Shown piece by piece: positions 1 to 64,000 of a DNA stretch of 64,000 bases. Position 1 is the stretch's first letter, and each line of letters begins with the position of its first letter. The notes beneath the pieces are model-generated. The model saw nothing but the letters and a program-made list of their open reading frames with translations, had not been told where the DNA came from and did no database searches. Source of the stretch: a candidate division KSB1 bacterium (GTDB taxonomy: Bacteria; Electryoneota; RPQS01); contig JACRMR010000012.1 of NCBI GenBank assembly GCA_016214895.1, positions 186,001-250,000 on the forward strand, written 5' to 3'. The translations under genes were made by a program, and so were the position numbers.

Positions 1-2470
1 TGTTCATGACAAGGTCGCCGACGTTGCGAATCGTGAGCGACAAGTTTACCGTCTCATTCGGCTCCAACAGCCCATCGCCGTCGCCGCCGGAGATCGTCTT
101 GCTGTTGAAGATCGCAATCCCCGCCTCGCCCTCGATCACAAACGAACTGTAGGTAACCTGGCCACTGGCCGTCACCTGCAACGTGAACAGCAGGCGGTGA
201 GCGTCGATCAGGAGCGGAGCGACCTGCACGCGAAAAGGTGTGGAAATCGCGGAGTCGCCGGGGGCGATATTGGCATAGCCCTGGGTCGAACTCACGATGT
301 TGACGTTGGGATCCGCTGACGTCAGCACTGCCGAGACGTCGGTGCCGATTGCGGACGTGCCGAAGTTCCTGAGATAGATCGCCAAGTCGATGAGTTCGCC
401 CGGATTCAACATACCGTCCGCGTTACCCGATGTGCCACCGGCATTGTCGTCGTCCAGCGAGAAGCTGGCCAGCGACACCATCTGCGCGGCAGAGACACAC
501 TGAATATCGGCGAACACGGGCTTGTGATTCCGCTTGGAAACCGTGAGCGTCATGTTGCCGGGCGTATTCACTGTGACGGGAACATCGATGAAGCCGCCGG
601 CATCCGTGAGCATGCGCGAGTAAGTCTCGTTTCCTTTCCAGAGCACGACGAGCGCATCGGAGATGGGCTCACCGGTCGTCGCATCTGTCACCTGCGGTCG
701 TACGCGACGGGAACCCACGTTCACCGTTTGCGGATAGGAGACGTTCATGACCGTCGGAGTGCGCGTCCACATCGAAAGCGCCGGCTCACCAATCAGGTTG
801 TTCCAGTATATGAAGTTCAGCGCGTAACTGTCCGAAGGGAACGAAGTAACTAACTGTGCTTTGGCGCCCGCCAGCGCATTGCCGATATGTTCGACGGCAA
901 GATTGCAGATGTTGTACACCAGTCCGCCGGCGACCGTGTTGTTGTACTGCACGTGAGTACCCCACGTCGCCGTGCCGATACCGCAGACGGCACCCTTCGG
1001 ATTGGAAGAAGTCCCCGCAAAGAACCAGGACTCGTTCAGTCCTTCATCATTGTCGAAGTCGCCCGAGCCGCAGGTGATTGCCAGACACAGCGGCAGTTTG
1101 AAGCCATTGTTCGTGCCATTCGGCGAGTTGGAGTTCATTTCGCCGACGACCGTACCCCGCCACAGGAAGAAAGCGATTCCCTCGTTGAAGCGCTGGGCGA
1201 TCAGTGTGGGGTTTACCGGACCTTGATGAGTGGCGAAGTAAACCGTGTCCTTTTCCGTGGCCGTGTAGAATTCCTGACGGGCCCAGGCCATCAGGATGCG
1301 ATTGGAAGAGAAGCCACCGGAGACGCCCGCGTACAGAAACGCGCGACGGAACCAGCCGGTATCCGCCATATAGGGATCGGACTCGTAGCTGCGGATCTTT
1401 GCCCAGGCCGTCGCGAACTGACCGGCGTTGCGCCCGGAGATGCGGCCGATGCCGACGTCTTCGATATGGTCGCCGCCGGCGACTGCGGCGAACGGATGAT
1501 CGTAGTTTCCGCCGCCGGTGGGCATCCCAAACGTGCTCTGATCCTCCGGATCACCGATGATGCAGACGAACTCGAGCGGCGGATCAAACGCGGCGTAAGC
1601 CTGCTGCACGGCCGTCGCCATCTGGCCGGCGCTCCAGCTTGTGCGGCGATCAATGACCACATCGTAACCCAACCGCTTCTTCAGCGTCGCCAGCGAATCG
1701 GCCCAGCCGTTGACGGTCGCGTGGTCCTTGCAGAGAATCAGATACGATCCGGGGTTGACCGTGATATCATCCAACTCGCTTTCATCGAGATTCACGATCA
1801 TGTTCCGGTACATCGAGGCAAAGTTGCCCGAAGGGCGCCGCGGATTCAACAGCTCACTCTCGCCCGGCGTGTTGTTCGGCACCAGCTCCGCGTTGAGGTT
1901 CGTGTAAAGCCGCGCTTCGTGGCGAACCGGATTCACTTGGACCGGGAACAACGTGACGCGCACGACGCGAAAATCGCGGAAGATCATCGGTTCGCTGACG
2001 ATCACCGGTTGAGCCGGATACCAGGCATCGGCACCATAGATGCCCGGGTCCTGATGCGAGAGCGAAGCGAAGCCCTCACCGCGTGTGTCCATGGCCATCG
2101 GATTGACATCGGCCAACACGGTAAAGTCGGCGGCGAGCACATTCAGGTCAACCGATCCCGTATTCGGGATGCGATAGAGCCGGGAAATCTGCGGAACGGT
2201 CGGCGCGCCGTCAACGTAATACAGCTCCTCCCCGGCCATGGCAAACGCCTGCTGCGACTCAAAATTCAGCAGCGTGTCCATGATCAGCACCTCAGGCTGG
2301 GTAAGCTGAATCACCGTTCCACCCAGCGGCGCGTTCGTCACCGTCAGGGCGGCATTCTGGCGGCCAAAATCCAGACTGCCCGGAATCCGGACGTCCTCGG
2401 TTGAAAACGACGCTCCCGCCAGGGTCAACATGGCGAGGAGTGGAAGCATTATTCCGCGAAATGCGCTCAT
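1..2470 (-). CDS. Gingipain-like peptidase family C25 protein, secreted (3' end beyond window)
   Basis: This is an open frame of about 823 codons running off the left edge. It starts at ATG 2468-2470, with AAGGA about 8 bases upstream. The N-terminus reads MSAFRGIMLPLLAMLTLAGA, a signal peptide. A propeptide-like region follows, then a C25 domain (about residues 240-560) with GDPEDQ, HPFAAVAGGDH and the catalytic-Cys segment LAITCGSGDF (Cys about residue 467). After it come Ig/CARDB-like beta domains (DNAGGTSGNADGMLNPGE type). C25 proteases are caspase-like secreted peptidases, usually type IX secretion cargo; the expected C-terminal sorting domain would lie outside the window. The segment where the family has GHG with the catalytic His reads LWRGTVVGEM here, so activity is uncertain. 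Confidence 0.85.
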   Translation of the reverse strand, partial: MSAFRGIMLPLLAMLTLAGASFSTEDVRIPGSLDFGRQNAALTVTNAPLGGTVIQLTQPEVLIMDTLLNFESQQAFAMAGEELYYVDGAPTVPQISRLYRIPNTGSVDLNVLAADFTVLADVNPMAMDTRGEGFASLSHQDPGIYGADAWYPAQPVIVSEPMIFRDFRVVRVTLFPVQVNPVRHEARLYTNLNAELVPNNTPGESELLNPRRPSGNFASMYRNMIVNLDESELDDITVNPGSYLILCKDHATVNGWADSLATLKKRLGYDVVIDRRTSWSAGQMATAVQQAYAAFDPPLEFVCIIGDPEDQSTFGMPTGGGNYDHPFAAVAGGDHIEDVGIGRISGRNAGQFATAWAKIRSYESDPYMADTGWFRRAFLYAGVSGGFSSNRILMAWARQEFYTATEKDTVYFATHQGPVNPTLIAQRFNEGIAFFLWRGTVVGEMNSNSPNGTNNGFKLPLCLAITCGSGDFDNDEGLNESWFFAGTSSNPKGAVCGIGTATWGTHVQYNNTVAGGLVYNICNLAVEHIGNALAGAKAQLVTSFPSDSYALNFIYWNNLIGEPALSMWTRTPTVMNVSYPQTVNVGSRRVRPQVTDATTGEPISDALVVLWKGNETYSRMLTDAGGFIDVPVTVNTPGNMTLTVSKRNHKPVFADIQCVSAAQMVSLASFSLDDDNAGGTSGNADGMLNPGELIDLAIYLRNFGTSAIGTDVSAVLTSADPNVNIVSSTQGYANIAPGDSAISTPFRVQVAPLLIDAHRLLFTLQVTASGQVTYSSFVIEGEAGIAIFNSKTISGGDGDGLLEPNETVNLSLTIRNVGDLVMN

Positions 2471-2910
2471 CTTCGGTTCCTTGGTGCTATTCCCTTGACC
2501 GGCCTACCTCTTGCCGGACATTCTCCGACTGACGAGGCGGAAAGTAACGATTTTTCCGTGTCGAGGCAATAGATACACCGGCCTGTCTGAATTTGCTCCG
2601 GATTGCCCGCAAAAAAATCGTGCTAACTTTGCACGACCAATAGATCCAAACCCGATCCGGTTTTCACGCTAAACTATGATATTACAAGTCCATAGAACAT
2701 CATCGCTAATTTACTGTTATGCCACGAGTTGCAGAATATTGCCTCGGGCCCTCGGCGGGTCAGCAACTCTATAGTCAATCCCATCTACCGTAGTTTAGAG
2801 CACCCGTGTTCGCGAGAGCGGCCGCATCATCGACCACGATAACCCCCGTGCGTCCGAGACTTCGAGATCGCGATGCTCTTGAGAACGAGCACTTCGCGCC
2901 GTATATTGTA
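2471..2910. other. Intergenic region without a gene
   Basis: This stretch of 440 bases separates the start of the C25 gene from the stop of the dehydrogenase gene. Frames are short and broken, and the central part is AT-rich compared with its neighbours. It must hold the promoter of the C25 gene, but I cannot point to a convincing -35/-10 pair. No repeat family of this window is present. Confidence 0.6.
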
Positions 2911-3666
2911 CTATATCCAGAGGCCGCCGTGCACGTTCAAGACCGAGCCGGTGACATAGGAGGCCTGGTCTGACACGAGGTAGAGGACACCGTCGGCGAT
3001 GTTCGCCGGGGTTCCGACTCGTCCGAGCGGAACCTCATGCGGCATCCACTCGCGCATCCGCGGAGTCATGGAGTCGTTTTCGACAAACCCCGGGTTGATA
3101 ACATTGACCCGGATTCCCTTGGCGGCCAAGTCGCGAGCCAGAGTCAGGGCGAGGATTACGACCCCGGTCTTGGCAATCGAGTACGCCGGAGACTCGCTTT
3201 GAGAGCCGACGCGCTCGGCGTTCGGCGCGCCGATGAAAACCAGCGAGCCCCCGGATTCGCTGCGGCTCATCAGCTCCACGGCCGCTTTGCTGACCAGAAA
3301 CGCGCTCGTGAGGTTTCCGTCCAGCATTGCGCGCCATTCCGCCAAGGTGGTTTGCAGAATGCGTTTGACCAGAAATGGTCCGGCGTTGTTCACCACGATG
3401 TTGAGGCGACCGAACTCACTCTGCACGTCACGGAACATCGCCGCGACCTGAACCTCGTCCGAGACATCGGCGCGCAAGGCGACGGCCTTGCGGCCCATGC
3501 CGTTGATCCAATTCACGACTTCCTGCGCTGTGTCTTCGCGCTCGAGGTAGTTGATTGCGACGTCACAACCGGCTTGGGCGAGCTTTAGCGCCACACCGCG
3601 GCCAATCCCCCGCGCACCCCCGGTCACCAATGCAACCTTGCCCTGCAATTCTTCGTAAACCTGCAT
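2911..3666 (-). CDS. SDR-family oxidoreductase, FabG-like
   Basis: The product of 251 residues has the full classical short-chain dehydrogenase layout: NAD(P)-binding TGGARGIG (15-22), NNAG (93-96), the YSIAK active-site pair (Tyr162, Lys166) and the NPG motif after strand 6. Members reduce or oxidise keto/hydroxyl groups, FabG working on 3-oxoacyl-ACP. The catalytic Ser expected about 13 residues before Tyr is not where it should be: the segment reads FIGAPNAERVGSQ, with Ala at the aligned place, so substrate and even activity are open. It stands alone and is divergently oriented to the secreted esterase-like gene. ATG start at 3666. Confidence 0.8.
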   Translation of the reverse strand: MQVYEELQGKVALVTGGARGIGRGVALKLAQAGCDVAINYLEREDTAQEVVNWINGMGRKAVALRADVSDEVQVAAMFRDVQSEFGRLNIVVNNAGPFLVKRILQTTLAEWRAMLDGNLTSAFLVSKAAVELMSRSESGGSLVFIGAPNAERVGSQSESPAYSIAKTGVVILALTLARDLAAKGIRVNVINPGFVENDSMTPRMREWMPHEVPLGRVGTPANIADGVLYLVSDQASYVTGSVLNVHGGLWI

Positions 3667-3723
3667 AGCGTGAATGGCTCCTAATTCCCGACATTACAGA
3701 AACTCATGGCCCTGGAGGACCGT

Positions 3724-5367
3724 ATGAAACCGCTGACTTGGTTCCGGCTCGCGTTCGTGCTGCCGGTGTTGATCGGCTGTGCAGCTATCGAATCCGCATC
3801 GGCACAAACCGTCATCGACACCGCGTGGGCCGTGCCTCCGGATGGCGGAATGGACTCCGTCTGGATTCAATTGCCCGCCGGTTACGATCCCGCGCGCCCG
3901 CCCGCGATTTTGATCTGGTGGCATCAGCTCGGGGCGCGTCCGTGGGAAATGCGGGACTACACGGCCTTCGACTCCGTCGCCAATGCGCGTGGCTGGATCG
4001 CCGCGACATCGTACGGACCGCATGACCGCCATTGGAATACCCGACGCGCGCAGCATTTCGTCAACACCATGCTCAGCTATCTCACGGCCTACCATCCGTT
4101 CGCCCTGGATTCGATCTACATGATCGGCGGGTCCATGGGATCGGCGGCCGGACAAATCTGGCATAGCAACAACTGCGGTTCGCACGACTTCCTGATCGCC
4201 GCGACCGCGGGTGGCTCGCAGATCATCGACACCGAACGCCGCCAGATCGAGTATCTCGAAACCGAGCCGACCGACACGAATCGCTCGATGCGCGCGGCCT
4301 TTGGTGGACTGCCGTGCCATCCCGACGAATGTCAGAGCTTTGACAGCACAGAGACGCCGGGGCAGTTTCGCTTCGAAAACCTGCCGTGCGCCGCACCGCG
4401 CTGCGACAGCATCGGCTTCGAGTACCACCGCTACTCGGCAGTCTATCTGACTGACACCACGAAGTCCATGCACTTCAACTGCGCGTATCTGCCCGTGTAC
4501 AACACGTGGGGCGGCGATGACCTGGAGCGTGATCGCTACGGGGAAGCGGCTCAGCTCTACGCGACCTTGCGCGCCGGGTTTCCCGCTCCCACGCGAACCT
4601 TCGAGGCCAGCGCTCCGGGACACGGTTTCGGAATCATGAACGTCGGCGACATCGCCGACTGGCTGTCGCAGTTTGCCGCCAACCCGCAACCGGACACGCT
4701 CTCCCTCACCGCCGATGAAGACGACGAGTACTACTGGATGCGCGCGTCGGTGAGCAGACCGTACGTGTTCGGTCGCTGGGGCGCGGAGCGGAGCATCAGT
4801 GATCGCATCCTGAACCTTGAACTGCTCCGCAATCTCGACACGATCGGCGTGGACATCGAGCCTTTCCAGCTCGGCGTCGCCGAGCACCTGCACGGGGTGT
4901 GGACGCAACGTGATCCGCTGATCAGCTCGACCGTCGTCATGCTCTACCCGCTTGGCGAAGTCGGCAACGTACAGACGCCGGGCGGAACCCCGGATTATCA
5001 TTACGATCAGGCCGCGCTGACGCTGTACGTCACGTTGAGCGCGGACAGCATCTACGACTTGACCGTGAGCGGCGCGGCGGCGGTGTCGAGACGGCCGGTC
5101 GTCGTCCCCGACGCGCCACGGTTGACGCAGGCCTTTCCCAATCCATTCAATTCACGTGTGACATTGACTATCGAGAGTCCGATATCATTTGTCGCGGACC
5201 TCGATGTCTATTCCATTATGGGTCAACGAGCAAAGACTGTTCCCGTACAAGTGAGAGCCGGCGCATCGACCGTGACTTTCGACACGGCTGAGATTGCCAG
5301 CGGAACCTATTTCGTCACCCTGCGCGACTATCACACGACGCCGCTTAAGATCGTGCTGCTCAAATAG
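3724..5367 (+). CDS. Secreted alpha/beta-hydrolase (esterase/PHB-depolymerase-like) with type IX sorting domain
   Basis: I start at ATG 3724 because GGAGGA (3714-3719) precedes it and the protein then opens with MKPLTWFRLAFVLPVLIGCA, a signal peptide. Cleavage could follow ASAQ; LIGC also resembles a lipobox. The product has 547 residues. The N-terminal half is an alpha/beta hydrolase resembling LpqC/polyhydroxybutyrate depolymerase esterases, with the nucleophile motif GGSMG (Ser about 137) and an oxyanion-type WWHQLG segment. The last 80 residues begin with AFPNPFN and end in IVLLK, a type IX secretion C-terminal domain, so the enzyme is probably exported to the cell surface or medium. The substrate cannot be told. 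Confidence 0.8.
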   Translation: MKPLTWFRLAFVLPVLIGCAAIESASAQTVIDTAWAVPPDGGMDSVWIQLPAGYDPARPPAILIWWHQLGARPWEMRDYTAFDSVANARGWIAATSYGPHDRHWNTRRAQHFVNTMLSYLTAYHPFALDSIYMIGGSMGSAAGQIWHSNNCGSHDFLIAATAGGSQIIDTERRQIEYLETEPTDTNRSMRAAFGGLPCHPDECQSFDSTETPGQFRFENLPCAAPRCDSIGFEYHRYSAVYLTDTTKSMHFNCAYLPVYNTWGGDDLERDRYGEAAQLYATLRAGFPAPTRTFEASAPGHGFGIMNVGDIADWLSQFAANPQPDTLSLTADEDDEYYWMRASVSRPYVFGRWGAERSISDRILNLELLRNLDTIGVDIEPFQLGVAEHLHGVWTQRDPLISSTVVMLYPLGEVGNVQTPGGTPDYHYDQAALTLYVTLSADSIYDLTVSGAAAVSRRPVVVPDAPRLTQAFPNPFNSRVTLTIESPISFVADLDVYSIMGQRAKTVPVQVRAGASTVTFDTAEIASGTYFVTLRDYHTTPLKIVLLK

Positions 5368-5382
5368 CGGAGATTCGCCCGG

Positions 5383-5781
5383 TCAAGTGCTTGAAGCCGA
5401 CGGTTCGCCGCCGGCTTCTTGCTTGCCCGCTTTCGCGCCGCGGCGAATCTTCGTCAGCTTCTCCACCATCTCGGGGATCCCGTCGATCACCCAGTCCCAC
5501 CGCGAACTCTGGGGCGTCAGCATCATGGCCCGGCCGTCCTCAATGATCAGAAAGCCGACCGGCGATATTGAGAGCCCGCCGCCACCGCCGCCGCTGGACT
5601 TGCCATCAGGCTTGCTCAGCGGACCCGTGCCGGCGCCAAAGCCCAGCGAAACTTTCATCACCGGCAGAATCGTCATCGAGCCCGCCTGCACCGGTTCACC
5701 CACAATCGTCTTGGTTGAAAGAATCTCTTTGAGATTCTTCATCAACGTGTCCAGGATCTCAGTTGCCGTCGAATCGCTCAT
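5383..5781 (-). CDS. GerW family protein (YtfJ-like)
   Basis: The product has 132 residues and matches the GerW/YtfJ family from end to end: TIVGEPVQAGSMTILPV, a GFGAG turn, a glycine stretch (GGGGGGLSISPVGF) and a charged tail. In Bacillus, YtfJ/GerW is a spore germination protein, but homologues are widespread in non-sporulating phyla and their role there is unknown. The start overlaps the stop of the upstream DUF2953 gene by ATGA (5778-5781), so the two are translationally coupled; in Bacillus the same partner, ytfI, is next door. Last gene of a three-gene operon. Confidence 0.85.
   Translation of the reverse strand: MSDSTATEILDTLMKNLKEILSTKTIVGEPVQAGSMTILPVMKVSLGFGAGTGPLSKPDGKSSGGGGGGLSISPVGFLIIEDGRAMMLTPQSSRWDWVIDGIPEMVEKLTKIRRGAKAGKQEAGGEPSASST
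5393..5418 (+). terminator. Possible weak terminator hairpin between convergent genes
   Basis: GAAGCCG (5393-5399) can pair with CGGCTTC (5412-5418), followed by a pyrimidine-rich stretch. It sits just after the secreted esterase stop and overlaps the 3' end of the opposing GerW-family gene. There is no clean T-run. Confidence 0.3.
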
Positions 5782-6377
5782 CGGGATTCCTCCTTCAATT
5801 TTCCGCCCTTGCGAGTCCAGAGCGCGTACATCCGCCGCACCGGGATCATGGACAGCAAACGCACGCTCGAAATCGTCAGCCGCAGCGGAATCACGGTCAC
5901 GTCCACCCTGAAATCAGCGCGCGGTCGATCCGCCGTAAAGTCCGCGGTGAGACTTGTGGCAAGCGAAAACGGCAGCGCGCTTACCCCCGCCAACGCCAGA
6001 CCATACGCCATTCCCGTCAACGCCGGGTCGGGCGTGGCAACCGTCACGTCGAGCCGTCGGATGCGAATGCGCACACAGCGAAACTGGCGCTGCACTGCCC
6101 GATAGAGGTTGCGCCACTCGACGTCACGGGCGAGGGAGATCCAATCCGCGAATTCATCCCACATCACCTGCGGACCCGACTCGGGCGAGTCCGCCGGCTC
6201 GTCCCGCAGCGCCGGCGACGCCGCGCCCGATCGCCTGAGCGTGCGCGGCAGCGGAACGCGCACGCCCGCCACAATCAGACGCGCCGACCGCAACCCCGCC
6301 ACCTGCGAAAACTGGATTCCCCAAGGCAGCAGCGAAACGATCAACAGCGCGAGCAGGAGTGCACCGAGCCAGATCAT
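5778..6377 (-). CDS. DUF2953 (YtfI-like) membrane-anchored protein
   Basis: This 199-residue protein has one N-terminal membrane helix (MIWLGALLLALLIVSLLPWG) followed by a basic soluble part ending in VRRMYALWTRKGGK. Length, layout and position next to the GerW-family gene match the YtfI/DUF2953 family of Bacillus, whose biochemical role is unknown. It overlaps the upstream M42 peptidase gene and the downstream gerW gene, each by ATGA, which makes a shared transcript nearly certain. The family assignment rests more on context than on sharp motifs. Confidence 0.65.
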   Translation of the reverse strand: MIWLGALLLALLIVSLLPWGIQFSQVAGLRSARLIVAGVRVPLPRTLRRSGAASPALRDEPADSPESGPQVMWDEFADWISLARDVEWRNLYRAVQRQFRCVRIRIRRLDVTVATPDPALTGMAYGLALAGVSALPFSLATSLTADFTADRPRADFRVDVTVIPLRLTISSVRLLSMIPVRRMYALWTRKGGKLKEESR

Positions 6378-7450
6378 TCCAGAAGCGTGTGCGCGCTGCG
6401 CACCATCTCCTCAAGCAGCGCGAGGGAGTGCTCGAAGTCCGGCCAATAGAGTGTGGTGTTCGGCGAGTGAATGTAACGGCAGGGAACTGCCAGTACACCC
6501 GTCAGCACGCCCGCGCGTGACAGGTGAATCGACCCCGCGTTTGTGCCGCCGTAGATCGGCATCTTGACCTGATACGGAACCTTGGCTCGCTCGGCACATG
6601 CCATCTGGAAATCGGACATTTTGCGCGGCACAATGATGCTGTTATCAATCACGGAGATCACCGGGCCGTTGCGCGCCGCACAGGGCCGCTTTTCCGCGGG
6701 AACACCGGGGAAATCCGAACCAATCGTGCCCTCGAGCGCGATGGCGAGCTCCGGATCAATCGTGTACGCCGCGACCCGCGCACCGCGCAGCCCCACCTCC
6801 TCGGATGTGGCGAAACTCGCGTACAGCGTCAGCGTGGTCTGCACTCGGCCCTCCGCCAGCGCCTGCAACAGAAGAATCAACAGGGCGCATCCCGCACGAT
6901 CATCGAAGGCCTTGCCCATCACGTGGTTCGGCGCGAATTCGAAATAGGGATACTCAATAACGCCGGGATCGCCGACGCGCGCACCCAGCGCCGCGGCTTC
7001 CGCCGCGGAGGTCGCGCCGATATCGATGAAGTAGTCCTCGGCCTTGATCGTCTTCTGCTTACTGTCATCCGACAGGACATGCGGCGGGGCCATGCCGATC
7101 ACGCCGTGATAAAATCCGCCGTCGCGACCTTTCAACTTCACGCGGTGCGCGGGAAAGATGCGATCATCCCAGCCGCCGATCTTCGCAAACCGCAGAAAGC
7201 CGTGCTCGTCAATGTAGCGAACCATCACGCCGATTTCGTCCGTGTGCGCATCCAGCATCAGCTTGCGCGGACTCGATCCCTGCTTCACGGCAATCAAGTT
7301 GCCGATCGCATCAACATGAAATTCATCGACGAGCGGCTTGATCTGCTCAATGATGTACGCGCGAACGTCGTCCTCGTGACCCGAGGGTCCGAACGCTTCG
7401 CTCAGGTTGCGCAGGAGTTCCTGCGCCGTCGGAAAATGCTGCTTCGGCAT
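6374..7450 (-). CDS. M42 family metallopeptidase (aminopeptidase/cellulase M-like)
   Basis: The product of 358 residues carries the M42 zinc site: DAHTDEIG (His69, Asp71), KAFDDRAG (Asp183), SEEVGLRGA (Glu217, Glu218) and the late histidine in RYIHSPNT. M42 enzymes are large cytosolic tetrahedral (TET) aminopeptidases that trim oligopeptides to amino acids. It is the first gene of the operon with DUF2953 and GerW (ATGA overlap at 6374-6377). The start is ATG at 7450, ten bases after the stop of the repeat protein gene upstream, so the operon may extend further. Confidence 0.9.
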   Translation of the reverse strand: MPKQHFPTAQELLRNLSEAFGPSGHEDDVRAYIIEQIKPLVDEFHVDAIGNLIAVKQGSSPRKLMLDAHTDEIGVMVRYIDEHGFLRFAKIGGWDDRIFPAHRVKLKGRDGGFYHGVIGMAPPHVLSDDSKQKTIKAEDYFIDIGATSAAEAAALGARVGDPGVIEYPYFEFAPNHVMGKAFDDRAGCALLILLLQALAEGRVQTTLTLYASFATSEEVGLRGARVAAYTIDPELAIALEGTIGSDFPGVPAEKRPCAARNGPVISVIDNSIIVPRKMSDFQMACAERAKVPYQVKMPIYGGTNAGSIHLSRAGVLTGVLAVPCRYIHSPNTTLYWPDFEHSLALLEEMVRSAHTLLE

Positions 7451-7459
7451 CGCTTGTGA

Positions 7460-10285
7460 CTAAGGGTAGGTGTGGAGTGCCTGCGCGAGACGCGCGCGAA
7501 GCACGGGGTCCGGCGCGCCGGCAAATCGCGCGGAGAGTTTACGGAACGGAGTCGCCTCGGTGACTTGCGCCGTGGCAACCAATGCGGCGCCTTGCACGCG
7601 AGGCTCCGGATGATCGAGATAGCGCTTAACCGTCGGCGCGATCAGCTTGAGGTCCTGCTTCAACTTGTCGTCGGTCTTCCAGCGCTCGGCCAACAGTCCG
7701 CACGCCAGCAGCAGAGTCTCAAGTCGGTCGGTCTCGCGCAGCGAGAACTCCTGCTCGAGTCGCAACAGCACGCGCGTGTCCTGCGCGGCGATCGCCATGA
7801 TCGCGGCGCTGCGCACCGTATAGGCGGGATCGACAACTCGCTCAAGAATCGCGTCGAAGCCGCGCGGGTCCTGCAGCTTGCCCAAACTTGCCACCGCGGC
7901 GATGCGTTCGCGCTCCACCGTGCTCGATGCAAATGGGATGAGCTTCAAGGTCGCACTCGTGTCGCCAAGATCGCCAAGCGTGGTCAAGATCGCCGGGCGG
8001 ACCCGCGCATAGCCGCCATCCGCGAGTTTGGAAATCACCAGCGGGACGGCCGGTTTGTATTTCAGCTCGCCGTAGATAACAAGCGCGTTCCGCTGTTTCC
8101 AACGATCGGCAGAATTGAGCGCCTGTTCGAGAAACGGCGAGGCCGCATCGGGCTTGGTCTTGAACAGCTCCGTAATCGCGCGGCGTTCCAGCGCGTCATT
8201 CGTGCCCAGCTTGTGCTCACCGACCCACGGAATTGCGCCGGCCTTTTCATTGAGCGCGAGCCGCGCGCGGCGGACCTTCTCCCGATTGTCCGTCACCTCC
8301 CAGAGCGCCGCTTCACGGAACAGGTCCGCGAGCGAACGCGTCGTATCTTCCGCCACGAACTTCACATCCGGCTGAGCTTCACGCGGCGTCGTCGAATCGC
8401 GCGGGACATCGTAACCCACGGCGTAAATGCCCTGAAACCAGAGTGACGAATCCGCACCGCCGTTGACATACGTGTCTTTGCCTTCACCGTCAACAAACAC
8501 CCCGAGATTTCCGAAGCTGCGCGCGGGTCGAACCGCGCCCTGGCCGAAATCCGGCTCGGAAACCGCGTACAAGTCGTTGCCGCGGCCGTCAATGAAGAGC
8601 GCTCCGCTGTTGGTGATGGCCATGCCGTGACCGCCGGAACTGATGTATTGATCGTCGCCGGTATGATCGTAAAGCATGCCGACCGCCAGATCATGCGCTC
8701 CACCCTGTCCGGGTCCAAACCGCGAGCCGTAGCGGTCATCGCCGGAAAGATCCTCCAACACGCCCGCGGCAAGGTGAATTCCGGAGCCCTGCGAATACTG
8801 CGTCGCATCGTAGGCGTCGTTGCCGCCCTCATCGAGCAGCGCGCCGAGGCTGTACCAATAGCCTACACCCTGCGCGTATATCTCCGCGTTGTAGAAATCG
8901 TTGCCGCTTAGATCGCGGAGCAAGGCAAATCCGCCGCCGCCGCGCGGCCGCGAACCGATGGCGAAACCCTGCGCGAACGAACGATAGTCTTCCGGGCGCA
9001 ACGGCGCGTGAGTCTCGAAGCCGCCGGCGCGGTAACAATCGTTGCCGCCACCCTCCACGAGCGCGGCTACCGCGAAGGTCGAGGCAAAGGCCTGGCAAGA
9101 ATGATAGGCGTCGTAAAGATCGCGGCCGTTCCCGTCGCTAAGCACCGAGACTCCGCAGACGCTCGCGCTTTGCGAGAAAATGCCGGCGCGATACGTGTCG
9201 TCACCGTTGGAATCAAACAGGAAGGAAGCACCGCAGAACGCCGCGCTCTGACTGAAAGCCCCGGCGCGGTAGATATCATCGCCGCTGAGATCGGCGAGCG
9301 CCGCGACTCCGAGGATCGCGCAGGCTTGATCGCACATCGAGCCGGATACGTAAGCGTCGTTGCCTTTGACATCAATCACCGCCGACACACCGTGCCCGAT
9401 CTGACCGACAGCGGACGCGACGCGACGCACGTAACGATCGTCGCCGCCGAGATCGATGATGAAGGCGAAGTCCCCGCTATACACATTCGGGCCGCCGCCG
9501 CCCATCACAAATGTGCCGTAGGGAGTCGCGCGAGTGGCAAGGACCAGCCCTTCAACACCAGGAGCCGCAGCGGTCATGAACGGCGAAGCCTGCTTTTCCC
9601 AGGCAGCGGCCGTCAGCGCCGTGCCCCGGGCGAGGGCATACGCAGCAGCCGCAAGCGCCTGGCGGTTGACGAGGGACAGCAGCGTCAACACACTGTCCGA
9701 CGTCACCTGCTGCGACGTATCCACGGCCACGCCAAGCGCGCGATGAATTGAACCTTTGAGCGTGTCGTCGCTGGCGAGATCCTCGTCTTCAAACCACAGG
9801 GGTATGGCCAGCAGCAGCGCCTGTTGCTCGGCGACGCTCAAGCCGCCGAACGCCTGCGCGCGGTAGCCCTCGGCCAGCGCAAACGCACTTAGCATCGGCT
9901 CAAACGGATCTATGAGGTGTGACTTGGCGGCCGCGAGCTGCGCGTCGATATCGCGCGTTACGACCTCGGGCAGTTCCGCATCGATGAAACCCATCAGCTT
10001 ATTCACAAGTCCCGCGGCGCTAACATCGACCGGTGACGCCGCCGCAAGCTCATGCGCAACTTTGTAGGCGCTGATTGGACTCTCAAGCGACTCGCGAATC
10101 TTGGGCAACAAGAACGTGTCATCTTCCGCCCACATCCGATCCGACGCGAAATCCGCGACGGTCAGCCCCGCGAAATTCAGGGCCGAATCCAACTCCGCCG
10201 GGAGTGACTGCGCGCGCAGACCGGCCACACACCAGGCGGCCAGTGACAACGCAAGGCACAGGACCGGCAGTCTATTTATCATCAT
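7460..10285 (-). CDS. Secreted beta-solenoid-like repeat protein with C-terminal HEAT repeats
   Basis: The product has 941 residues. I start at ATG 10285 (another ATG is at 10282), which gives a signal peptide MMINRLPVLCLALSLAAWCV ending near LRAQ. The N-terminal third is helical. The centre, encoded by about 8440-9465, holds twelve tandem repeats of about 26 residues with the core D-x-x-G-[ND]-D-x-Y followed by a small-residue and Gln-rich stretch and a hydrophobic strand. This is a pattern expected for a beta-solenoid. The C-terminal 260 residues are HEAT-type helical repeats (GDLGDTSATLKLIPF, LGKLQDPRGFDAIL). The start overlaps the end of the thiamine pyrophosphokinase gene. Function unknown; surface or periplasmic scaffold is an inference. 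Confidence 0.75.
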   Translation of the reverse strand: MMINRLPVLCLALSLAAWCVAGLRAQSLPAELDSALNFAGLTVADFASDRMWAEDDTFLLPKIRESLESPISAYKVAHELAAASPVDVSAAGLVNKLMGFIDAELPEVVTRDIDAQLAAAKSHLIDPFEPMLSAFALAEGYRAQAFGGLSVAEQQALLLAIPLWFEDEDLASDDTLKGSIHRALGVAVDTSQQVTSDSVLTLLSLVNRQALAAAAYALARGTALTAAAWEKQASPFMTAAAPGVEGLVLATRATPYGTFVMGGGGPNVYSGDFAFIIDLGGDDRYVRRVASAVGQIGHGVSAVIDVKGNDAYVSGSMCDQACAILGVAALADLSGDDIYRAGAFSQSAAFCGASFLFDSNGDDTYRAGIFSQSASVCGVSVLSDGNGRDLYDAYHSCQAFASTFAVAALVEGGGNDCYRAGGFETHAPLRPEDYRSFAQGFAIGSRPRGGGGFALLRDLSGNDFYNAEIYAQGVGYWYSLGALLDEGGNDAYDATQYSQGSGIHLAAGVLEDLSGDDRYGSRFGPGQGGAHDLAVGMLYDHTGDDQYISSGGHGMAITNSGALFIDGRGNDLYAVSEPDFGQGAVRPARSFGNLGVFVDGEGKDTYVNGGADSSLWFQGIYAVGYDVPRDSTTPREAQPDVKFVAEDTTRSLADLFREAALWEVTDNREKVRRARLALNEKAGAIPWVGEHKLGTNDALERRAITELFKTKPDAASPFLEQALNSADRWKQRNALVIYGELKYKPAVPLVISKLADGGYARVRPAILTTLGDLGDTSATLKLIPFASSTVERERIAAVASLGKLQDPRGFDAILERVVDPAYTVRSAAIMAIAAQDTRVLLRLEQEFSLRETDRLETLLLACGLLAERWKTDDKLKQDLKLIAPTVKRYLDHPEPRVQGAALVATAQVTEATPFRKLSARFAGAPDPVLRARLAQALHTYP

Positions 10286-10967
10286 GTTCAATTGGCGAGT
10301 TGACCTCATAGTTCACACAGAGCAGGGACACGCCCTTGCGCTGCCGGAGGCGCAGCCACGGAGCGGTCACCAGATTAGACAAACTGTAGAATCCGGAAGC
10401 GGACAAGGTACGGTTGCGGAACGGCCAGCGCGCGCCTTCGAGCGAGCAGCCGGCGCACTGCTCGAGTGGCAGCCAGGAAAAGACGGTGCCCGCCGGCAAT
10501 TGGAACTCCCGGAGGCGAGCGCCTCGCAACATCATCACCACGGTGCGGCGCGTCAGGAGCGCAACGGTCACACCCCGAACGCGCGCAAGCGTCTGCAGGG
10601 AAACCAACGCATGATCGACTCGCTCCGAAAACAGACCGCAGGCGAGCACCTGAGTCAGACCGAGCTTGCGGCATTCTCCCAACGCTTTCGGAAGATCAGA
10701 CTCGCTCTGGTCCGCGAGATTCCGGATGACCGCCCCTCGACCACGCGCCCAGCGCAGCGTCGCGGGATTCACCGAGTCCAGATCACCGACCACCAAGTCC
10801 GGCGCAAGCGCCAGCTTTCGCAACACATTCGCCCCACCGTCCACCGCAATCACGTGCTTGCTGCGGTCGCGTAGCTCCCGCAACAAGCCGGCTCGTGGCG
10901 CGTCACCGTTGCCGATCAACAACGCGTCGTATTCCGGCGCGAGCAGGCTGTGGATAAGCGAATTCAA
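10272..10967 (-). CDS. thiN: Thiamine pyrophosphokinase
   Basis: The product of 231 residues should transfer pyrophosphate from ATP to thiamine to give the cofactor TPP. Family motifs are all visible: AVDGGAN, VVGDLDS (metal and pyrophosphate binding), QSESDLPKA (family DxxxTD), a GLFSERVDH segment (family GGRxDH) and the C-terminal SLSN motif. The start appears to be TTG at 10967, preceded by GGGG. The 3' end overlaps the start of the solenoid-repeat gene, so the two are probably co-transcribed. No thiamine riboswitch is visible upstream. Confidence 0.85.
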   Translation of the reverse strand: MNSLIHSLLAPEYDALLIGNGDAPRAGLLRELRDRSKHVIAVDGGANVLRKLALAPDLVVGDLDSVNPATLRWARGRGAVIRNLADQSESDLPKALGECRKLGLTQVLACGLFSERVDHALVSLQTLARVRGVTVALLTRRTVVMMLRGARLREFQLPAGTVFSWLPLEQCAGCSLEGARWPFRNRTLSASGFYSLSNLVTAPWLRLRQRKGVSLLCVNYEVNSPIEHDDK

Positions 10968-11092
10968 ACACGCCCCGTTGTGGATCGATCCCGAGAATGC
11001 ACAGAGCGAGAAACCGCCGCTCCCGCGACCAGGGACATGAATTCAATCACGTCTGGTCCGTATGAAGCGGGATAGACACGAGGCGACAACTC

Positions 11093-11121
11093 CCGTCGGC
11101 CGCCGCCCGGGTTGCCGACGG
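11093..11121 (-). terminator. Possible hairpin downstream of glutamate dehydrogenase gene
   Basis: CCGTCGGC (11093-11100) pairs with GCCGACGG (11114-11121) around a 13-base loop. It lies in the 232-base gap after the dehydrogenase stop. There is no T-run after it, so intrinsic termination is doubtful. The rest of the gap shows nothing else. Confidence 0.3.
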
Positions 11122-11199
11122 AATGTGATCGAACAAGAACGCAAAGCGCCGCGCAAGGCGTTGTCCCCCACGCGGCGCCTTCATAGCAATGGATAGCGG

Positions 11200-12546
11200 T
11201 CAGGCGTATAGTCCGCGAAGTTCCGAGGCCTTCGAGACCCGTTCGATGCCCGTAATGAACGCCGCCACGCGCATCGTGCACTTGTACTTCTTCGACGTCT
11301 CGTACACCGCATCAAACGCGCGATTAAGAAGACGTTCCAGGTCCGTGTTCACGCGCTCTTCCGGCCAGTAGTAACCGTAGTTGTTCTGCACCCACTCCAG
11401 ATAGCTGACGATGACACCGCCACAATTGCACAGAATATCCGGAACCACGAACGTCTTCTGCTTCTCGAGAATCTTGTCGGCGTCATGATCCAGCGGACCG
11501 TTCGCGCCTTCGGCGACATAGCGCGCCTTGATCCGATCGGCGTTCTTCTTCGTGACCTGCAGCTCGAGCGCGCAGGGCGCCAGGACGTCCACCTCAAGTT
11601 CGAGTAAGTCCATGGCATTTTTCAGCTTCTTGGCCAGTCCGGTCTTTTCAAAGCCGCCTAATCCGTGGTGCTTCCGCGTGTAGGCCATGGCTTCATAGAC
11701 GTCGATCCCCGCCGGATTGTGGAACGCTCCGTTCACATCAGAAATCGCGACCACCGTACAGCCGTCTTCATGCAACAACTCGGCCGAGTACATGCCGACA
11801 TTGCCGAAGCCCTGCACCGCCACCGTCAAGCCGGCCAGCTTCTCCTTGTGCACCGCCACGGCTTTGCGCATGCTGAACAGCAGGCCGCGGGCGGTCGCTT
11901 TCACGCGCCCTTCACTGCCGCCAATCTCCAGCGGCTTTCCGGTAACGACGCCCGGCAAATACTCGCGTTCGTGCATCGAATACGTATCCATGAACCACGC
12001 CATGATCTGCGGCGTCGTATTCACATCCGGAGCCGGGACGTCACGCTGCGGCCCGAACATGTCGTGCATCTCCGCGAAGAACCGGCGCGACAATCGCTCC
12101 AACTCGTTCGCCGACAATTTGGACGGATCCACAATCACGCCGCCTTTGCCGCCGCCCATCGGGATGTCGGCCACCGCGCACTTATAGGTCATCCAGAAGG
12201 CCAACGCCTTCACTTCGTCAAGATTCACGTCCTGATGGAAGCGAACGCCGCCCTTGGCCGGACCCCGCGCGATGTTGTGCTGCACGCGATAGCCGACAAA
12301 GGTCTGAACCGAGCCGTCATCCATCCGCACCGGCAGGTTCACTTCCATGATCTTGCGCGGGACCTTGATCATGGCGATTCGATTCGGTGAGAGCTTCATC
12401 AACTGCGCGGCCTCGTCGAACTGCTTCATCGCGTTGTCAAACGCGGATGCCCGCTCGTGGACGTCGTGTTGAGGGTGAATGGACTGCTTGGTCTTGGTTG
12501 GCGCAGCCGCGGAGTGCTTGGCGGCTGAGGTGGATTTTGCTTTCAT
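11200..12546 (-). CDS. Glu/Leu/Phe/Val dehydrogenase (glutamate dehydrogenase type)
   Basis: The product has 448 residues from ATG 12546. A longer frame opening with TTG 12615 is ruled out because that codon lies in the predicted -10 box. The N-terminus is a low-complexity Lys/Ala/Ser tail. Then comes the dehydrogenase: GPAKGGVRFH and PMGGGKGGVIVDP (substrate-binding and catalytic Lys region) and a Rossmann segment VAVQGFGNVGMYSA. The enzyme reversibly deaminates glutamate to 2-oxoglutarate and ammonia, linking carbon and nitrogen metabolism. It is monocistronic and has its own promoter. Confidence 0.9.
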   Translation of the reverse strand: MKAKSTSAAKHSAAAPTKTKQSIHPQHDVHERASAFDNAMKQFDEAAQLMKLSPNRIAMIKVPRKIMEVNLPVRMDDGSVQTFVGYRVQHNIARGPAKGGVRFHQDVNLDEVKALAFWMTYKCAVADIPMGGGKGGVIVDPSKLSANELERLSRRFFAEMHDMFGPQRDVPAPDVNTTPQIMAWFMDTYSMHEREYLPGVVTGKPLEIGGSEGRVKATARGLLFSMRKAVAVHKEKLAGLTVAVQGFGNVGMYSAELLHEDGCTVVAISDVNGAFHNPAGIDVYEAMAYTRKHHGLGGFEKTGLAKKLKNAMDLLELEVDVLAPCALELQVTKKNADRIKARYVAEGANGPLDHDADKILEKQKTFVVPDILCNCGGVIVSYLEWVQNNYGYYWPEERVNTDLERLLNRAFDAVYETSKKYKCTMRVAAFITGIERVSKASELRGLYA

Positions 12547-12614
12547 GTTCAGGCTTTGTAGGTGGTCCAAACGAGTTTGGAGTGCGGCGTTCGCCGTCCG
12601 TAGGTATCTTTGCA

Positions 12615-12643
12615 AAAATACGTGAAAACTACCAATTAATCAA
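12615..12643 (-). promoter_or_regulatory. Sigma70-type promoter of the glutamate dehydrogenase gene
   Basis: On the minus strand TTGATT (12638-12643) and TATTTT (12615-12620) are separated by 17 bases. The predicted transcript would start near 12608, about 60 bases before ATG 12546. Confidence 0.55.
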
Positions 12644-12755
12644 GTGAAATCGGCGTTGTCAGAGCCAGTCCGCTACGCCGACGCTCGGCGCAACCCCCCG
12701 CCAATCCGGCGCGTTCCATGTGAAATTATGCGCAAAGATGCCCGGCCCACCGCGC

Positions 12756-13511
12756 TTACGCCTCTCGGACCAGCCACGCTAACATGGATCTCGTCGGAGC
12801 CCCCTCGCGGCGGAAGGACGCGAATCGACGGTCGGCGTACGTACATGGCGGCCGCTCGGGAATCGCGTCGGACGGTAATCCGTTTTCCAGCAGATCGATC
12901 GTCAGAGCTGCCGCAATGTCCAGATAGGCCCGGCTCGACCGGTGCGCCACCGTCACCGCGCCAAAACGGGAAGCGAATTGTGCGGCGACCTCCCCGCCGA
13001 CTTCGTAAACCGCTGCGGAAATCGCCGGGCCAAAGGCCACGCGGACGCGGCGGGGGTCGCACCCGAATTCGGTCTTCAGCAAGCTCAGGGTCTTCCCGGC
13101 CAGTCCACCAATCGTGCTCCGCCAACCGCAATGCGCGAGTGCAATGGTACGTCGGTCCAGGTCCACGAGGTACACGGGAGTGCAGTCGGCGTGAAGAGTG
13201 GTGAGGACCAGTCCGATATCCGCGGTCACGAGCGCGTCTGTCGCAGCAATGCGGTCCTCCCGCGTCAGCATGCCTCGACCGCCATCCGCGCGCCCGACCA
13301 CCGCGACCTCGCTCCCGTGAACCTGATCTCCGCCGACGGCTGAACGAATGTTTAAGCCAAAACGATCAAGATAGCTTCGACGGCGATTGACAATGATTTC
13401 GGGTGATTCCCGGTCCCAGCTCATGCCACCGTCCGAACGCAGGGAAATGCCGCCCCTGACCCAACTTATGTAGGGAAATGGTGTCCAGGCTGGAGATATT
13501 GTGGTTTGCAA
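12756..13511 (-). CDS. pgeF: PgeF/YfiH-type laccase-domain protein (purine nucleoside phosphorylase-like)
   Basis: The product of about 251 residues contains the family signatures QVHGSEV, LHADCTPVYLVD, AHCGWRST, FGPAISAAVYEVG and the C-terminal FASFRREG. Proteins of this family were first called multicopper polyphenol oxidases. Later work assigns adenosine/inosine phosphorolysis to related human and bacterial members, and peptidoglycan-precursor editing to E. coli YfiH. Metal-site residues (His, Cys of ADC, His of AHxGW) are present. No ATG lies early enough, so the start is probably TTG at 13511, without a clear ribosome site. The gene diverges from the acyl-CoA dehydrogenase gene across 50 bases. 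Confidence 0.8.
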   Translation of the reverse strand: MQTTISPAWTPFPYISWVRGGISLRSDGGMSWDRESPEIIVNRRRSYLDRFGLNIRSAVGGDQVHGSEVAVVGRADGGRGMLTREDRIAATDALVTADIGLVLTTLHADCTPVYLVDLDRRTIALAHCGWRSTIGGLAGKTLSLLKTEFGCDPRRVRVAFGPAISAAVYEVGGEVAAQFASRFGAVTVAHRSSRAYLDIAAALTIDLLENGLPSDAIPERPPCTYADRRFASFRREGAPTRSMLAWLVREA

Positions 13512-13561
13512 CTCTGGGCCAGAATGGCTATCTTCGAGGACTCAAAACCGAGGAGGATGAC

Positions 13562-14728
13562 GTGGCCTACGACGCGCTGGACTACTATCTGCTGAATGAT
13601 CTTTACACCGAAGAAGAGCGGCTGATCCAACAGACCGTCCGCGAGTTCGTGAATGATAACCTGATGCCGATTATCGAGCACTGTAACCGCGATGGGCGGT
13701 TCCCGCGCGAACTCGTGGCGAAGGCGGGTGAGCTGGGACTGATCGGTGCGCCCTATCCCGAGAAGTACGGTTGCGCTAACCTCGGTCCGATCGCCTATGG
13801 CCTGATCAATCAGGAAACGGAGCGGGGCGATTCCGGGTTCCGCTCATTCATTTCGGTGCAGACCAGCCTCGTCATGTATCCGATCTTCGCCTTCGGGAGC
13901 GAGGCCCAGAAAGACCACTGGCTGCCCAAACTCGCTACCGGCGAGAAGATCGGCTGCTTCGGCCTGACCGAGCCGGACTTCGGCAGCAACCCCGGCGGCA
14001 TGCTGACCCGCGCGGTCGAAAAGGGTTCGCACTACGTATTGAACGGCAGTAAGGCCTGGATTACGAACGGCACGATTTCCGACGTCGCCATCGTCTGGGG
14101 CAAACTGGACGGAGAGGTCCGCGGCTTCATTGTCGAGACGGATCGACCTGGCTTCTCGGCGCCGGAGATCAAGAACAAGTTCTCGCTCCGGGCCAGCGTC
14201 ACCTCGGACTTGATCCTGCAGGACGTCGAAATCCCGAAAGAGAATATCCTGGCGGGAGTGAAGGGACTTAAGGGTCCGCTTTCCTGCCTGTCTCAGGCGC
14301 GCTACGGCATCGCTTGGGGCGCCAATGGCGCGGCGATGGCAGTCTATGATGAGGTGTTGAAGTACGCGCAATCGCGAATTCAGTTCGACAAGCCCATCGC
14401 GTCATTTCAACTCGTGCAGAACAAGCTCGTCTGGATGGCTACCGAAATCACAAAGGGCCAGCTCCTCGCGTATCGCCTCGGCCAACTCAAGGACTCCGGC
14501 AAGCTGCGACCGCAGCAGGTCTCCATGGCGAAGCGCAATAACGTGGGCCGCGCGCTGGAGATCGCCCGCGTGGGTCGCGACATCTTGGGCGCGAACGGGA
14601 TTTCCAACGAGTACAGCACGTTCCGCCATATGAACAACCTGGAGAGCGTGAATACTTATGAAGGCACGTACGATATTCACACGCTGATTATCGGCGAGGA
14701 CCTGACCGGGATCGCAGCCTACGCCTGA
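13562..14728 (+). CDS. Acyl-CoA dehydrogenase, glutaryl-CoA dehydrogenase-like
   Basis: I place the start at GTG 13562 because AGGAGG (13551-13556) stands five bases before it. The product has 388 residues. It shows the acyl-CoA dehydrogenase fold with FAD-site CFGLTEPDFGSNPGGM, and the glutaryl-CoA dehydrogenase signatures GDSGFRSFISVQTSLVMYPI (Arg of the carboxylate pocket) and the catalytic Glu in TYEGTYDIHTLIIG. Such enzymes oxidise and decarboxylate glutaryl-CoA to crotonyl-CoA in lysine/tryptophan breakdown and pass electrons to ETF. An ETF-quinone oxidoreductase is encoded at 18262-19935. No further degradation genes flank it, so substrate assignment is by motif only. Confidence 0.85.
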   Translation: MAYDALDYYLLNDLYTEEERLIQQTVREFVNDNLMPIIEHCNRDGRFPRELVAKAGELGLIGAPYPEKYGCANLGPIAYGLINQETERGDSGFRSFISVQTSLVMYPIFAFGSEAQKDHWLPKLATGEKIGCFGLTEPDFGSNPGGMLTRAVEKGSHYVLNGSKAWITNGTISDVAIVWGKLDGEVRGFIVETDRPGFSAPEIKNKFSLRASVTSDLILQDVEIPKENILAGVKGLKGPLSCLSQARYGIAWGANGAAMAVYDEVLKYAQSRIQFDKPIASFQLVQNKLVWMATEITKGQLLAYRLGQLKDSGKLRPQQVSMAKRNNVGRALEIARVGRDILGANGISNEYSTFRHMNNLESVNTYEGTYDIHTLIIGEDLTGIAAYA

Positions 14729-14751
14729 CAGGGCGGCAACCTGATCGAATG

Positions 14752-14775
14752 AGAGCCGGTCGCGAGACCGGCTCT
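14752..14775. terminator. Bidirectional terminator hairpin
   Basis: A perfect 10-bp stem, AGAGCCGGTC (14752-14761) with GACCGGCTCT (14766-14775), encloses a GCGA tetraloop. It lies between two convergent genes, 24 bases after the dehydrogenase stop. The T-tract is short. Confidence 0.7.
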
Positions 14776-14809
14776 TCTGCATTTGAAACCCTGCCGGCTG
14801 AGATGTCGA

Positions 14810-16666
14810 TTACGTCAGTTCCCGCGAATCCAGAACCTTGATCACCTCGGAGGCCATCTCGAACTTATTGAACGGGGGCATCAAGTAAGTGCCCTGCACA
14901 AGGTGGCGGGAGGAGAGCAGGTACTGCTGCGCAAGCTCGACGCCGACGCGCGCGCCGTCCGCGCCGGAATTCTGCATCGCCGTGCGGATCTCTTCCGGCA
15001 CAAACATGTCGGGGATTTCGTTGTGAATGAACTCCGCATGCTTCGACGAGCGTAACGGGAGGATACCCACGAAGATGGGAATCCGGCAGAAGCCCGCGAC
15101 CGCGTTCAGGAATTCCTCAAGCGTGCGAACGTCGAACAGCGGCTGCGTGAACGCGAACTGCGCCCCCGCATCAAGCTTCTGCTTGAACCGGTCGTACTCC
15201 AATGGCAGGTCCGTCGCCGTCGGGTTCACGCCCACGCCCAGCAGGAAACCGGTCGGCTCTTCCATCTTGCGCCCGGTCAAATCAAGCCCCGTGTTCATGC
15301 GCGAGACGAGCTTGGAAAGTCCAATCGAATCCAACTCGAACACGCCCTTGGCAAAGGGATAATCGCCGATACTCGTCGGATCGCCCGTCACCGCCAGAAT
15401 GTTGTGTACGCCCAGCGTGTGGGCCCCGAGCAGTTCCGACGACAACGCGATCGCGTTCCGGTCGCGACAGGAAACATGCAGCAGCACGTCGATGCCCGCG
15501 TCGCGGCGAATCAGGTGCGCCATCGCCAGCGCGCTCATGCGCGAGCGCGCCAAGGGCGAATCCGCGACATTGATCAAGTCCGCGCCGTTCGCTTTCAGCA
15601 TCTGCGCGCTGCGAATAAACGGCTCCGGATTGATGCTGCGCGGCGGATCGATCTCGACCGACACGAGATATTTCTTGCCCAAATTCGCGCGAAAATCGCT
15701 GTAAGTCTGGCGGCTGCGCGCGGTCTCGATTTCGCCGTCGTCCTCAACTTCCCGAACGGTAATCGCCACCGGCTTGCCCGGCTTGTGATCCTGCACGGCG
15801 GCGGAGATCGCGCGAATGTGCTCGACCGTCGTCCCGCAGCAACCGCCCACCAGCGACACGCCCGCCTCGACGAACTTCAACGCGTACTCGGCGAAGTACT
15901 GTGGCGACGCGAGATAGATGTAGCGGCCCCCCACCACGCGCGGCATCCCGGCATTCGGCTGAGCGGACAGCGGCACCGTCGCAATCGCCGCCATGCGCTC
16001 GATTACATCGAGCATCGCCTGCGGACCGACCGAGCAATTCGCGCCCACGGAATTCGCGCCCAGTGCGGTTAATTCACGCAGCACCTCGCCCGGCTTGTCG
16101 CCCACAAGCGTCTTGCCATCTTCCGTAAAGGTCATCGAGGCGATGATCGGCAGATCACTCAGATCGCGGATCGCCAGCATCGCCTCGCGAATCTCGGCGA
16201 GGTTGGAAATCGTCTCGACAATGAACAAGTCAACGCCGCCTTCGAGCAAGCCCTGTGCTTGCTCCGTGAAGGCGCGCCGCGCATCGGCAAGCGTGAGCGG
16301 TCCGATCGGCTCCAACATCCGGTTCAGCGGTCCCACCGATCCCGCCACGAAGGCGCTCTTGCCCGTCGCGCGACGGGCAAGCTGTGCGCCCGCTCGATTA
16401 ATCTCGCGGACGCGCTTCTCGAACCCGTGCTCGCCGAGCCGGAACCAATTCGCTCCAAACGTATTGGTCTCAATCAATCGCGCTCCGGCCTGAACGTACT
16501 CGCGATGCAATTCCTCGACCACGGCCGGCTCCGATTCGTTCAGTTCCTCGAAGCACGACGCGTAAGAATAGCCGCGCGCATACAGCGCCGTGCCCGTCGC
16601 GCCATCCGCGACGATCACTTCACTCTGCAGCCGGTCCAGAAATTCGCGTGAACGGGAATTACTCAA
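14810..16666 (-). CDS. Bifunctional homocysteine S-methyltransferase / methylenetetrahydrofolate reductase
   Basis: The product has 618 residues and two domains. Residues 1-300 are a homocysteine methyltransferase with the zinc cysteines in GANCSVG and GGCCGTT. Residues about 325-610 are a methylenetetrahydrofolate reductase TIM barrel (VSVEIDPPRS, LINVADSP, DPTSIGDYP). The same fusion is known as YitJ in Bacillus. It would reduce methylene-THF to methyl-THF and methylate homocysteine to methionine; no cobalamin domain is attached. The start is TTG 16666, one base after the stop of the MBL-fold gene, so it depends on the upstream operon. Confidence 0.9.
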   Translation of the reverse strand: MSNSRSREFLDRLQSEVIVADGATGTALYARGYSYASCFEELNESEPAVVEELHREYVQAGARLIETNTFGANWFRLGEHGFEKRVREINRAGAQLARRATGKSAFVAGSVGPLNRMLEPIGPLTLADARRAFTEQAQGLLEGGVDLFIVETISNLAEIREAMLAIRDLSDLPIIASMTFTEDGKTLVGDKPGEVLRELTALGANSVGANCSVGPQAMLDVIERMAAIATVPLSAQPNAGMPRVVGGRYIYLASPQYFAEYALKFVEAGVSLVGGCCGTTVEHIRAISAAVQDHKPGKPVAITVREVEDDGEIETARSRQTYSDFRANLGKKYLVSVEIDPPRSINPEPFIRSAQMLKANGADLINVADSPLARSRMSALAMAHLIRRDAGIDVLLHVSCRDRNAIALSSELLGAHTLGVHNILAVTGDPTSIGDYPFAKGVFELDSIGLSKLVSRMNTGLDLTGRKMEEPTGFLLGVGVNPTATDLPLEYDRFKQKLDAGAQFAFTQPLFDVRTLEEFLNAVAGFCRIPIFVGILPLRSSKHAEFIHNEIPDMFVPEEIRTAMQNSGADGARVGVELAQQYLLSSRHLVQGTYLMPPFNKFEMASEVIKVLDSRELT

Positions 16667-16667
16667 C

Positions 16668-17513
16668 TCAGATACTCACGGTTTCGGCCTGAACGATGCG
16701 GCCCTTCTCATCGCGCTTCACGCGCGTGGCCGGATGCGCCGGATCGTGCTCAAACACCAATATCCAATTCTCATCCGCGGCCCGCGCGAGATACTTCTGT
16801 TTGTCCGCGAGGGTCGTTACGGGGTACAGATCATAACCCATGATGTACGGCAGCGGAATGTGCGCCGCCAGCGGAAGCAGATCGGTCGGGTACCAGAGCG
16901 TCGTCGCCCCATCGCTGAGCTTGACCGTTTGCAGCGCAGGCGTGTGGCCATCGCTGAGCAGCATGTGAATGCCGGGAAACAGCTCGACGTCGCCGTCCAG
17001 CAATTCCAGTAGGCCCGCCTCCATCACCGGAACGTAGTTGGCCTCCAGGTAGCTCGCTCGATCGCGATCGAACCGCGCCAGCGCCTGTTCCCACTGCCGC
17101 CGCTGCACAAAATGCCGCGCCCGCGCGAACACCGGAACTACGCGAGTGCCCTCGCGCCGGGTCGAGCCGCCGGCGTGATCGAAATGCAAATGCGTATAGA
17201 TCACATCCGTGATTTGATCGGCCCCGATTCCGCGTTGCGCGAGCGAATGCTCGAGCGTGTTGCGCGTGAAATCAATCGCGTAAATGTCGCGGAACTTCGC
17301 ATCGTCCTTGTCGCCGATACCGCAGTCAATCAGGATCTTGCGCTCGCTGGACTCCAGCAGCAGACAGCGCGCCGTCATCGCGATCCGATTCAACTCGTCC
17401 GCCGGACAGGGGCGGCTCCACAGCGGCTTCGGCACCACGCCGAACATCGCACCGCCGTCAAGCTTGAAATCGCCCGTTTCAATCCGCGAGACGGTGTAGG
17501 GGCCAATCGTCAT
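16668..17513 (-). CDS. MBL-fold metallo-hydrolase
   Basis: The product of 281 residues has the metallo-beta-lactamase fold with the zinc motif THLHFDHAGG, an upstream IDCGIGDKD strand, a downstream LSDGHTPA loop and a late VFEHDPAHPA histidine. The fold covers lactonases, glyoxalases and many other hydrolases. The layout resembles quorum-quenching lactonase/AidB-type enzymes, but the substrate is unknown. Its ATG overlaps the cpsB stop (ATGA, 17510-17513), and the methionine-cycle fusion gene starts one base after its stop. Confidence 0.85.
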   Translation of the reverse strand: MTIGPYTVSRIETGDFKLDGGAMFGVVPKPLWSRPCPADELNRIAMTARCLLLESSERKILIDCGIGDKDDAKFRDIYAIDFTRNTLEHSLAQRGIGADQITDVIYTHLHFDHAGGSTRREGTRVVPVFARARHFVQRRQWEQALARFDRDRASYLEANYVPVMEAGLLELLDGDVELFPGIHMLLSDGHTPALQTVKLSDGATTLWYPTDLLPLAAHIPLPYIMGYDLYPVTTLADKQKYLARAADENWILVFEHDPAHPATRVKRDEKGRIVQAETVSI

Positions 17514-18256
17514 ATCACGTCTTTCAATTCACTTTCATGCGGCCACGGCTCATTATTCCACACTCGCCGCGGGTGCTCGTCCACCAGGCGTCGCGCCTCC
17601 GCCTCGCCGATCAACTCAACCGCCACGTCGAACGCCGGCTTCAGGCAGAACGTCTGCAGGTGGTCGTCATGCGCATCGCTCATCATCAGGTCGATGCAGC
17701 CGGCGCGCACCAGCTGCTTCGCCCGCGACACCATCGTCGGGCCGAACTGTCCCGTCAACGCTCCGGCATCGATCGAAAGCACCGCGCCCGCCGCGCGCAA
17801 GGCTGCGGCATGTTCGACGGACTTCACGGCCACGATGAATCGCTCAATATGCGCGAGCACCGGCTGCATGTGGTGCCGCCGGAACACCCGGATCGCATTG
17901 ATCGCGATTTCGTGCGGAGTTGAGGCCGGAAACTCGAGCAGGAAATAGCCGCGCTTACCGCCATAGCTCGACACCTTGTAGGTCAGCAGCCGCTGCAAAT
18001 CGCCGCCCAGCATGATCTCCGAGCCGAGCATCAACTGCACCGGGACTCCGGCACCGGCGACCGCCTGTTCCAACTGGAGAAAAACCGACTGAAAATGTCG
18101 GTCCACTTCGGCCGTCATGCGCTCGTTCAGGTGCGGCGTGCAGGCCACATGTGTGATGCCCTGCTCCGCCGCTTGTTCGAGCATGGATAGCGCCACGCGC
18201 AGGTTGGCCGCGCCGTCATCGACGCCGGGCAGCACATGATTGTGCAGGTCCAGCAA
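17510..18256 (-). CDS. CpsB/YwqE-type PHP-domain protein-tyrosine phosphatase
   Basis: A start at TTG 18256, six bases after the stop of ETF-QO, gives 248 residues opening directly with LLDLHNHVLPGVDDGA. That is exactly where CpsB/YwqE proteins begin. Metal-binding motifs of the PHP fold are DLHNH, TPHLNER, FLLEFP, ILAHIERF-type (VLAHIERF) and SDAHDD. These manganese-dependent phosphatases dephosphorylate bacterial tyrosine kinases controlling capsule or exopolysaccharide export. No kinase or polysaccharide gene is nearby, so its target is unclear. Confidence 0.8.
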   Translation of the reverse strand: MLDLHNHVLPGVDDGAANLRVALSMLEQAAEQGITHVACTPHLNERMTAEVDRHFQSVFLQLEQAVAGAGVPVQLMLGSEIMLGGDLQRLLTYKVSSYGGKRGYFLLEFPASTPHEIAINAIRVFRRHHMQPVLAHIERFIVAVKSVEHAAALRAAGAVLSIDAGALTGQFGPTMVSRAKQLVRAGCIDLMMSDAHDDHLQTFCLKPAFDVAVELIGEAEARRLVDEHPRRVWNNEPWPHESELKDVI

Positions 18257-18261
18257 GCGAG

Positions 18262-19935
18262 CTACAGGTCGTTGTACACCGGACCGCCGCCGCCCTCCGG
18301 CGGAACCCACGTGATGATCTCGTACGGATCCATGATATCGCAAGTCTTGCAGTGTACGCAATTCGATGCGTTGATCTGCAATTTTACGCCGCCGCGCTCC
18401 GCGTCCGCGACCATTTCGTAAACCTGGGCCGGGCAGAAGAACTGGCACGGATTACCGTACTCTTCGCGGCACTTCGTGCGGCAAATCTCGGTGTCCGCGA
18501 CCCGCAGGTGGACAGGCTGATCCTCCTCGTGCGTCGTGCCGCTCTTGAATACGTCCGTCAGCTTGTCGAACGTGAGCTCACGGTCAAACTCCTTCGCGCG
18601 GAGATCGAGCAGCTTGTCCCGGTCGGGCAGGCCCGCTTCGCGCACGCGCTTCATCAGCTTGTGATTCGGCACGCTGTGCATGTGGTCCGAGAAGCCGCGA
18701 CCACCGCTCACGAATTGTGCCGCCGCGTGCACCAGGCCCAGCGCCACGCCGCCTTCAAACGCCTGGTGGAAATTGCGCACGGCCCACAGCTCGTCCTTGA
18801 TCCAACTCGAATCAACCTTCTCTTTGAAACTCTTCAGCGAATCCTTGGAGAAGTCGTCCATCAGGAGTGCATTGAGAATCGATTCCGCGGCGAGCATCCC
18901 CGATTTGATCGCGAGATGAATGCCCTTCAGCCGCTGTGCGTTCAGAAACGAGCCGCTGTCGCCGATAATCAGCAGGCCGTCGGCATAATGGCGCGGCATC
19001 GCGAACCAGCCGCCCTCGGGAATCGTCTTCGCGCCATAGGCGATCAGCTTCCCGCCCCTGATCATCCCCGCCACCCAGGGATGCGCCTTAAACTTCTGGA
19101 AATTGTAGTGCGGATCGGTGTACGGACTGCCCGCGCCCAGATCGGTGACGAGACCGATGGAAACGAGATTGTCGCGCATCGTGTAGATAAAACTGCCGCC
19201 ATACGTGTTGCCGAGCGGATAACCGAGCGTGTGATACACGGTGCCCGGCGCGGCGATCGGTTTCGGCGTCTCCCAGACTTCCTTCACGCCGAGGCAATAG
19301 ACCTGCGGGTTCTGGCCCGCGAGACCCAGCTTCTGCACAGCGGTTTTCGTCAATGAGCCGCGCGTGCCCTCCGCCAGCACCGTGACGCGCGCTTCGATAT
19401 TCGCGCCGGGCTCGAAGTTACGCTTGGCCTCGCCGCTCTTGTTCACGCCCTTGTCGCCAAGCTGCACACCCGTGACTTTGTCGCCGTCAAGCAGCAACTC
19501 CTGACCGGGCATTTCGGTCGCAATGGTGACGCCGAGCGCTTCGACCTTTTCGCCGAGCCATTTCACGAGGCGGTTCAGCGACACAATCGGGTAGCCGTGA
19601 TTCTTCAGCGGCGGCGGCGTCCAGGGCGTACGGAATTTGCTCTTTTCCGTGAGATAGAACACGCCGTCTTCCGCGCAAAAACGTTCGGCGGGGAAGCCCT
19701 GCGCTTTCCAGTCGGGCATGAGTTCGGCCAGCCCGCGCGGATCCATCACCGCGCCCGACATACTGTGGGCGCCGAGTTCACGAGCCTTCTCCAGCACCAT
19801 GATCTCGATTTCGGCGAGCTGCTTGTGTGCGCCCTGCTTCGCGTCGATCAGGCGCTTGAGATGATACGCGCACGCCAGCCCCGCCGGACCGGCGCCCACA
19901 ATCAGTACGTCAACAGGGAGGGATTCGCGAGTCAT
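18262..19935 (-). CDS. Electron transfer flavoprotein-ubiquinone oxidoreductase
   Basis: The product has 557 residues. The N-terminal FAD domain (VLIVGAGPAGLACAYHL) is followed by the membrane-associated region and a C-terminal 4Fe-4S ferredoxin domain (CRTKC, CQFFCPA, NCVHCKTCDIMDP). It ends PEGGGGPVYNDL, matching the conserved end of ETF-QO. The enzyme passes electrons from reduced ETF, hence from acyl-CoA dehydrogenases, to the quinone pool at the membrane. Genes for ETF itself are not in the window. It lies 26 bases after pepA and five bases before cpsB. Confidence 0.95.
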   Translation of the reverse strand: MTRESLPVDVLIVGAGPAGLACAYHLKRLIDAKQGAHKQLAEIEIMVLEKARELGAHSMSGAVMDPRGLAELMPDWKAQGFPAERFCAEDGVFYLTEKSKFRTPWTPPPLKNHGYPIVSLNRLVKWLGEKVEALGVTIATEMPGQELLLDGDKVTGVQLGDKGVNKSGEAKRNFEPGANIEARVTVLAEGTRGSLTKTAVQKLGLAGQNPQVYCLGVKEVWETPKPIAAPGTVYHTLGYPLGNTYGGSFIYTMRDNLVSIGLVTDLGAGSPYTDPHYNFQKFKAHPWVAGMIRGGKLIAYGAKTIPEGGWFAMPRHYADGLLIIGDSGSFLNAQRLKGIHLAIKSGMLAAESILNALLMDDFSKDSLKSFKEKVDSSWIKDELWAVRNFHQAFEGGVALGLVHAAAQFVSGGRGFSDHMHSVPNHKLMKRVREAGLPDRDKLLDLRAKEFDRELTFDKLTDVFKSGTTHEEDQPVHLRVADTEICRTKCREEYGNPCQFFCPAQVYEMVADAERGGVKLQINASNCVHCKTCDIMDPYEIITWVPPEGGGGPVYNDL

Positions 19936-19961
19936 TTCATTACCTCGTCGTCATGGCAACC

Positions 19962-21443
19962 CTACCCGTTCACCAGAAACTCGCACAGTGTCCGGACGCC
20001 CGAGCCGCCGGCAATCGCTTTCGGCAGTATCGACGTCGCGGGCGCGCCAATCGAGGTCGGCGCAATGTCGATGTGCACCCACGGCGTGTCACCCACAAAC
20101 TGCTTCAGAAACGCCGCCGCCGTACACGCGCCGCCCCAGCGATGACCGGCCGCGTTATTCAGGTCGGCGACCGTGCTCTTCATCGGATCAAGATACTCTT
20201 CGTAATTCGGCAGCGGCCACATGCGCTCGCCGCCGCGTTCCGCTGCGTCAAGAACCGCGCGCTGCAAGCGCTCGTTGTTCGTGAACACCGCGTCCGCATA
20301 GTTGCCCAGCGCTACGACCGCCGCGCCCGTGAGCGTGGCAATGTCGATCACGCCGTTCAGCCGGTAATTCTTGATCGCGTAACAAAGCGAGTCGGCCAGC
20401 ACGAGCCGACCTTCGGCATCGGTATTGCCGATCTCCACGGTCTTACCGTTCATCGCGGTGTAAATATCCGACGGCCGGTAGGCGTTGCCGGACACGGAAT
20501 TCTCCGCGCAGGCGAGCAAACCGATCACGCGCTGCTTCGGCTTCAGCATCGCCACGGCATGCATCGTCGCGAGCACGGTCGCGGCGCCGCACATGTCAGA
20601 CTTCATCTCCTCCATCATCGCGGTCTTGACATTCAGACCGCCCGAATCGAAGACCATGCCCTTGCCGATCAGCGCATAGGTCTTTTTCGCGCCGCGCGGA
20701 TTCCAGTCCATGATGACCAGCCGCGGCGGCTGCGCACTGGCCTGACCGACGGCGACAAACAGGTTCATCCCCAGCCGCTTCATCTCAGGCACTTCCACGG
20801 TCGAGACCTTCAGCCCCTTGCGCGAAAGCGTCTTCGCCGATTGCGTCAGAAAATTGATGCCCACCACGTTGGTCGGATGCGTACCCCACTCCCGCGCCAG
20901 ATTGGTGGCCTGCGCCATCACTTCCGCGACATGCTGTACCCGCGCCGCCGCCTGGGCCCGCCCGGCGGAGGTGAAATACACATCCACTTCCGCGATCTCC
21001 CGCGGCTCGCCGTTGGACTTGTAGAAATCGAAGGACCACGCGCCGAGTACGAGTCCGTCCACCAGCGAGCGCATCACCGGTTCCGCGTCGAGTTCGTCGG
21101 AGAATTTGTCCTCGCTGATCAGCGCCATCGATTTCGCATGCTGCTGCTGTGCGGCGCGCACGCAGGCCCCCGCCGCCAGCCGCAGCCCGAGCCACGTGAA
21201 CTGCTTGCGCGAACCGAGCCCCTGCACAATGAGCAGCGGCGCCGCACCGCGCTCGGCGTAATGACAGACCGTCTCGCTCTTCTTGCCCGTGAACTTCGCG
21301 GCCGCGATCACGCGCTCCACCTCGCGCACAGTTTCGCGATCCAGCGCGGACAGCCGCGGCGCCTTGACTTCATCGTCGAACAGGCAAACGGCGATCGCAC
21401 CGTAGCCAGCCCGCACCTTGCCCGAAACCGTCGAGATCTTCAT
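19962..21443 (-). CDS. pepA: Leucyl aminopeptidase, family M17
   Basis: The product of 493 residues is a full-length M17 aminopeptidase. The C-terminal catalytic domain has the metal and bicarbonate site: KGMVFDSGG, MKSDMCGAA and the signature NTDAEGRLVLADSL. The enzymes are cytosolic hexamers that release N-terminal residues; some PepA proteins also bind DNA. The ATG overlaps the panD stop (ATGA, 21440-21443). Confidence 0.95.
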   Translation of the reverse strand: MKISTVSGKVRAGYGAIAVCLFDDEVKAPRLSALDRETVREVERVIAAAKFTGKKSETVCHYAERGAAPLLIVQGLGSRKQFTWLGLRLAAGACVRAAQQQHAKSMALISEDKFSDELDAEPVMRSLVDGLVLGAWSFDFYKSNGEPREIAEVDVYFTSAGRAQAAARVQHVAEVMAQATNLAREWGTHPTNVVGINFLTQSAKTLSRKGLKVSTVEVPEMKRLGMNLFVAVGQASAQPPRLVIMDWNPRGAKKTYALIGKGMVFDSGGLNVKTAMMEEMKSDMCGAATVLATMHAVAMLKPKQRVIGLLACAENSVSGNAYRPSDIYTAMNGKTVEIGNTDAEGRLVLADSLCYAIKNYRLNGVIDIATLTGAAVVALGNYADAVFTNNERLQRAVLDAAERGGERMWPLPNYEEYLDPMKSTVADLNNAAGHRWGGACTAAAFLKQFVGDTPWVHIDIAPTSIGAPATSILPKAIAGGSGVRTLCEFLVNG

Positions 21444-21817
21444 GGCTTTCTCCCGATCCGGTGAGCTAACTGCTTCACCGGCCGATTGTGTTCATCGAGC
21501 ACGACCACCAGCGCTTTGTGCGGCGGATCGTCCTCGTCAAGCTGTACGTAAGTCACAATAATGACGCGGTCGCCCTTCACCGCCAGCCGCGCCGCCGCGC
21601 CGTTCAGACCGATCAGGCCCGATCCGCGCTTGCCCGGAATCGCGTACGTGTCAAAGCGCTCGCCGTTCATCACATTGTAGATGTGAACGCGCTCATAGGG
21701 CAGAATCCCGGCTTGATCGAGCAGATCATGATCGATCGCGCACGAGCCTTCGTATTCGATGTTCAATTGCGTGACGCGCGCATTGTGAATCTTCGCGCCG
21801 AGGACTTCGCGTTTCAT
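21440..21817 (-). CDS. panD: Aspartate 1-decarboxylase, pyruvoyl-dependent
   Basis: The product of 125 residues matches PanD along its length. The self-cleavage site is YEGSCAID, Gly24-Ser25, which forms the pyruvoyl cofactor. Other conserved parts are NVMNGERFDTYAI and GLIGLNGAAARLAVKGD. It makes beta-alanine from aspartate for pantothenate and coenzyme A. Both ends overlap neighbours by ATGA (nitronate monooxygenase-like gene upstream, pepA downstream), so it is inside a tightly coupled operon, without other pan genes. Confidence 0.95.
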   Translation of the reverse strand: MKREVLGAKIHNARVTQLNIEYEGSCAIDHDLLDQAGILPYERVHIYNVMNGERFDTYAIPGKRGSGLIGLNGAAARLAVKGDRVIIVTYVQLDEDDPPHKALVVVLDEHNRPVKQLAHRIGRKP

Positions 21818-22758
21818 AGCGAGCTAAGCCTCCCAACCGTGTCATTGTATTCGCGTACGAGGCGGGCGACGACTTCCGCCGCCGGCAGGATATCGTGAAT
21901 CATCGCCGCGCCCATGCCCGCCTCAAATTGTCCAGCCTGCCAATCCCCCTCAAAGATCCCCGCCATTTCACGCTTGCGACCGAGCAGTTCCCGAACCTCC
22001 GCTTGCGTCGCCCCGCGCCGCTCATATTCCAGGCACGTCAACGCAAACGGATTCTTGATCATGCGCACCGGAACGACATTCTTCATGCTCAAGACCGTGT
22101 CCGTCTCCCCCGCTTCCACAATCGCCTGCTTGTAGCGCGGATGCGCGGAGGCTTCCACCGTGGCCGCGAATCGTGTCCCAATCTGAACGCCGTCCGCGCC
22201 CAGCGCGAACGCCGCCGCCAGGCCGCGCCCGTTCACGATGCCGCCCGCCGCAATCACCGGCAGCTTGATCGCGTCGCGCACTTGCGGCACGAGCACAAAT
22301 GTCGGAAGCTCATCCGCGCCGTTGTGACCGCCGGCCTCGGTCCCCTCGCAGACCACCGCGTCCACGCCGCGCTCTTCGCACTTCCGCGCGTGCTTCGCCG
22401 TCGGGACGACATGCGCGACCGTGACACCCGCCGCCTTCAAGCGCGACGTGTGCAACCCCGGATTTCCCGCCGATGTGAACACGATCTTGACACCGTGATC
22501 GAGACAGGTCTGAATCTGTTCCGCCGCATCCGCGCGCTCCAGCGGAATGTTCACCGCGAACGGGACACTGCGGGCCAATGTCGTTTGGGCCGACCGGATG
22601 TGGTGGGCCAACACCTCCGGCTTCATCGATCCCGCCCCGATCATCCCGAGCGCGCCCGCCTGCGAGGCGGCGACGCAGAGTTTCCAGCCCGAAGTCCAGA
22701 CCATCCCGGCCTGCACGATCGGATAGCGAATGCCGAACAGCTCGCAGATGCGATTCAT
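21814..22758 (-). CDS. Nitronate monooxygenase / FabK-like FMN enzyme
   Basis: The product of 314 residues is an FMN-dependent TIM-barrel protein: FGIRYPIVQAGM, GALGMIGAG, EGTEAGGHNG (the conserved His of the NMO/FabK group), AAGGIVNGRG and GADGVQIGTRF. The family includes nitronate monooxygenases and the enoyl-ACP reductase FabK, and sequence alone does not separate them here. The stop overlaps panD. Upstream lies an inverted-repeat element and then the end of nuoI. Confidence 0.8.
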   Translation of the reverse strand: MNRICELFGIRYPIVQAGMVWTSGWKLCVAASQAGALGMIGAGSMKPEVLAHHIRSAQTTLARSVPFAVNIPLERADAAEQIQTCLDHGVKIVFTSAGNPGLHTSRLKAAGVTVAHVVPTAKHARKCEERGVDAVVCEGTEAGGHNGADELPTFVLVPQVRDAIKLPVIAAGGIVNGRGLAAAFALGADGVQIGTRFAATVEASAHPRYKQAIVEAGETDTVLSMKNVVPVRMIKNPFALTCLEYERRGATQAEVRELLGRKREMAGIFEGDWQAGQFEAGMGAAMIHDILPAAEVVARLVREYNDTVGRLSSL

Positions 22759-22794
22759 CGTCTGTCGTCCTGAACGATTCGTCGGTCAGCCTGA

Positions 22795-22876
22795 GCGAAG
22801 TGAAGGATCCCGCGGAACTCCGACGTCCGCACCGGGAGATCCTCCTCCCCGCCGAAGGCGGCGGGCTCAGAATGAC
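22795..22876. repeat. GTCA-type inverted-repeat element, copy 1
   Basis: Ends GTCAGCCTGAG and CTCAGAATGAC are imperfect inverted repeats. Inside are GAAGGATCC and GGGAGATCCTCC, also facing each other. A second copy is at 31427-31514. It fills most of the gap between nuoI and the next gene. No coding potential. Confidence 0.6.
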
Positions 22877-22988
22877 CGCTCACAGCGGCATGGCCGAGCG
22901 CGCCCGACGTATTAGCAGACAGCCGCACAGGGTCACCCGCGCGGCCGCCAAGTTGATCGCGACACCCGGTCCGTTGGACTCCACGTAA

Positions 22989-23594
22989 TCAGTGACTCTG
23001 CTGAGCGAGTTTCACCAGATCGACGCGCTGCAGCGGCCGCCCGTCGAGTTCGCCCACGTATTGGGTATGCGTCGTCAGTTCGGGTTTCACATTCATGAGA
23101 AACTCGCGATCAAGATACAGCTCGTCACGGCGAAACGCGCCGAATTCCACGATCCCCGTGTCCATCCGGATGGCATCTTCGGGACAGGCCTCCACACACA
23201 AGCCGCAGAAGCAGCAGCGCAACAAATCGATTTCAAATGCGACGGGATATTTCTCAATCCGACCGTCCGGCGATTCGCCGGCGGTGATATAAATGCACTT
23301 GTCGGGACAGGCCGTTTCACACATCATGCAGGCCACGCAGCGCGGTGCGCCATCCGGCCGCAGCATCAGGCGATGCAGCCCGCGCCAGCGCGGCGAAATC
23401 CAGCGCTGCTCCTCCGGATACTGAATCGTCACCATCGGCGGCTTGGTCTTCATCCCCACCGAACGCCCGATGTGACGAAACAGATTCGTAAAGAAGTGAT
23501 CGCACGTGACCATCAGCCCCTTCCAGAGCTCCGGATAGTAGGTCTTCTGCGCGAGCGTAAGCTTGATTTGGCGAACGGGCTGTACAGTGATCAT
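22989..23594 (-). CDS. nuoI: NADH-quinone oxidoreductase subunit I
   Basis: The product has 201 residues from ATG 23594; a longer TTG start at 23621 is possible. It carries two 4Fe-4S clusters: CVACMMCETACP and CCFCGLCVEACP. Together they are the N6a/N6b relay between the peripheral arm and the quinone site of complex I. It is the last nuo gene of this cluster; nuoJKLMN do not follow. Confidence 0.95.
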   Translation of the reverse strand: MITVQPVRQIKLTLAQKTYYPELWKGLMVTCDHFFTNLFRHIGRSVGMKTKPPMVTIQYPEEQRWISPRWRGLHRLMLRPDGAPRCVACMMCETACPDKCIYITAGESPDGRIEKYPVAFEIDLLRCCFCGLCVEACPEDAIRMDTGIVEFGAFRRDELYLDREFLMNVKPELTTHTQYVGELDGRPLQRVDLVKLAQQSH

Positions 23595-23664
23595 CGGGGG
23601 GACGAAAACACTAAGACGCAAAGAGTCAATACCGCTGAAAGCAGAGTTCGATCCGCAAGCCGCC

Positions 23665-24768
23665 TCAATTCAGCCACATGATAATGAGGCCGGTGACGCC
23701 GATGTTCAGGAGCGCGATCGGCATCATTTCGCGCCAGCTCACCCGCATGAGCTGATCGTATCGGAAACGCGGGAACGTCCAGCGAATCTGCATCTGCAAC
23801 CACATCAGAAACGCCACCTTGGTCATGAAGGCCGCGACCCGCAAGCTGACGACCGACCAGGTCCCAAGCGGAATGGTCGCGCCCCACGGGAAATAGAAGC
23901 CCGGACCACTCGCCATTTCCGCCGCATCGAACAGATACGGAATGTGGTAACCGCCGAGGAACAACGTCGTCAACACCGCGCCCAGTACGACGATCTCCGC
24001 GAATTCGCCGAGGAAGAACATACCCCAGCGCATGCCCGAATATTCCGTCGCGAATCCAATAATCTCCGATTCGCCCTCAGGCAAATCGAACGGCGCGCGC
24101 TTGGTCTCGGCCATCGATGCCGGCAGGAACAGCAGGAACGCAATCGGTTGGACGATGATCCCCCACTTCGGCAGCCAGCCCCACAACAGCTGGTTTTGCG
24201 CCGTCACCAGCGCGCCCGGTTCCAGCGTGCCAAACACGAGCACCGGTCCGATAATCGCCAGGCCGAGAATGATCTCGTACGAAATCATCTGCGCGGAGGC
24301 GCGCATCCCGCCGATCAGCGAAAACTTGTTGTTCGACGCCCAGCCCGCCAACATCGTCCCGTACACCGCCATCGAACCGAACGCGAGGATGTAGAGAAAG
24401 CCGATATCCATGTTCAGGAGCTGCAACTTGATCTCGCGGCCGAACAATTCGATCGGCGGTCCAAACGGCAAGACCGCGAACGTCACGAACACGGGAAACA
24501 TCGCGAAGCAGGGCGCCAGCGCATGCAGGAAGCGCAGCCCCTTGGGCGGCAGAAAGTCTTCCTTGAAGATCAACTTGATCGCGTCGGCCAGCGAATTGAT
24601 CAAGCCCAGCAGCTTGATTCCCAGAATCGACGCCCGGTTCGCGCCAATCCGGTCCGACATCAAGGCACTCTGCTTGCGCTCCACCCACGTCAGGATGCCC
24701 GCGCCGTTCAGAATGCCGAGAAATATGATCGCGATCTTGCCGACTATTATTCCGAAATCGAGCAACAT
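23665..24768 (-). CDS. nuoH: NADH-quinone oxidoreductase subunit H
   Basis: The product of 367 residues is the multi-helix membrane subunit that forms the quinone chamber of complex I. Conserved parts include WVERKQSALMSDRIGANR near the N-terminus, IKLIFKEDF, and MAETKRAPFDLPEGESEI in the middle. Seventy bases separate it from nuoI and 34 from the M1-like peptidase gene upstream. Confidence 0.95.
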   Translation of the reverse strand: MLLDFGIIVGKIAIIFLGILNGAGILTWVERKQSALMSDRIGANRASILGIKLLGLINSLADAIKLIFKEDFLPPKGLRFLHALAPCFAMFPVFVTFAVLPFGPPIELFGREIKLQLLNMDIGFLYILAFGSMAVYGTMLAGWASNNKFSLIGGMRASAQMISYEIILGLAIIGPVLVFGTLEPGALVTAQNQLLWGWLPKWGIIVQPIAFLLFLPASMAETKRAPFDLPEGESEIIGFATEYSGMRWGMFFLGEFAEIVVLGAVLTTLFLGGYHIPYLFDAAEMASGPGFYFPWGATIPLGTWSVVSLRVAAFMTKVAFLMWLQMQIRWTFPRFRYDQLMRVSWREMMPIALLNIGVTGLIIMWLN

Positions 24769-24802
24769 GGTAAGGCAGAAGTTGCGGCCGGCCGAGAATG
24801 GA

Positions 24803-26245
24803 TCAGCGCCGATATCGGGCTGCGATCTGAGCCAAGCTTTGAGGTGAATTCAAATACTGAACACCGCGCGGCGTGAAAAACCAGTCCCGGAAATAGGCAT
24901 GAACCCGCGCCCCGCCGATTTTCGCGGCAAGGGATTCGTAGGCTTTCAAATCCAGGCCGCGCGCTTCCGGACTGCGATAAGCCGCGCCGATGATCCGACA
25001 GAACGTGCTGTGCCCGACGCTTTGCCACAAGATATTCGAGGACAGCATCCCCACCGAATACGAGTAGCCGGTCACTCCGCGTGAACCATAGGAAGCGGGC
25101 GGCAGCTCCAGGATCGAGCTGTCGGCCGCAAATCGTCCCCTGAGCCATTCGCGCATCCAGTCAGAGCGATCCGCAAGCTGATGGGTACCATCCAAGCAGT
25201 CGGCAGCAAGCGTCTCCAGAAATGTCGCCAACCCCTCCTGCCAGCGGCAGCGCGGCTCGTCCGCCTCACGCACATTCCACTGATGGGACAGCTCGTGATA
25301 AAGTTCGTGCCACGAAGCCGAGTCGTGAAACGCGGTCGCCGTCTGGAGAATACCGGTCACGTCCGCTTGTGAGCCGTAGCCTTCCGGAATTTCAAGCACC
25401 GTGAAACCGCGGAAATCCGTGAGCGGACCGAACCAGCGCGAGTACAAATCCAGACACCGTTCCATCGCTCCGGCGATGCCTTGACCGCCCGCCGAATCCT
25501 GCGCAAAGCAATATATCCGATTCGGACCGCGCTCAATAACCGTGTAGTTCGCCACGCACACGTCCATCCGCCACGCCGGACGCGATGACCGGTACTCGAC
25601 CGTGAGTCGCCCCCCCTCACTCACCGACGACACCAGCTCCCCCACATTGGCCGCAAACAGCGTATCCGGAACATTCACGCGAATCCGGTAACTATATTCG
25701 GGCAGACCAACCATGCGGTTCAGCGAGTCCGATGTTGTGCCAATTGCAGGATAGGCATGGCAATCCATGCGCAGAATAGTAAACGCCGGGTCCACATGAT
25801 CCTGCACATACAGCATGCCGGTCTCCCGGTACCCGGCAAGATACCCGCGATAGCTTACGCCAAGAGAAATCGTATCCTCGACTGCCAGCGGTGCGGGCAA
25901 TCGGACATCGACGAAATTGGCCTGCATCCGGGCTCCATCGTCGAATGCGCGCACGCTCTGCTCGAAGGCGAGCGCCCTTCCGGCAAATGTGGACACGGAG
26001 TCCACCGTCAACAGCCGATAGAGAATGAGCGGCACATGGTCCAGCGGTTGCGCGGTCACGTTCCTGACCGTCAGCCGACATCCTGAGGCAATCGCTTCCT
26101 CATCATAGTCAACGCGGATCTGCCAGTCATAGTGATCGACTTTCGGCAACGCCGGCGCCGCGAGCATCGGAGTCGTCGCGATCAGGCTCACAACCAACGC
26201 CAACCCCAGCCGCCTGAATGCCGACTTCGCGGTTCCGCACTCCAT
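24803..26245 (-). CDS. Secreted M1-like (gluzincin) metallopeptidase within the nuo cluster
   Basis: The product has 480 residues with a signal peptide (basic start, then LGLALVVSLIATTPMLAAPA). The N-terminal part is a beta-sandwich like that of M1 aminopeptidases. The catalytic part has HELSHQW (HExxH) and, after the usual spacing, a second Glu in WQEGLATFLETLA, the gluzincin zinc site. The usual GAMEN motif is not evident; the corresponding area reads YGSQADVTG. So the peptidase may be unusual or act on special substrates. It lies between nuoG (13 bases) and nuoH (34 bases) on the same strand and is likely co-transcribed, although it is no complex I part. Confidence 0.75.
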   Translation of the reverse strand: MECGTAKSAFRRLGLALVVSLIATTPMLAAPALPKVDHYDWQIRVDYDEEAIASGCRLTVRNVTAQPLDHVPLILYRLLTVDSVSTFAGRALAFEQSVRAFDDGARMQANFVDVRLPAPLAVEDTISLGVSYRGYLAGYRETGMLYVQDHVDPAFTILRMDCHAYPAIGTTSDSLNRMVGLPEYSYRIRVNVPDTLFAANVGELVSSVSEGGRLTVEYRSSRPAWRMDVCVANYTVIERGPNRIYCFAQDSAGGQGIAGAMERCLDLYSRWFGPLTDFRGFTVLEIPEGYGSQADVTGILQTATAFHDSASWHELYHELSHQWNVREADEPRCRWQEGLATFLETLAADCLDGTHQLADRSDWMREWLRGRFAADSSILELPPASYGSRGVTGYSYSVGMLSSNILWQSVGHSTFCRIIGAAYRSPEARGLDLKAYESLAAKIGGARVHAYFRDWFFTPRGVQYLNSPQSLAQIAARYRR

Positions 26246-26258
26246 AGTCAGACGCAGA

Positions 26259-27938
26259 TCAGTATGCCGGTAATGGCGTTTTGGCTCTCACCTTGCGATA
26301 CACAGGCTCAGGCACACCCATCAACAGCTTGCCCGACGCGCCCAGTCCTTCCCACGTCAAATCCTTGAAGCCCGCCACGCTCGCGCCGATCAGGTCGAAC
26401 ACGCCGGCGTTCGAGTGCGCGTTCACCGTGAGGCCCAACCGCTGGCCAATTTCCTGCCAGACCTGCCACTCCGGAACGGCCAGACCAAGCGGCTCGAAAC
26501 ACTTGAGCGCGCGCTGTACACGGCCCTGAAAATTCGTATAACTGCCGTCGCGCTCCGCCCACATCGCCAGCGGAATCACGTCGTCCGCGACTTCGCAGAA
26601 CGCATTGCCGTGCGTGGTCAGATAGAGAATGTAAGCGCAGTGCTGGTCGAGCTTGTTCAACTCCTTCGCGGAGAGCAGCTTCGACAAGTCATGGTTCACC
26701 ACGATCAGCAACTCATACTCGCCCTCCACCGCCGCCGCGAGAATGTCATCGCCCTCGCTCTGCCCCGCCGGATGCGGACGCAACCCCAGCTCCGCCGCCC
26801 CGCGCCGATTCGGCGACAGATCGGACTTCATCAGGAGCTCGTCTTCGACTCCGCCCGGCTCTTTCGTCAACTGCACGTCGATCGTGTGCACCTTCAGATG
26901 ATCGTCGAACAACCGCTTGAGCAGGAACAGATCTTCATTCGACGACCGCGGCGAGCCGAGCACGGCGACGCTCTTGGGGCCGTGCTTGTCCAGCGTTGCT
27001 TTGAGTTTCGTCGCGGCGCGCTCCACAACCTCGGCAACCGTCAGCGGATGGCCGTTGCGCTCTTCCTTGGTCAGCGGATGCAGCAAGCGATCCGGCGCGT
27101 CCACGCCGTGGTAGCTGTAACGGCCGCGATCGCACAGCCACCATTCATTCACCAGCCGATTGTAGCGCGGCTTCAATCTCTGAATCCGGCGCTCCGGATC
27201 GTTGTGCTTCCGCACGAGTTCCCAATCCACGAGCAGATTACAGCCGCGCGAACAGCCCGTGCAGATCGACGGAGTGTGCTTCAAATACCAGACGCGGCGC
27301 CTGAAGCGGAAATCCTTGTCGGTCAACGCGCCCACCGGACAGAGGTCCACCACGTTTCCGGCATAGGGGTTGTCGAGCTTTTTGCCCGGCACATTCATCA
27401 GTTCCGCTTCACCCCCGTGACTGAAGATGCCGAGTTCGTCACTGCCCACGATCTCCCGGCAGAACCGCACGCAACGCGAACAGACCACACAGCGCTCGCT
27501 GTCGAGCACCACGGTCGGACCGACGTCGTGCACTTTGTGCTTGTGCCGCTTGTCCGTCAGCTCCACGCGGCTGTCGTGCAGCCCGTACCGCATGTAATAG
27601 TTCTGCAAGTCGCATTCGCCCGCATCGTCGCAAATCGGACAATCCAGCGGATGATGCTGCAAGTAGAACTCGAGCACGTTGCTGCGCGTACGGTGAACCG
27701 GCTCGGTGTTCGTGTACACCTTCATGCCGTCGGCGGCCACGGTGTTGCAGCCGATCACGAGACTCTTCCGACCGTTCTGCTCGACCTCCACCTGGCACAT
27801 CCGGCACGAACCCACTACCGTCAAGCCGGCATGGTAACAATAGTGCGGAATCTCGATATTCAGCAGCTTCGCTGCTTCCACAAGATTCGTTCCCGCCGGA
27901 ACCTCAACGGGCTTGAAATCTATTTCGAGTTTAGGCAT
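26259..27938 (-). CDS. nuoG: NADH-quinone oxidoreductase subunit G (short form)
   Basis: I use ATG 27938, giving 559 residues starting MPKLEIDFKPVEVPAGTNL. Domains: 2Fe-2S ferredoxin (YCYHAG, GSCRMCQVEV, IGCNT), the His/Cys 4Fe-4S site (HHPLDCPICDDAGECDLQ), a further cysteine set (CVVCSRCVRFC), then a molybdopterin-oxidoreductase-type 4Fe-4S motif (CTGCSRGCNL) and only part of the catalytically dead molybdopterin domain. E. coli NuoG has about 900 residues, so the C-terminal region is reduced, as in several other phyla. Confidence 0.9.
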   Translation of the reverse strand: MPKLEIDFKPVEVPAGTNLVEAAKLLNIEIPHYCYHAGLTVVGSCRMCQVEVEQNGRKSLVIGCNTVAADGMKVYTNTEPVHRTRSNVLEFYLQHHPLDCPICDDAGECDLQNYYMRYGLHDSRVELTDKRHKHKVHDVGPTVVLDSERCVVCSRCVRFCREIVGSDELGIFSHGGEAELMNVPGKKLDNPYAGNVVDLCPVGALTDKDFRFRRRVWYLKHTPSICTGCSRGCNLLVDWELVRKHNDPERRIQRLKPRYNRLVNEWWLCDRGRYSYHGVDAPDRLLHPLTKEERNGHPLTVAEVVERAATKLKATLDKHGPKSVAVLGSPRSSNEDLFLLKRLFDDHLKVHTIDVQLTKEPGGVEDELLMKSDLSPNRRGAAELGLRPHPAGQSEGDDILAAAVEGEYELLIVVNHDLSKLLSAKELNKLDQHCAYILYLTTHGNAFCEVADDVIPLAMWAERDGSYTNFQGRVQRALKCFEPLGLAVPEWQVWQEIGQRLGLTVNAHSNAGVFDLIGASVAGFKDLTWEGLGASGKLLMGVPEPVYRKVRAKTPLPAY

Positions 27939-28034
27939 CCTGACGTGTGACCATTCCCTTCCACCACCGTGATTGATAGCCTGATCGCGAGCCGCCAGCA
28001 TTCGGCCGGGCCAGCAATCGGAGCACAGACGCGA

Positions 28035-29579
28035 TCAGCCGCGGACCCGCGGAAGTACCCGGATCCAGAACATCGCCGTCGACAACGTCGCGCCACATAC
28101 GGCGATCCAAACTGAGACATACGGACTGCGAACCGCGCGCCGTGCGACTGCCGGCCACCAGCGATTGGACGTCGCCACCATCAGCGACGCACTGCCTAGC
28201 GCAGCCAGCCAGAGTCCAATCATCGCCGCATACCAATCCGCGCCGCGCTGCAGATGCAGGGTCGATTTGACGGCCGTCGCGAAACCGAACCAAACGTCTC
28301 GACTGGCGTGCGCGGCAACTAACAGAAGCGCGGCAAGAATCAGCAATGGACGTTCGCGCCGCGCCGGCACGGTCATCGTGGGCAGCGGTGCCACGCGCGC
28401 CGCGAGCAGCAAGAGAATCGCAGGTAAGTACGGAATGAACAACCGGCTGTGCATACTCTCGCCGGATTCGCGAAACCAATGCACGGACAGCAGACTCAGA
28501 GCCACTGCGGCAAGGAGTCCGCTCCACCCGAGCTGCGATTGGATTCCGGCCCGGCCGCCCGCACGCCACGCCAGTATCAGCAGCACAGCGGTGAGACCGA
28601 AATATAGACCATAGTACCACCCCGGCAACCAGACGCTTTGCGCCCCCAGGACTCCGACACCGGTCGGCAGGGCATTGTACACGGTCTTCAGCGCCGTCTT
28701 GACCCATGATAACAACTCACGGCCCCACGACGATGAGTGATAGGCGATCAAGTCAGCATCGAGTCGACGCGGATGTACCCTGAATGCGCGGTACATACTC
28801 CAACCGGCAAGGAGCAACGGCACGATCAGCAGAACCAGACGTTCCTTGGTCACGCGCCAGCGGGGCGGGGTCAAGAACAAGACCCCCACCATCGCGCTCC
28901 AAAAGAACACCACATTCGACTTGGTCATCATGCCCAGAGCCAACATGCAGGCGGAGATCCAGAGCGGAGCGGATCGGCCCTCGGACCGATATCTTAGCAG
29001 CCCCAAGATTGCTGCCGCGCAGAACACGCCGGCCAACATGTCATTGGAGATCGTGGCGCCGGAGAAAAGCATCGCGGGTGTCGTGGCCAACAGCGACACC
29101 AGCAAACTACCGACCGGATAGAATCCCGCGATGACCATCGTGCGGAACACGATCCAGAGCAGCACCATCCCAAAGATCACATTCGGCAGACGCAACATGC
29201 GGTATCGAAGCAGGTCGGTCGGCTCTGCTTTCGCGGCCATCGCCCGATGATCGTAAATGCGCTCCGGCCAAGCAGATTGTGCGCCGTCGCCTATCGGGAA
29301 CGCCCAACACATGCGGTGATTGGAATACCCGGTAACGCCGATCACGCATGCCAACGCAATGTGATAGAGCGGAGATTGAAAACCCTCCGACAGACTGTCT
29401 CGAACAATCTCCGATTGCGTCGGTAACCGCGCATTCGAATAGAGGAACTCGGCGTACCTGACATGAGCCGCCTCGTCGGGAGCCTCGCCCTCGGGCAACT
29501 GTTGGCTCCAGATCGCGCACACTGCGCCATAGATCAGAATGACATACAGGGCGGCTCGGTGCTGAACCGAGACGCGCAT
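28035..29579 (-). CDS. Polytopic membrane protein, DUF2142/PMT-like glycosyltransferase family
   Basis: The product has 514 residues with about ten to twelve predicted membrane helices. After the first helix comes the acidic loop EGEAPDEAAHVRYAEFL. It resembles the DE motif of DUF2142 and GT-C glycosyltransferases that use lipid-linked sugars; ISNDML later also fits. Function is inferred only at fold level. The ATG shares one base with the nuoF stop (TGATG, 29577-29581), so it is translationally coupled within the nuo cluster, between nuoF and nuoG. Confidence 0.6.
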   Translation of the reverse strand: MRVSVQHRAALYVILIYGAVCAIWSQQLPEGEAPDEAAHVRYAEFLYSNARLPTQSEIVRDSLSEGFQSPLYHIALACVIGVTGYSNHRMCWAFPIGDGAQSAWPERIYDHRAMAAKAEPTDLLRYRMLRLPNVIFGMVLLWIVFRTMVIAGFYPVGSLLVSLLATTPAMLFSGATISNDMLAGVFCAAAILGLLRYRSEGRSAPLWISACMLALGMMTKSNVVFFWSAMVGVLFLTPPRWRVTKERLVLLIVPLLLAGWSMYRAFRVHPRRLDADLIAYHSSSWGRELLSWVKTALKTVYNALPTGVGVLGAQSVWLPGWYYGLYFGLTAVLLILAWRAGGRAGIQSQLGWSGLLAAVALSLLSVHWFRESGESMHSRLFIPYLPAILLLLAARVAPLPTMTVPARRERPLLILAALLLVAAHASRDVWFGFATAVKSTLHLQRGADWYAAMIGLWLAALGSASLMVATSNRWWPAVARRAVRSPYVSVWIAVCGATLSTAMFWIRVLPRVRG

Positions 29580-30841
29580 CAGCCCTTCACCAACGCTTCG
29601 AACTCGTCGCGGTACTTCACAAGATAGCTCTTCGTCGGCCAGGCCACCGCGGCGCCGAGCGCGCAGATCGTCTTGCCGTCAATATTGTCCGCCACCTCGT
29701 ACATGTCGTCGATATCCTTGCGCGTGCCCTTGCCGTCCAGCAACTTCTTGGCCAGCCGCAACAGCCAGCCCGTGCCCTCGCGGCAGGGCGTGCATTGGCC
29801 GCAACTCTCGTGCGCGTAAAACCGCGTCATCCACAGCATCAGCCGCGGGATCGAGACCGTGTCGTCGATCACCATCACTGCCGCGCTCCCCAGCATCGAG
29901 CCCGCCGCCGCGACGGATTCAAAATCGAGTTTGAGGTCCTCGCACTCTTCCGCCTTCAGAATATGCGACGACGAACCGCCCGGAATCACCGCCTTCAGCT
30001 TGCGGCCATTGGGAATGCCGCCGCCGCATTCGTAGATGAGTGACTTCAGCGGCGTCCCCATCGGCAATTCGTAAACGCCCGGCTTGGCGACATGACCGGA
30101 CAGCGAAAATAACGACGTTCCGCCGTTCTTGGGCGAGCCCAAGGCGGCAAACTGCTCCGCGCCCATCTCGAGAATGCGCGGCACGAACGCCAGCGTCTCG
30201 ACATTATTCACGATGGTCGGCGCGCCCCACAGCCCCACGGCGGCAGGATAGAACGGCGGCTTCAGGCGCGGCCAACCCTTCTTGCCTTCCAGCGATTCGA
30301 GCAGACCCGTCTCCTCGCCGCAGATATACGCGCCCGCGCCGGTCGCCAAATGCGCGCTGCACGACCAACCGCTCTTGAGAATATTCTCGCCGACGAAGCC
30401 CTTCGCGCGCGCCTCGTCCACCGCCGCCTGCATCACCTTGGCGGGGTAGAAATACTCGCCGCGAATGTAGATATAGATGCGCTCAGCCTGCACCGCATAC
30501 GCGCAAATCAGCGCGCCTTCCAGCATCAGATGCGGATCACGCTCGAAAATCAGGCGATCTTTGCAGGTGCCCGGCTCGCTCTCGTCGCCGTTGACACAGA
30601 CATAGCGCGGGAACTTGTCCTTCGGCACGAAGCCCCACTTCATGCCCGCCGAAAAGCCCGCCCCGCCGTGTCCGCGCAGGCCCGACGCCTTCACGATCGC
30701 GGTCACTTCGTCCGGCTTCAGCTTGACCGCGCGCTTCAGCATCTCGTACGCGCCGTGCTTAGTGGCTACGTCGAGTTTCGCCATATTCGGCACCGCGAAA
30801 TTCCGCGAGACCACGCGCATCGTTCCGGTGGCGCTGCTCAT
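29579..30841 (-). CDS. nuoF: NADH-quinone oxidoreductase subunit F
   Basis: The product of 420 residues binds FMN and NADH (GLRGHGGAGFSAGMKW, CVNGDESEPGTCKDR) and the N3 4Fe-4S cluster (ESCGQCTPCREG). It is where NADH electrons enter complex I. Its ATG overlaps the nuoE stop (ATGA, 30838-30841). Confidence 0.95.
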   Translation of the reverse strand: MSSATGTMRVVSRNFAVPNMAKLDVATKHGAYEMLKRAVKLKPDEVTAIVKASGLRGHGGAGFSAGMKWGFVPKDKFPRYVCVNGDESEPGTCKDRLIFERDPHLMLEGALICAYAVQAERIYIYIRGEYFYPAKVMQAAVDEARAKGFVGENILKSGWSCSAHLATGAGAYICGEETGLLESLEGKKGWPRLKPPFYPAAVGLWGAPTIVNNVETLAFVPRILEMGAEQFAALGSPKNGGTSLFSLSGHVAKPGVYELPMGTPLKSLIYECGGGIPNGRKLKAVIPGGSSSHILKAEECEDLKLDFESVAAAGSMLGSAAVMVIDDTVSIPRLMLWMTRFYAHESCGQCTPCREGTGWLLRLAKKLLDGKGTRKDIDDMYEVADNIDGKTICALGAAVAWPTKSYLVKYRDEFEALVKG

Positions 30842-31395
30842 GCTTCGGCCACCTCGCCCACATTGCCCAACAGCGGCGTCGGATTGTCCGGCACAACCGG
30901 ATTACCGCTCTTGAAGCCGTCGATCAGCTTGTCGATCTTCGCCGGCGTGAGCTGATAATACTGATCCTCGTTCACGAGCAGCATCGGCCCCCACGAGCAA
31001 CCGCCCAGACACTCCACGCAACGCAGCGTGAACAGCTTGTCCGGCGTGGTCTGGCCCGCGTGAATGCCCAGTTTCTGCTCGAGATGGGCCAAGACCGCCT
31101 CGCCGCCCATCAGGCAGCAGGAGATGTTCTGGCAATATTGAATCAAGTACTTCCCAACCGCCGCGGAGCGCATCATCGAGTAAAACGTCAGCACTTCGCG
31201 GACTTTGACCAAACTGACGTGACACTGCTCGGCCAGCCAGTGCTCCGTCTCGGGGGAGATAAACCCGAGCACCTTTTGCGCCTCGAACATCAGCGGCACG
31301 AGTCCCGCTTCGCGATGCTCGGGCGGATAACGAAAGAAAATATCTTCCGCCTTTTTGTGCAGCGCTTCGGGAATCTGAGGATAATTTACGGACAT
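30838..31395 (-). CDS. nuoE: NADH-quinone oxidoreductase subunit E
   Basis: The product of 185 residues is the thioredoxin-like 2Fe-2S subunit (cluster N1a) of complex I. The four ligands lie in QYCQNISCCLMGG and RCVECLGGCSWGP. It pairs with NuoF. The gap upstream to nuoD holds a GTCA-type repeat. Confidence 0.95.
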   Translation of the reverse strand: MSVNYPQIPEALHKKAEDIFFRYPPEHREAGLVPLMFEAQKVLGFISPETEHWLAEQCHVSLVKVREVLTFYSMMRSAAVGKYLIQYCQNISCCLMGGEAVLAHLEQKLGIHAGQTTPDKLFTLRCVECLGGCSWGPMLLVNEDQYYQLTPAKIDKLIDGFKSGNPVVPDNPTPLLGNVGEVAEA

Positions 31396-31426
31396 GTTCT
31401 ATGAAGGAATCACGAAACTTAGACTC

Positions 31427-31514
31427 TGTCATCCTGAACACAGTGAAGGAGCTCCCGGGAGAGCGTCCCGCTCCCGTGGGATTCTTCAGCCCGCAGATCG
31501 GCTTCAGAATGACA
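31427..31514. repeat. GTCA-type inverted-repeat element, copy 2
   Basis: It begins TGTCATCCTGAAC and ends CAGAATGACA. Inside, GGGAGAGCGTCCCGCTCCC forms a smaller hairpin. It resembles the copy at 22795-22876 at both ends but not in the middle. It occupies nearly the whole nuoD-nuoE gap. Confidence 0.6.
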
Positions 31515-31522
31515 AGCTCGCC

Positions 31523-32782
31523 TTACCGGTCCAGCTCCCCGCCGATCATGTTGATGGAGCCGAACGTCGGTACGATGTCGGCGACGAGTGAGTTGTTGAT
31601 CATCTCGGGCATCGCGGCCACATAACTGAAACACGGCGGACGACAGCGCACGCGCCAGGGTTTGTCGTTGCAACCGTCTGTCACGTGCTCTTCCGGATAG
31701 CTCACGACATAGAATCCGAGTTCGCCGTTGCCGCCTTCGACCGCCTGATAGACTTCGCCCATCGGCACGCGAATCCCGTGGCCGCTCATGATCAGCTTGA
31801 AGTGATTCATGAGCCCTTCGATATTGCCGTAGGTATCTTTCTTCGACGGCAGCGTGATCCGTTTGTCGGGACTGGAAACCGGACCGCCGGGAATTGACGC
31901 GACGCACTGTTCGAGAATCCGGCAGCTCTGCTCCATCTCTTCCATGCGCACGAGATACCGGTCGAGATTGTCGCCGTTGTGACCGACCGGCACGTTCCAA
32001 TCGAGCTTGTCGTAAACGAGATACGGATAATCCTTGCGGATGTCGTAGCCGATGCCCGTCGCGCGCAAGAGCGGCCCCGTGAAGCCGTAGCCAATCGCGC
32101 GCTCGGTCGAAAGCTTGCCGATCCCCTGCATGCGCTCGACGAAGATGCGATTATACGTGAGCAAGATGTCGCACTCCTTCAGGATCGTGCGCACCTCTTT
32201 CACCGCCCACAAAACCTTGTCCAGCCAGCCTTCGCGCAGATCGTGCGGCATCCCGCCCACGCGCGTACTCGCCGTGGTCACGCGACCGCCGCAATAATCC
32301 TCGATCAGCTCGTACATGTACTCGCGGCCCTTGATCATGTACAAGAACACTGTGAACCCGCCGAGTTCCATCGCCGACGCGCCGACGCAGGTCAGATGAT
32401 CGGCGATCCGGCTGATTTCGCAGAGCAGCGTGCGGATGTACTGCCCGCGCGCCGGAACTTCGACGTTGAGCAGCTTCTCCACCGCCATGCAGTAGCCGAC
32501 ATTATTGATGCACGTCGAGACGTAGTTCAGCCGATCGGTATAGATCAGCGCCTGATTCCACGTCGCGTCTTCGCAACTCTTCTCCATCGCGCGGTGCAGG
32601 TAGCCGATCTCGATATCCGAGTCGATCACCAGCTCGCCCGAGAGCTTCGTGACAATCCGAATAATCCCGTGCATCGCCGGATGCGACGGACCGACGTTCA
32701 GCAACATCTCCTGCTGCTGATACTCCGGCTCCTCCTCAGGGATCGCGGGATCGTAGTCTAATTCAGTTTCTGTCTGTGACAT
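31523..32782 (-). CDS. nuoD: NADH-quinone oxidoreductase subunit D
   Basis: The product of 419 residues is the 49-kDa-type subunit that forms the quinone site with NuoB and NuoH. Conserved parts: LNVGPSHPAMHGIIRI, EIGYLHRAMEK, GGRVTTASTRVGGMPHD and the C-terminal DIVPTFGSINMIGGELDR. nuoC and nuoD are separate genes, with a MITE-like element between them. Confidence 0.95.
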   Translation of the reverse strand: MSQTETELDYDPAIPEEEPEYQQQEMLLNVGPSHPAMHGIIRIVTKLSGELVIDSDIEIGYLHRAMEKSCEDATWNQALIYTDRLNYVSTCINNVGYCMAVEKLLNVEVPARGQYIRTLLCEISRIADHLTCVGASAMELGGFTVFLYMIKGREYMYELIEDYCGGRVTTASTRVGGMPHDLREGWLDKVLWAVKEVRTILKECDILLTYNRIFVERMQGIGKLSTERAIGYGFTGPLLRATGIGYDIRKDYPYLVYDKLDWNVPVGHNGDNLDRYLVRMEEMEQSCRILEQCVASIPGGPVSSPDKRITLPSKKDTYGNIEGLMNHFKLIMSGHGIRVPMGEVYQAVEGGNGELGFYVVSYPEEHVTDGCNDKPWRVRCRPPCFSYVAAMPEMINNSLVADIVPTFGSINMIGGELDR

Positions 32783-32812
32783 GAGATAGAGTCAAAACGC
32801 GAAGAATTCCCG

Positions 32813-32946
32813 TCACCCCCCATAATCCCCCCTTGAAAAGGGGGAAGCAGTACCAAACACCTGTGGCTGCGACGATGACTTTCGCGCTTTCGAGAACATC
32901 AAGATCGCAACCGTCCCCCCTTCTAAGGGGGGACCTACAGGGGGGT
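32813..32946. repeat. Composite C-run/G-run inverted element (MITE-like), nuoC-nuoD gap
   Basis: The left half is CACCCCCC, a short spacer, then a hairpin CCCCCCTTGAAAAGGGGG. The right half (32911-32946) is its inverted counterpart CCCCCCTTCTAAGGGGGG followed by AGGGGGGTTC. A spacer of about 65 bases lies between. Better preserved copies are at 43307, 47341 and 49955. Confidence 0.75.
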
Positions 32947-32986
32947 TCTTTCGGAAGCTAATGGGTCCGGCCGGAATTGCTGCCGC

Positions 32987-33466
32987 TCAATTCTCCGGCC
33001 CGATCAACGGCTGCCGCTTTGTCTTGGGATAATCCTTGCGCAGTGGATGGCCCTTGAACTCCTCGTAGAGCATGATCCGCTTCAGATTCGGATGACCCTC
33101 GAACTTCACGCCGAATAAATCCCAGCACTCGCGCTCGTACCAGTTCGCAATCGGCCACAGCGAGGTCAAACTCGGCACGGTCGGGACCTGTTCGTCGCTC
33201 TGAATCTTCAGCCGCAGCCGGGCCTTCGTCTCCAGATTCATGAAGTGATAGACCACCTCGAAGCGCGGCTTGCGGGGCAGATAATCCACCGCCGTCAGGT
33301 CCACCAGAAAGTTGTAACCGAGTTGCTCTTTCAAGAGCGTCGCGATGCTGAGCAGATGCGTGCCGTCGATGATCAGCGTGCGATCGCCGTGCTGAGCATG
33401 CCAATCATACACCGCATGCGGCAACTTCTTCTCAATCGCAATCTGCTCGGGGAATTTGTCGGTCAT
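32987..33466 (-). CDS. nuoC: NADH-quinone oxidoreductase subunit C
   Basis: The product of 159 residues is the 30-kDa-type peripheral subunit. Conserved: LVDLTAVDYLPRKPRFEVVYH, WYERECWDLFGVKFEGHPNL and LRKDYPKTKRQPL. ATG start at 33466. Confidence 0.95.
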   Translation of the reverse strand: MTDKFPEQIAIEKKLPHAVYDWHAQHGDRTLIIDGTHLLSIATLLKEQLGYNFLVDLTAVDYLPRKPRFEVVYHFMNLETKARLRLKIQSDEQVPTVPSLTSLWPIANWYERECWDLFGVKFEGHPNLKRIMLYEEFKGHPLRKDYPKTKRQPLIGPEN

Positions 33467-33476
33467 ATCCGGTCTT

Positions 33477-33571
33477 CACCGAGCGGGGTCTGCGACCCCG
33501 CCGGAATTGGTGAACTCTCTTCTCTCGCGCGCTTCCAGGATTCCGGCAGGGACGCAGTCCCTGCTCGGCGG
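33477..33571. repeat. Palindromic element of about 95 bp, copy 1 (nuoB-nuoC gap)
   Basis: Ends CACCGAGC and GCTCGGCG are inverted. Inside, GGGGTC-TGC-GACCCC is a hairpin, and CCGGAATT faces GGATTCCGG. A close copy is at 34217-34312 and a partial one at 51248-51275. Confidence 0.75.
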
Positions 33572-33606
33572 ACAGCGGGCGATGCAATCGGCCCCTACGC
33601 CGCGAA

Positions 33607-33637
33607 ATCATCTATCATCTATCATCTATCATCTATC
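33607..33637. repeat. Heptanucleotide tandem repeat (ATCATCT)
   Basis: Four and a half units of ATCATCT lie between the palindromic element and the end of nuoB. Both sides carry a GGGCGATGCA(A/G)TC motif (33578 and 33662), another small repeat. Confidence 0.8.
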
Positions 33638-33681
33638 CCGAGCGCGTGTCCATGCGTCGCTACGGGCGATGCAGTCCGCCT

Positions 33682-34206
33682 CTACTTGTACCCTCTGCCG
33701 CTCGTGCCGGTGTGCTTCTCGTTCTGGATCAGCTCCTGCAATTTGAGCAGGCCATCCAAAACGGCTTCGGGACGCGGCGGACAGCCGGCGATGTAAATAT
33801 CCACCGGAATAATCGTGTCAATGCCCTGCACTGTCGCGTAATTGTCGTAGGGACCGCCGCAACTCGCGCACGCGCCGAAACTCACCACCCACTTCGGTTC
33901 GGCCATCTGCTCGTACACCGTCTTCAAGACCGGCGCGATCTTATGCGAGATGGTCCCCACGACCCACAGCACGTCGGCCTGGCGCGGCGAGAATCTGGGA
34001 AACGCGGCACCGAAGCGGTCGATGTCGTAATGCGAACAGGCCGTGGACATGAACTCCATGCCGCAGCAGGCCGTCACAAACGGATATTGAAACAGCGAGT
34101 ACTTGCGCGCCCAGCCGAGCAGCTTGTCGAACTTGGTCGTATAGACTGAGCCCTCAAGCGCTTGCAGTTCGTGGCCGTTCGCTGTCGGTTTTACCAGTGT
34201 GCTCAT
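33682..34206 (-). CDS. nuoB: NADH-quinone oxidoreductase subunit B
   Basis: The product of 174 residues holds the N2 4Fe-4S cluster next to the quinone site: the CC pair in FVTACCGMEFM, the Cys in FGACASCGG and the Cys in YIAGCPPRPE. ATG start at 34206. It is bracketed by two copies of the same 95-bp palindromic element. Confidence 0.95.
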   Translation of the reverse strand: MSTLVKPTANGHELQALEGSVYTTKFDKLLGWARKYSLFQYPFVTACCGMEFMSTACSHYDIDRFGAAFPRFSPRQADVLWVVGTISHKIAPVLKTVYEQMAEPKWVVSFGACASCGGPYDNYATVQGIDTIIPVDIYIAGCPPRPEAVLDGLLKLQELIQNEKHTGTSGRGYK

Positions 34207-34216
34207 ATTCTCAGGT

Positions 34217-34312
34217 CGCCGAGCGGGGTCTCTGACCCCGCCGGAATTGAGGAACTCGTTGGATAAGCGCGCTGCGAGGATTCCGGCAGAGACACAGTCC
34301 CTGCTCGGCGAA
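34217..34312. repeat. Palindromic element of about 95 bp, copy 2 (nuoA-nuoB gap)
   Basis: Ends CGCCGAGC and GCTCGGCG are perfect 8-bp inverted repeats. Inside, GGGGTC-TCT-GACCCC forms a hairpin. It is mostly identical to the copy at 33477 apart from the central 20 bases, in the same orientation. Confidence 0.75.
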
Positions 34313-34317
34313 CGCCG

Positions 34318-34680
34318 TCATTTCCACTCCAACACGCCTTTCTTCACCGCGTAATACAAACCGACCAGCAAGACCGCGATGAACACCATCATCGACACGA
34401 AGCCGATCATCCCGATCTGCCGGAAGCTCACCGCCCACGGATAGAGAAACGCGACTTCGATATCGAAGACAATGAACAGAATCGCGACCAGATAGTACTT
34501 GATCGGAAATGGCCGCCCGGCAGCCTGCTGCGGAATGATGCCGCTCTCGAACGGAGCGTCCTTCGTCTCGTTGTGCCGCTTCGGGCCAATCCAGGCCGAG
34601 AGCGCCACGAACAGCCCGGTAATCCCGGCCGCCGCGACCATCAAGACCAGAAAGACGACCAAGTTGTTGGTATCAAGCAT
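34318..34680 (-). CDS. nuoA: NADH-quinone oxidoreductase subunit A
   Basis: The product of 120 residues has three membrane helices and the conserved NuoA loop (KDAPFESGIIP) and LVAILFIVFDIEVAFLYPWA. It is the first gene of the nuo cluster in this window. Confidence 0.95.
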   Translation of the reverse strand: MLDTNNLVVFLVLMVAAAGITGLFVALSAWIGPKRHNETKDAPFESGIIPQQAAGRPFPIKYYLVAILFIVFDIEVAFLYPWAVSFRQIGMIGFVSMMVFIAVLLVGLYYAVKKGVLEWK

Positions 34681-34687
34681 GGGAAGA

Positions 34688-34771
34688 AAAACTTGAAAGC
34701 TGAAACTTGAAACCTGAAAACCGACTCACGCCTGATGCTGAATCAACTTTCACGTTTGAAGTTTCAAGTTT
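34688..34771. repeat. Inverted pair of heptamer arrays (AAACTTG-type)
   Basis: The left arm has four variable 7-base units (AAACTTG, AAAGCTG, AAACTTG, AAACCTG). After about 25 bases the right arm (34748-34771) reads as the reverse complement of such an array. The whole could fold as one long hairpin between nuoA and the ECF gene. Confidence 0.75.
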
Positions 34772-34772
34772 G

Positions 34773-35387
34773 CTATTTCGTCAGGACTCGTTGCAGTTTG
34801 TAGGCCAGCGGCGGAATCAGTATCGACTGTGCCACGATCCCCGGCAACGCGGGCAGTACCAACACGCCGGAGTAATACGCCGGCGCTTGAAATCCCATCA
34901 TCCACGCCGACATGAGCACGTACACCAACCGCCCGGCGATCATGGCGACCAGCATCGCGATGAACATCGCCGCCATCCGGCCCAGCCGCTCCGACAGCCC
35001 CGGAATGACCGGGAATATACTCAGCATCGCCGAGCTCACTGCGGCATACGTCGCGAGCTCCGGCACCATGCGCAGCGCCTGATCCGCCGTCGGCATGCCC
35101 GTCAGCCCCATCGAGAGCGCGGGCGTGAACACTCCAACAATCGCCGCGTGCCACGGTTTCAGCAGAATCCCGGCCAGAAATACCGGAAAGTGCATCGGCA
35201 GCACCACCCGCGGTGAAACGCCAAATGGATGTAGAAAGAACGGTAAAACCACGCCCAGCGCGATGCACGAAGCCGTCGTCCCAATCGCTTCCACCCCCGT
35301 CGCACGAGGATAGCCCGCCGACGGTGCCTTGTGCCCAGTTTCACGAAGCGCCCGCTCAGTCTTCACCCGCTCACGGGCTTGCGCCAT
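34773..35387 (-). CDS. ECF transporter S-component-like membrane protein
   Basis: The product has 204 residues from ATG 35387. About five membrane helices follow a soluble N-terminus. The segment VVLPMHFPVFLAGILLKPWHA with SMGLTGMP fits substrate-binding S components of energy-coupling-factor vitamin importers. The vitamin cannot be told from sequence, and the shared EcfAAT module is not in the window. It is upstream of nuoA on the same strand, separated by a heptamer hairpin. Confidence 0.65.
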   Translation of the reverse strand: MAQARERVKTERALRETGHKAPSAGYPRATGVEAIGTTASCIALGVVLPFFLHPFGVSPRVVLPMHFPVFLAGILLKPWHAAIVGVFTPALSMGLTGMPTADQALRMVPELATYAAVSSAMLSIFPVIPGLSERLGRMAAMFIAMLVAMIAGRLVYVLMSAWMMGFQAPAYYSGVLVLPALPGIVAQSILIPPLAYKLQRVLTK

Positions 35388-35533
35388 CACAAACTCAATT
35401 CTTGATTGATCTTAGCCGTGGATGTCAGGCGGGGTTCCGGCGGGGACAAGTGTGACCCAATTGCTATCGTAAACTACAGATTCCTTTTGAAATTGTCAAC
35501 CGGAAACACTGAGGCAGGAGGGGGTGAACAGGC

Positions 35534-35619
35534 CGACCCCCATCTAACTTCCCCCACTAAGTGGGGGAAGAACCTGACTCAGATCTCCCCCCACGCAGTG
35601 GGGGGATTAAGGGGGGGTC
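35534..35619. repeat. Paired G/C-run hairpins, variant of the composite element
   Basis: Two hairpins, CCCCCACTAAGTGGGGG and CCCCCCACGCAGTGGGGGG, lie head to head and each is flanked on its outer side by a C-run or G-run. The architecture is that of the element at 47341, but the loop and stem sequences differ. The rest of the gap (35388-35533) shows nothing. Confidence 0.6.
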
Positions 35620-35645
35620 GGATTTCTGCTCCTCGTCCCTTCGCC

Positions 35646-37562
35646 TCACTTTTTCCCCTTCATCTCCTCAAGCATCATCATCCGGTTCTTCGGCAGCACA
35701 AATTGCTGATAAGCGTCACGTAATGTTTCGTACTGCGCCACTGGAACCTGATCCTGCTTGCACTCGACCACCTGCGACCATGACACCGTCCGCCCCACCT
35801 GCTTGGGACTCAGTTCGAGATAGACATAGGGATTGTCGATCAAGAGCGGCGGTGGCAGATAGGCGACCGAATACTTCTTGGGCAGATCGATCGTGTATTC
35901 CGTGACCGCGCGGGCTTGCCGGGACAACGCCACCGGATAACGAACTTCCGGCAGGCTCGGGAAGAATCCGGTCACGCCGAAATTGAACGGATTGCCGGGC
36001 AATTCCACCATCAGCAAATCGTCCTGCGTCACGCCGTAACCGGGTGACTCGAAACTCATCGACACGACCATCGGCGTTTCCAGATCGGCCGGATTACTGA
36101 ACCGACTGTCCGTCACCGTCGAGCCTTGACCGAACCGCGACACCAGCTGCTGAAAATAGATGTCGCGCTCGCGCTCCTTCTGGTCCTTGAACGTGGCCCG
36201 CGCCGAGCCTGCGAAATCCATCTGCGGTGAGCATTCCACAGTCCCGCTCAAATCGCCGTTGGCCGCCAGCGTCAAATTCAAGCGCGACGCCGTGCCGCGT
36301 TGAACCGGTGTCCCGCGCGGCACGCGCATCAACAGCGGTGCGCCGTCACTCAACATGCACGCCGTGCTGTACGTCCGGCTGTACGGAAGCTCTCCCGGTG
36401 GCATGTGCTCCACCGTCGGATCCAGCCAGATCGTATCGTTCGCCTGCGGGACCCCGAGGATCAGGTGAGAAAACTGCTCGAGCACCGGCAATTCGCAAAA
36501 CGGGAGATCCCGGTTCAACACCAGCACCGGCACCGAGGCGATGCCGAAGCCGCGCAACAGCGTCGCGAGCAGCACGTTCTTGTCGCGCACGTCACCGTAC
36601 TTGTTCTGCCACACGCGATCCGCCGTGTTCGGCTCATACCCCACGCGGCCCAGCGGCAGCGAGACCGTGCGCACGTTCTGCTGGACCCAGAGCGCCGTGT
36701 GAAAAATCGCCGGCTTGCCGCTCAAGCTTCGTGCCGATAGCTTCGCATATTCGTCCAGCGCGAGATCCGACGTGTCCACCGCGCCCCAGAACCGCTCCGT
36801 CATATAGAGGCCAAGTTCATCCCAATCCCGGAAGGTCGTCCAGCATAGCCGCGGCACCAACCACGCCAGACTGACCATGTTCGGCTCCGTCAGAATCTGC
36901 TCCGTATCGCGGAATTCCCAGGCATAAGCCGTCGTCTTGCCGTCGAACACGACGACCGGTAACACCGGACTATTCTGCATCGCGTACCGAATCGTGCGAC
37001 CCGGTTCCGTCTCCACGGAATACGATTTCTGCAAGATCGGATTCGTTCCGCCGAACTGCGTGATCCCGCCCGCGCGCGGCTGCTGCGGGATTTCACTGCC
37101 CGGCTTCGGCTCGATGCGATAGACCAGATGAATCGCCGCGCCCACGTCCAGTCCGGGAAAGGAAATGTTCTGTTGCTTGAGCTGCGAATAGGCCGACGCG
37201 AATTGCACCTCCGGCGCCGAGGTCAGCGTGAAACCGTCCTGCTCCGGCGCGATCCAGCGGCCGTCGGGCAAACGCGTCCGCGCCTGCTCGATGATCACCG
37301 TGTCCTGCTCGGCGTCGAAGCGGATCGACTGATCGCCCTCTTCGTCCTTCGCGCGTTCATCCACAATCTTGAGCAGCATTTCCTTGCGCGTCCGGGTTCG
37401 CCCGTCCGCCGCCAGGCGAATGTTTGTGCGGTCAAAGATCACGATCGTGCTCGCCTGCGGATACGTGCTCTTGTCGCCGGCGCTGACGATCAGGGTGTCG
37501 AGGTTCTCCGCACCGGCCGTGCCTGCCGCGGAGAGCAGCAGAATAAGCGAAAGAAGTTTCAT
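35646..37562 (-). CDS. Secreted DUF3857 plus transglutaminase-like protein, catalytic Cys replaced
   Basis: The product of 638 residues has a signal peptide (MKLLSLILLLSAAGTAGA). A DUF3857 beta domain covers about residues 30-230. A transglutaminase-like domain covers about 265-400, and a further beta domain follows. In the transglutaminase domain the usual GDCKDK segment reads YGDVRDKN: the nucleophile Cys is Val (codon 36588-36590), while the His (FSHLILGV) and Asp (WLDPT) positions remain. It is therefore probably a non-catalytic binding protein. A paralogue with Cys is at 39180-41069. It diverges from the permease gene across 39 bases. Confidence 0.8.
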   Translation of the reverse strand: MKLLSLILLLSAAGTAGAENLDTLIVSAGDKSTYPQASTIVIFDRTNIRLAADGRTRTRKEMLLKIVDERAKDEEGDQSIRFDAEQDTVIIEQARTRLPDGRWIAPEQDGFTLTSAPEVQFASAYSQLKQQNISFPGLDVGAAIHLVYRIEPKPGSEIPQQPRAGGITQFGGTNPILQKSYSVETEPGRTIRYAMQNSPVLPVVVFDGKTTAYAWEFRDTEQILTEPNMVSLAWLVPRLCWTTFRDWDELGLYMTERFWGAVDTSDLALDEYAKLSARSLSGKPAIFHTALWVQQNVRTVSLPLGRVGYEPNTADRVWQNKYGDVRDKNVLLATLLRGFGIASVPVLVLNRDLPFCELPVLEQFSHLILGVPQANDTIWLDPTVEHMPPGELPYSRTYSTACMLSDGAPLLMRVPRGTPVQRGTASRLNLTLAANGDLSGTVECSPQMDFAGSARATFKDQKERERDIYFQQLVSRFGQGSTVTDSRFSNPADLETPMVVSMSFESPGYGVTQDDLLMVELPGNPFNFGVTGFFPSLPEVRYPVALSRQARAVTEYTIDLPKKYSVAYLPPPLLIDNPYVYLELSPKQVGRTVSWSQVVECKQDQVPVAQYETLRDAYQQFVLPKNRMMMLEEMKGKK

Positions 37563-37567
37563 GGCTA

Positions 37568-37595
37568 TTGAGTTTCTCGCAAGAAAGCATATACT
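37568..37595 (+). promoter_or_regulatory. Promoter predicting a leaderless permease transcript
   Basis: TTGAGT (37568-37573), 16 bases, then TATACT (37590-37595). The expected start of transcription coincides with ATG 37602, and no ribosome-binding site is present. Confidence 0.5.
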
Positions 37596-37601
37596 TGAGA
37601 T

Positions 37602-38387
37602 ATGGAAAACATCCTCATCCCCCTCGTCGCACTACTCGCCTCCGTGCTGACGTTCTTCTCGGGCTTCGGACTCGGAACTCTGCTGCTGCCCGCCTTTGCC
37701 GCCTTCTTCCCCGCCTCGCTCGCCGTCGCGGCGACAGCGGTGGTCCACCTCTCCAATAACATCCTCAAGTTCGGCCTGACCGCGCGGTACATTGACCGCC
37801 ACGTGTTTCTGCGGTTCGGCATCCCCGCGATTCTCGCCGGATTTGCCGGGGCATGGCTGTTGACCTGGTTAGGAGACACGGCACCGATTGTCACCTACTC
37901 CATGGGAACCCGGACGCACGAGATCACCGTACTGAAGCTCGTCATTGGCGTGTTGATGATCGACTTCGCCGTGCTGGAGTTCGTGCCGCGATTCGCCAAC
38001 TGGCAAGCCGGCGAGAAATGGCTGCCGGTCGGCGGACTCCTGAGCGGCTTCTTCGGCGGACTGTCCGGTCATCAGGGCGCGTTTCGCGCCGCGTTTCTCG
38101 CGCGGGCCGGGCTTTCCGGTGCGCAGTTCATCGGCACCTCCGTCGCCATCGCCGTGCTGATTGACCTGACTCGGTTAAGCGTGTACATCCCCGGTCTCAA
38201 ATGGGGTGACGTGCTACTCGCGAATGTCGAACGCGGTGAACTCATGATCGCGGCCATGCTCGCGGCAATGGTCGGCACCCTGATCGGGTCGCGCTTCCTG
38301 CACAGGACCACGGTCAAAGGCATTCGCGGCACCGTCGCCGTGCTGCTCGTCGTGCTCGGCCTGGCGCTGGCGGCGGGGCTGATCTGA
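37602..38387 (+). CDS. TSUP (TauE/SafE) family permease
   Basis: The product of 261 residues has about eight membrane helices in two halves and the TSUP layout: SGFGLGTLLLPAFAAFFP at the N-terminus and LSGFFGGLSGHQGAFRAAFL opening the second half. Family members export or import sulfite, sulfoacetate or similar small organosulfur anions; which one is unknown here. Single gene, divergent from the DUF3857 protein. Confidence 0.8.
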   Translation: MENILIPLVALLASVLTFFSGFGLGTLLLPAFAAFFPASLAVAATAVVHLSNNILKFGLTARYIDRHVFLRFGIPAILAGFAGAWLLTWLGDTAPIVTYSMGTRTHEITVLKLVIGVLMIDFAVLEFVPRFANWQAGEKWLPVGGLLSGFFGGLSGHQGAFRAAFLARAGLSGAQFIGTSVAIAVLIDLTRLSVYIPGLKWGDVLLANVERGELMIAAMLAAMVGTLIGSRFLHRTTVKGIRGTVAVLLVVLGLALAAGLI

Positions 38388-38431
38388 CCAAGGAACAAGG
38401 AACAACCCGAGCGCACACGCTGTCCTGCGGC

Positions 38432-38458
38432 GGCAGGTGTCCGCTGACTTCACCTGCC
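38432..38458 (+). repeat. REP hairpin downstream of the RAYT gene
   Basis: GGCAGGTG pairs with CACCTGCC around the 11-base loop TCCGCTGACTT. Same stem as the copy at 39020-39046, which is in the opposite orientation. Confidence 0.8.
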
Positions 38459-38485
38459 CCGCTCGGGAGAGTGAACCAATGCGAT

Positions 38486-39001
38486 TCAGAATCCAATCAA
38501 AGCAGTATCAACGTCTACTATTCCGTTCGGAGTTCCGAGATAATCCCGTGCGCTCGACCAAGCGTAAGCTTCAGGGGCCTCGCACAAGCCACGCTTCACT
38601 GGATTCCCGTGAATGTAGCCGAGTTTGACGCGCGCAATGTCATTCGTGAGAACCGCAACATCGTCAAATCGCCGGCGCCATGACCGATTCTGAGTCGATG
38701 CTTGTACTGGCGGAACTCGAATGCAGCGCCGAAGCGTCTGAGTTGTTGACTGCTTGAAAGACCTAAGCAGTTCGGAGATTTGATCGTCCGGCTCGGTCTG
38801 TTGCAGCAACGCGTGAATGTGATCCGGCATCAAGACGAACCCCATGCAGGTGACGCCGAGTCGGTGACGAGCGCGCTCAAAGGCCCAGAGCAATTCGCGA
38901 CAGTCTTCGGGATCGACGAACCAGCGACCGCGTTCTTGTGTCACCGTCGTTACGAAGTGTACGCTGCCCGGTTGGGAAATCTGTTGATGGCGTCGAATCA
39001 T
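38486..39001 (-). CDS. REP-associated tyrosine transposase (RAYT, Y1/IS200-like)
   Basis: I start at ATG 39001, giving 171 residues; the longer frame would translate the REP hairpin. The HUH motif is MPDHIHALLQ and the catalytic Tyr is in YIHGNPVKRGL, followed by AYAWSSARDYLG, all typical of RAYT proteins. These single-copy, domesticated transposases nick single-stranded DNA at REP hairpins and are thought to spread them. REP hairpins stand on both sides in inverted orientation (38432-38458 and 39020-39046), as expected for a RAYT locus. All key residues are intact. Confidence 0.9.
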   Translation of the reverse strand: MIRRHQQISQPGSVHFVTTVTQERGRWFVDPEDCRELLWAFERARHRLGVTCMGFVLMPDHIHALLQQTEPDDQISELLRSFKQSTTQTLRRCIRVPPVQASTQNRSWRRRFDDVAVLTNDIARVKLGYIHGNPVKRGLCEAPEAYAWSSARDYLGTPNGIVDVDTALIGF

Positions 39002-39019
39002 CTCTGCGCTCCCGAACGG

Positions 39020-39155
39020 GGCAGGTGAAGTCCCCGGACACCTGCCGCCGCAAGATGGTGCGGCATGCCAAGTCCCGGACACCTGCCTCCACAACTTAGG
39101 GGGAAGCGGGATTTCTTTTCTCTGCCGAGGCACGTGTCCGCCGACTTCACGTGCC
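39020..39155. repeat. REP cluster upstream of the RAYT gene
   Basis: 39020-39046: GGCAGGTG, loop AAGTCCCCGGA, CACCTGCC. 39070-39088: a half copy. 39129-39155: GGCACGTG, loop TCCGCCGACTT, CACGTGCC. In the last copy both arms changed together, so the stem is preserved. This is the block before the next gene; no coding potential. Confidence 0.8.
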
Positions 39156-39179
39156 CGGAATCGGATTTCGGGTCTGTCC

Positions 39180-41069
39180 CTACCCCTTCACCAACACCAC
39201 CTGCCCGCGGCCCATCGCATCGCTCTTCTTTAAGAGCGCTTGCAGCTTCGAGTAATCCTCGCGGGTCACATCCAGCGTCGAGACATCCAATACGCGGCGG
39301 CAATTCAGCTCGTTGGCCTTCTGTGAAAAATCGCGGGCGAGCCGGAACTGACCGTAGTCCAGCTCGACTTTTTCCGGCAAGCTGCGCACCTTGTAGCCGT
39401 CGGGAAACGTCACCGTTTCATCCACGCGCACGGCAAACGTGCTCTCCAGTCGCAGATCGAACCGCCGCTCCGTCAGATCGGTCCCGCCCAACAGATAGCC
39501 CGTCAAGAAATCCAAACCCGTGGACTGGCCGGGGACTTGAAACAACAAGTATTTGCCCGCGGTGATCGAGTAATCCTCCGCCGAGAAGGCGAGCTTGAGC
39601 TCCATCGCCGTGTTGAAATCCATCGGATCGCTGATCTCCAGCGATTGCAGCTCCGCCGTCGCGCTCACGCCCTGAATCAGCCGCTTGAACAGGTCCTCGC
39701 GCTGCTTCGGCGGCATGCCCTGCAAATAATTCCGCAGAATCAGATCGGGCAGGCCGCGCGTCGTGATCGTCACGAACGAATGAAACGCCGCGTCGCTGTC
39801 CAAATGCGATTCCGCCTTGATTGAATAGAGGTTCTGTTCCGAGGCCTCGATCGGCGTCCAGCGGAGCGGTTCCCCGTCATGATCGCACACCAGCACGCCG
39901 CGATCCTGCTCGTTCCCCGCCAAAAACTCCTTCGTCTTCTCCACCGTCGGATCCACATACGTGACGTGCTGCCCGTCGCGCACCGCCACGATCGCGTGAT
40001 TAAACTGATCCACCGCGATCTCCGGATCAATCTTCCACGACGGATTCATCAACGTAATCTCCGACTCGATCCCCGCCTCTCGCAGCATCGTGACCATCAA
40101 CGCCGCCTTGTCGCGGCAGACGCCGTACTTGTTGCGCAGCGTCACGCTCGCCGCCTCCGGTTTGTAACCCGCCTTCCGGCCCGTCATCGCCGTCTCCACA
40201 TAGCGAATCCGGTTCGAGACATAATAGAAGATCTCGCGCAATTGCTCGTCGCGCGGCTTGCCCGCCGTCAACTCCTTGACCAGCGCCTTGATCGAATCGT
40301 CGGCCACCATCGTCGGCCCGGCCAGCGAATCGTACCAGGTGGACCAGCGCTCCCAATTCGGGACCGTCGTCGCCAACAGCATGCTCGCGACTTCCGGCCA
40401 CGGCGGCATGCCCGGCTCCGGCACGAGTTGCGGAACCTGCGCGACCTCCCAAACATGTTTCACCGTGCCGTCACCCGGCGTTTCGCGATGGTTCACCACG
40501 CGCGTCCCGCGCGTCTTCCAGTGCAGTTGGCGCTCCTGCGGCAGCGTGATCGCCACGTAGGCCCGGGCCACCGGATTGTCGCTCTCCAGCCCGCACGAAA
40601 AATCGAACTCGCCGTCCATCGGCGGCTCGTGCGTCGTCGTCTTGGTCAGCATCTCAATCTCCGCGCCCTCGACGAGTTCCGGAAACGTCACGATCTTCTC
40701 GCGCACATTATGCAGGAAGAATTTCCCGAACGCGGGCATCGGCACATCTTTGATCTGCTCCGGATCGACGTCCACGACCTTGCCATCCGGCAGATGCACG
40801 CGCGCCACGAGCACCTCCACTGTATCATAACCCGCATTATATACGTTCACGTCCTGGGCGTGCTCCGCAATCGCGCGATCGGAGAGCACAGCCGTTCGGT
40901 AATGATTGAACGTGACACTGTGCCCGTCCGGCTGCACATGCACGGCTGTGCAGTCAAACCGCACGATCGCGTTCGACTGCTCCAACGGAAACTTCAGCGG
41001 CACCGGCTGCTCGGGCGATTGCGCGAACCCAAGCGAGGCGAGGAAGAGGAGGGAGAGGAGACGGTTCAT
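39180..41069 (-). CDS. Secreted DUF3857 plus transglutaminase-like protein
   Basis: The product has 629 residues from ATG 41069, where the signal peptide MNRLLSLLFLASLGFAQ begins. A DUF3857 domain is followed by a transglutaminase-like domain with Cys in YGVCRDKAALMVTMLREAGI, His in FNHAIVAVRDG and Asp in TYVDPTVEK. A C-terminal beta domain ends the protein. Such proteins are exported in many FCB bacteria, and their substrates are unknown. It is a paralogue of 35646-37562, with the active-site triad intact here. Confidence 0.85.
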   Translation of the reverse strand: MNRLLSLLFLASLGFAQSPEQPVPLKFPLEQSNAIVRFDCTAVHVQPDGHSVTFNHYRTAVLSDRAIAEHAQDVNVYNAGYDTVEVLVARVHLPDGKVVDVDPEQIKDVPMPAFGKFFLHNVREKIVTFPELVEGAEIEMLTKTTTHEPPMDGEFDFSCGLESDNPVARAYVAITLPQERQLHWKTRGTRVVNHRETPGDGTVKHVWEVAQVPQLVPEPGMPPWPEVASMLLATTVPNWERWSTWYDSLAGPTMVADDSIKALVKELTAGKPRDEQLREIFYYVSNRIRYVETAMTGRKAGYKPEAASVTLRNKYGVCRDKAALMVTMLREAGIESEITLMNPSWKIDPEIAVDQFNHAIVAVRDGQHVTYVDPTVEKTKEFLAGNEQDRGVLVCDHDGEPLRWTPIEASEQNLYSIKAESHLDSDAAFHSFVTITTRGLPDLILRNYLQGMPPKQREDLFKRLIQGVSATAELQSLEISDPMDFNTAMELKLAFSAEDYSITAGKYLLFQVPGQSTGLDFLTGYLLGGTDLTERRFDLRLESTFAVRVDETVTFPDGYKVRSLPEKVELDYGQFRLARDFSQKANELNCRRVLDVSTLDVTREDYSKLQALLKKSDAMGRGQVVLVKG

Positions 41070-41348
41070 AGTTGGAATATGGTTGGCGAGAAATCTGAAT
41101 GCGGAACGCGGAAGGCGGGCACCCCCTTGGGCGGGCAGCGCTCTTGATTTGCGGCTGAATCCACGGAGGCTCGGATGAGTCCCGTTCACAACTCTTTGCT
41201 CCAGAACGCCATCCCCCCTTTCAAGGCGGGATCATAGGGGGGTGACGGGTCGGATCGCGAACCTCCCAAGATACGACTTTCCCCTCCAAAACGAAAGCTT
41301 ACGTAACCCGGTTCCAGAGCTGAATTTGCACTTTCGTTCATTTTTCGC
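41070..41348. other. Intergenic region with half a composite element
   Basis: 41080-41115 has a degenerate heptamer-like run (units close to ATGCGGA). 41210-41243 holds one half of the C-run/G-run element (CCCCCCTTTCAAGGCGGG, then AGGGGGGT). No gene is seen. Confidence 0.6.
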
Positions 41349-41382
41349 TTGACAATGGCAAGAAATTGTATTATATTACAAT
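41349..41382 (+). promoter_or_regulatory. Strong promoter with a palindromic operator over the -10 box
   Basis: TTGACA (41349-41354), 17 bases, TATATT (41372-41377). The perfect inverted repeat ATTGTA-TTATAT-TACAAT (41365-41382) covers the -10 box, and TTACAAT recurs at 41408-41414. The layout suggests repression, perhaps by the encoded HTH protein. Much more AT-rich than its surroundings. Confidence 0.65.
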
Positions 41383-41425
41383 CATCGTGTGCTGCTTCGT
41401 CTGTTTAATTACAATTACTTACCCC

Positions 41426-42214
41426 ATGAAGTACGGTTTCATCAGAGTTCCACGCTCCGTGCTTGAACACCCGCTGCTGACTCCCGACCACCGCCTCTCT
41501 CCCCTTGAAGCCTACCTGGATCTGCTCGCCCGTGCGAACTGGAAGTGTTCGCAGGTCGAGCTTGGCCGCCGGACCGTCACGATTGAACCCGGCCAACTGC
41601 TCTGCTCGGCAGGCTCGCTCGCGACGCGCTGGAAGTGGCCCAAGACCACCGTGCAACGCTTTCTCGAAGCACTCCATGCGGGTCGGCTCGCAGGTCGCGT
41701 AAACGAGGGCGAGGCCTCCGTGCTTACGCTCTACCCCGACGGCGATATGCCCCAATCAGAACTGGTGGTTACGCGCTCCACGCCAACCGACAAGGCCGTG
41801 CTTGACGTCCCGGCTTCCGCGGAGAGCCGGGTCGATCACCGGGCACATCCTGAAGAATTCTTGGAGAATTCTCCGGTTCCGGAGACAGACTCTCAGAACA
41901 ATTCTTCTGATGGTGCTCCGGAAACATGCTCCGAAGAACGCGCGACCGCGCCGCGGAAACCGCCGTCGCCCGCCACTCCGGCCAAGCCTGCCAAGCACCC
42001 GCTGTTTGACAGCGAACAGTTCGCTCAGTTCGTGAAGGAGACGATGGAATCTGCTCATCCCCCCTCACTCTTTGACGGTTCACTGGTTGACGGGTTGCGC
42101 CGCCGCTATGTCGAAGTACTCCGTGACTCCGGTAAATGGGAGGCGGTACTCGCGATCTTCCCTGAACTTTCTCCGCTCTATCCTCCGCCTGTGCTCGAGT
42201 TGGAGGTCTTGTAA
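41426..42214 (+). CDS. Phage-replication-like winged-helix protein, orphan
   Basis: I start at ATG 41426 (MKYGFIRVPRSVLEHPLL), giving 262 residues. Residues 1-90 resemble the N-terminal winged helix of phage replisome organiser/DnaD-like proteins: EAYLDLLARANW, the PGQLLCSAGSLATRW turn, then KWPKTTVQRFLEAL as recognition helix. The middle is a Pro/Ser/Glu-rich linker and the C-terminal 70 residues are helical. No helicase loader, integrase or other phage gene is adjacent. A promoter with operator lies upstream; a 108-bp repeat array and tRNA-Ala follow. It may be a remnant of a mobile element; DNA-binding function is inferred. Confidence 0.55.
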   Translation: MKYGFIRVPRSVLEHPLLTPDHRLSPLEAYLDLLARANWKCSQVELGRRTVTIEPGQLLCSAGSLATRWKWPKTTVQRFLEALHAGRLAGRVNEGEASVLTLYPDGDMPQSELVVTRSTPTDKAVLDVPASAESRVDHRAHPEEFLENSPVPETDSQNNSSDGAPETCSEERATAPRKPPSPATPAKPAKHPLFDSEQFAQFVKETMESAHPPSLFDGSLVDGLRRRYVEVLRDSGKWEAVLAIFPELSPLYPPPVLELEVL

Positions 42215-42265
42215 TGCCCCCCCTATCCCTTAAGCGGGTTGGAGGCGATCCCCCTCCTGTCACAG

Positions 42266-42690
42266 GGCCATCCCCCCTTCCAAGGGGGGATTACAGGGGG
42301 GTGTCGGAGTTCCCCGATTCCGGGCAGGTGGAGACACCTGCCGCGGCGAAAAGCGCTCCCCCCCTGCCACAGGGCCATCCCCCCTTTCAAGGGGGGATTA
42401 CAGGGGGGTGTCGGAGTTCCCCGATTCCGGGCAGGTGAAGACACCTGCCGCGGCGAAGAGAGCTCCCCCTCCTGTCACAGGGCCATCCCCCCTTTCAAGG
42501 GGGGATTACAGGGGGGTGTCGGAGATCCCCGATTCCGGGCAGGTGGAGACACCTGCCGCGGCGAGAAGCGCTCCCGCACCTGCCACAGGGCCATCCCCCC
42601 TTCCAAGGGGGGATTACAGGGGGGTTCGGAGTTCCCCGATTCCGGGCAGGTGGAGACACCTGCCGCGGCGAGGGCCGCACTGCCGATCGG
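42266..42690. repeat. Tandem array of a 107-108-bp composite repeat
   Basis: Four units start GATTCCGGGCAGGTG at 42316, 42423, 42531 and 42638. Each unit has a REP-like hairpin (GGCAGGTG, loop GAGA or AAGA, CACCTGCC), a link of about 30 bases, and the hairpin CCCCCCTTTCAAGGGGGG followed by TTACAGGGGGGTGTCGGAG. An extra G-run half precedes the first unit at 42269. The units are free of stops in several frames, which creates a spurious open frame. There is no gene between 42215 and 42800. Confidence 0.9.
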
Positions 42691-42727
42691 CCAAGATTCG
42701 CAAAAACCAGTTCTTACCAACCCTGCC

Positions 42728-42756
42728 TTGACTTTCTCACTCAGATTCCCTACCTT
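42728..42756 (+). promoter_or_regulatory. Promoter of tRNA-Ala
   Basis: TTGACT (42728-42733), 17 bases, TACCTT (42751-42756). The start of transcription would be near 42763, 38 bases before the tRNA. Confidence 0.6.
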
Positions 42757-42800
42757 AGCAGTTCACTGGAATCCCGCCGCAAGGCAGGCCAAGTGTCATT

Positions 42801-42873
42801 GGGGCAGTAGCTCAGCTGGGAGAGCACCACGTTCGCAACGTGGGGGTCGGCGGTTCGATCCCGCTCTGCTCCA
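42801..42873 (+). tRNA. tRNA-Ala (anticodon CGC)
   Basis: All four arms fold. The acceptor stem is GGGGCAG with CTGCTCC and includes the G3-U70 pair that identifies alanine tRNAs. The anticodon stem is CCACG/CGTGG with loop TTCGCAA, so the anticodon is CGC and reads GCG. The T loop is TTCGATC; the discriminator is A (42873). CCA is not encoded. Confidence 0.95.
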
Positions 42874-42880
42874 CGAAGGC

Positions 42881-42966
42881 AAAGCTGAAAGCGGAAAGCT
42901 GAAACCTGAAATTCAGCCAGCGCGGATTCGGGCACTTTCTGTTTTCCGCTTCCAGTTTTCCGCTTG
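42881..42966. repeat. Inverted pair of heptamer arrays between tRNA-Ala and SRP RNA
   Basis: The left arm has units AAAGCTG, AAAGCGG, AAAGCTG, AAACCTG. The right arm from 42936 reads TTTCTGT, TTTCCGC, TTCCAGT, TTTCCGC. The arms are largely complementary. Confidence 0.7.
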
Positions 42967-42981
42967 CCCGTCGTTGAATTA

Positions 42982-43085
<104 letters not shown>

Positions 43086-43253
43086 AAGTTCAACGATTTT
43101 TTTCACTGTGAGGTTGAACATCGGGGCAGTGCCAACTGCTGCGTGAGTACATCCGAGCAGTTCAAGTAACACTCGAACTCTGCGATCGGCTCCAACCCTT
43201 GTAAATACTTGGTTTCTATAATACCTGAGACCCCAAATTCCGCTCTGCGCGAG

Positions 43254-43282
43254 TTGACTTTCCGGACCAAAAGGCCTATCTT
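43254..43282 (+). promoter_or_regulatory. Promoter of dnaX-recR
   Basis: TTGACT (43254-43259), 17 bases, TATCTT (43277-43282). The predicted leader is about 350 bases and carries a composite repeat element. A TATAAT at 43217-43222 has no good -35 box. The whole gap 43104-43636 has no gene. Confidence 0.55.
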
Positions 43283-43306
43283 GATAGGTTCGGGCACGAG
43301 CAAGCC

Positions 43307-43460
43307 CACCCCCCTGTAAGTCCCCCCTTGAAAGGGGGGACAGGCTGCTGTATTGATTTGCTGCGGCGGAAGTGACTGAAGCTCCAATGAGTTCACACCA
43401 GAACTCATCGCTTCCGCGCACGATCCCCCCTTTTAAAGGGGGATCATAGGGGGGTGTCGG
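43307..43460. repeat. Composite C-run/G-run inverted element in the dnaX leader
   Basis: The left half has CACCCCCCTGTAAG and hairpin CCCCCCTTGAAAGGGGGG. The right half has CCCCCCTTTTAAAGGGGG then ATCATAGGGGGGTG. The centre contains ATGAGTTC and GAACTCAT as a further inverted pair. Confidence 0.8.
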
Positions 43461-43597
43461 AGTTCCCGTAGCGCCAAGGGGATAATTACAGGGGGGTCGA
43501 GAGACACCCCCGAGCGCACTGCCCTGCGACACTACAGACGGACAACCACATAGGGTTGTCTCTACCCATGCGCCAGCGGGGGGAGTCGGAATCGGAT

Positions 43598-43634
43598 ATC
43601 AGCGTTTCAGCATTTTAGCGTTTCAGCGTTTCCT
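43598..43634. repeat. Octanucleotide tandem repeat before dnaX
   Basis: Four variable 8-base units (CAGCGTTT, CAGCATTT, TAGCGTTT, CAGCGTTT) end two bases before the dnaX start, in the place of a ribosome-binding site. Confidence 0.65.
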
Positions 43635-43636
43635 CC

Positions 43637-45454
43637 ATGTCCTATCAGGTCCTCGCCCGCAAGTATCGCCCGCAGACGTTCGACGAAGTCGTCGGACAGG
43701 AGCACGTCACGCGCACGCTGAAGAACGCGCTGCGACAGGGACGGCTCGCGCACGCGTTCCTGTTCACCGGACCGCGCGGCGTGGGCAAGACTTCGACGGC
43801 CCGTATCCTTGCCCGCGCGGTCAACTGCCCCAACATTGACTTGAAAGGCGACGCCGAGCCGTGCAACGTCTGCGAGACCTGCCGCGCACTGTTCGAAGAC
43901 CGCGAGCTGGACGTGATCGAAATGGACGCCGCGACGTACAACGGCGTCGATGACGTGCGCCGGATTAACGACTCCTGCCGGCTCGCGCCGGTCGCGGGAA
44001 ACCGGAAGATCTACATCATCGACGAAGTCCACATGTTCTCGAAGCCGGCCTTCAATGCGTTCCTCAAGACGCTCGAAGAGCCGCCCTCCCATGTGATCTT
44101 CATTCTGGCCACGACCGACGTTCAGAAAGTCCCGGCCACGATCCGCTCGCGCGTGCAACGCTTCGACTTCCGTCCGCTCGGGCCTGCCGATATCGCGCCG
44201 CACCTGAAGAAGATTTGCGACAGCGAAGGCTGGGCAAACGACGAGGAAGCGATGTGGATCATCGCCCGCGCCGGAGCCGGTTCACTCCGAGATGCCGAAG
44301 GCCTGCTCGATCAGGTCGTGAGCTTTTCCGGCGGCACTGCGCGCGCCGAAGAGACCCGCGAGGTGCTCGGTGTACTGCCCACGGAATTACTCGCCGACAC
44401 CACCAGTCTGCTCGCGCGGCAGGCCGTGAGCGAAGTTCCGCCCTTCTTCGAGCTCCTCGTGCAGCGCGGTGTCGAATACACCGAGTTCCTGCGCGCGCTG
44501 CAAGGCTATTGGTTGGACATCGTCTTCCTGAAGCAAAACCTCGAACTCTCCGGAACGTCTCCGGAAGAGATCGAACAAATGAAAGCCTGCTCCGCGCCAC
44601 TCGCCATCGAAGATATGTTCCGCCTGATCCGCCTCGCCGAACAGCTCGAAGATTCGCTCAAATGGTCCATGGCCCCGCGCGAACGCTTCGAAGTCTCCTT
44701 CCTGCGCTGGACCACTCTCGAAAACGTCGTCACGCTGCGCGAGCTGATCGAGGCCGTCGCGGCCGATCGAGGCGGCGCATCGCGGGCACCAGGAATACCC
44801 GATTCCGGGCAGGTGGAGACACCTGCCGCGGCGAAGAGCGCTCCCGCTCCTGCCACAGGGCCATCCCCCCTTTCAAGGGGGGATAACAGGGGGGTGTCGG
44901 AGAGCACCGATTCCGGGCAGGTGAAGACACCTGCCGCGGCGAAGAGCGCTCCCGCTCCTGCCACAGGGCCATCCCCCCTTTCAAGGGGGGATAACAGGGG
45001 GGTGTCGGAGATCCCCGATTCCGGGCAGGTGGAGACACCTGCCGCGGCGGCAAGCGAGCCACTCTCCCTCTCCGCCATCCAATCCGCCTGGCCTGAGCTC
45101 GCAATCCGTCTCACCAAACTCAGCCCCGTTGCCGGTGCCAGTGCCGGAGGCTGGCAAGCCGTTGAGCTGAACGGTACGAAGCTCACCGTTCGCTGTCACA
45201 ATCCGCGCGAGATGGCGCAGGCGCAGCTCAAAGAGCAGCTCCCCAATCTGGCCAGAATTCTGAGCGAGCTATTCGGAACCGCGCTCACCGTCGCCATGGG
45301 AAGACCGCTGCCCGAATCGGCGGAGAAACTGGTGGCCCAGACTCCGCCGCTGCCCCCTGTTCCCCCCGCGGAAGGCGGCGATCTGTTCTCCAATTTCGTC
45401 AACCGCATCGGCGGCGTCGAGGTCGATCCCAAAACCGTGCGCGAACCGAAGTAG
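43637..45454 (+). CDS. dnaX: DNA polymerase III subunit gamma/tau
   Basis: The product has 605 residues. The AAA+ clamp-loader part is complete: Walker A GPRGVGKTST (45-54), zinc cysteines C64, C76, C79, C82, the DEVH box (129-132) and the TTD/SRVQRFDF segment. After domain III, residues about 388-471 are translated from two and a third copies of the 108-bp composite repeat (36 residues per unit, SGQVETPAAAKSAPAPATGP inside). A C-terminal domain follows, probably the polymerase-binding part. DnaX loads the sliding clamp and holds the replisome. No Shine-Dalgarno sequence precedes ATG 43637. recR follows after two bases; ybaB, often between them, is missing. Confidence 0.95.
   Translation: MSYQVLARKYRPQTFDEVVGQEHVTRTLKNALRQGRLAHAFLFTGPRGVGKTSTARILARAVNCPNIDLKGDAEPCNVCETCRALFEDRELDVIEMDAATYNGVDDVRRINDSCRLAPVAGNRKIYIIDEVHMFSKPAFNAFLKTLEEPPSHVIFILATTDVQKVPATIRSRVQRFDFRPLGPADIAPHLKKICDSEGWANDEEAMWIIARAGAGSLRDAEGLLDQVVSFSGGTARAEETREVLGVLPTELLADTTSLLARQAVSEVPPFFELLVQRGVEYTEFLRALQGYWLDIVFLKQNLELSGTSPEEIEQMKACSAPLAIEDMFRLIRLAEQLEDSLKWSMAPRERFEVSFLRWTTLENVVTLRELIEAVAADRGGASRAPGIPDSGQVETPAAAKSAPAPATGPSPLSRGDNRGVSESTDSGQVKTPAAAKSAPAPATGPSPLSRGDNRGVSEIPDSGQVETPAAAASEPLSLSAIQSAWPELAIRLTKLSPVAGASAGGWQAVELNGTKLTVRCHNPREMAQAQLKEQLPNLARILSELFGTALTVAMGRPLPESAEKLVAQTPPLPPVPPAEGGDLFSNFVNRIGGVEVDPKTVREPK
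44801..45051 (+). repeat. In-frame composite repeat array inside dnaX
   Basis: Units begin GATTCCGGGCAGGTG at 44801, 44909 and 45017, an exact 108-base period; the third unit stops after the first hairpin. Both full units share the dnaX-specific variant GATAACAGG, where the intergenic array has GATTACAGG. The repeat reads through without stops. Confidence 0.95.
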
Positions 45455-45456
45455 TC

Positions 45457-46065
45457 ATGGATATCTCGCAATTCGCGCCGTCCCTTGAGCGCCTCGTCGA
45501 TCAGATCGCCAAACTCCCCGGACTCGGCCGCAAGTCCGCCGCGCGGCTTGCGCTGTTCATCCTTCGCCAACCGGAGACCGACGCGCACGCGCTCGCGCAG
45601 GCGATTCTCGACGTCAAAGCGCGCATTCGTCTTTGCCAGCAGTGCTCCAACTTCACCGAAGACGAACTCTGCGCGATCTGCTCCGACCACAAGCGTGACG
45701 CGGGGTTGATCTGTGTCGTGGAAACGCCCGGCGACGTGCTGCGGCTGGAGAAGCTCGGGGCGTATCGCGGCTTGTATCATGTCCTCGGCGGCGCGCTCTC
45801 ACCGCTCGACGGCGTCGGCCCCGACAGCCTGCGCATTGCCGAACTCTATGAACGCCTCCGCAGCGGCCAGGTGCGCGAAGTCATTCTCGCCACCAACGCC
45901 AACACCGACGGCGACGCCACCGCGCTCTATCTCACGCGCGAACTGAAAGCTCTCGGCCTGATGGTCTCGCGCATTGCCCGCGGGGTGCCCGTCGGTTCCG
46001 AAATCGAACAGGTCGATGAAGTCACGCTCGCCAGCGCCCTCGAAGGCCGCGTCCGAGTCAGCTAA
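45457..46065 (+). CDS. recR: Recombination mediator protein RecR
   Basis: The product of 202 residues has the helix-hairpin-helix start (LPGLGRKSAARLALFIL), a C4 zinc finger (C60, C63, C72, C75) and a Toprim domain (VVETPGDVLRLE, ATNANTDGDATALYL). With RecF and RecO it loads RecA at gaps. It starts two bases after the dnaX stop. Confidence 0.95.
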   Translation: MDISQFAPSLERLVDQIAKLPGLGRKSAARLALFILRQPETDAHALAQAILDVKARIRLCQQCSNFTEDELCAICSDHKRDAGLICVVETPGDVLRLEKLGAYRGLYHVLGGALSPLDGVGPDSLRIAELYERLRSGQVREVILATNANTDGDATALYLTRELKALGLMVSRIARGVPVGSEIEQVDEVTLASALEGRVRVS

Positions 46066-46068
46066 GAC

Positions 46069-46147
46069 AAACTTGAAACTTCAAACTTGAAACGTGAAAG
46101 CCACCCGCTGAGTCGGTCAAGTTTCACGTTTGAAGTTTCAAGTTTTC
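46069..46147. repeat. Inverted pair of heptamer arrays after recR
   Basis: The left arm is AAACTTG, AAACTTC, AAACTTG, AAACGTG. The right arm from 46119 is TTTCACG, TTTGAAG, TTTCAAG. A third, looser run continues to 46188. It may serve as terminator of dnaX-recR. Confidence 0.75.
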
Positions 46148-46193
46148 GACCGTCGCTTCAAGCTTCAAATCTCAAACTTCAAGTTTTCCACCC

Positions 46194-46775
46194 TTGATCC
46201 CCGGCTTCAGTCTGCCCAACCAACTTACGCTGTCCCGGCTTGCGCTCGGACCGCTGTTCCTCGTCGCCTATCTGACGAATTGGAAGTACGCGCTCGAAGC
46301 CGCCTTCGCCGTGGCCGTGGTCATCGAGGCCACGGACGTCGCCGACGGCATGGCCGCCCGCTCCCGGAATCAGGTCTCCGATGTCGGCAAGTTGCTCGAT
46401 CCCATGAGCGACACGATCTCGCGGCTCTCCTATTACATCGGCTTCCTGGTGATGGGACTCGCACAGTCGTGGATGATCGCCGTGCTCGTTTATCGCGATG
46501 TCGTCGTGGCCTATCTGCGCGTGTTCTCCGCGCTCACCGGAACCGCCATGGGCCGCAGGACCAGCGGGAAGTGGAAGGGCATCCTGCAAGGCGCCACCGC
46601 GCTCACCGTGCTCGGATTACAGATTGTCAGTGACAACTTCCTCGCGATCCCCTATCTGCCGCGCATTATCTACTGGTTACTCGTCGGGATCACGCTCTAC
46701 ACCGCGTTTACGTTCGTTGAGTACATGGTCGGCAATCGCGAACTGCTCAAAGAAATCCGGCAGCGCGGCAAGTGA
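46194..46775 (+). CDS. pgsA: CDP-alcohol phosphatidyltransferase (phosphatidylglycerophosphate synthase)
   Basis: The product of 193 residues, from TTG 46194, is an integral membrane protein with the CDP-alcohol signature intact: DVADGMAAR, then after eight residues G, three residues D, three residues D (GKLLDPMSD). It would join CDP-diacylglycerol and glycerol-3-phosphate to phosphatidylglycerophosphate. The next gene encodes the phosphatase for this product and overlaps by GTGA (46772-46775), which supports the substrate. Confidence 0.85.
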   Translation: MIPGFSLPNQLTLSRLALGPLFLVAYLTNWKYALEAAFAVAVVIEATDVADGMAARSRNQVSDVGKLLDPMSDTISRLSYYIGFLVMGLAQSWMIAVLVYRDVVVAYLRVFSALTGTAMGRRTSGKWKGILQGATALTVLGLQIVSDNFLAIPYLPRIIYWLLVGITLYTAFTFVEYMVGNRELLKEIRQRGK

Positions 46776-47308
46776 AACGACTCGTGCTCGCGGACTGGCT
46801 GGCAGTCACCCTGTGCGGAATCGGGCATTCGCCGATCGCCCCCGCCACCGTCGCCTCGCTGGCGGTTTGTGTGAGCTTCTGGTTCGTTCCGCTCTTGACT
46901 ACGTGGCCGTGGATCTTGCTGATCGTCCCGCTGACGTGGTGGGGGGCGGCGCTGGCCCGTAAGTCCATCGATGCGTTTGACGTCGTGCACGCGGAGCAGT
47001 TTGCCGCGCTGCGCCGTCCGAATCCGCACAAGGGCGATCCCGATCAGTTCGTATTCGATGAGTTCATCGGTCAGTGGATCACCCTGATCGCTGCACCGCA
47101 CACGATGGCGGGATACGCTCTCGCCTTCTTCGCCTTTCGCGGGTTCGACATCCTGAAGCCGCTCGGTATTCGCTCGTTTGAGCGGCTCCCCAACGGCTGG
47201 GGTGTCGTGCTCGATGATGTCGTCGCGGGAATCTACGGAGCCATCTCACTGTTCATTATTCAATTTGTTGCGCGGGACTATTTGCCGGGTTGGTACACGG
47301 GAATGTAG
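46772..47308 (+). CDS. pgpA: Phosphatidylglycerophosphatase A
   Basis: The product of 178 residues, from GTG 46772, shows PgpA motifs: SPIAPATVASL, VFDEFIGQWITL, FRGFDILKPLGIRSFERLPNG and VVLDDVVAGIYGA. It dephosphorylates phosphatidylglycerophosphate to phosphatidylglycerol, completing the path begun by pgsA. Overlapping start with pgsA means coupled translation. Confidence 0.9.
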   Translation: MKRLVLADWLAVTLCGIGHSPIAPATVASLAVCVSFWFVPLLTTWPWILLIVPLTWWGAALARKSIDAFDVVHAEQFAALRRPNPHKGDPDQFVFDEFIGQWITLIAAPHTMAGYALAFFAFRGFDILKPLGIRSFERLPNGWGVVLDDVVAGIYGAISLFIIQFVARDYLPGWYTGM

Positions 47309-47340
47309 TGCCGCACCGCAGAGCGCGCGGAGGGTTGCCG

Positions 47341-47490
47341 CCACCCCCCTATGATCCCCCCTTGAAAGGGGGGATGGGGTACTGGTGCGATGAGCTCTGG
47401 TCTGAACTCATTCAGCGACCACTGGTTCAGCCGCAGCAAGTTATTCTCGCAGCCCGTCCCCCCTTTCAAGGGGGGACTACAGGGGGGTGG
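47341..47490. repeat. Composite C-run/G-run inverted element (best copy)
   Basis: The left half is CCACCCCCCTATGAT, then CCCCCCTTGAAAGGGGGG and ATGGGGT. The right half from 47456 is CCGTCCCCCCTTTCAAGGGG continuing to AGGGGGGTGG. Outer ends are inverted repeats of about 35 bases. The centre of about 75 bases has a GATGAGCTCTGGTCTGAACT stretch shared with other copies. Confidence 0.85.
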
Positions 47491-47545
47491 GAGCTCCACT
47501 CCCGGAGACGAAACGGCCGTTTCATCCATGATACCGTAATCCTGT

Positions 47546-48796
47546 TTGCAGATCCTCTCCGAGATCATCACCATCGGCGATGAAATCCTGCGCGGTGAAG
47601 TCGTCAACGGCAATGCCGCCGTGATCGGCCGCGCACTGGCCGACATCGGCGTTCCCGCCAAATGGGGCGACGTAGTCGCGGATGAGCAAGGCGAAATCCA
47701 GGACGCCGTGCGCCGTGCGCTGACGCGCGCGCATGTCATCATTCTGACCGGCGGTCTCGGACCCACGCCTGACGATCTGACGATGGACGCGCTGGCCGAT
47801 CTCTTTGGTCTTGAGATTCGCGAAGACCCGGTGCTGCTCGCGCACGTCGAAGCGTTCTTTCAGGCGCGCGGGATCAAGATGCCGGTCACGTCCCGCAATC
47901 AGGCCCGCTTTCCCGTCGGCGCGATACAGGTTCCCAACCCCATGGGCACGGCCACCGGAATTCTGATCGAACAGGAAGGCCGACTTGTCTTCTCGCTGCC
48001 GGGTGTGCACGCCGAAACTAAACGGATGCTCGCCGAGTCGGTGGTCCCGCATGTGCGAGAGGCGTTTCCGTCCGCGATGGTCAGGGCTAAGCAACTGCGC
48101 CTGGCGGATACCGGCGAATCGCAACTGCTCGCGCGCATCACGGACTTGGCCACCGTCGAGCAGAACGTGAAGCTCGCGTTTCTGCCGCATCACGGACTGC
48201 TCGATTTGCGAATGATCGCCCGCGCGTCTGATCCCTACGAAGCCGACATGCAGATCGCCACCGCCGAAGCGATCCTGCGCGAAGCCGCGGACCACAAGGT
48301 TTATGCCGTGGGGGATGCTCCGCTCGCGGCGGTACTCGGCAATATTCTCATGAACCGCTCCCAACGACTCGCGGTCGCCGAGAGTTGCACGGGCGGGTTG
48401 CTGATGAATATGCTGACCGAGATTCCCGGCTCGTCGCGCTGGTTCGAGCGCGGCGTCGTCACCTATTCCAACGAGGCGAAACAGGAGCAACTCGGCATCG
48501 ATCGCGCGTTGATCGAAGCGCACGGCGCGGTCTCTGAACCTGTGGTACGCGCGATGGCCGAAGGCGTGCGCAATGTGTCAAAGACCGAGTGGGGCGTCGG
48601 CATCACGGGCGTCGCCGGACCTGACGGTGGCAGCGACGATAAGCCCGTCGGCACGGTCTGGATCGCCATCAGCAACGCGCGCGATACCAACTCCCGACTG
48701 TACCGGCTGGCCGGAGAGCGCAGCCTGATTCGCTTGCGCGCCGTGCACGGTGCGATGTACATGCTCTGGAAACGACTGATGGACGAGTTGGCGTGA
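47546..48796 (+). CDS. cinA: CinA family protein (nicotinamide-nucleotide amidase)
   Basis: The product of 416 residues, from TTG 47546, has an N-terminal MoCF/CinA domain (ITIGDEILRGEVVNGN, LTGGLGPTPDDLT) and a C-terminal amidase domain (VAESCTGGLLMNMLTEIPGS, GVGITGVAGPDGGSDDKPVG). The latter deamidates nicotinamide mononucleotide, recycling it for NAD synthesis; the N-terminal domain can hydrolyse ADP-ribose in studied members. thpR overlaps by GTGA. In many genomes cinA precedes recA, which is also close here. Confidence 0.95.
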   Translation: MQILSEIITIGDEILRGEVVNGNAAVIGRALADIGVPAKWGDVVADEQGEIQDAVRRALTRAHVIILTGGLGPTPDDLTMDALADLFGLEIREDPVLLAHVEAFFQARGIKMPVTSRNQARFPVGAIQVPNPMGTATGILIEQEGRLVFSLPGVHAETKRMLAESVVPHVREAFPSAMVRAKQLRLADTGESQLLARITDLATVEQNVKLAFLPHHGLLDLRMIARASDPYEADMQIATAEAILREAADHKVYAVGDAPLAAVLGNILMNRSQRLAVAESCTGGLLMNMLTEIPGSSRWFERGVVTYSNEAKQEQLGIDRALIEAHGAVSEPVVRAMAEGVRNVSKTEWGVGITGVAGPDGGSDDKPVGTVWIAISNARDTNSRLYRLAGERSLIRLRAVHGAMYMLWKRLMDELA

Positions 48797-49353
48797 GGCT
48801 GTTTGTCGCGGTTGACATCCCCGCGGCGTGGAAAACCGACCTGGCCGAAATCGAGCGCGCCATCGGCTGGTTGGGTCGCGGAGTGAAGTGGGTGGACCCG
48901 CAGTCCATGCATCTCACACTTAAATTTCTCGGCGAGACGGACGACCGCGATCTACAGATTGTGCGCGATCAACTGACTGCAGCGTGCAGCGACGTTCCCG
49001 CCTTCACCATGCAGATGCGCGGTACCGGCGCCTTTCCCGCGCCGAACCGGCCCAGAGTCTATTGGGTCGGACTGAAATCCGGCGACGCTTTGATCACGCT
49101 GAATCAGAAGATCGAGACGGCGATGCAGGCGATTGGTTATCCGCCCGAAGAGAATCCGTTCAAACCGCATCTCACCGTCGCACGGATCAAGGATCCCATC
49201 GGCAAAGCGCGCCAGACCGATGCGCTGCTCTCCTATCACGTCGAGAGCGAACCCGTTCTCGTCCGCGACGTCCTGCTCATGCGGAGCCACCTCGCAAAAG
49301 AGGGCGCACGGTATGAAGTGGTGGGACGGGCCACGCTGAACGATGATAGATGA
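48793..49353 (+). CDS. thpR: RNA 2',3'-cyclic phosphodiesterase
   Basis: The product of 186 residues, from GTG 48793, is a 2H phosphoesterase: both HxTx motifs are seen, MHLTLKFLG and PHLTVARI. These enzymes open 2',3'-cyclic phosphates on RNA; the family was first called LigT. The last codons and the stop (ending LNDDR) come from a heptamer array that begins at 49342. Confidence 0.9.
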   Translation: MRLFVAVDIPAAWKTDLAEIERAIGWLGRGVKWVDPQSMHLTLKFLGETDDRDLQIVRDQLTAACSDVPAFTMQMRGTGAFPAPNRPRVYWVGLKSGDALITLNQKIETAMQAIGYPPEENPFKPHLTVARIKDPIGKARQTDALLSYHVESEPVLVRDVLLMRSHLAKEGARYEVVGRATLNDDR

Positions 49354-49416
49354 TCGATGATAGATGAACCGAGCCGACGATCTGCCATCATCTATCATCT
49401 ACTATCAATCATCTAT
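49342..49416. repeat. Inverted pair of heptamer arrays (GATAGAT-type) across the thpR stop
   Basis: The left arm (GATGATA, GATGATC, GATGATA, GATGA) includes the thpR stop codon. The right arm from 49386 has ATCATCT, ATCATCT, ACTATCA, ATCATCT. The arms are complementary around a spacer of about 18 bases. Confidence 0.75.
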
Positions 49417-49462
49417 TCAGAATCCTCGCTTTTCAATTCTTAGCCATTCAGCCGTTCTCCCC

Positions 49463-49933
49463 ATGCCCAAATCCGTTCAGTACATCGAGATCCTCGCACC
49501 CGCTGACAAAGTCTGGTTCCTTATTACGGATCCCAAGGAGTTCCAATTGTGGGCGCCCAACGTGCGCGATCTGGAGTACGAACCCAAGGGCGAGCTCAAC
49601 GTCGGTGTTACGCGCCGCTTCCGACTGGACATTCAGGGCAAGATCGAAACCCTCGAAACCACGATTACGCACTGCACGGACGGCGAGACCTATGCCGAGT
49701 CGCCCTGCGGCGGCTCGCTCAAGCTCCACGAGAAAGTCGAACACCTGAAGATGATCTACCGCGTCGAATCCGTCGATGCGAAAACCTGCACCCTGCGTTT
49801 CACGTTCGACTACGAGATGAAGGGCTTCATGAACAAGATGCTCGAGAAAGTCATCATGGGCACCTTCACCTCGCAGCTCAAAATCTGGTTCGAGCGACTC
49901 AAGACCTACGCCGAGACGGGACGACCCGTGTAG
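49463..49933 (+). CDS. SRPBCC (START-like) domain protein
   Basis: The product of 156 residues from ATG 49463 (MPKSVQYIEILAPADKVWF) has the SRPBCC pattern: a first strand with APADKVW, then ITDPKEFQLWAPNVRDLEYE, antiparallel strands, and a long amphipathic C-terminal helix. The fold binds hydrophobic ligands in a deep cavity; Coq10-like and polyketide cyclase proteins belong here. Ligand unknown. The frame is open upstream but only through repeats. Confidence 0.75.
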   Translation: MPKSVQYIEILAPADKVWFLITDPKEFQLWAPNVRDLEYEPKGELNVGVTRRFRLDIQGKIETLETTITHCTDGETYAESPCGGSLKLHEKVEHLKMIYRVESVDAKTCTLRFTFDYEMKGFMNKMLEKVIMGTFTSQLKIWFERLKTYAETGRPV

Positions 49934-49954
49934 CGCCCGCTTGCGGAATCTCCG

Positions 49955-50105
49955 ACACCCCCCTGTGATCCCCCCTTGAAAGGGGGGATGGGGTTCCGCA
50001 ATGATATGTTCTGATCCGCACGGATCGAGCTATCGCAAGTTCAGCCGCAGCTGCTCAAGACAGCAGCCCGTCCCCCCTTTCAAGGGGGGATCACAGGGGG
50101 GTGCG
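49955..50105. repeat. Composite C-run/G-run inverted element upstream of recA
   Basis: Left half: ACACCCCCCTGTGAT and CCCCCCTTGAAAGGGGGG. Right half: CCGTCCCCCCTTTCAAGGGG continuing to AGGGGGGTG. It has the same centre length class as the copy at 47341, with GATATGTTCTGATC in the centre. Confidence 0.85.
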
Positions 50106-50118
50106 GAGCCTGAGTTCC

Positions 50119-50152
50119 AATTTTCAATTTTCAATTTTCAGTTTTCAATTTC
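50119..50152. repeat. Heptamer tandem repeat (AATTTTC) before recA
   Basis: Five units of AATTTTC (one reads AGTTTTC) end just before the recA ribosome-binding site (AGGAG at 50158). No LexA-type palindrome is visible in this gap. Confidence 0.75.
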
Positions 50153-50170
50153 TCTTCAGGAGCCGCCGCC

Positions 50171-51238
50171 ATGGATAAAGAAAAGCAGAAGAATCTCGAA
50201 GTCACGCTGCAACAGATCGACAAGCAGTACGGCAAAGGCTCGATCATGCGCCTCGGTGACAGCGGACCGATCCAGCGTGTCGATGTGATCTCCACCGGCG
50301 CGCTCTCGCTGGACTGGGCGCTCGGCGTCGGCGGCGTCCCGCGCGGACGCGTGGTCGAGATCTACGGACCGGAAGCTTCCGGCAAGACCACGCTCGCCCT
50401 CACCATTATCGCCAATGCGCAGAAGAACGGCGGCAATGCCGCGATCATCGACGCCGAGCACGCGCTCGACCCGACCTATGCCAAGGCGCTCAACGTTGAC
50501 ATCGATCAACTGCTCGTCAGCCAGCCCGACACCGGTGAGCAAGCGCTCGAAATCTGCGAAATGCTGATCCGCTCCAGCGCCGTCGATGTCGTCGTGATCG
50601 ACTCGGTGGCCGCCCTCGTGCCGAAAGCCGAAATCGAAGGCGAAATGGGCGATTCGCTGCCCGGCCTGCAAGCCCGCCTCATGAGCCAGGCGCTGCGCAA
50701 GCTCACCGCCGTCGTGGCCCGGTCCAATACCACACTGATCTTCATCAATCAGCTCCGCATGAAGATCGGTGTCATGTTTGGAAACCCGGAAACGACCACG
50801 GGGGGTAATGCGTTAAAGTTCTACAGCTCGGTCCGCCTCGAAATCCGCCGCGTGCAGTCCATCAAGGACGGCGACAAGATCGTCGGCAACCGCACCCGGG
50901 TCAAGGTCGTCAAGAATAAGCTCTCCGCGCCCTTCCGCGAATCCGAATTCGATATCATCTACGGCAGGGGCATCGACCGCGTCGGCGACGTGCTCGACCT
51001 CGCCTCGCAGGTCGGAGTCGTCACGAAGAGCGGCACCTGGTACAGCTACGGCGACGAGCGGCTTGGTCAGGGCCGCGACCGCGTGGTCGAGTATCTCAAT
51101 GAGCACACGGACCTGCTCGAGAAGATCGAACTCGGCACGCAGCGCGAACTCGGATTCGAACCCGAGGCGAAGCCCGCCGCCACGAACGGCGCCGAACCGG
51201 TCGAGACCAAGACCAAAGGCAAGAAAGCCAGCGTTTAG
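50171..51238 (+). CDS. recA: Recombinase RecA
   Basis: The product of 355 residues is canonical: Walker [10 protein letters not shown] (66-74), [20 protein letters not shown], loop 2 [19 protein letters not shown], and a C-terminal charged tail. It binds single-stranded DNA, pairs homologous strands and triggers LexA self-cleavage. ATG 50171 has AGGAG eight bases upstream. recX follows after one other gene. Confidence 0.98.
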
Positions 51239-51247
51239 TATGGACAC

Positions 51248-51275
51248 GCCGAGCGGGGTGACCGCACCCCGCCGA
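51248..51275. repeat. Partial palindromic element (copy 3)
   Basis: CGCCGAGCGGGGTG and CACCCCGCCG match the left end of the elements at 33477 and 34217. It lies just before the start of the next gene. Confidence 0.6.
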
Positions 51276-51278
51276 AAC

Positions 51279-51920
51279 ATGAAATCCCTTCCGGTATTCA
51301 TCGTTCATCGTTCGTCGTTCATCGTTCTGGTCGCGCTGCTTTGCGTCGAGCTCGCCTCCGCACACGACCTCGTGCTCTCGACGGGTTACGCAAACTCCGG
51401 CACGCCGCGGGTGGGCAGCGGTGTCAGTCAACGGAACAAGCCGTTTCGCGCCGGTGGGGGGTATGCAGTCGGGGCGCGCGCGGACATCGAATCGCAGCAA
51501 CGCAATTTCATGTTCGGCCCGTCCTTTCTGTTCTGGAACAACCTGACCGGCGACCCCGACCCCAACGCCAACGCGAGCTACATGCAGATCGAGTTCGGCG
51601 GCAGATTTTCCGCCCGCACGCGCGCGTATCCGTGTCTGTACGCGGGCGTCGGCGCGGGCTACACGTTCGCGCACGGCGAACTGAAACAGAAGGTCTTCGA
51701 TCCCCTGCCCAAGCAGGAATATGACGGCGACTTCCCGACCGCGAGCGTGCATGCCGGGTTCAAGACTCCGACCGCCAACGATAACCTCGGTTTGGTCGGC
51801 GAGTTCTCTTATCACTTCGGCCTCGATGATCCCAGCGGCCGACGCACGGTCGGCCCGGCCCGCGCCTTCCTGATTCAAATCGGTCTCGCCTTCGGCATTC
51901 GCGCCGGCGGTCAACCGTGA
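51279..51920 (+). CDS. Exported beta-barrel-like outer membrane protein, uncharacterised
   Basis: I start at ATG 51279 (MKSLPVFIVHRSSFIVLVAL), giving 213 residues with a signal peptide ending near ELASA. The mature part alternates hydrophobic and polar residues and contains RNFMFGPSFLFWN, ASYMQIEFGGRF, YLYAGVG-like (CLYAGVGAGYTFAHGE) and a final strand ending QIGLAFGIRAGGQP. This is a pattern of small outer membrane beta-barrels. It lies between recA and recX and overlaps recX by GTGA. Part of the signal peptide is encoded by a heptamer repeat (51297-51327). Confidence 0.6.
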   Translation: MKSLPVFIVHRSSFIVLVALLCVELASAHDLVLSTGYANSGTPRVGSGVSQRNKPFRAGGGYAVGARADIESQQRNFMFGPSFLFWNNLTGDPDPNANASYMQIEFGGRFSARTRAYPCLYAGVGAGYTFAHGELKQKVFDPLPKQEYDGDFPTASVHAGFKTPTANDNLGLVGEFSYHFGLDDPSGRRTVGPARAFLIQIGLAFGIRAGGQP

Positions 51921-52423
51921 ACAGCGACCCGCCGGAGAAACCTCGCCGCAAGCCCGCCGCCACCGCGTTGCAGCATGCGGTCAAACTGCTCGCCGCGCGG
52001 CCCTACTCCGAGCGCAAGCTGAAGGAAAAGCTGTACGACCGCGAATTCCAGACTGCCGAGATTCGCGGCGCGCTCGACAGGCTGAAGCAAGAGCGGTTGC
52101 TTGACGACGAAAAATTCGCCATGGATTTCGTCCACGCCCGGCTGAATTCGCGACCGCGCGCGGCCACCGCGCTGATTCGCGATCTGCTCGCACGGGGGAT
52201 TCCGATGGATATCGCCCGTAAGGTCGTCAAGGTGACTACCGAGTCCACTGACGAGGCGGCGCTGGCCATGGAACTCGTCCGCCGTAAACTGGATCATTAT
52301 CACGATCTCGACGAACGCGTGCGCTGGCGCCGGCTTGCGGGTCTGCTCGCCCGCCGCGGCTTCAGCCCCGATACGATCCGCAAAGTTTTGCGCGAGGCCC
52401 TGAAGGCCGACCCCGCGGAATAG
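51917..52423 (+). CDS. recX: Regulatory protein RecX
   Basis: The product of 168 residues, from GTG 51917, is made of the three-helix RecX repeats: AARPYSERKLKEKLYDR, IRGALDRLKQERLLDDEKFAMDF, then LARRGFSPDTIRKVLRE. RecX binds RecA filaments and limits recombinase activity. The usual recA-recX pair is split by one membrane protein gene. Confidence 0.9.
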   Translation: MNSDPPEKPRRKPAATALQHAVKLLAARPYSERKLKEKLYDREFQTAEIRGALDRLKQERLLDDEKFAMDFVHARLNSRPRAATALIRDLLARGIPMDIARKVVKVTTESTDEAALAMELVRRKLDHYHDLDERVRWRRLAGLLARRGFSPDTIRKVLREALKADPAE

Positions 52424-52493
52424 GAGAAGTGCACAGCCGACATTGCAACGATTCTGTTGACCCGTCTCATCACGCTTGGAAGTGAGGGAACCA

Positions 52494-53123
52494 ATGGTTG
52501 CTCTGTGGCTGCTTGCACTGGCGGTTTTATGCTGTGATTTTGCGGAGGCGCGGGCCGATAGCTGGGCTGAGTTGATGGCCGGAGTCGCCGGAACCACCGG
52601 CTCGCACGACTATCAACAGGTGAACGAATCGCTCATCAGCCGTGGCGATGCGGGGACCGCGATGGCGATTTCCGGCCGTTTTCCGGTGTGGGGAAGGCTG
52701 ATGTGGAGTCCGTCCGCTTGGTTCGTGCGTTCGCCCGGACGTTCGCGCGATCTCGATGCTGACAATCCGCGCACGGACGATGCGGTATTGCAGCAGGCCG
52801 AAGTCGCCATTGATCTGATGCACCCGCTCCCCGGCGCACCGCGAATCGCGCTCGGCGCCGGCATCGCTTCCGCATGGTGGACCGCGGCGGTCATCAGCGC
52901 GCATCCGTACTCCACACACCATGACGACCGCCGCCTCGGGCGCGGACAGGACCTGCTCGCACGCGGCATCCTGCGCTGGGACCTCCGCAATCCGGCGATC
53001 GCCGGAGCATTCGTTCGCGGCATTGTGGCAGTTCCCGTCAGTGATGCTCCATCCTCAGGCGGATCCGCGGCGGGATACGTCGGCGCGGGAATCGGCTTCG
53101 CCATGCCGCTCTCACGACGGTAA
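52494..53123 (+). CDS. Hypothetical exported protein
   Basis: From ATG 52494 (GAGGG at 52484-52488) the product has 209 residues. The start MVALWLLALAVLCCDFAEARA is a signal peptide. The mature protein has alternating strands (GTAMAISGRFPVWGRLMW, PRIALGAGIASAWW) and ends in YVGAGIGFAMPLSRR. A small outer membrane beta-barrel is likely, but I recognise no family. The 3' end with the stop was duplicated downstream (53261). Confidence 0.6.
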   Translation: MVALWLLALAVLCCDFAEARADSWAELMAGVAGTTGSHDYQQVNESLISRGDAGTAMAISGRFPVWGRLMWSPSAWFVRSPGRSRDLDADNPRTDDAVLQQAEVAIDLMHPLPGAPRIALGAGIASAWWTAAVISAHPYSTHHDDRRLGRGQDLLARGILRWDLRNPAIAGAFVRGIVAVPVSDAPSSGGSAAGYVGAGIGFAMPLSRR

Positions 53124-53129
53124 CAAATC

Positions 53130-53545
53130 TTGCACCCCCCTATGATCCCCCCTTGAAAGGGGGGATGGGGTTCAACGTGATGAGTTCTGCTCTCAGCTGA
53201 TTGAGCGCTCCTCACGAATCGCATCCACTGCTCAGAAACCCATCCACGCCTTTCAAGGGTATTGGCTTCGCCATGCCGCGCTCACGACGGTAATAAATCT
53301 TGCACCCCCCTATGATCCCCCCTTGAAAGGGGGGATGGGGTTCAACGTGATGAGTTCTGCTCTCAGCTGATTGAGCGCTCCTCACGAATCGCAGCACCCC
53401 CCTATGATCCCCTCTTGAAAGGGGGGATGGGGTTCGGGGTGATGAGTTCTGCTCGGACCGGATCGACGTGCGGTTAATACCCGCTTCAGCTATTCGTGAT
53501 CGCAGTCCGTCCCCCCTTTCAAGGGGGGACAACAGGGGGGTATCG
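53130..53545. repeat. Cluster of composite element halves and a local tandem duplication
   Basis: Left halves of the C-run/G-run element are at 53130, 53303 and 53395, each followed by GTGATGAGTTCTGCT. One intact right half is at 53508-53545 and a decayed one near 53236. A segment of about 130 bases from 53091 recurs at 53261 and includes the last codons of the preceding gene. No gene between 53124 and 53592. Confidence 0.8.
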
Positions 53546-53592
53546 GTTTTCTTGCTATTCTCAACGCGTCAGCATTTCAGTCTTTTCTTCCG

Positions 53593-56238
53593 ATGAAGAC
53601 CTCCACAGAAATTCGTTCGGCCTTTCTCGACTTCTTCAAACAACGCGGGCACTTGATCGTGCCCTCCGCGCCCGTGATTCCACAGGGTGACCCCACTCTG
53701 CTCTTCACCAACGCGGGCATGAATCAATTCAAGCCCTATTTTTTGGGCCAGCAGAAACCGGAAGCCACGCGCATCGCCGATACGCAGAAGTGCATCCGCG
53801 TCTCCGGCAAACACAACGACCTCGAAGAAGTCGGACCGTCGAACTATCATCATACGTTCTTCGAGATGCTCGGCAACTGGAGCTTCGGCGACTATTTTAA
53901 GCGCGACGCCATTAGCTGGGCCTGGGAATTGATGACGCAGGTTTACAAGCTGCCCAAGGACAAGCTCTACGCCACCATTTACGAGACCGACGACGAAGCC
54001 GGCGAGCTCTGGAAGAGCGTCACCGACATCGATCCCACGCACGTCCTGAAATTCGGCAAGAAAGACAATTTCTGGTCGATGGGCGATACCGGACCGTGCG
54101 GACCGTGCAGCGAAATTCACATCGATCGCGGTCCCCAATTCGACAGCGATCCGAAGGCGTTTGTCAACAGCGGCTCGCCGCGCTATCTCGAACTCTGGAA
54201 TCTCGTTTTCATTCAGTACGACGCGCAGCCCGACGGCAAGCTCGTGCCGCTGCCGGCCCAGCATGTCGATACCGGCGCGGGTCTTGAGCGCATCACGAAT
54301 GTGCTCTCCGGCGTCACCTCGAATTACGACACCGATCTGTTTCAGCCGATCATTCAGGCCGTCGCCGAACTCTCCGGTCACCCGTACACGGCGTTGCCGC
54401 CGTCGATTCCGCATCGCGTGATCGCCGATCATCTGCGCTGTCTGACGTTCGCCATCACCGACGGCGCGATGCCCGGCAACGAGGGTCGCGGCTACGTGCT
54501 ACGCCGCATCCTCCGCCGCGCCGCGCGCTTCGGCCGCAAGCTCGAACTGCACGAGCCGTTTCTGCACAAGCTCGTGCCCGTGCTCGTCGATACCATGGGC
54601 GAGCAGTTCCCTGAACTGAAAGAGCGTCACGTGCACGTCGCGCGTGTGCTGCATGCCGAAGAAGAACATTTCGGCAAGACACTGGACCGCGGCCTCACGA
54701 TCTTCGGCGGCGTGGTCAGCGAAGTCAGGAAGCGCGGCGCGTCCGAAATTCCCGGCGAGGAAGTGTTCAAGCTCTACGACTCCTTCGGCTTCCCGCTCGA
54801 TCTGACTCAACTCATGGCCAGAGAAGAGGGCCTCAGTGTCGATCAGGCCGGGTTCGATAGCGCGATGCAGCAGCAGAAGGATACCGCGCGAGCCGCCGGG
54901 AAGTTCAAAGCCGGAAAGCAGCACGGAATGGCCGTCGATGGCACACTTCCCACGCGCTTTGTCGGTTACGATTCACTCGATGCCGAATCTCATCAGATCA
55001 TCGTCGGCGCTGCCGCTGAGGTCGGCAGGTCTGCAAGCTATGTCGCGACCGAAGTCACACCATTCTATGTTGAATCCGGCGGTCAAGTCTCGGATGTCGG
55101 CAGCATCGAACTGGTCACCGCGGACGGTGATGATCACAAGTACCACGTCACCGGCACCACGAAGATCGGCGATACGATCGTCCATTCTATCGATGCAGGT
55201 TCCGCCGGATTGTTCGAGGGACGGATTGAGCGCGCAATTCTCCGCGTCTCCCCCCAGCACCGCATCCCCACCCAGTACAACCACACCGCCACGCACCTGC
55301 TCCACGCCGCGCTGCGCAAGACGCTCGGCGAGCATGTGCATCAGGCCGGAAGCTATGTCGGTCCGGATTACCTGCGCTTCGACTACACGCATTTCGAGAA
55401 GCCCTCCGCCGACGAACTCGCGCAAATCGAGCTGCTCGTCAACGAGAGCATTCGCGGCAACTTCCCCGTCACGCCCAAGATCATGCCGATCAAAGAGGCG
55501 CAGGCGCTCGGCGCCATGGCGCTGTTCGGCGAAAAGTACGGTGACGAGGTGCGCATGATCGAAATCGCCGATTCGGATATGGTCATCTCGCGCGAACTCT
55601 GCGGCGGCTGCCACGTCAAGCGCACCGGCGATATCGGCGTGTTCGTGATCCGCGCGGAAACCTCCGCCGCCGCCGGAATCCGCCGCATCGATGCGCTCAC
55701 GGGCGAAGCCGCGTACAGATATCTGATCGAGCGCCGCAACAAGGTCGATGAGTTCACGCTCGAACTTGGCAGCGAAGGCTCCGATCCCCTCGACAAACTC
55801 AAGAAATTCCTTGACGAGAAAAAGCGGCTGCAAAAGGAACTCGACCACTTGCGCGGTCAGTCCGCCGTCGCCGCCATGAAGGCGCTCACCGCACAGGCCG
55901 TTTCCATCAACAGTTCCCGCCTCGTCGCCGCCGAAGTCAGCGCGCCCAATCTCGACATCATGAAAGAGATGGGCGACGCGCTGCGCGATGCGCTCGGCTC
56001 CGGCGTCGGCGTGCTCGCCGGTGCCGTCGACGGCAAGCCGCAAATGGTGGTCGTCGTTACGCCTGACCTCGTCAAGCGCGGCGTCGATGCCGTCGCCATC
56101 GTGAAAGAGCTCGGCAAACGGCTGCAGGGCGGCGGCGGCGGCAAACCGCATCTCGCCACCGCCGGCGGCAAGCACCTCGACGGGATCAAGACCGCGATCG
56201 TTGACGCCGAAAGCGTCGTGAAGAGCTTCGTGAAATAG
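53593..56238 (+). CDS. alaS: Alanyl-tRNA synthetase
   Basis: The product of 881 residues is full length. The catalytic core begins RSAFLDFFKQRGHLIVPSAP and has FTNAGMNQFKPYFLG. The editing domain has HTATHLLHAALRK and, further on, CGGCHVKRTG (zinc-binding HxxxH and CxxxH). The C-terminal part has a glycine-rich DHH-associated end (GGGGGKPHLATAGGK). It charges tRNA-Ala, one gene of which is at 42801-42873. The ATG 53593 has no Shine-Dalgarno sequence. Confidence 0.97.
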   Translation: MKTSTEIRSAFLDFFKQRGHLIVPSAPVIPQGDPTLLFTNAGMNQFKPYFLGQQKPEATRIADTQKCIRVSGKHNDLEEVGPSNYHHTFFEMLGNWSFGDYFKRDAISWAWELMTQVYKLPKDKLYATIYETDDEAGELWKSVTDIDPTHVLKFGKKDNFWSMGDTGPCGPCSEIHIDRGPQFDSDPKAFVNSGSPRYLELWNLVFIQYDAQPDGKLVPLPAQHVDTGAGLERITNVLSGVTSNYDTDLFQPIIQAVAELSGHPYTALPPSIPHRVIADHLRCLTFAITDGAMPGNEGRGYVLRRILRRAARFGRKLELHEPFLHKLVPVLVDTMGEQFPELKERHVHVARVLHAEEEHFGKTLDRGLTIFGGVVSEVRKRGASEIPGEEVFKLYDSFGFPLDLTQLMAREEGLSVDQAGFDSAMQQQKDTARAAGKFKAGKQHGMAVDGTLPTRFVGYDSLDAESHQIIVGAAAEVGRSASYVATEVTPFYVESGGQVSDVGSIELVTADGDDHKYHVTGTTKIGDTIVHSIDAGSAGLFEGRIERAILRVSPQHRIPTQYNHTATHLLHAALRKTLGEHVHQAGSYVGPDYLRFDYTHFEKPSADELAQIELLVNESIRGNFPVTPKIMPIKEAQALGAMALFGEKYGDEVRMIEIADSDMVISRELCGGCHVKRTGDIGVFVIRAETSAAAGIRRIDALTGEAAYRYLIERRNKVDEFTLELGSEGSDPLDKLKKFLDEKKRLQKELDHLRGQSAVAAMKALTAQAVSINSSRLVAAEVSAPNLDIMKEMGDALRDALGSGVGVLAGAVDGKPQMVVVVTPDLVKRGVDAVAIVKELGKRLQGGGGGKPHLATAGGKHLDGIKTAIVDAESVVKSFVK

Positions 56239-56293
56239 CACCTGAGAATCCGTTCGGACGTGCGCTAACTGCCGAAACGCCGAGGGGCCTGTC

Positions 56294-56920
56294 ATGCCAG
56301 ATTTCAACCCCGCCGATCTGCCCAAAGGAACGATTTGCAATACGTACGGGGACGGATCCCACGCGTTCTATCTCAAGAAGATCATTTACCCGAAAATTCA
56401 GCACTATCAGCGGCGAAAATATCCCGCGGCGGGTGACATTCCCGCGCTGAAGGCCGTTCACAGCATCATCCATCTCGGCGGAAATCAGTGGCTCTCCTGC
56501 CAGGCGCCCAAGGCGAAGCGAATCACGCTGGAACTCTTGCCGGACCGCCGCTACAGTTTTCATCGCTACAAGCACATCGACCGCTTCGGTCCCGTCAACT
56601 CCCCGGCGTGGGCGGCCTTCGACCAGGCCGTGCGCGCCATCGACGGCACGGATTACGACTACGGGCAATTGGTGGACATCATGCTGCGTCAGGTGCTCGG
56701 CTTTCCGTTCTTGAAAAAGTTGTCGATCTTCGACCTCGGTCGCCGGCAAAAGGTCTGTTCGGTTGCCTGTCACACGATTCTGTTGAAAGCATACAAAGCC
56801 AGCGGCGAAGGCTATCCCGGTCCGCTGGGACGGCAATACGTGGAAGATAGCTGCCCGGCGGATTTCGCGATGCACGACAGCTTTGAAGTTGTTCACACAA
56901 TAGGCATCTGCATCCCATGA
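56294..56920 (+). CDS. Permuted papain-fold (NlpC/P60, YiiX-like) protein
   Basis: The product of 208 residues starts at ATG 56294 (GAGGGG upstream). An early His region (KAVHSIIHLGGNQWLSC) and a late Cys region (RRQKVCSVACHTILLKAY), then DSCPADFAMHDSFEVVHTIG, follow the circularly permuted order of YaeF/YiiX-type peptidases or amidases, where His comes before Cys. No signal peptide is seen. The function (cleavage of peptide or lipid amide bonds) is an inference from this order. Confidence 0.5.
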   Translation: MPDFNPADLPKGTICNTYGDGSHAFYLKKIIYPKIQHYQRRKYPAAGDIPALKAVHSIIHLGGNQWLSCQAPKAKRITLELLPDRRYSFHRYKHIDRFGPVNSPAWAAFDQAVRAIDGTDYDYGQLVDIMLRQVLGFPFLKKLSIFDLGRRQKVCSVACHTILLKAYKASGEGYPGPLGRQYVEDSCPADFAMHDSFEVVHTIGICIP

Positions 56921-56986
56921 CGGGAGAACGTGAGAGTCGTCGCGCTGCATGCGAACTTGACTTGCAAGCGGGCGAATTGAATTCCC

Positions 56987-57631
56987 ATGAACGAAACCAA
57001 GCTCATTACCGGACTCGATAAACTACAGAACGCGATCAGCGATGCCGCGGCCATGCACAGCCAATTGCCGTCGTGCTTCACTGAACTCGTCGCCATCGCC
57101 ACGCTCTGTGCCAAGACGCTCAAGGGTGACGGCAAACTGCTGTTCTGCGGCAACGGCGGCTCCGCCGCGCAGGCGCAGCATATCGCCACGGAATTTGTAG
57201 TCCGCCTGACCGCGAAACGCAACCGCCGCGCGCTCCCCGCTTATGCCCTGACCGCCGATACCACGCTGCTGTCGGCCTGCGCCAACGACTTCGGTTTCGA
57301 GAGAGTTTTCGCGCGTCAAGTTGAAGCCTTCCTGAAACACGGCGATGTGCTCTTCCTGCTCTCGACCTCCGGCCAGTCACCGAATCTGATCGAAGCCGCG
57401 CAACTCTCGCAAGCGCTCGGCGGCGTCAACGTCGCCTTTCTCGGTCAGCCGCGTTCGCCGCTCGATGACCATGTGCATCACGCGCTGCACATTCCCGCCG
57501 CCGCCGGCCAGCGCGTGCAGGAAGCCCACCTGCTGTGCGGGCACATGCTCGTCGAATTGATCGAAGACCTTTTGTTTGAACAGTACACTCCCGCCGAAGC
57601 GGATCGCGCAGTCTCCAAGCACACCAAATGA
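56987..57631 (+). CDS. gmhA: Sedoheptulose-7-phosphate isomerase (SIS domain)
   Basis: The product of 214 residues has the SIS fold with LLFCGNGGSAAQAQHIATEF, ALTADTTLLSACANDF, LFLLSTSGQSPNLIEAA and the C-terminal VQEAHLLCGHMLVELIE, all GmhA features. It turns sedoheptulose 7-phosphate into D-glycero-D-manno-heptose 7-phosphate for lipopolysaccharide inner core, which implies a Gram-negative envelope. The last four bases overlap the BatA gene (ATGA). Confidence 0.9.
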   Translation: MNETKLITGLDKLQNAISDAAAMHSQLPSCFTELVAIATLCAKTLKGDGKLLFCGNGGSAAQAQHIATEFVVRLTAKRNRRALPAYALTADTTLLSACANDFGFERVFARQVEAFLKHGDVLFLLSTSGQSPNLIEAAQLSQALGGVNVAFLGQPRSPLDDHVHHALHIPAAAGQRVQEAHLLCGHMLVELIEDLLFEQYTPAEADRAVSKHTK

Positions 57632-59712
57632 CCTTTCTCAACAGCGCACTGCTCGCCGCGCTCACGCTCGGACTGCTGCCGATCCTGATTCACCTGTTGA
57701 ACCGGCAGCGCTATAAAGACGTGGACTTTCCCACGTTGCGCTTTCTGCGCGAACTCCAGCGCCAGAAAATGCGCCAGGTCAAGATTCGCCAGATTCTGCT
57801 CCTGATTCTGCGCACGCTCGCCGTGATCTTCCTCGTCTTCGCTCTGACTCGCCCGGTCCTCAAGAGCGCCGCCGGAATCCTGCCCGGCGCCGACGCGCGC
57901 ACCAGCGCCGTCGTGATCGTGGACCGCTCGGCCTCCATGCAAACCGAGACGCCCGACGGCTCGCGCTTCCGCCAAGTACAGAGCCGCGCGCAGGAAATCC
58001 TCGCCATGCTCGGCGACGGCGATGACGCGCAAATCGTCTGGGCCGATGAAACCCCGGAGCGCTTCCCCGAACAGGCCACCGGCAATATTGGTCTGCTCCG
58101 CGAGACGATCGGCGATGCGCGCGTCTCCGAGCGCGGCGGAAACCTCGTCAGCGCGCTGCAAGCCGCCCGCGCGATTCTCGGACAATCCCAGAATCTGCAC
58201 AAGGAAGTCTATCTGCTCTCCGACTTCTCCGCAAGTGCCTGGCCCGAACCGCTCCCCCAGTCCGCAATCCTACCCGACGACGTGCGACTGTTTCTCTGCC
58301 CCGTCGGCACGGACAAGGCCAGTAACGTCGGCATCGTCGAGGCGAACGTCACCTCCCGCATCATCACGCCCGGTCGCGCCGTCGAAGTTACCTTCAGTGC
58401 GCGCAATACCGGCAACACCGAGGCGGCGGACCGGATCGTCAGCGTCTATCTTGGCGGCCGCAGAGTCACGCAGACCCGCGTCACGCTCGCCCCCGGCGAA
58501 TTGAAAACCTCCCGCGTTAAGTTTGTGCCCGAAGATCCCGGCGATCAAGTCGGCTACGTGACCGTCGAGGAAGCCGACGACTTCTCATCCGACAACCAGC
58601 GTTATTTTGTGCTGCGGGTGCCCGCGCGCCTCCGCGTCGCCGTGGTCGGCAGCGATGGCCCGGCGCGCGAGCTGACCGCGCTCGCGCTGAATCCCGGCGG
58701 TCAACCCGGTGGATTCGTCGAAACCACGCGGCTGACACCCGGCGAATTCGAGAACAATGACTGGGCGGACTTCGACGCCGTCTTCCTGCTCGATGCCGCG
58801 GGCTTCAGCGGCGGCTTCGGCGCGCGACTGCACAGCTATGTCGAGGCCGGTCGCGGCGTCTTTGTCATGTTTGGAAATCAGGCTGACCTGCGCTCCTATT
58901 CCGCCTGGCTGCCCGCGATCGGTCTTCCGGTGCCCGCCGACCCCTGGCAGGCCGAATCCAATCCGGTCAAGTGGTCACAGCTCGATCTCGCGCATCCACT
59001 CTTCGAGGGCGTCTTTGAGGAGCGACCGGCCGACATCTCGCCGGAAATTCGCCGCATGGTTCGCACGAGCAGCACAGGTACCGCCGTCAAGATCATCAGC
59101 GCGTCAAACGAGATCCCCTTCCTCTGGGAGTCGCGGGTGGGCAAGGGCCACGCGCTCATGTTGACTTCATCGCCCGATCCGGAATGGTCCACGCTCTTTC
59201 GCACCGGGATCTTTCCGCCGCTGGTCGTCAGCAGCGCCGCCTATCTCGCCGGCATCGGCACGTCTGGCGCGGAATATCAGCTTACCGTCGGTGTTCCCGC
59301 GCAAATCGAAATGACCGGTACGCCCGGCGACGCGGCCTTCGAAATCCGCAGCGCCCACGGCGCGCTCGCGCCAACGGTGGAGACCTCCGCCTTCGGTTTC
59401 GCATTGAAGGTCCCCGCCATCGCGCAGCCCGATGCCGCCGAACTCTGGCATGGCAACCGCCGTGTCGCCGCCCTGGCCGTCAATCTCCCCCCCCGAGAAT
59501 CAGAACTTCAGCCGCAAGATGCGCAGGAATTCAAGTCCTGGCTCGGTGGCCAATTAACCACGCTCGCGGCCCGCGAGGCTGCGCAGCCCGCAATTCAAGA
59601 AGGTCGATATGGCCGAGAACTTTGGAAGCTTTGCCTGATCATCGCGCTGGCCGCGCTCATCGCTGAGATGCTGCTGGGGAGAGTCGGCAAACGCGAAGCG
59701 ATTGCCGTCTGA
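57628..59712 (+). CDS. BatA-domain, von Willebrand A-like membrane protein
   Basis: The product has 694 residues. The N-terminal BatA domain (TIGR02226 type) reads LLPILIHLLNRQRYKDVDFP and has two membrane helices. A VWA domain follows with VVIVDRSASMQTETP (MIDAS DxSxS). Then come CARDB-like and glutamine-amidotransferase-like regions (FDAVFLLDAAGFSG), and a last membrane helix near the C-terminus (LCLIIALAALIAEMLLG). Such proteins are common in FCB bacteria next to MoxR ATPases, which are absent here. Role in envelope stress or protein assembly is uncertain. Confidence 0.8.
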   Translation: MTFLNSALLAALTLGLLPILIHLLNRQRYKDVDFPTLRFLRELQRQKMRQVKIRQILLLILRTLAVIFLVFALTRPVLKSAAGILPGADARTSAVVIVDRSASMQTETPDGSRFRQVQSRAQEILAMLGDGDDAQIVWADETPERFPEQATGNIGLLRETIGDARVSERGGNLVSALQAARAILGQSQNLHKEVYLLSDFSASAWPEPLPQSAILPDDVRLFLCPVGTDKASNVGIVEANVTSRIITPGRAVEVTFSARNTGNTEAADRIVSVYLGGRRVTQTRVTLAPGELKTSRVKFVPEDPGDQVGYVTVEEADDFSSDNQRYFVLRVPARLRVAVVGSDGPARELTALALNPGGQPGGFVETTRLTPGEFENNDWADFDAVFLLDAAGFSGGFGARLHSYVEAGRGVFVMFGNQADLRSYSAWLPAIGLPVPADPWQAESNPVKWSQLDLAHPLFEGVFEERPADISPEIRRMVRTSSTGTAVKIISASNEIPFLWESRVGKGHALMLTSSPDPEWSTLFRTGIFPPLVVSSAAYLAGIGTSGAEYQLTVGVPAQIEMTGTPGDAAFEIRSAHGALAPTVETSAFGFALKVPAIAQPDAAELWHGNRRVAALAVNLPPRESELQPQDAQEFKSWLGGQLTTLAAREAAQPAIQEGRYGRELWKLCLIIALAALIAEMLLGRVGKREAIAV

Positions 59713-59738
59713 CTCCCATCCACAACCGAGGCGTCCCG

Positions 59739-61385
59739 ATGAGAACTTTGCTCGCCGTGTCGATGCTCGCGCTGCTGCTCGCGTTTGCCGGCCCGCCGCC
59801 GACTTGCGCGTCCACCTGGCAAACCCTGCAGGATCGTATTTTCACACCGCAGTGCGCCGTTTGTCATGTCGCCGGATCATCCTTTGCGGTGCAGTCCGGA
59901 CTCGTGCTGACCGACGACGTCGCCTACGAGAATCTGGTCGATGTCAGCCCGCACAATTCCGCCGCGCTGGAGGACGGTTTGGTCCGGGTCAGCAGCATCG
60001 GAGTGACCGGATTGGATCAGAGTTTCCTCTGGGAAAAAATCAATGCTCCGCATCTGGAGCATTTTTACGAAGCGCATCCCTACTATGGCGAGATCATGCC
60101 GCTCGGATTGCCGTTCCTAACCAACGGTGAACTGGAGTACGTGAGGCAGTGGATTGTCGCCGGGGCGCCGCAGCAGGGCGACGTCGCCGATACCGCGGTG
60201 TTTGCCGACACGTCTCGCTTCGTACAGCCGCTCTTCGCACCGCTTGAGCCGCCCGCCTTCGGCGAGCAACTCCGCGTCGGACCGTTTGATGTCGCGTCGA
60301 ACTACGAGCGCGAGTTCTTCTACTACAATGCGCGCGCCGACCAGCCCGAGCGCTATATCAATCGCGTGCAAATCGTCATGCGGCCGGGCAGTCACCATTT
60401 CATCTGCTACACCTTCGCCCCGAACACGCCCGGCTGGGTGATCCCGCAACCCGAGGTGATCCGCGATATTCGCGACGAAAATGGGAATTACATCCCGCAG
60501 AATCTGATCGCCATGCAGTTCCATGACTTCTTTGCCGGAACGCAGTGGCCGCGCGTGGACTATCGCTTTCCCCCCGGCATCGCCTTGCGCCTGCCCGCGG
60601 GAACCGGAATCGATCAAAACTCGCACAATGTCAATTACACCGACACGCTGCGCCAGGGCGAGGTGTACACGAACCTCTACTACGCCGAACCCGCCGGGAT
60701 CGAGCATGTCGCCGAAGTGCTCAACCTGCAAAATACGAATCTCACGCTGCCGCCGCACGAGGTCACGACAATTTCGCGTACGTACACATTCCATGAGCAG
60801 CTCAGCGTCTTCCAGCTATTTTCGCACGCGCATCAACTCATGACCGAGTTCCGCGCGACGATTGTCGGCGGACCGCGAGACGGCGAACTCATCTACCTGA
60901 CGCAGGATTGGGAGCACCCGCCGATTCTCAATCTCGATCCGCCCGTCGTCTTCGAGGCGGGACAGGGGATCCGCTGCGACGTCACCTACAATAACTGGCG
61001 GGAGATTGCCGTGCACTTCGGGTTGACCAGTGAAGACGAGATGATGATTCTGTTCGGCTACTACTATCCGGGTGTTTCCGCGGCGGACGAACCGCCGATG
61101 GTTGCGCACGATGCAGAACTCCTGGGAAACTACCCGAATCCTTTCAATCCGTCAACCACGATTCTCTACGTGCTGAATGCTCCGCAGTCTGTGCGACTCC
61201 AAGTCTTTGACTTGACCGGGCGACTGGTCGCGACACTGGTCAACGGACCGCAGCAGGCCGGTGACCATCGTGTCTCGTGGAATGGAATGGACGCCAACGG
61301 CGTCGCCGCACCCAGCGGCGTGTATTTCTACACACTGGAAGCGGGCATATTCTCCGACGCGAACAAGATGCTGCTACTCAAGTAG
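59739..61385 (+). CDS. Secreted cytochrome c plus copper type II monooxygenase-like protein with type IX sorting domain
   Basis: The product has 548 residues: signal peptide (MRTLLAVSMLALLLAFAG), one c-type heme site CAVCH (39-43) in a short cytochrome-like domain, then a PHM-like copper domain. All six ligands of peptidylglycine hydroxylating monooxygenase have counterparts: His219-His220 (GSHHF) and His296 (QNSHNVN) for one copper, His363, His365 (SHAHQ) and Met435 or 436 (EDEMMILFG) for the other. The last 85 residues start with NYPNPFNPS and end MLLLK, a type IX secretion signal. Reaction unknown; surface oxidation with internal electron supply is an inference. Confidence 0.75.
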   Translation: MRTLLAVSMLALLLAFAGPPPTCASTWQTLQDRIFTPQCAVCHVAGSSFAVQSGLVLTDDVAYENLVDVSPHNSAALEDGLVRVSSIGVTGLDQSFLWEKINAPHLEHFYEAHPYYGEIMPLGLPFLTNGELEYVRQWIVAGAPQQGDVADTAVFADTSRFVQPLFAPLEPPAFGEQLRVGPFDVASNYEREFFYYNARADQPERYINRVQIVMRPGSHHFICYTFAPNTPGWVIPQPEVIRDIRDENGNYIPQNLIAMQFHDFFAGTQWPRVDYRFPPGIALRLPAGTGIDQNSHNVNYTDTLRQGEVYTNLYYAEPAGIEHVAEVLNLQNTNLTLPPHEVTTISRTYTFHEQLSVFQLFSHAHQLMTEFRATIVGGPRDGELIYLTQDWEHPPILNLDPPVVFEAGQGIRCDVTYNNWREIAVHFGLTSEDEMMILFGYYYPGVSAADEPPMVAHDAELLGNYPNPFNPSTTILYVLNAPQSVRLQVFDLTGRLVATLVNGPQQAGDHRVSWNGMDANGVAAPSGVYFYTLEAGIFSDANKMLLLK

Positions 61386-61406
61386 CACTGGAATCCATCA
61401 CACACG

Positions 61407-61434
61407 ACGAGGGCCTGCACGCGCAGGCCCTCGT
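61407..61434. terminator. Bidirectional terminator hairpin
   Basis: A perfect 12-bp stem, ACGAGGGCCTGC (61407-61418) with GCAGGCCCTCGT (61423-61434), loop ACGC, followed by TTGTT. It stands between convergent genes. Confidence 0.8.
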
Positions 61435-61458
61435 TTGTTCCCGGGTGCTCGCCTTGAC

Positions 61459-62997
61459 TCAGCGAATCAGCGTCACGCGCAGCGGTGCGGAAGCGACGCC
61501 CGATTGCACATAGTAGCGGCCACTGGCAAGACCGGCGAAGTCCAGATTCCGCAAATGGTTCCCGCGTGAAAGTGACCCCAGTGTGACCGCGCGTACGCGT
61601 TGACCCAATTCATTCAGAATGTCGATTCGCACATCCTGACTCCGCGGCAATTCGAGCGAAATCGTCAACTGCCCGTTGAACGGATTCGGAAAGGCCTGCA
61701 TCATCCGCGCCGAGGTCAGGTTCGCCCGCGACGGAGCGTGCTCCGTGCGCCAGCTCGCGTCCCACTTCACATCGTAATCGCCCGGCTGCCAACGACTGCT
61801 CCAGGCAACGGCAGCCCCAAGTTCGTTGGATGTCAAGCTCAAGCCGCCGTCGAATCTTGCCGAATTCGTCGCGCTGACTTGCAGTGGAGCCTCCATCGTC
61901 CAGGGCTCCGCGAGACTTCCGGCCACCACATACACCGAGCCGGCGGCCGAGTCGATTTCGCCGGCGATGAACGCCAACGAGAAATGTTCATGGTCATTTT
62001 CGACCGCAAGCTGCGGAGCGACGGCGTGGTCAAACGTTATCGGCAACGAATCCACCGGCGCGAAGCTCAGACCTCCGTCGGGTGAATAGGTGTAGTAGAG
62101 CCGCGACGGTGACGATGCAGACGCGCGACGCGCGTAACACAGGACTACCGCTTGCTCCCACGCGCACAGCACGGGGTCGGACATCAGGCTGCTTGAGGAG
62201 TCGAGAACTTCCTCGGCGCTCCAGTCCAGCCCTCGGTTCTCGCTCCGGTACAGCCGCAGGGATGGTCCTGAGCTGCCCGGACGATCAATCGTGGCGGCGA
62301 CAAGCAACCGCTCTTCCGCCCCGCTCCACGCGTCGCAGATCGCCACGCCCGACTCGGGCGACGGGCCGAATGGAGGTGCAATGTCCCGACCAAAGCTGTT
62401 CGGAGCTTCGTCGTCATAGCCTTGCGCGAAGCGCAACCACCCGCGCGGCGGATCGGCCTGATATTCAATCCACACGGTGTTGACGCGAGCATCCGGCGAA
62501 TGAAACTCGGCGTCGCTGTACATCGCAATGGCCGCCGGAGTCAGCGGCTGCGGACGGGCCGCCAGCGAATCGTGGACGGCAGCCTCCCAGTCGGAATCGC
62601 TCCACAAGAACCGATACCAATCCACGACCCCGTCGAATCCCTGCGCGCAGACATAGACGTAGCCGGCGTGCCGGCAGGACGCGAAGAACGTGCTGCCCGT
62701 CGCGTTCGTCGAGATACCTCGCCAATTCACACCGGCGTTATTCGCAAACCGCAATGCCATCCCGCCGGGATCGCTGCGGCAGATGGACATCAACGAACGT
62801 CCGTCAGCGGAACTCGCCAGCAGCGGAGTGGCTTCATTCGCTGTCGTCGCGAAAATCGCCGCGTCGGTCCACCAATCCAATGGCTGAGCCGGAGCGCTTG
62901 CGGCACACATGACCATGGTCAGGTACAAGCACGCCCGGAATGCTCCCGGGCGCGTTCGTGATCTACTTGAAGAGTTCCCGCAGAATCTGAATGGCAT
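61459..62997 (-). CDS. Secreted BNR-repeat protein with type IX sorting domain
   Basis: With ATG 62997 the product has 512 residues, overlaps asd by 35 bases, and begins with a basic region and the hydrophobic ACLYLTMVMCAASAPAQ, probably a signal peptide; a shorter start is possible. The body has Asp-box/BNR-like repeats (SENRGLDWS, SPDGGLSF) and reads as a beta-propeller, as in sialidases, but no catalytic set is recognised. The C-terminus AFPNPFNGQLTISLELP to VTLIR is a type IX sorting domain. Confidence 0.65.
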   Translation of the reverse strand: MPFRFCGNSSSRSRTRPGAFRACLYLTMVMCAASAPAQPLDWWTDAAIFATTANEATPLLASSADGRSLMSICRSDPGGMALRFANNAGVNWRGISTNATGSTFFASCRHAGYVYVCAQGFDGVVDWYRFLWSDSDWEAAVHDSLAARPQPLTPAAIAMYSDAEFHSPDARVNTVWIEYQADPPRGWLRFAQGYDDEAPNSFGRDIAPPFGPSPESGVAICDAWSGAEERLLVAATIDRPGSSGPSLRLYRSENRGLDWSAEEVLDSSSSLMSDPVLCAWEQAVVLCYARRASASSPSRLYYTYSPDGGLSFAPVDSLPITFDHAVAPQLAVENDHEHFSLAFIAGEIDSAAGSVYVVAGSLAEPWTMEAPLQVSATNSARFDGGLSLTSNELGAAVAWSSRWQPGDYDVKWDASWRTEHAPSRANLTSARMMQAFPNPFNGQLTISLELPRSQDVRIDILNELGQRVRAVTLGSLSRGNHLRNLDFAGLASGRYYVQSGVASAPLRVTLIR

Positions 62998-63937
62998 TCG
63001 AGGCCGCTCCCTTGCGCAGATTGTCCCCCACGACCCAGAAATTCCACCATACTCCTCCCGCATCCCCCGCGCGCAGTCGACTCACGAACATCTCCTGCTT
63101 GCCGACGATCTCCAGCGGCGAGCGATAGTCCGCGGTTTCGTAGATCATGCCGGCCATCTCCCCAAATGCGCACTCGATGTCCGCACGATTCGCCGGATGA
63201 GTCAGTTCCACGGCAACCGAAGCCGAGTGCCCGACGCGCACCGGCACGCGCACCGTCGTCGCCATGACCTCCAGACCCGGCCGCTCCAGGATCTTGCGAA
63301 TCTCTTCTATCACTTTCCGCTCTTCTTCGCAATTTCCGTCGTCGCCAAACGGCCCGACCTGCGGAAACACGTTGTGCGCGATCTGACGCGGATAGACCCT
63401 TGGCTGAATCGCATGGTCCATGAGTTCGGCGGCCAGCTCCGCCATGGCATCCTGCCCCGTTCCGGAGACGGATTGATACGTGGACACAATCACGCGCTTC
63501 AGTCCAACCGCGCGGTCCAATGCAGCCAGCGGCAGCAGCACGACGCTCGCGCTGCAATTCGGATTCGAGATGAGATTGCGATGGCCCCGCAGCGCGTATG
63601 AATTGATCTCCGGAATCACCAGCGGGACGTCCGGATCCATGCGATACTCCGAGGAGTGATCGATGCACGGCACGCGGCGCTCGCGAAACCGCGGAATCCA
63701 TGCGCGACTAATCTCGCGATTCGTGCAGAAGATCGCCGCATCAAGCCCGTCCGGAACTTCGCGCAGTTCTTCCAGCGCGAGTCCGCGTTCGCACCAACTC
63801 AGCGACTTGCCGCTGGAGGCCCCGGAAGCAAACAGCCGCAACGATGCCACCGGAAGCTGCCACTCGCGCAAAACGTCCAGCGTCGTCCGCCCGACTAACC
63901 CCGTGGCCCCGACCACGGCCAGTGCAAGCGGTTTCAC
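62963..63937 (-). CDS. asd: Aspartate-semialdehyde dehydrogenase
   Basis: The start is GTG 63937, which overlaps the stop of the upstream gene (GTGA); this gives 324 residues opening with VKPLALAVVGATGLVGRTTL. The catalytic Cys is in LISNPNCSASVVLLPL and the His in VRVGHSASVAVE. It reduces aspartyl phosphate to the semialdehyde, the branch point to lysine, diaminopimelate, threonine and methionine. The downstream BNR gene may overlap its 3' end. Confidence 0.93.
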   Translation of the reverse strand: MKPLALAVVGATGLVGRTTLDVLREWQLPVASLRLFASGASSGKSLSWCERGLALEELREVPDGLDAAIFCTNREISRAWIPRFRERRVPCIDHSSEYRMDPDVPLVIPEINSYALRGHRNLISNPNCSASVVLLPLAALDRAVGLKRVIVSTYQSVSGTGQDAMAELAAELMDHAIQPRVYPRQIAHNVFPQVGPFGDDGNCEEERKVIEEIRKILERPGLEVMATTVRVPVRVGHSASVAVELTHPANRADIECAFGEMAGMIYETADYRSPLEIVGKQEMFVSRLRAGDAGGVWWNFWVVGDNLRKGAASNAIQILRELFK

Positions 63938-64000
63938 CGGCCGCCCAACATCAAGTAGATTCCGAATGCAATCACAATGATCGGCCACCAGCTCACGGAG
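63934..64000 (-). CDS. C-terminal end of a membrane protein (cut by window edge)
   Basis: The last 21 codons, read from the right edge, are SVSWWPIIVIAFGIYLMLGG and Arg, then TGA (63934-63936). This is one membrane helix with the WWPIIVIAFGIYL pattern known from LiaF/DUF5668-type small membrane proteins. The stop overlaps the GTG start of asd. Confidence 0.6.
   Translation of the reverse strand, partial: SVSWWPIIVIAFGIYLMLGGR

Follow-up and report, generated by a model that had tools for sequence, protein, structure and literature searches.

Why should a unit of two joined hairpins be repeated in tandem between genes and again, 2 kb away, inside an essential replication gene? The question arises in a stretch of 64,000 nucleotides from a candidate division KSB1 bacterium, here called the window. 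On its forward strand, at 42245-42671, lies an intergenic array of four units, each consisting of an H2 palindrome and an H1 hairpin, with periods of 107 and 108 bp; TRF reports a period of 108, 4.0 copies and 93% matches. The H2 palindromes, located with a covariance model (R2), are at 42262-42308, 42369-42415, 42477-42523 and 42585-42631, and the H1 hairpins (model R1) are at 42316-42352, 42423-42459, 42531-42567 and 42638-42674, all on the forward strand, the first of them reading GATTCCGGGCAGGTG-GAGA-CACCTGCCGCGGCG. Downstream follow, on the same strand, tRNA-Ala (CGC; 42801-42874), ffs, the bacterial small SRP RNA (42986-43084), and dnaX. The preliminary description had called this a four-unit tandem array of two fused hairpins upstream of these three genes, and both the gene order and the array are as described, the latter by TRF and by anchor spacings of 107, 108 and 108 for H2 and 107, 108 and 107 for H1. 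Both hairpins form in single-stranded DNA folds (z ~ -4), and GGCAGGTG-N4-CACCTGCC has 7 exact matches in the window, compared with 0.04 expected from shuffles. Because the genome is a draft of 26 contigs, assembly could have affected the copy numbers of this array and of the one described next.

The second array is found within dnaX (DNA polymerase III gamma/tau, 605 aa; 43637-45454, forward strand; identified by Pfam and by orthologues in relatives). Here the order is REP-H2-REP-H2-REP (44801-45049, forward strand; TRF and covariance models), where REP is the class to which H1 is assigned below. The REPs are at 44801-44837, 44909-44945 and 45017-45053, and the H2 copies at 44855-44901 and 44963-45009, all on the forward strand. 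TRF gives a period of 108, 2.3 copies and 97% matches at 44799-45049. The array is located in a Pro/Ala-rich linker, the reading frame is intact, and the translation is DSGQVETPAAA-KSAPAPATG-PSPLSRGDNRGVSE. In the eight sister genomes whose DnaX linker could be read, it is likewise Pro/Ala at this place but of other sequence, in each case without REP or H2 motifs. The linker joins the ATPase core to the tau C-terminal part and is probably disordered; the units may persist there for that reason and because their sequence is free of stops.

To what kind of element does the H1 half belong? It is a single cassette from a larger family of hairpins built as GATTCCGG-stem-AAGA/GAGA-stem-bulge-CGGCG, in which the flanks GATTCCGG and CGGCG are constant and the stems are interchangeable (GGCATGTG/CACATGCC, CAGGGA/TCCCTG, CGGGGTG/CACCCCG and CCGGGTT/AACCCGG). 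It is a short palindrome, within the 20-40 nt range of REP elements, and its stem changes are compensatory: across 22 distinct sequences 98.3% of cells are paired and 44 cells carry double changes, which affect 7 of the 11 pairs; none of 500 shuffles reached this level, and the signal is lost when the partner is slid. In single-stranded DNA folds the hairpin has a one-base bulge over a three-pair lower stem. The covariance model finds 171 copies in the genome at E<=0.05 and 166 at 1e-5, and 142 of 150 copies lie outside predicted genes. The family is present in 12 of 13 sampled genomes of the order, with 5-166 copies (5-152 copies in 11 of the other 12), and is nearly absent elsewhere in the phylum, with at most 20 copies, in 2 of 26 other genomes. 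Carriage by viruses was considered and rejected, an exact REP match having been found in none of the viral contigs.

Published REPs with their RAYTs (REPtrons, BIMEs) are likewise short bulged hairpins present in more than 100 copies, mostly extragenic (PMC2817692, PMC8266576), and the family described here resembles this REP/RAYT (TnpA-REP) system in its one-base bulge above a lower stem, its more than 100 copies, its clusters and its transposase genes bracketed by inverted REPs. Unlike published REPs, it has the tag GATTCC...CGGCG and not GTAG or CGTC; neither tetranucleotide was found at the REP end in the aligned set, where the flanks are invariantly GATTCC and CGGCG, these flanks having been required when the set was gathered. 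In published REPs neighbouring copies alternate in orientation, but here they share it in 59 of 59 pairs. H1 belongs among the REP elements, which are accompanied by a small transposase, so the array strikingly illustrates a type of genome parasite that is already known. The preliminary description had overlooked both this identity and the RAYT transposase nearby. It is unusual for a REP superfamily to span an order while lacking both the GTAG and the CGTC tag, and REP/RAYT biology now takes in an uncultured order whose tag belongs to neither published superfamily.

The RAYT gene of the window (38486-39001, reverse strand; about 171 aa from the ATG at 39001; PF01797, E=4.7e-8) is 3.3 kb from the intergenic array. 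RAYTs are recognised by HxH, a tyrosine followed by an NP motif, and a threonine near the start (PMC2817692). This gene has the Y1_Tnp domain, HxH (in MPDHIHALL), a tyrosine followed by NP(L/V)(R/K)xG and a threonine near the N-terminus, and contains the motifs YIHGNPVKRG and HFVTTVT. It is bracketed by REP-like hairpins of the form GGCAGGTG-N11-CACCTGCC, one on its 3' side (38432-38458) and one, inverted relative to the first, on its 5' side (39020-39046). PF01797 transposases were found in 19 of 21 genomes searched; the RAYTs examined share HxH, a tyrosine followed by NP(V/I)(R/K)x(G), and a threonine near the start, and most of the 17 genes whose flanks were read are bracketed by hairpins. 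In two sister genera (loci L141 and L142), the RAYT genes have inverted exact copies of the REP hairpin, GGCAGGTG-AAGA-CACCTGCC, on both sides. In the bacterium's own genome no intact RAYT flanked by an exact short-loop H1 was found, the nearest having an 11-nt loop, and its RAYTs are bracketed by related hairpins only (window 38.4-39.1 kb, and contigs C7 and C8). Judging from this linkage, the spread of REP was probably driven by RAYT. At another locus (L144; G000:C3:160000-163500), a RAYT gene lies within an array of at least 16 GGCACTTG-A/GAGA-CAAGTGCC hairpins with a mostly 47-bp period and identical orientation on either side of the gene.

The H2 half is a different palindrome, with the core C6-TTTCAA-G6-NAYA-G6 and the consensus (A/G)T-C6-TTTCAA-G6-A(T/C)-NA(C/T)A-G6-T, in which the outer A-T/G-C pair covaries (12 vs 10 sequences). 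At E<=1e-5 there are 53 matches in the own genome and 39 in one sister genome, and other genomes of the family have 0-6. Several copies form inverted pairs with an interior of 64-67 bp and an overall length of about 160 bp, as in the MITE/BIME-like element at 43302-43461 (alignment and pair spacing) and, by alignment, in further pairs at 47337-47494, 49951-50108 and 53390-53547 and a degenerate one at 32809-32952. These pairs have terminal inverted repeats, and as in MITEs and REPINs, which they resemble, the ends of the 160-bp element are conserved and the centre is looser. H2 brackets none of the 17 RAYT loci examined and is thus not a REP by that measure, and no mobiliser or transposase for H2 was found among them. 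It seems unlikely that H2 is a separate small palindromic class, without a known transposase, that sits inside conserved enzymes and was recruited together with REP as a repeat linker of DnaX. Elsewhere (L125; G000:C3:229241-229693) seven H2 copies stand in direct tandem with a 67-69 bp period and without REP, and another type of C/G-run hairpin, CCCCCCACGCAGTGGGGGG, occurs in the intergenic interval 35551-35605 of the window.

How, then, did the two halves come together? A DNA search of the whole genome gave 75 matches, nearly all of one half only. The direct H2-REP unit occurs only in the intergenic and dnaX arrays, and a composite family spread through the genome, which the preliminary description had led one to look for, was rejected when the genome-wide count yielded none beyond these two; the halves are separate families. 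At two loci on contig C3 (155.6 and 157.1 kb), REP and H2 are joined head-to-head. Within the intergenic array the units differ from one another by 4-8 substitutions per ~107 positions and within the dnaX array at 3 of 108 positions, compared with 4-13 substitutions between the arrays, and single-base losses are confined to the intergenic units (unit alignment of both arrays). The recent amplification or homogenisation proposed earlier is supported by this unit identity of 93-97%. The two arrays have the loop-variant order G-A-G in common, as well as an ATCCC variant in the third REP, but TTACA in the intergenic array is TAACA in dnaX, each fixed within its own array. Such a pattern suggests the copying of a block followed by homogenisation, and since multi-unit blocks stand at both sites, ahead of tRNA-Ala and within the dnaX linker, one array was most likely copied from the other, in either direction; the evidence is a handful of sites.

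Copies inside genes bear on whether the units serve the host. An approximate codon-usage gene caller, trained on this same genome, was run on 545 kb of sequence (83% coding); by its calls, 8 of 150 REP and 8 of 53 H2 copies lie in predicted genes. H2 is found in mnmE (twice), an aldehyde dehydrogenase, a dioxygenase, a SpoIID-like protein, pabB/C (antisense) and dnaX (twice). REP is found in dnaX (three copies), the N-terminus of an FAD oxidoreductase, an HhH-GPD repair protein, a membrane protein, the last residues of a Por secretion tail protein, and one short doubtful frame. As for codon phase, REP starts at phase 0 in dnaX and the FAD protein, and the translations of two other genes show it in the remaining phases; the H2 copies of dnaX are in phase 1, five sense copies spread over four genes are in phase 2, and the pabB/C copy is antisense. 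Because REP thus uses all three phases and H2 two plus the antisense strand, no particular encoded peptide is kept, and the in-gene copies look tolerated and not selected for one peptide. That the sequence is poor in stops, and so tolerates insertion into genes, agrees with averages of 5.5 of 6 open frames for REP and 4.2 of 6 for H2; the eight in-gene H2 copies, with 4.4 vs 4.2 of 6, show no clear difference in stop-codon avoidance. The preliminary description was right that the dnaX copies are in frame, both intervals being 108, but its reading of 107 against 108 as a sign of frame selection rests on two dnaX and three intergenic intervals, which are too few. Any intact gene must show a frame-keeping period, and since the copies in genes are few, in varied frames and even antisense, such "frame selection" is no more than the usual purifying selection that removes broken genes.

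Taken together, the explanation we favour, with a probability of roughly 80%, is that of chance juxtaposition, tandem amplification, block copying and tolerated units in dnaX. The unit would be a chance meeting of two non-autonomous palindromic repeats: REP, which would have been spread by RAYT, an HUH/Y1 transposase recognising the folded single-stranded hairpin, and H2, a second palindromic repeat for which no mobiliser was found. The joined pair would then have been amplified in tandem, probably through replication slippage or unequal recombination aided by the hairpins, after which one array was most likely copied across and the two homogenised separately, with selection purging frame-breaking copies from dnaX. 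We infer that the units have no host function. A quite unlikely alternative is that they are a selected protein module, a linker repeat domesticated in DnaX of which the intergenic array is a decayed copy. The dnaX period of exactly 36 codons, the agreement of the two dnaX units at 105 of 108 positions, the spacer that reads as a Pro/Ala linker (AKSAPAPATG) and the in-frame copies in other genes would all suit such a module, but the varied phases leave no common peptide, the linkers of sister DnaX proteins are unrelated, and more than 90% of REP copies are outside genes.

REP arrays in other bacteria affect transcript ends and supercoiling, and strong hairpins upstream of RNA genes might likewise form a regulatory device (a terminator, mRNA stabiliser or transcription insulator) for the block of tRNA-Ala, ffs and dnaX. 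This is very unlikely, as there is no terminator-like site in 42150-43150, the same repeats occur at more than 100 unrelated sites, and the array was not seen in any relative; a terminator or promoter role was rejected for want of such a site by consensus. Most improbable of all is a single MITE of 107-108 bp that transposes whole: the two arrays do share the entire unit including the spacer, but they stand only 2 kb apart, the direct unit occurs in no third place, and its halves are dispersed singly.

The favoured reading makes the dnaX and intergenic arrays a further member of a published phenomenon, because intragenic REPs and Rickettsia palindromic elements (RPEs) have already been described. 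As described in PMC3733652, whose main text names UvrABCD, RecBCD and Pol I but not dnaX, intragenic REPs of the GTAG/CGTC type are often clustered in frame, over tens of residues, and often fall in genes for replication and repair. The in-frame REPs in dnaX and the HhH-GPD repair protein resemble these, but here two palindrome families alternate in one array. RPEs lie in frame in conserved genes (PMC2229807), and the likeness to them is one of size and placement. As with RPEs, the in-frame insertions here are absent from orthologues: alignment to solved relatives shows 15 extra residues precisely where H2 lies in the aldehyde dehydrogenase, the MnmE G domain has ~67 aa more than 3gee ahead of its NKID motif, and the dnaX linker is a third case. 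Unlike RPEs, the REP copies are mainly intergenic and linked to RAYT. What is unusual is that the composite combines two families and that the array in dnaX has an intergenic counterpart, so that a hairpin array of two families is clearly seen in an intergenic region as well as within an essential replication gene. The in-frame inserts in MnmE, aldehyde dehydrogenase, dioxygenase, PabB/C and DnaX provide a test set for how mobile hairpins reshape conserved proteins. Besides H2, mnmE (L111:14440-16047) contains a run of SPPSLTGGTKGG repeats before the G-domain NKID motif that look like a further C/G-run palindrome family. The SpoIID-like gene (L115:751-2775) apparently has several palindrome-derived inserts (PPFKGG, SPPTSSGGTKGG and SSLIPHPSSL), and in the Por secretion tail protein (L177:164-2614) the REP in the last codons seemingly replaces the usual end of the sorting tail.
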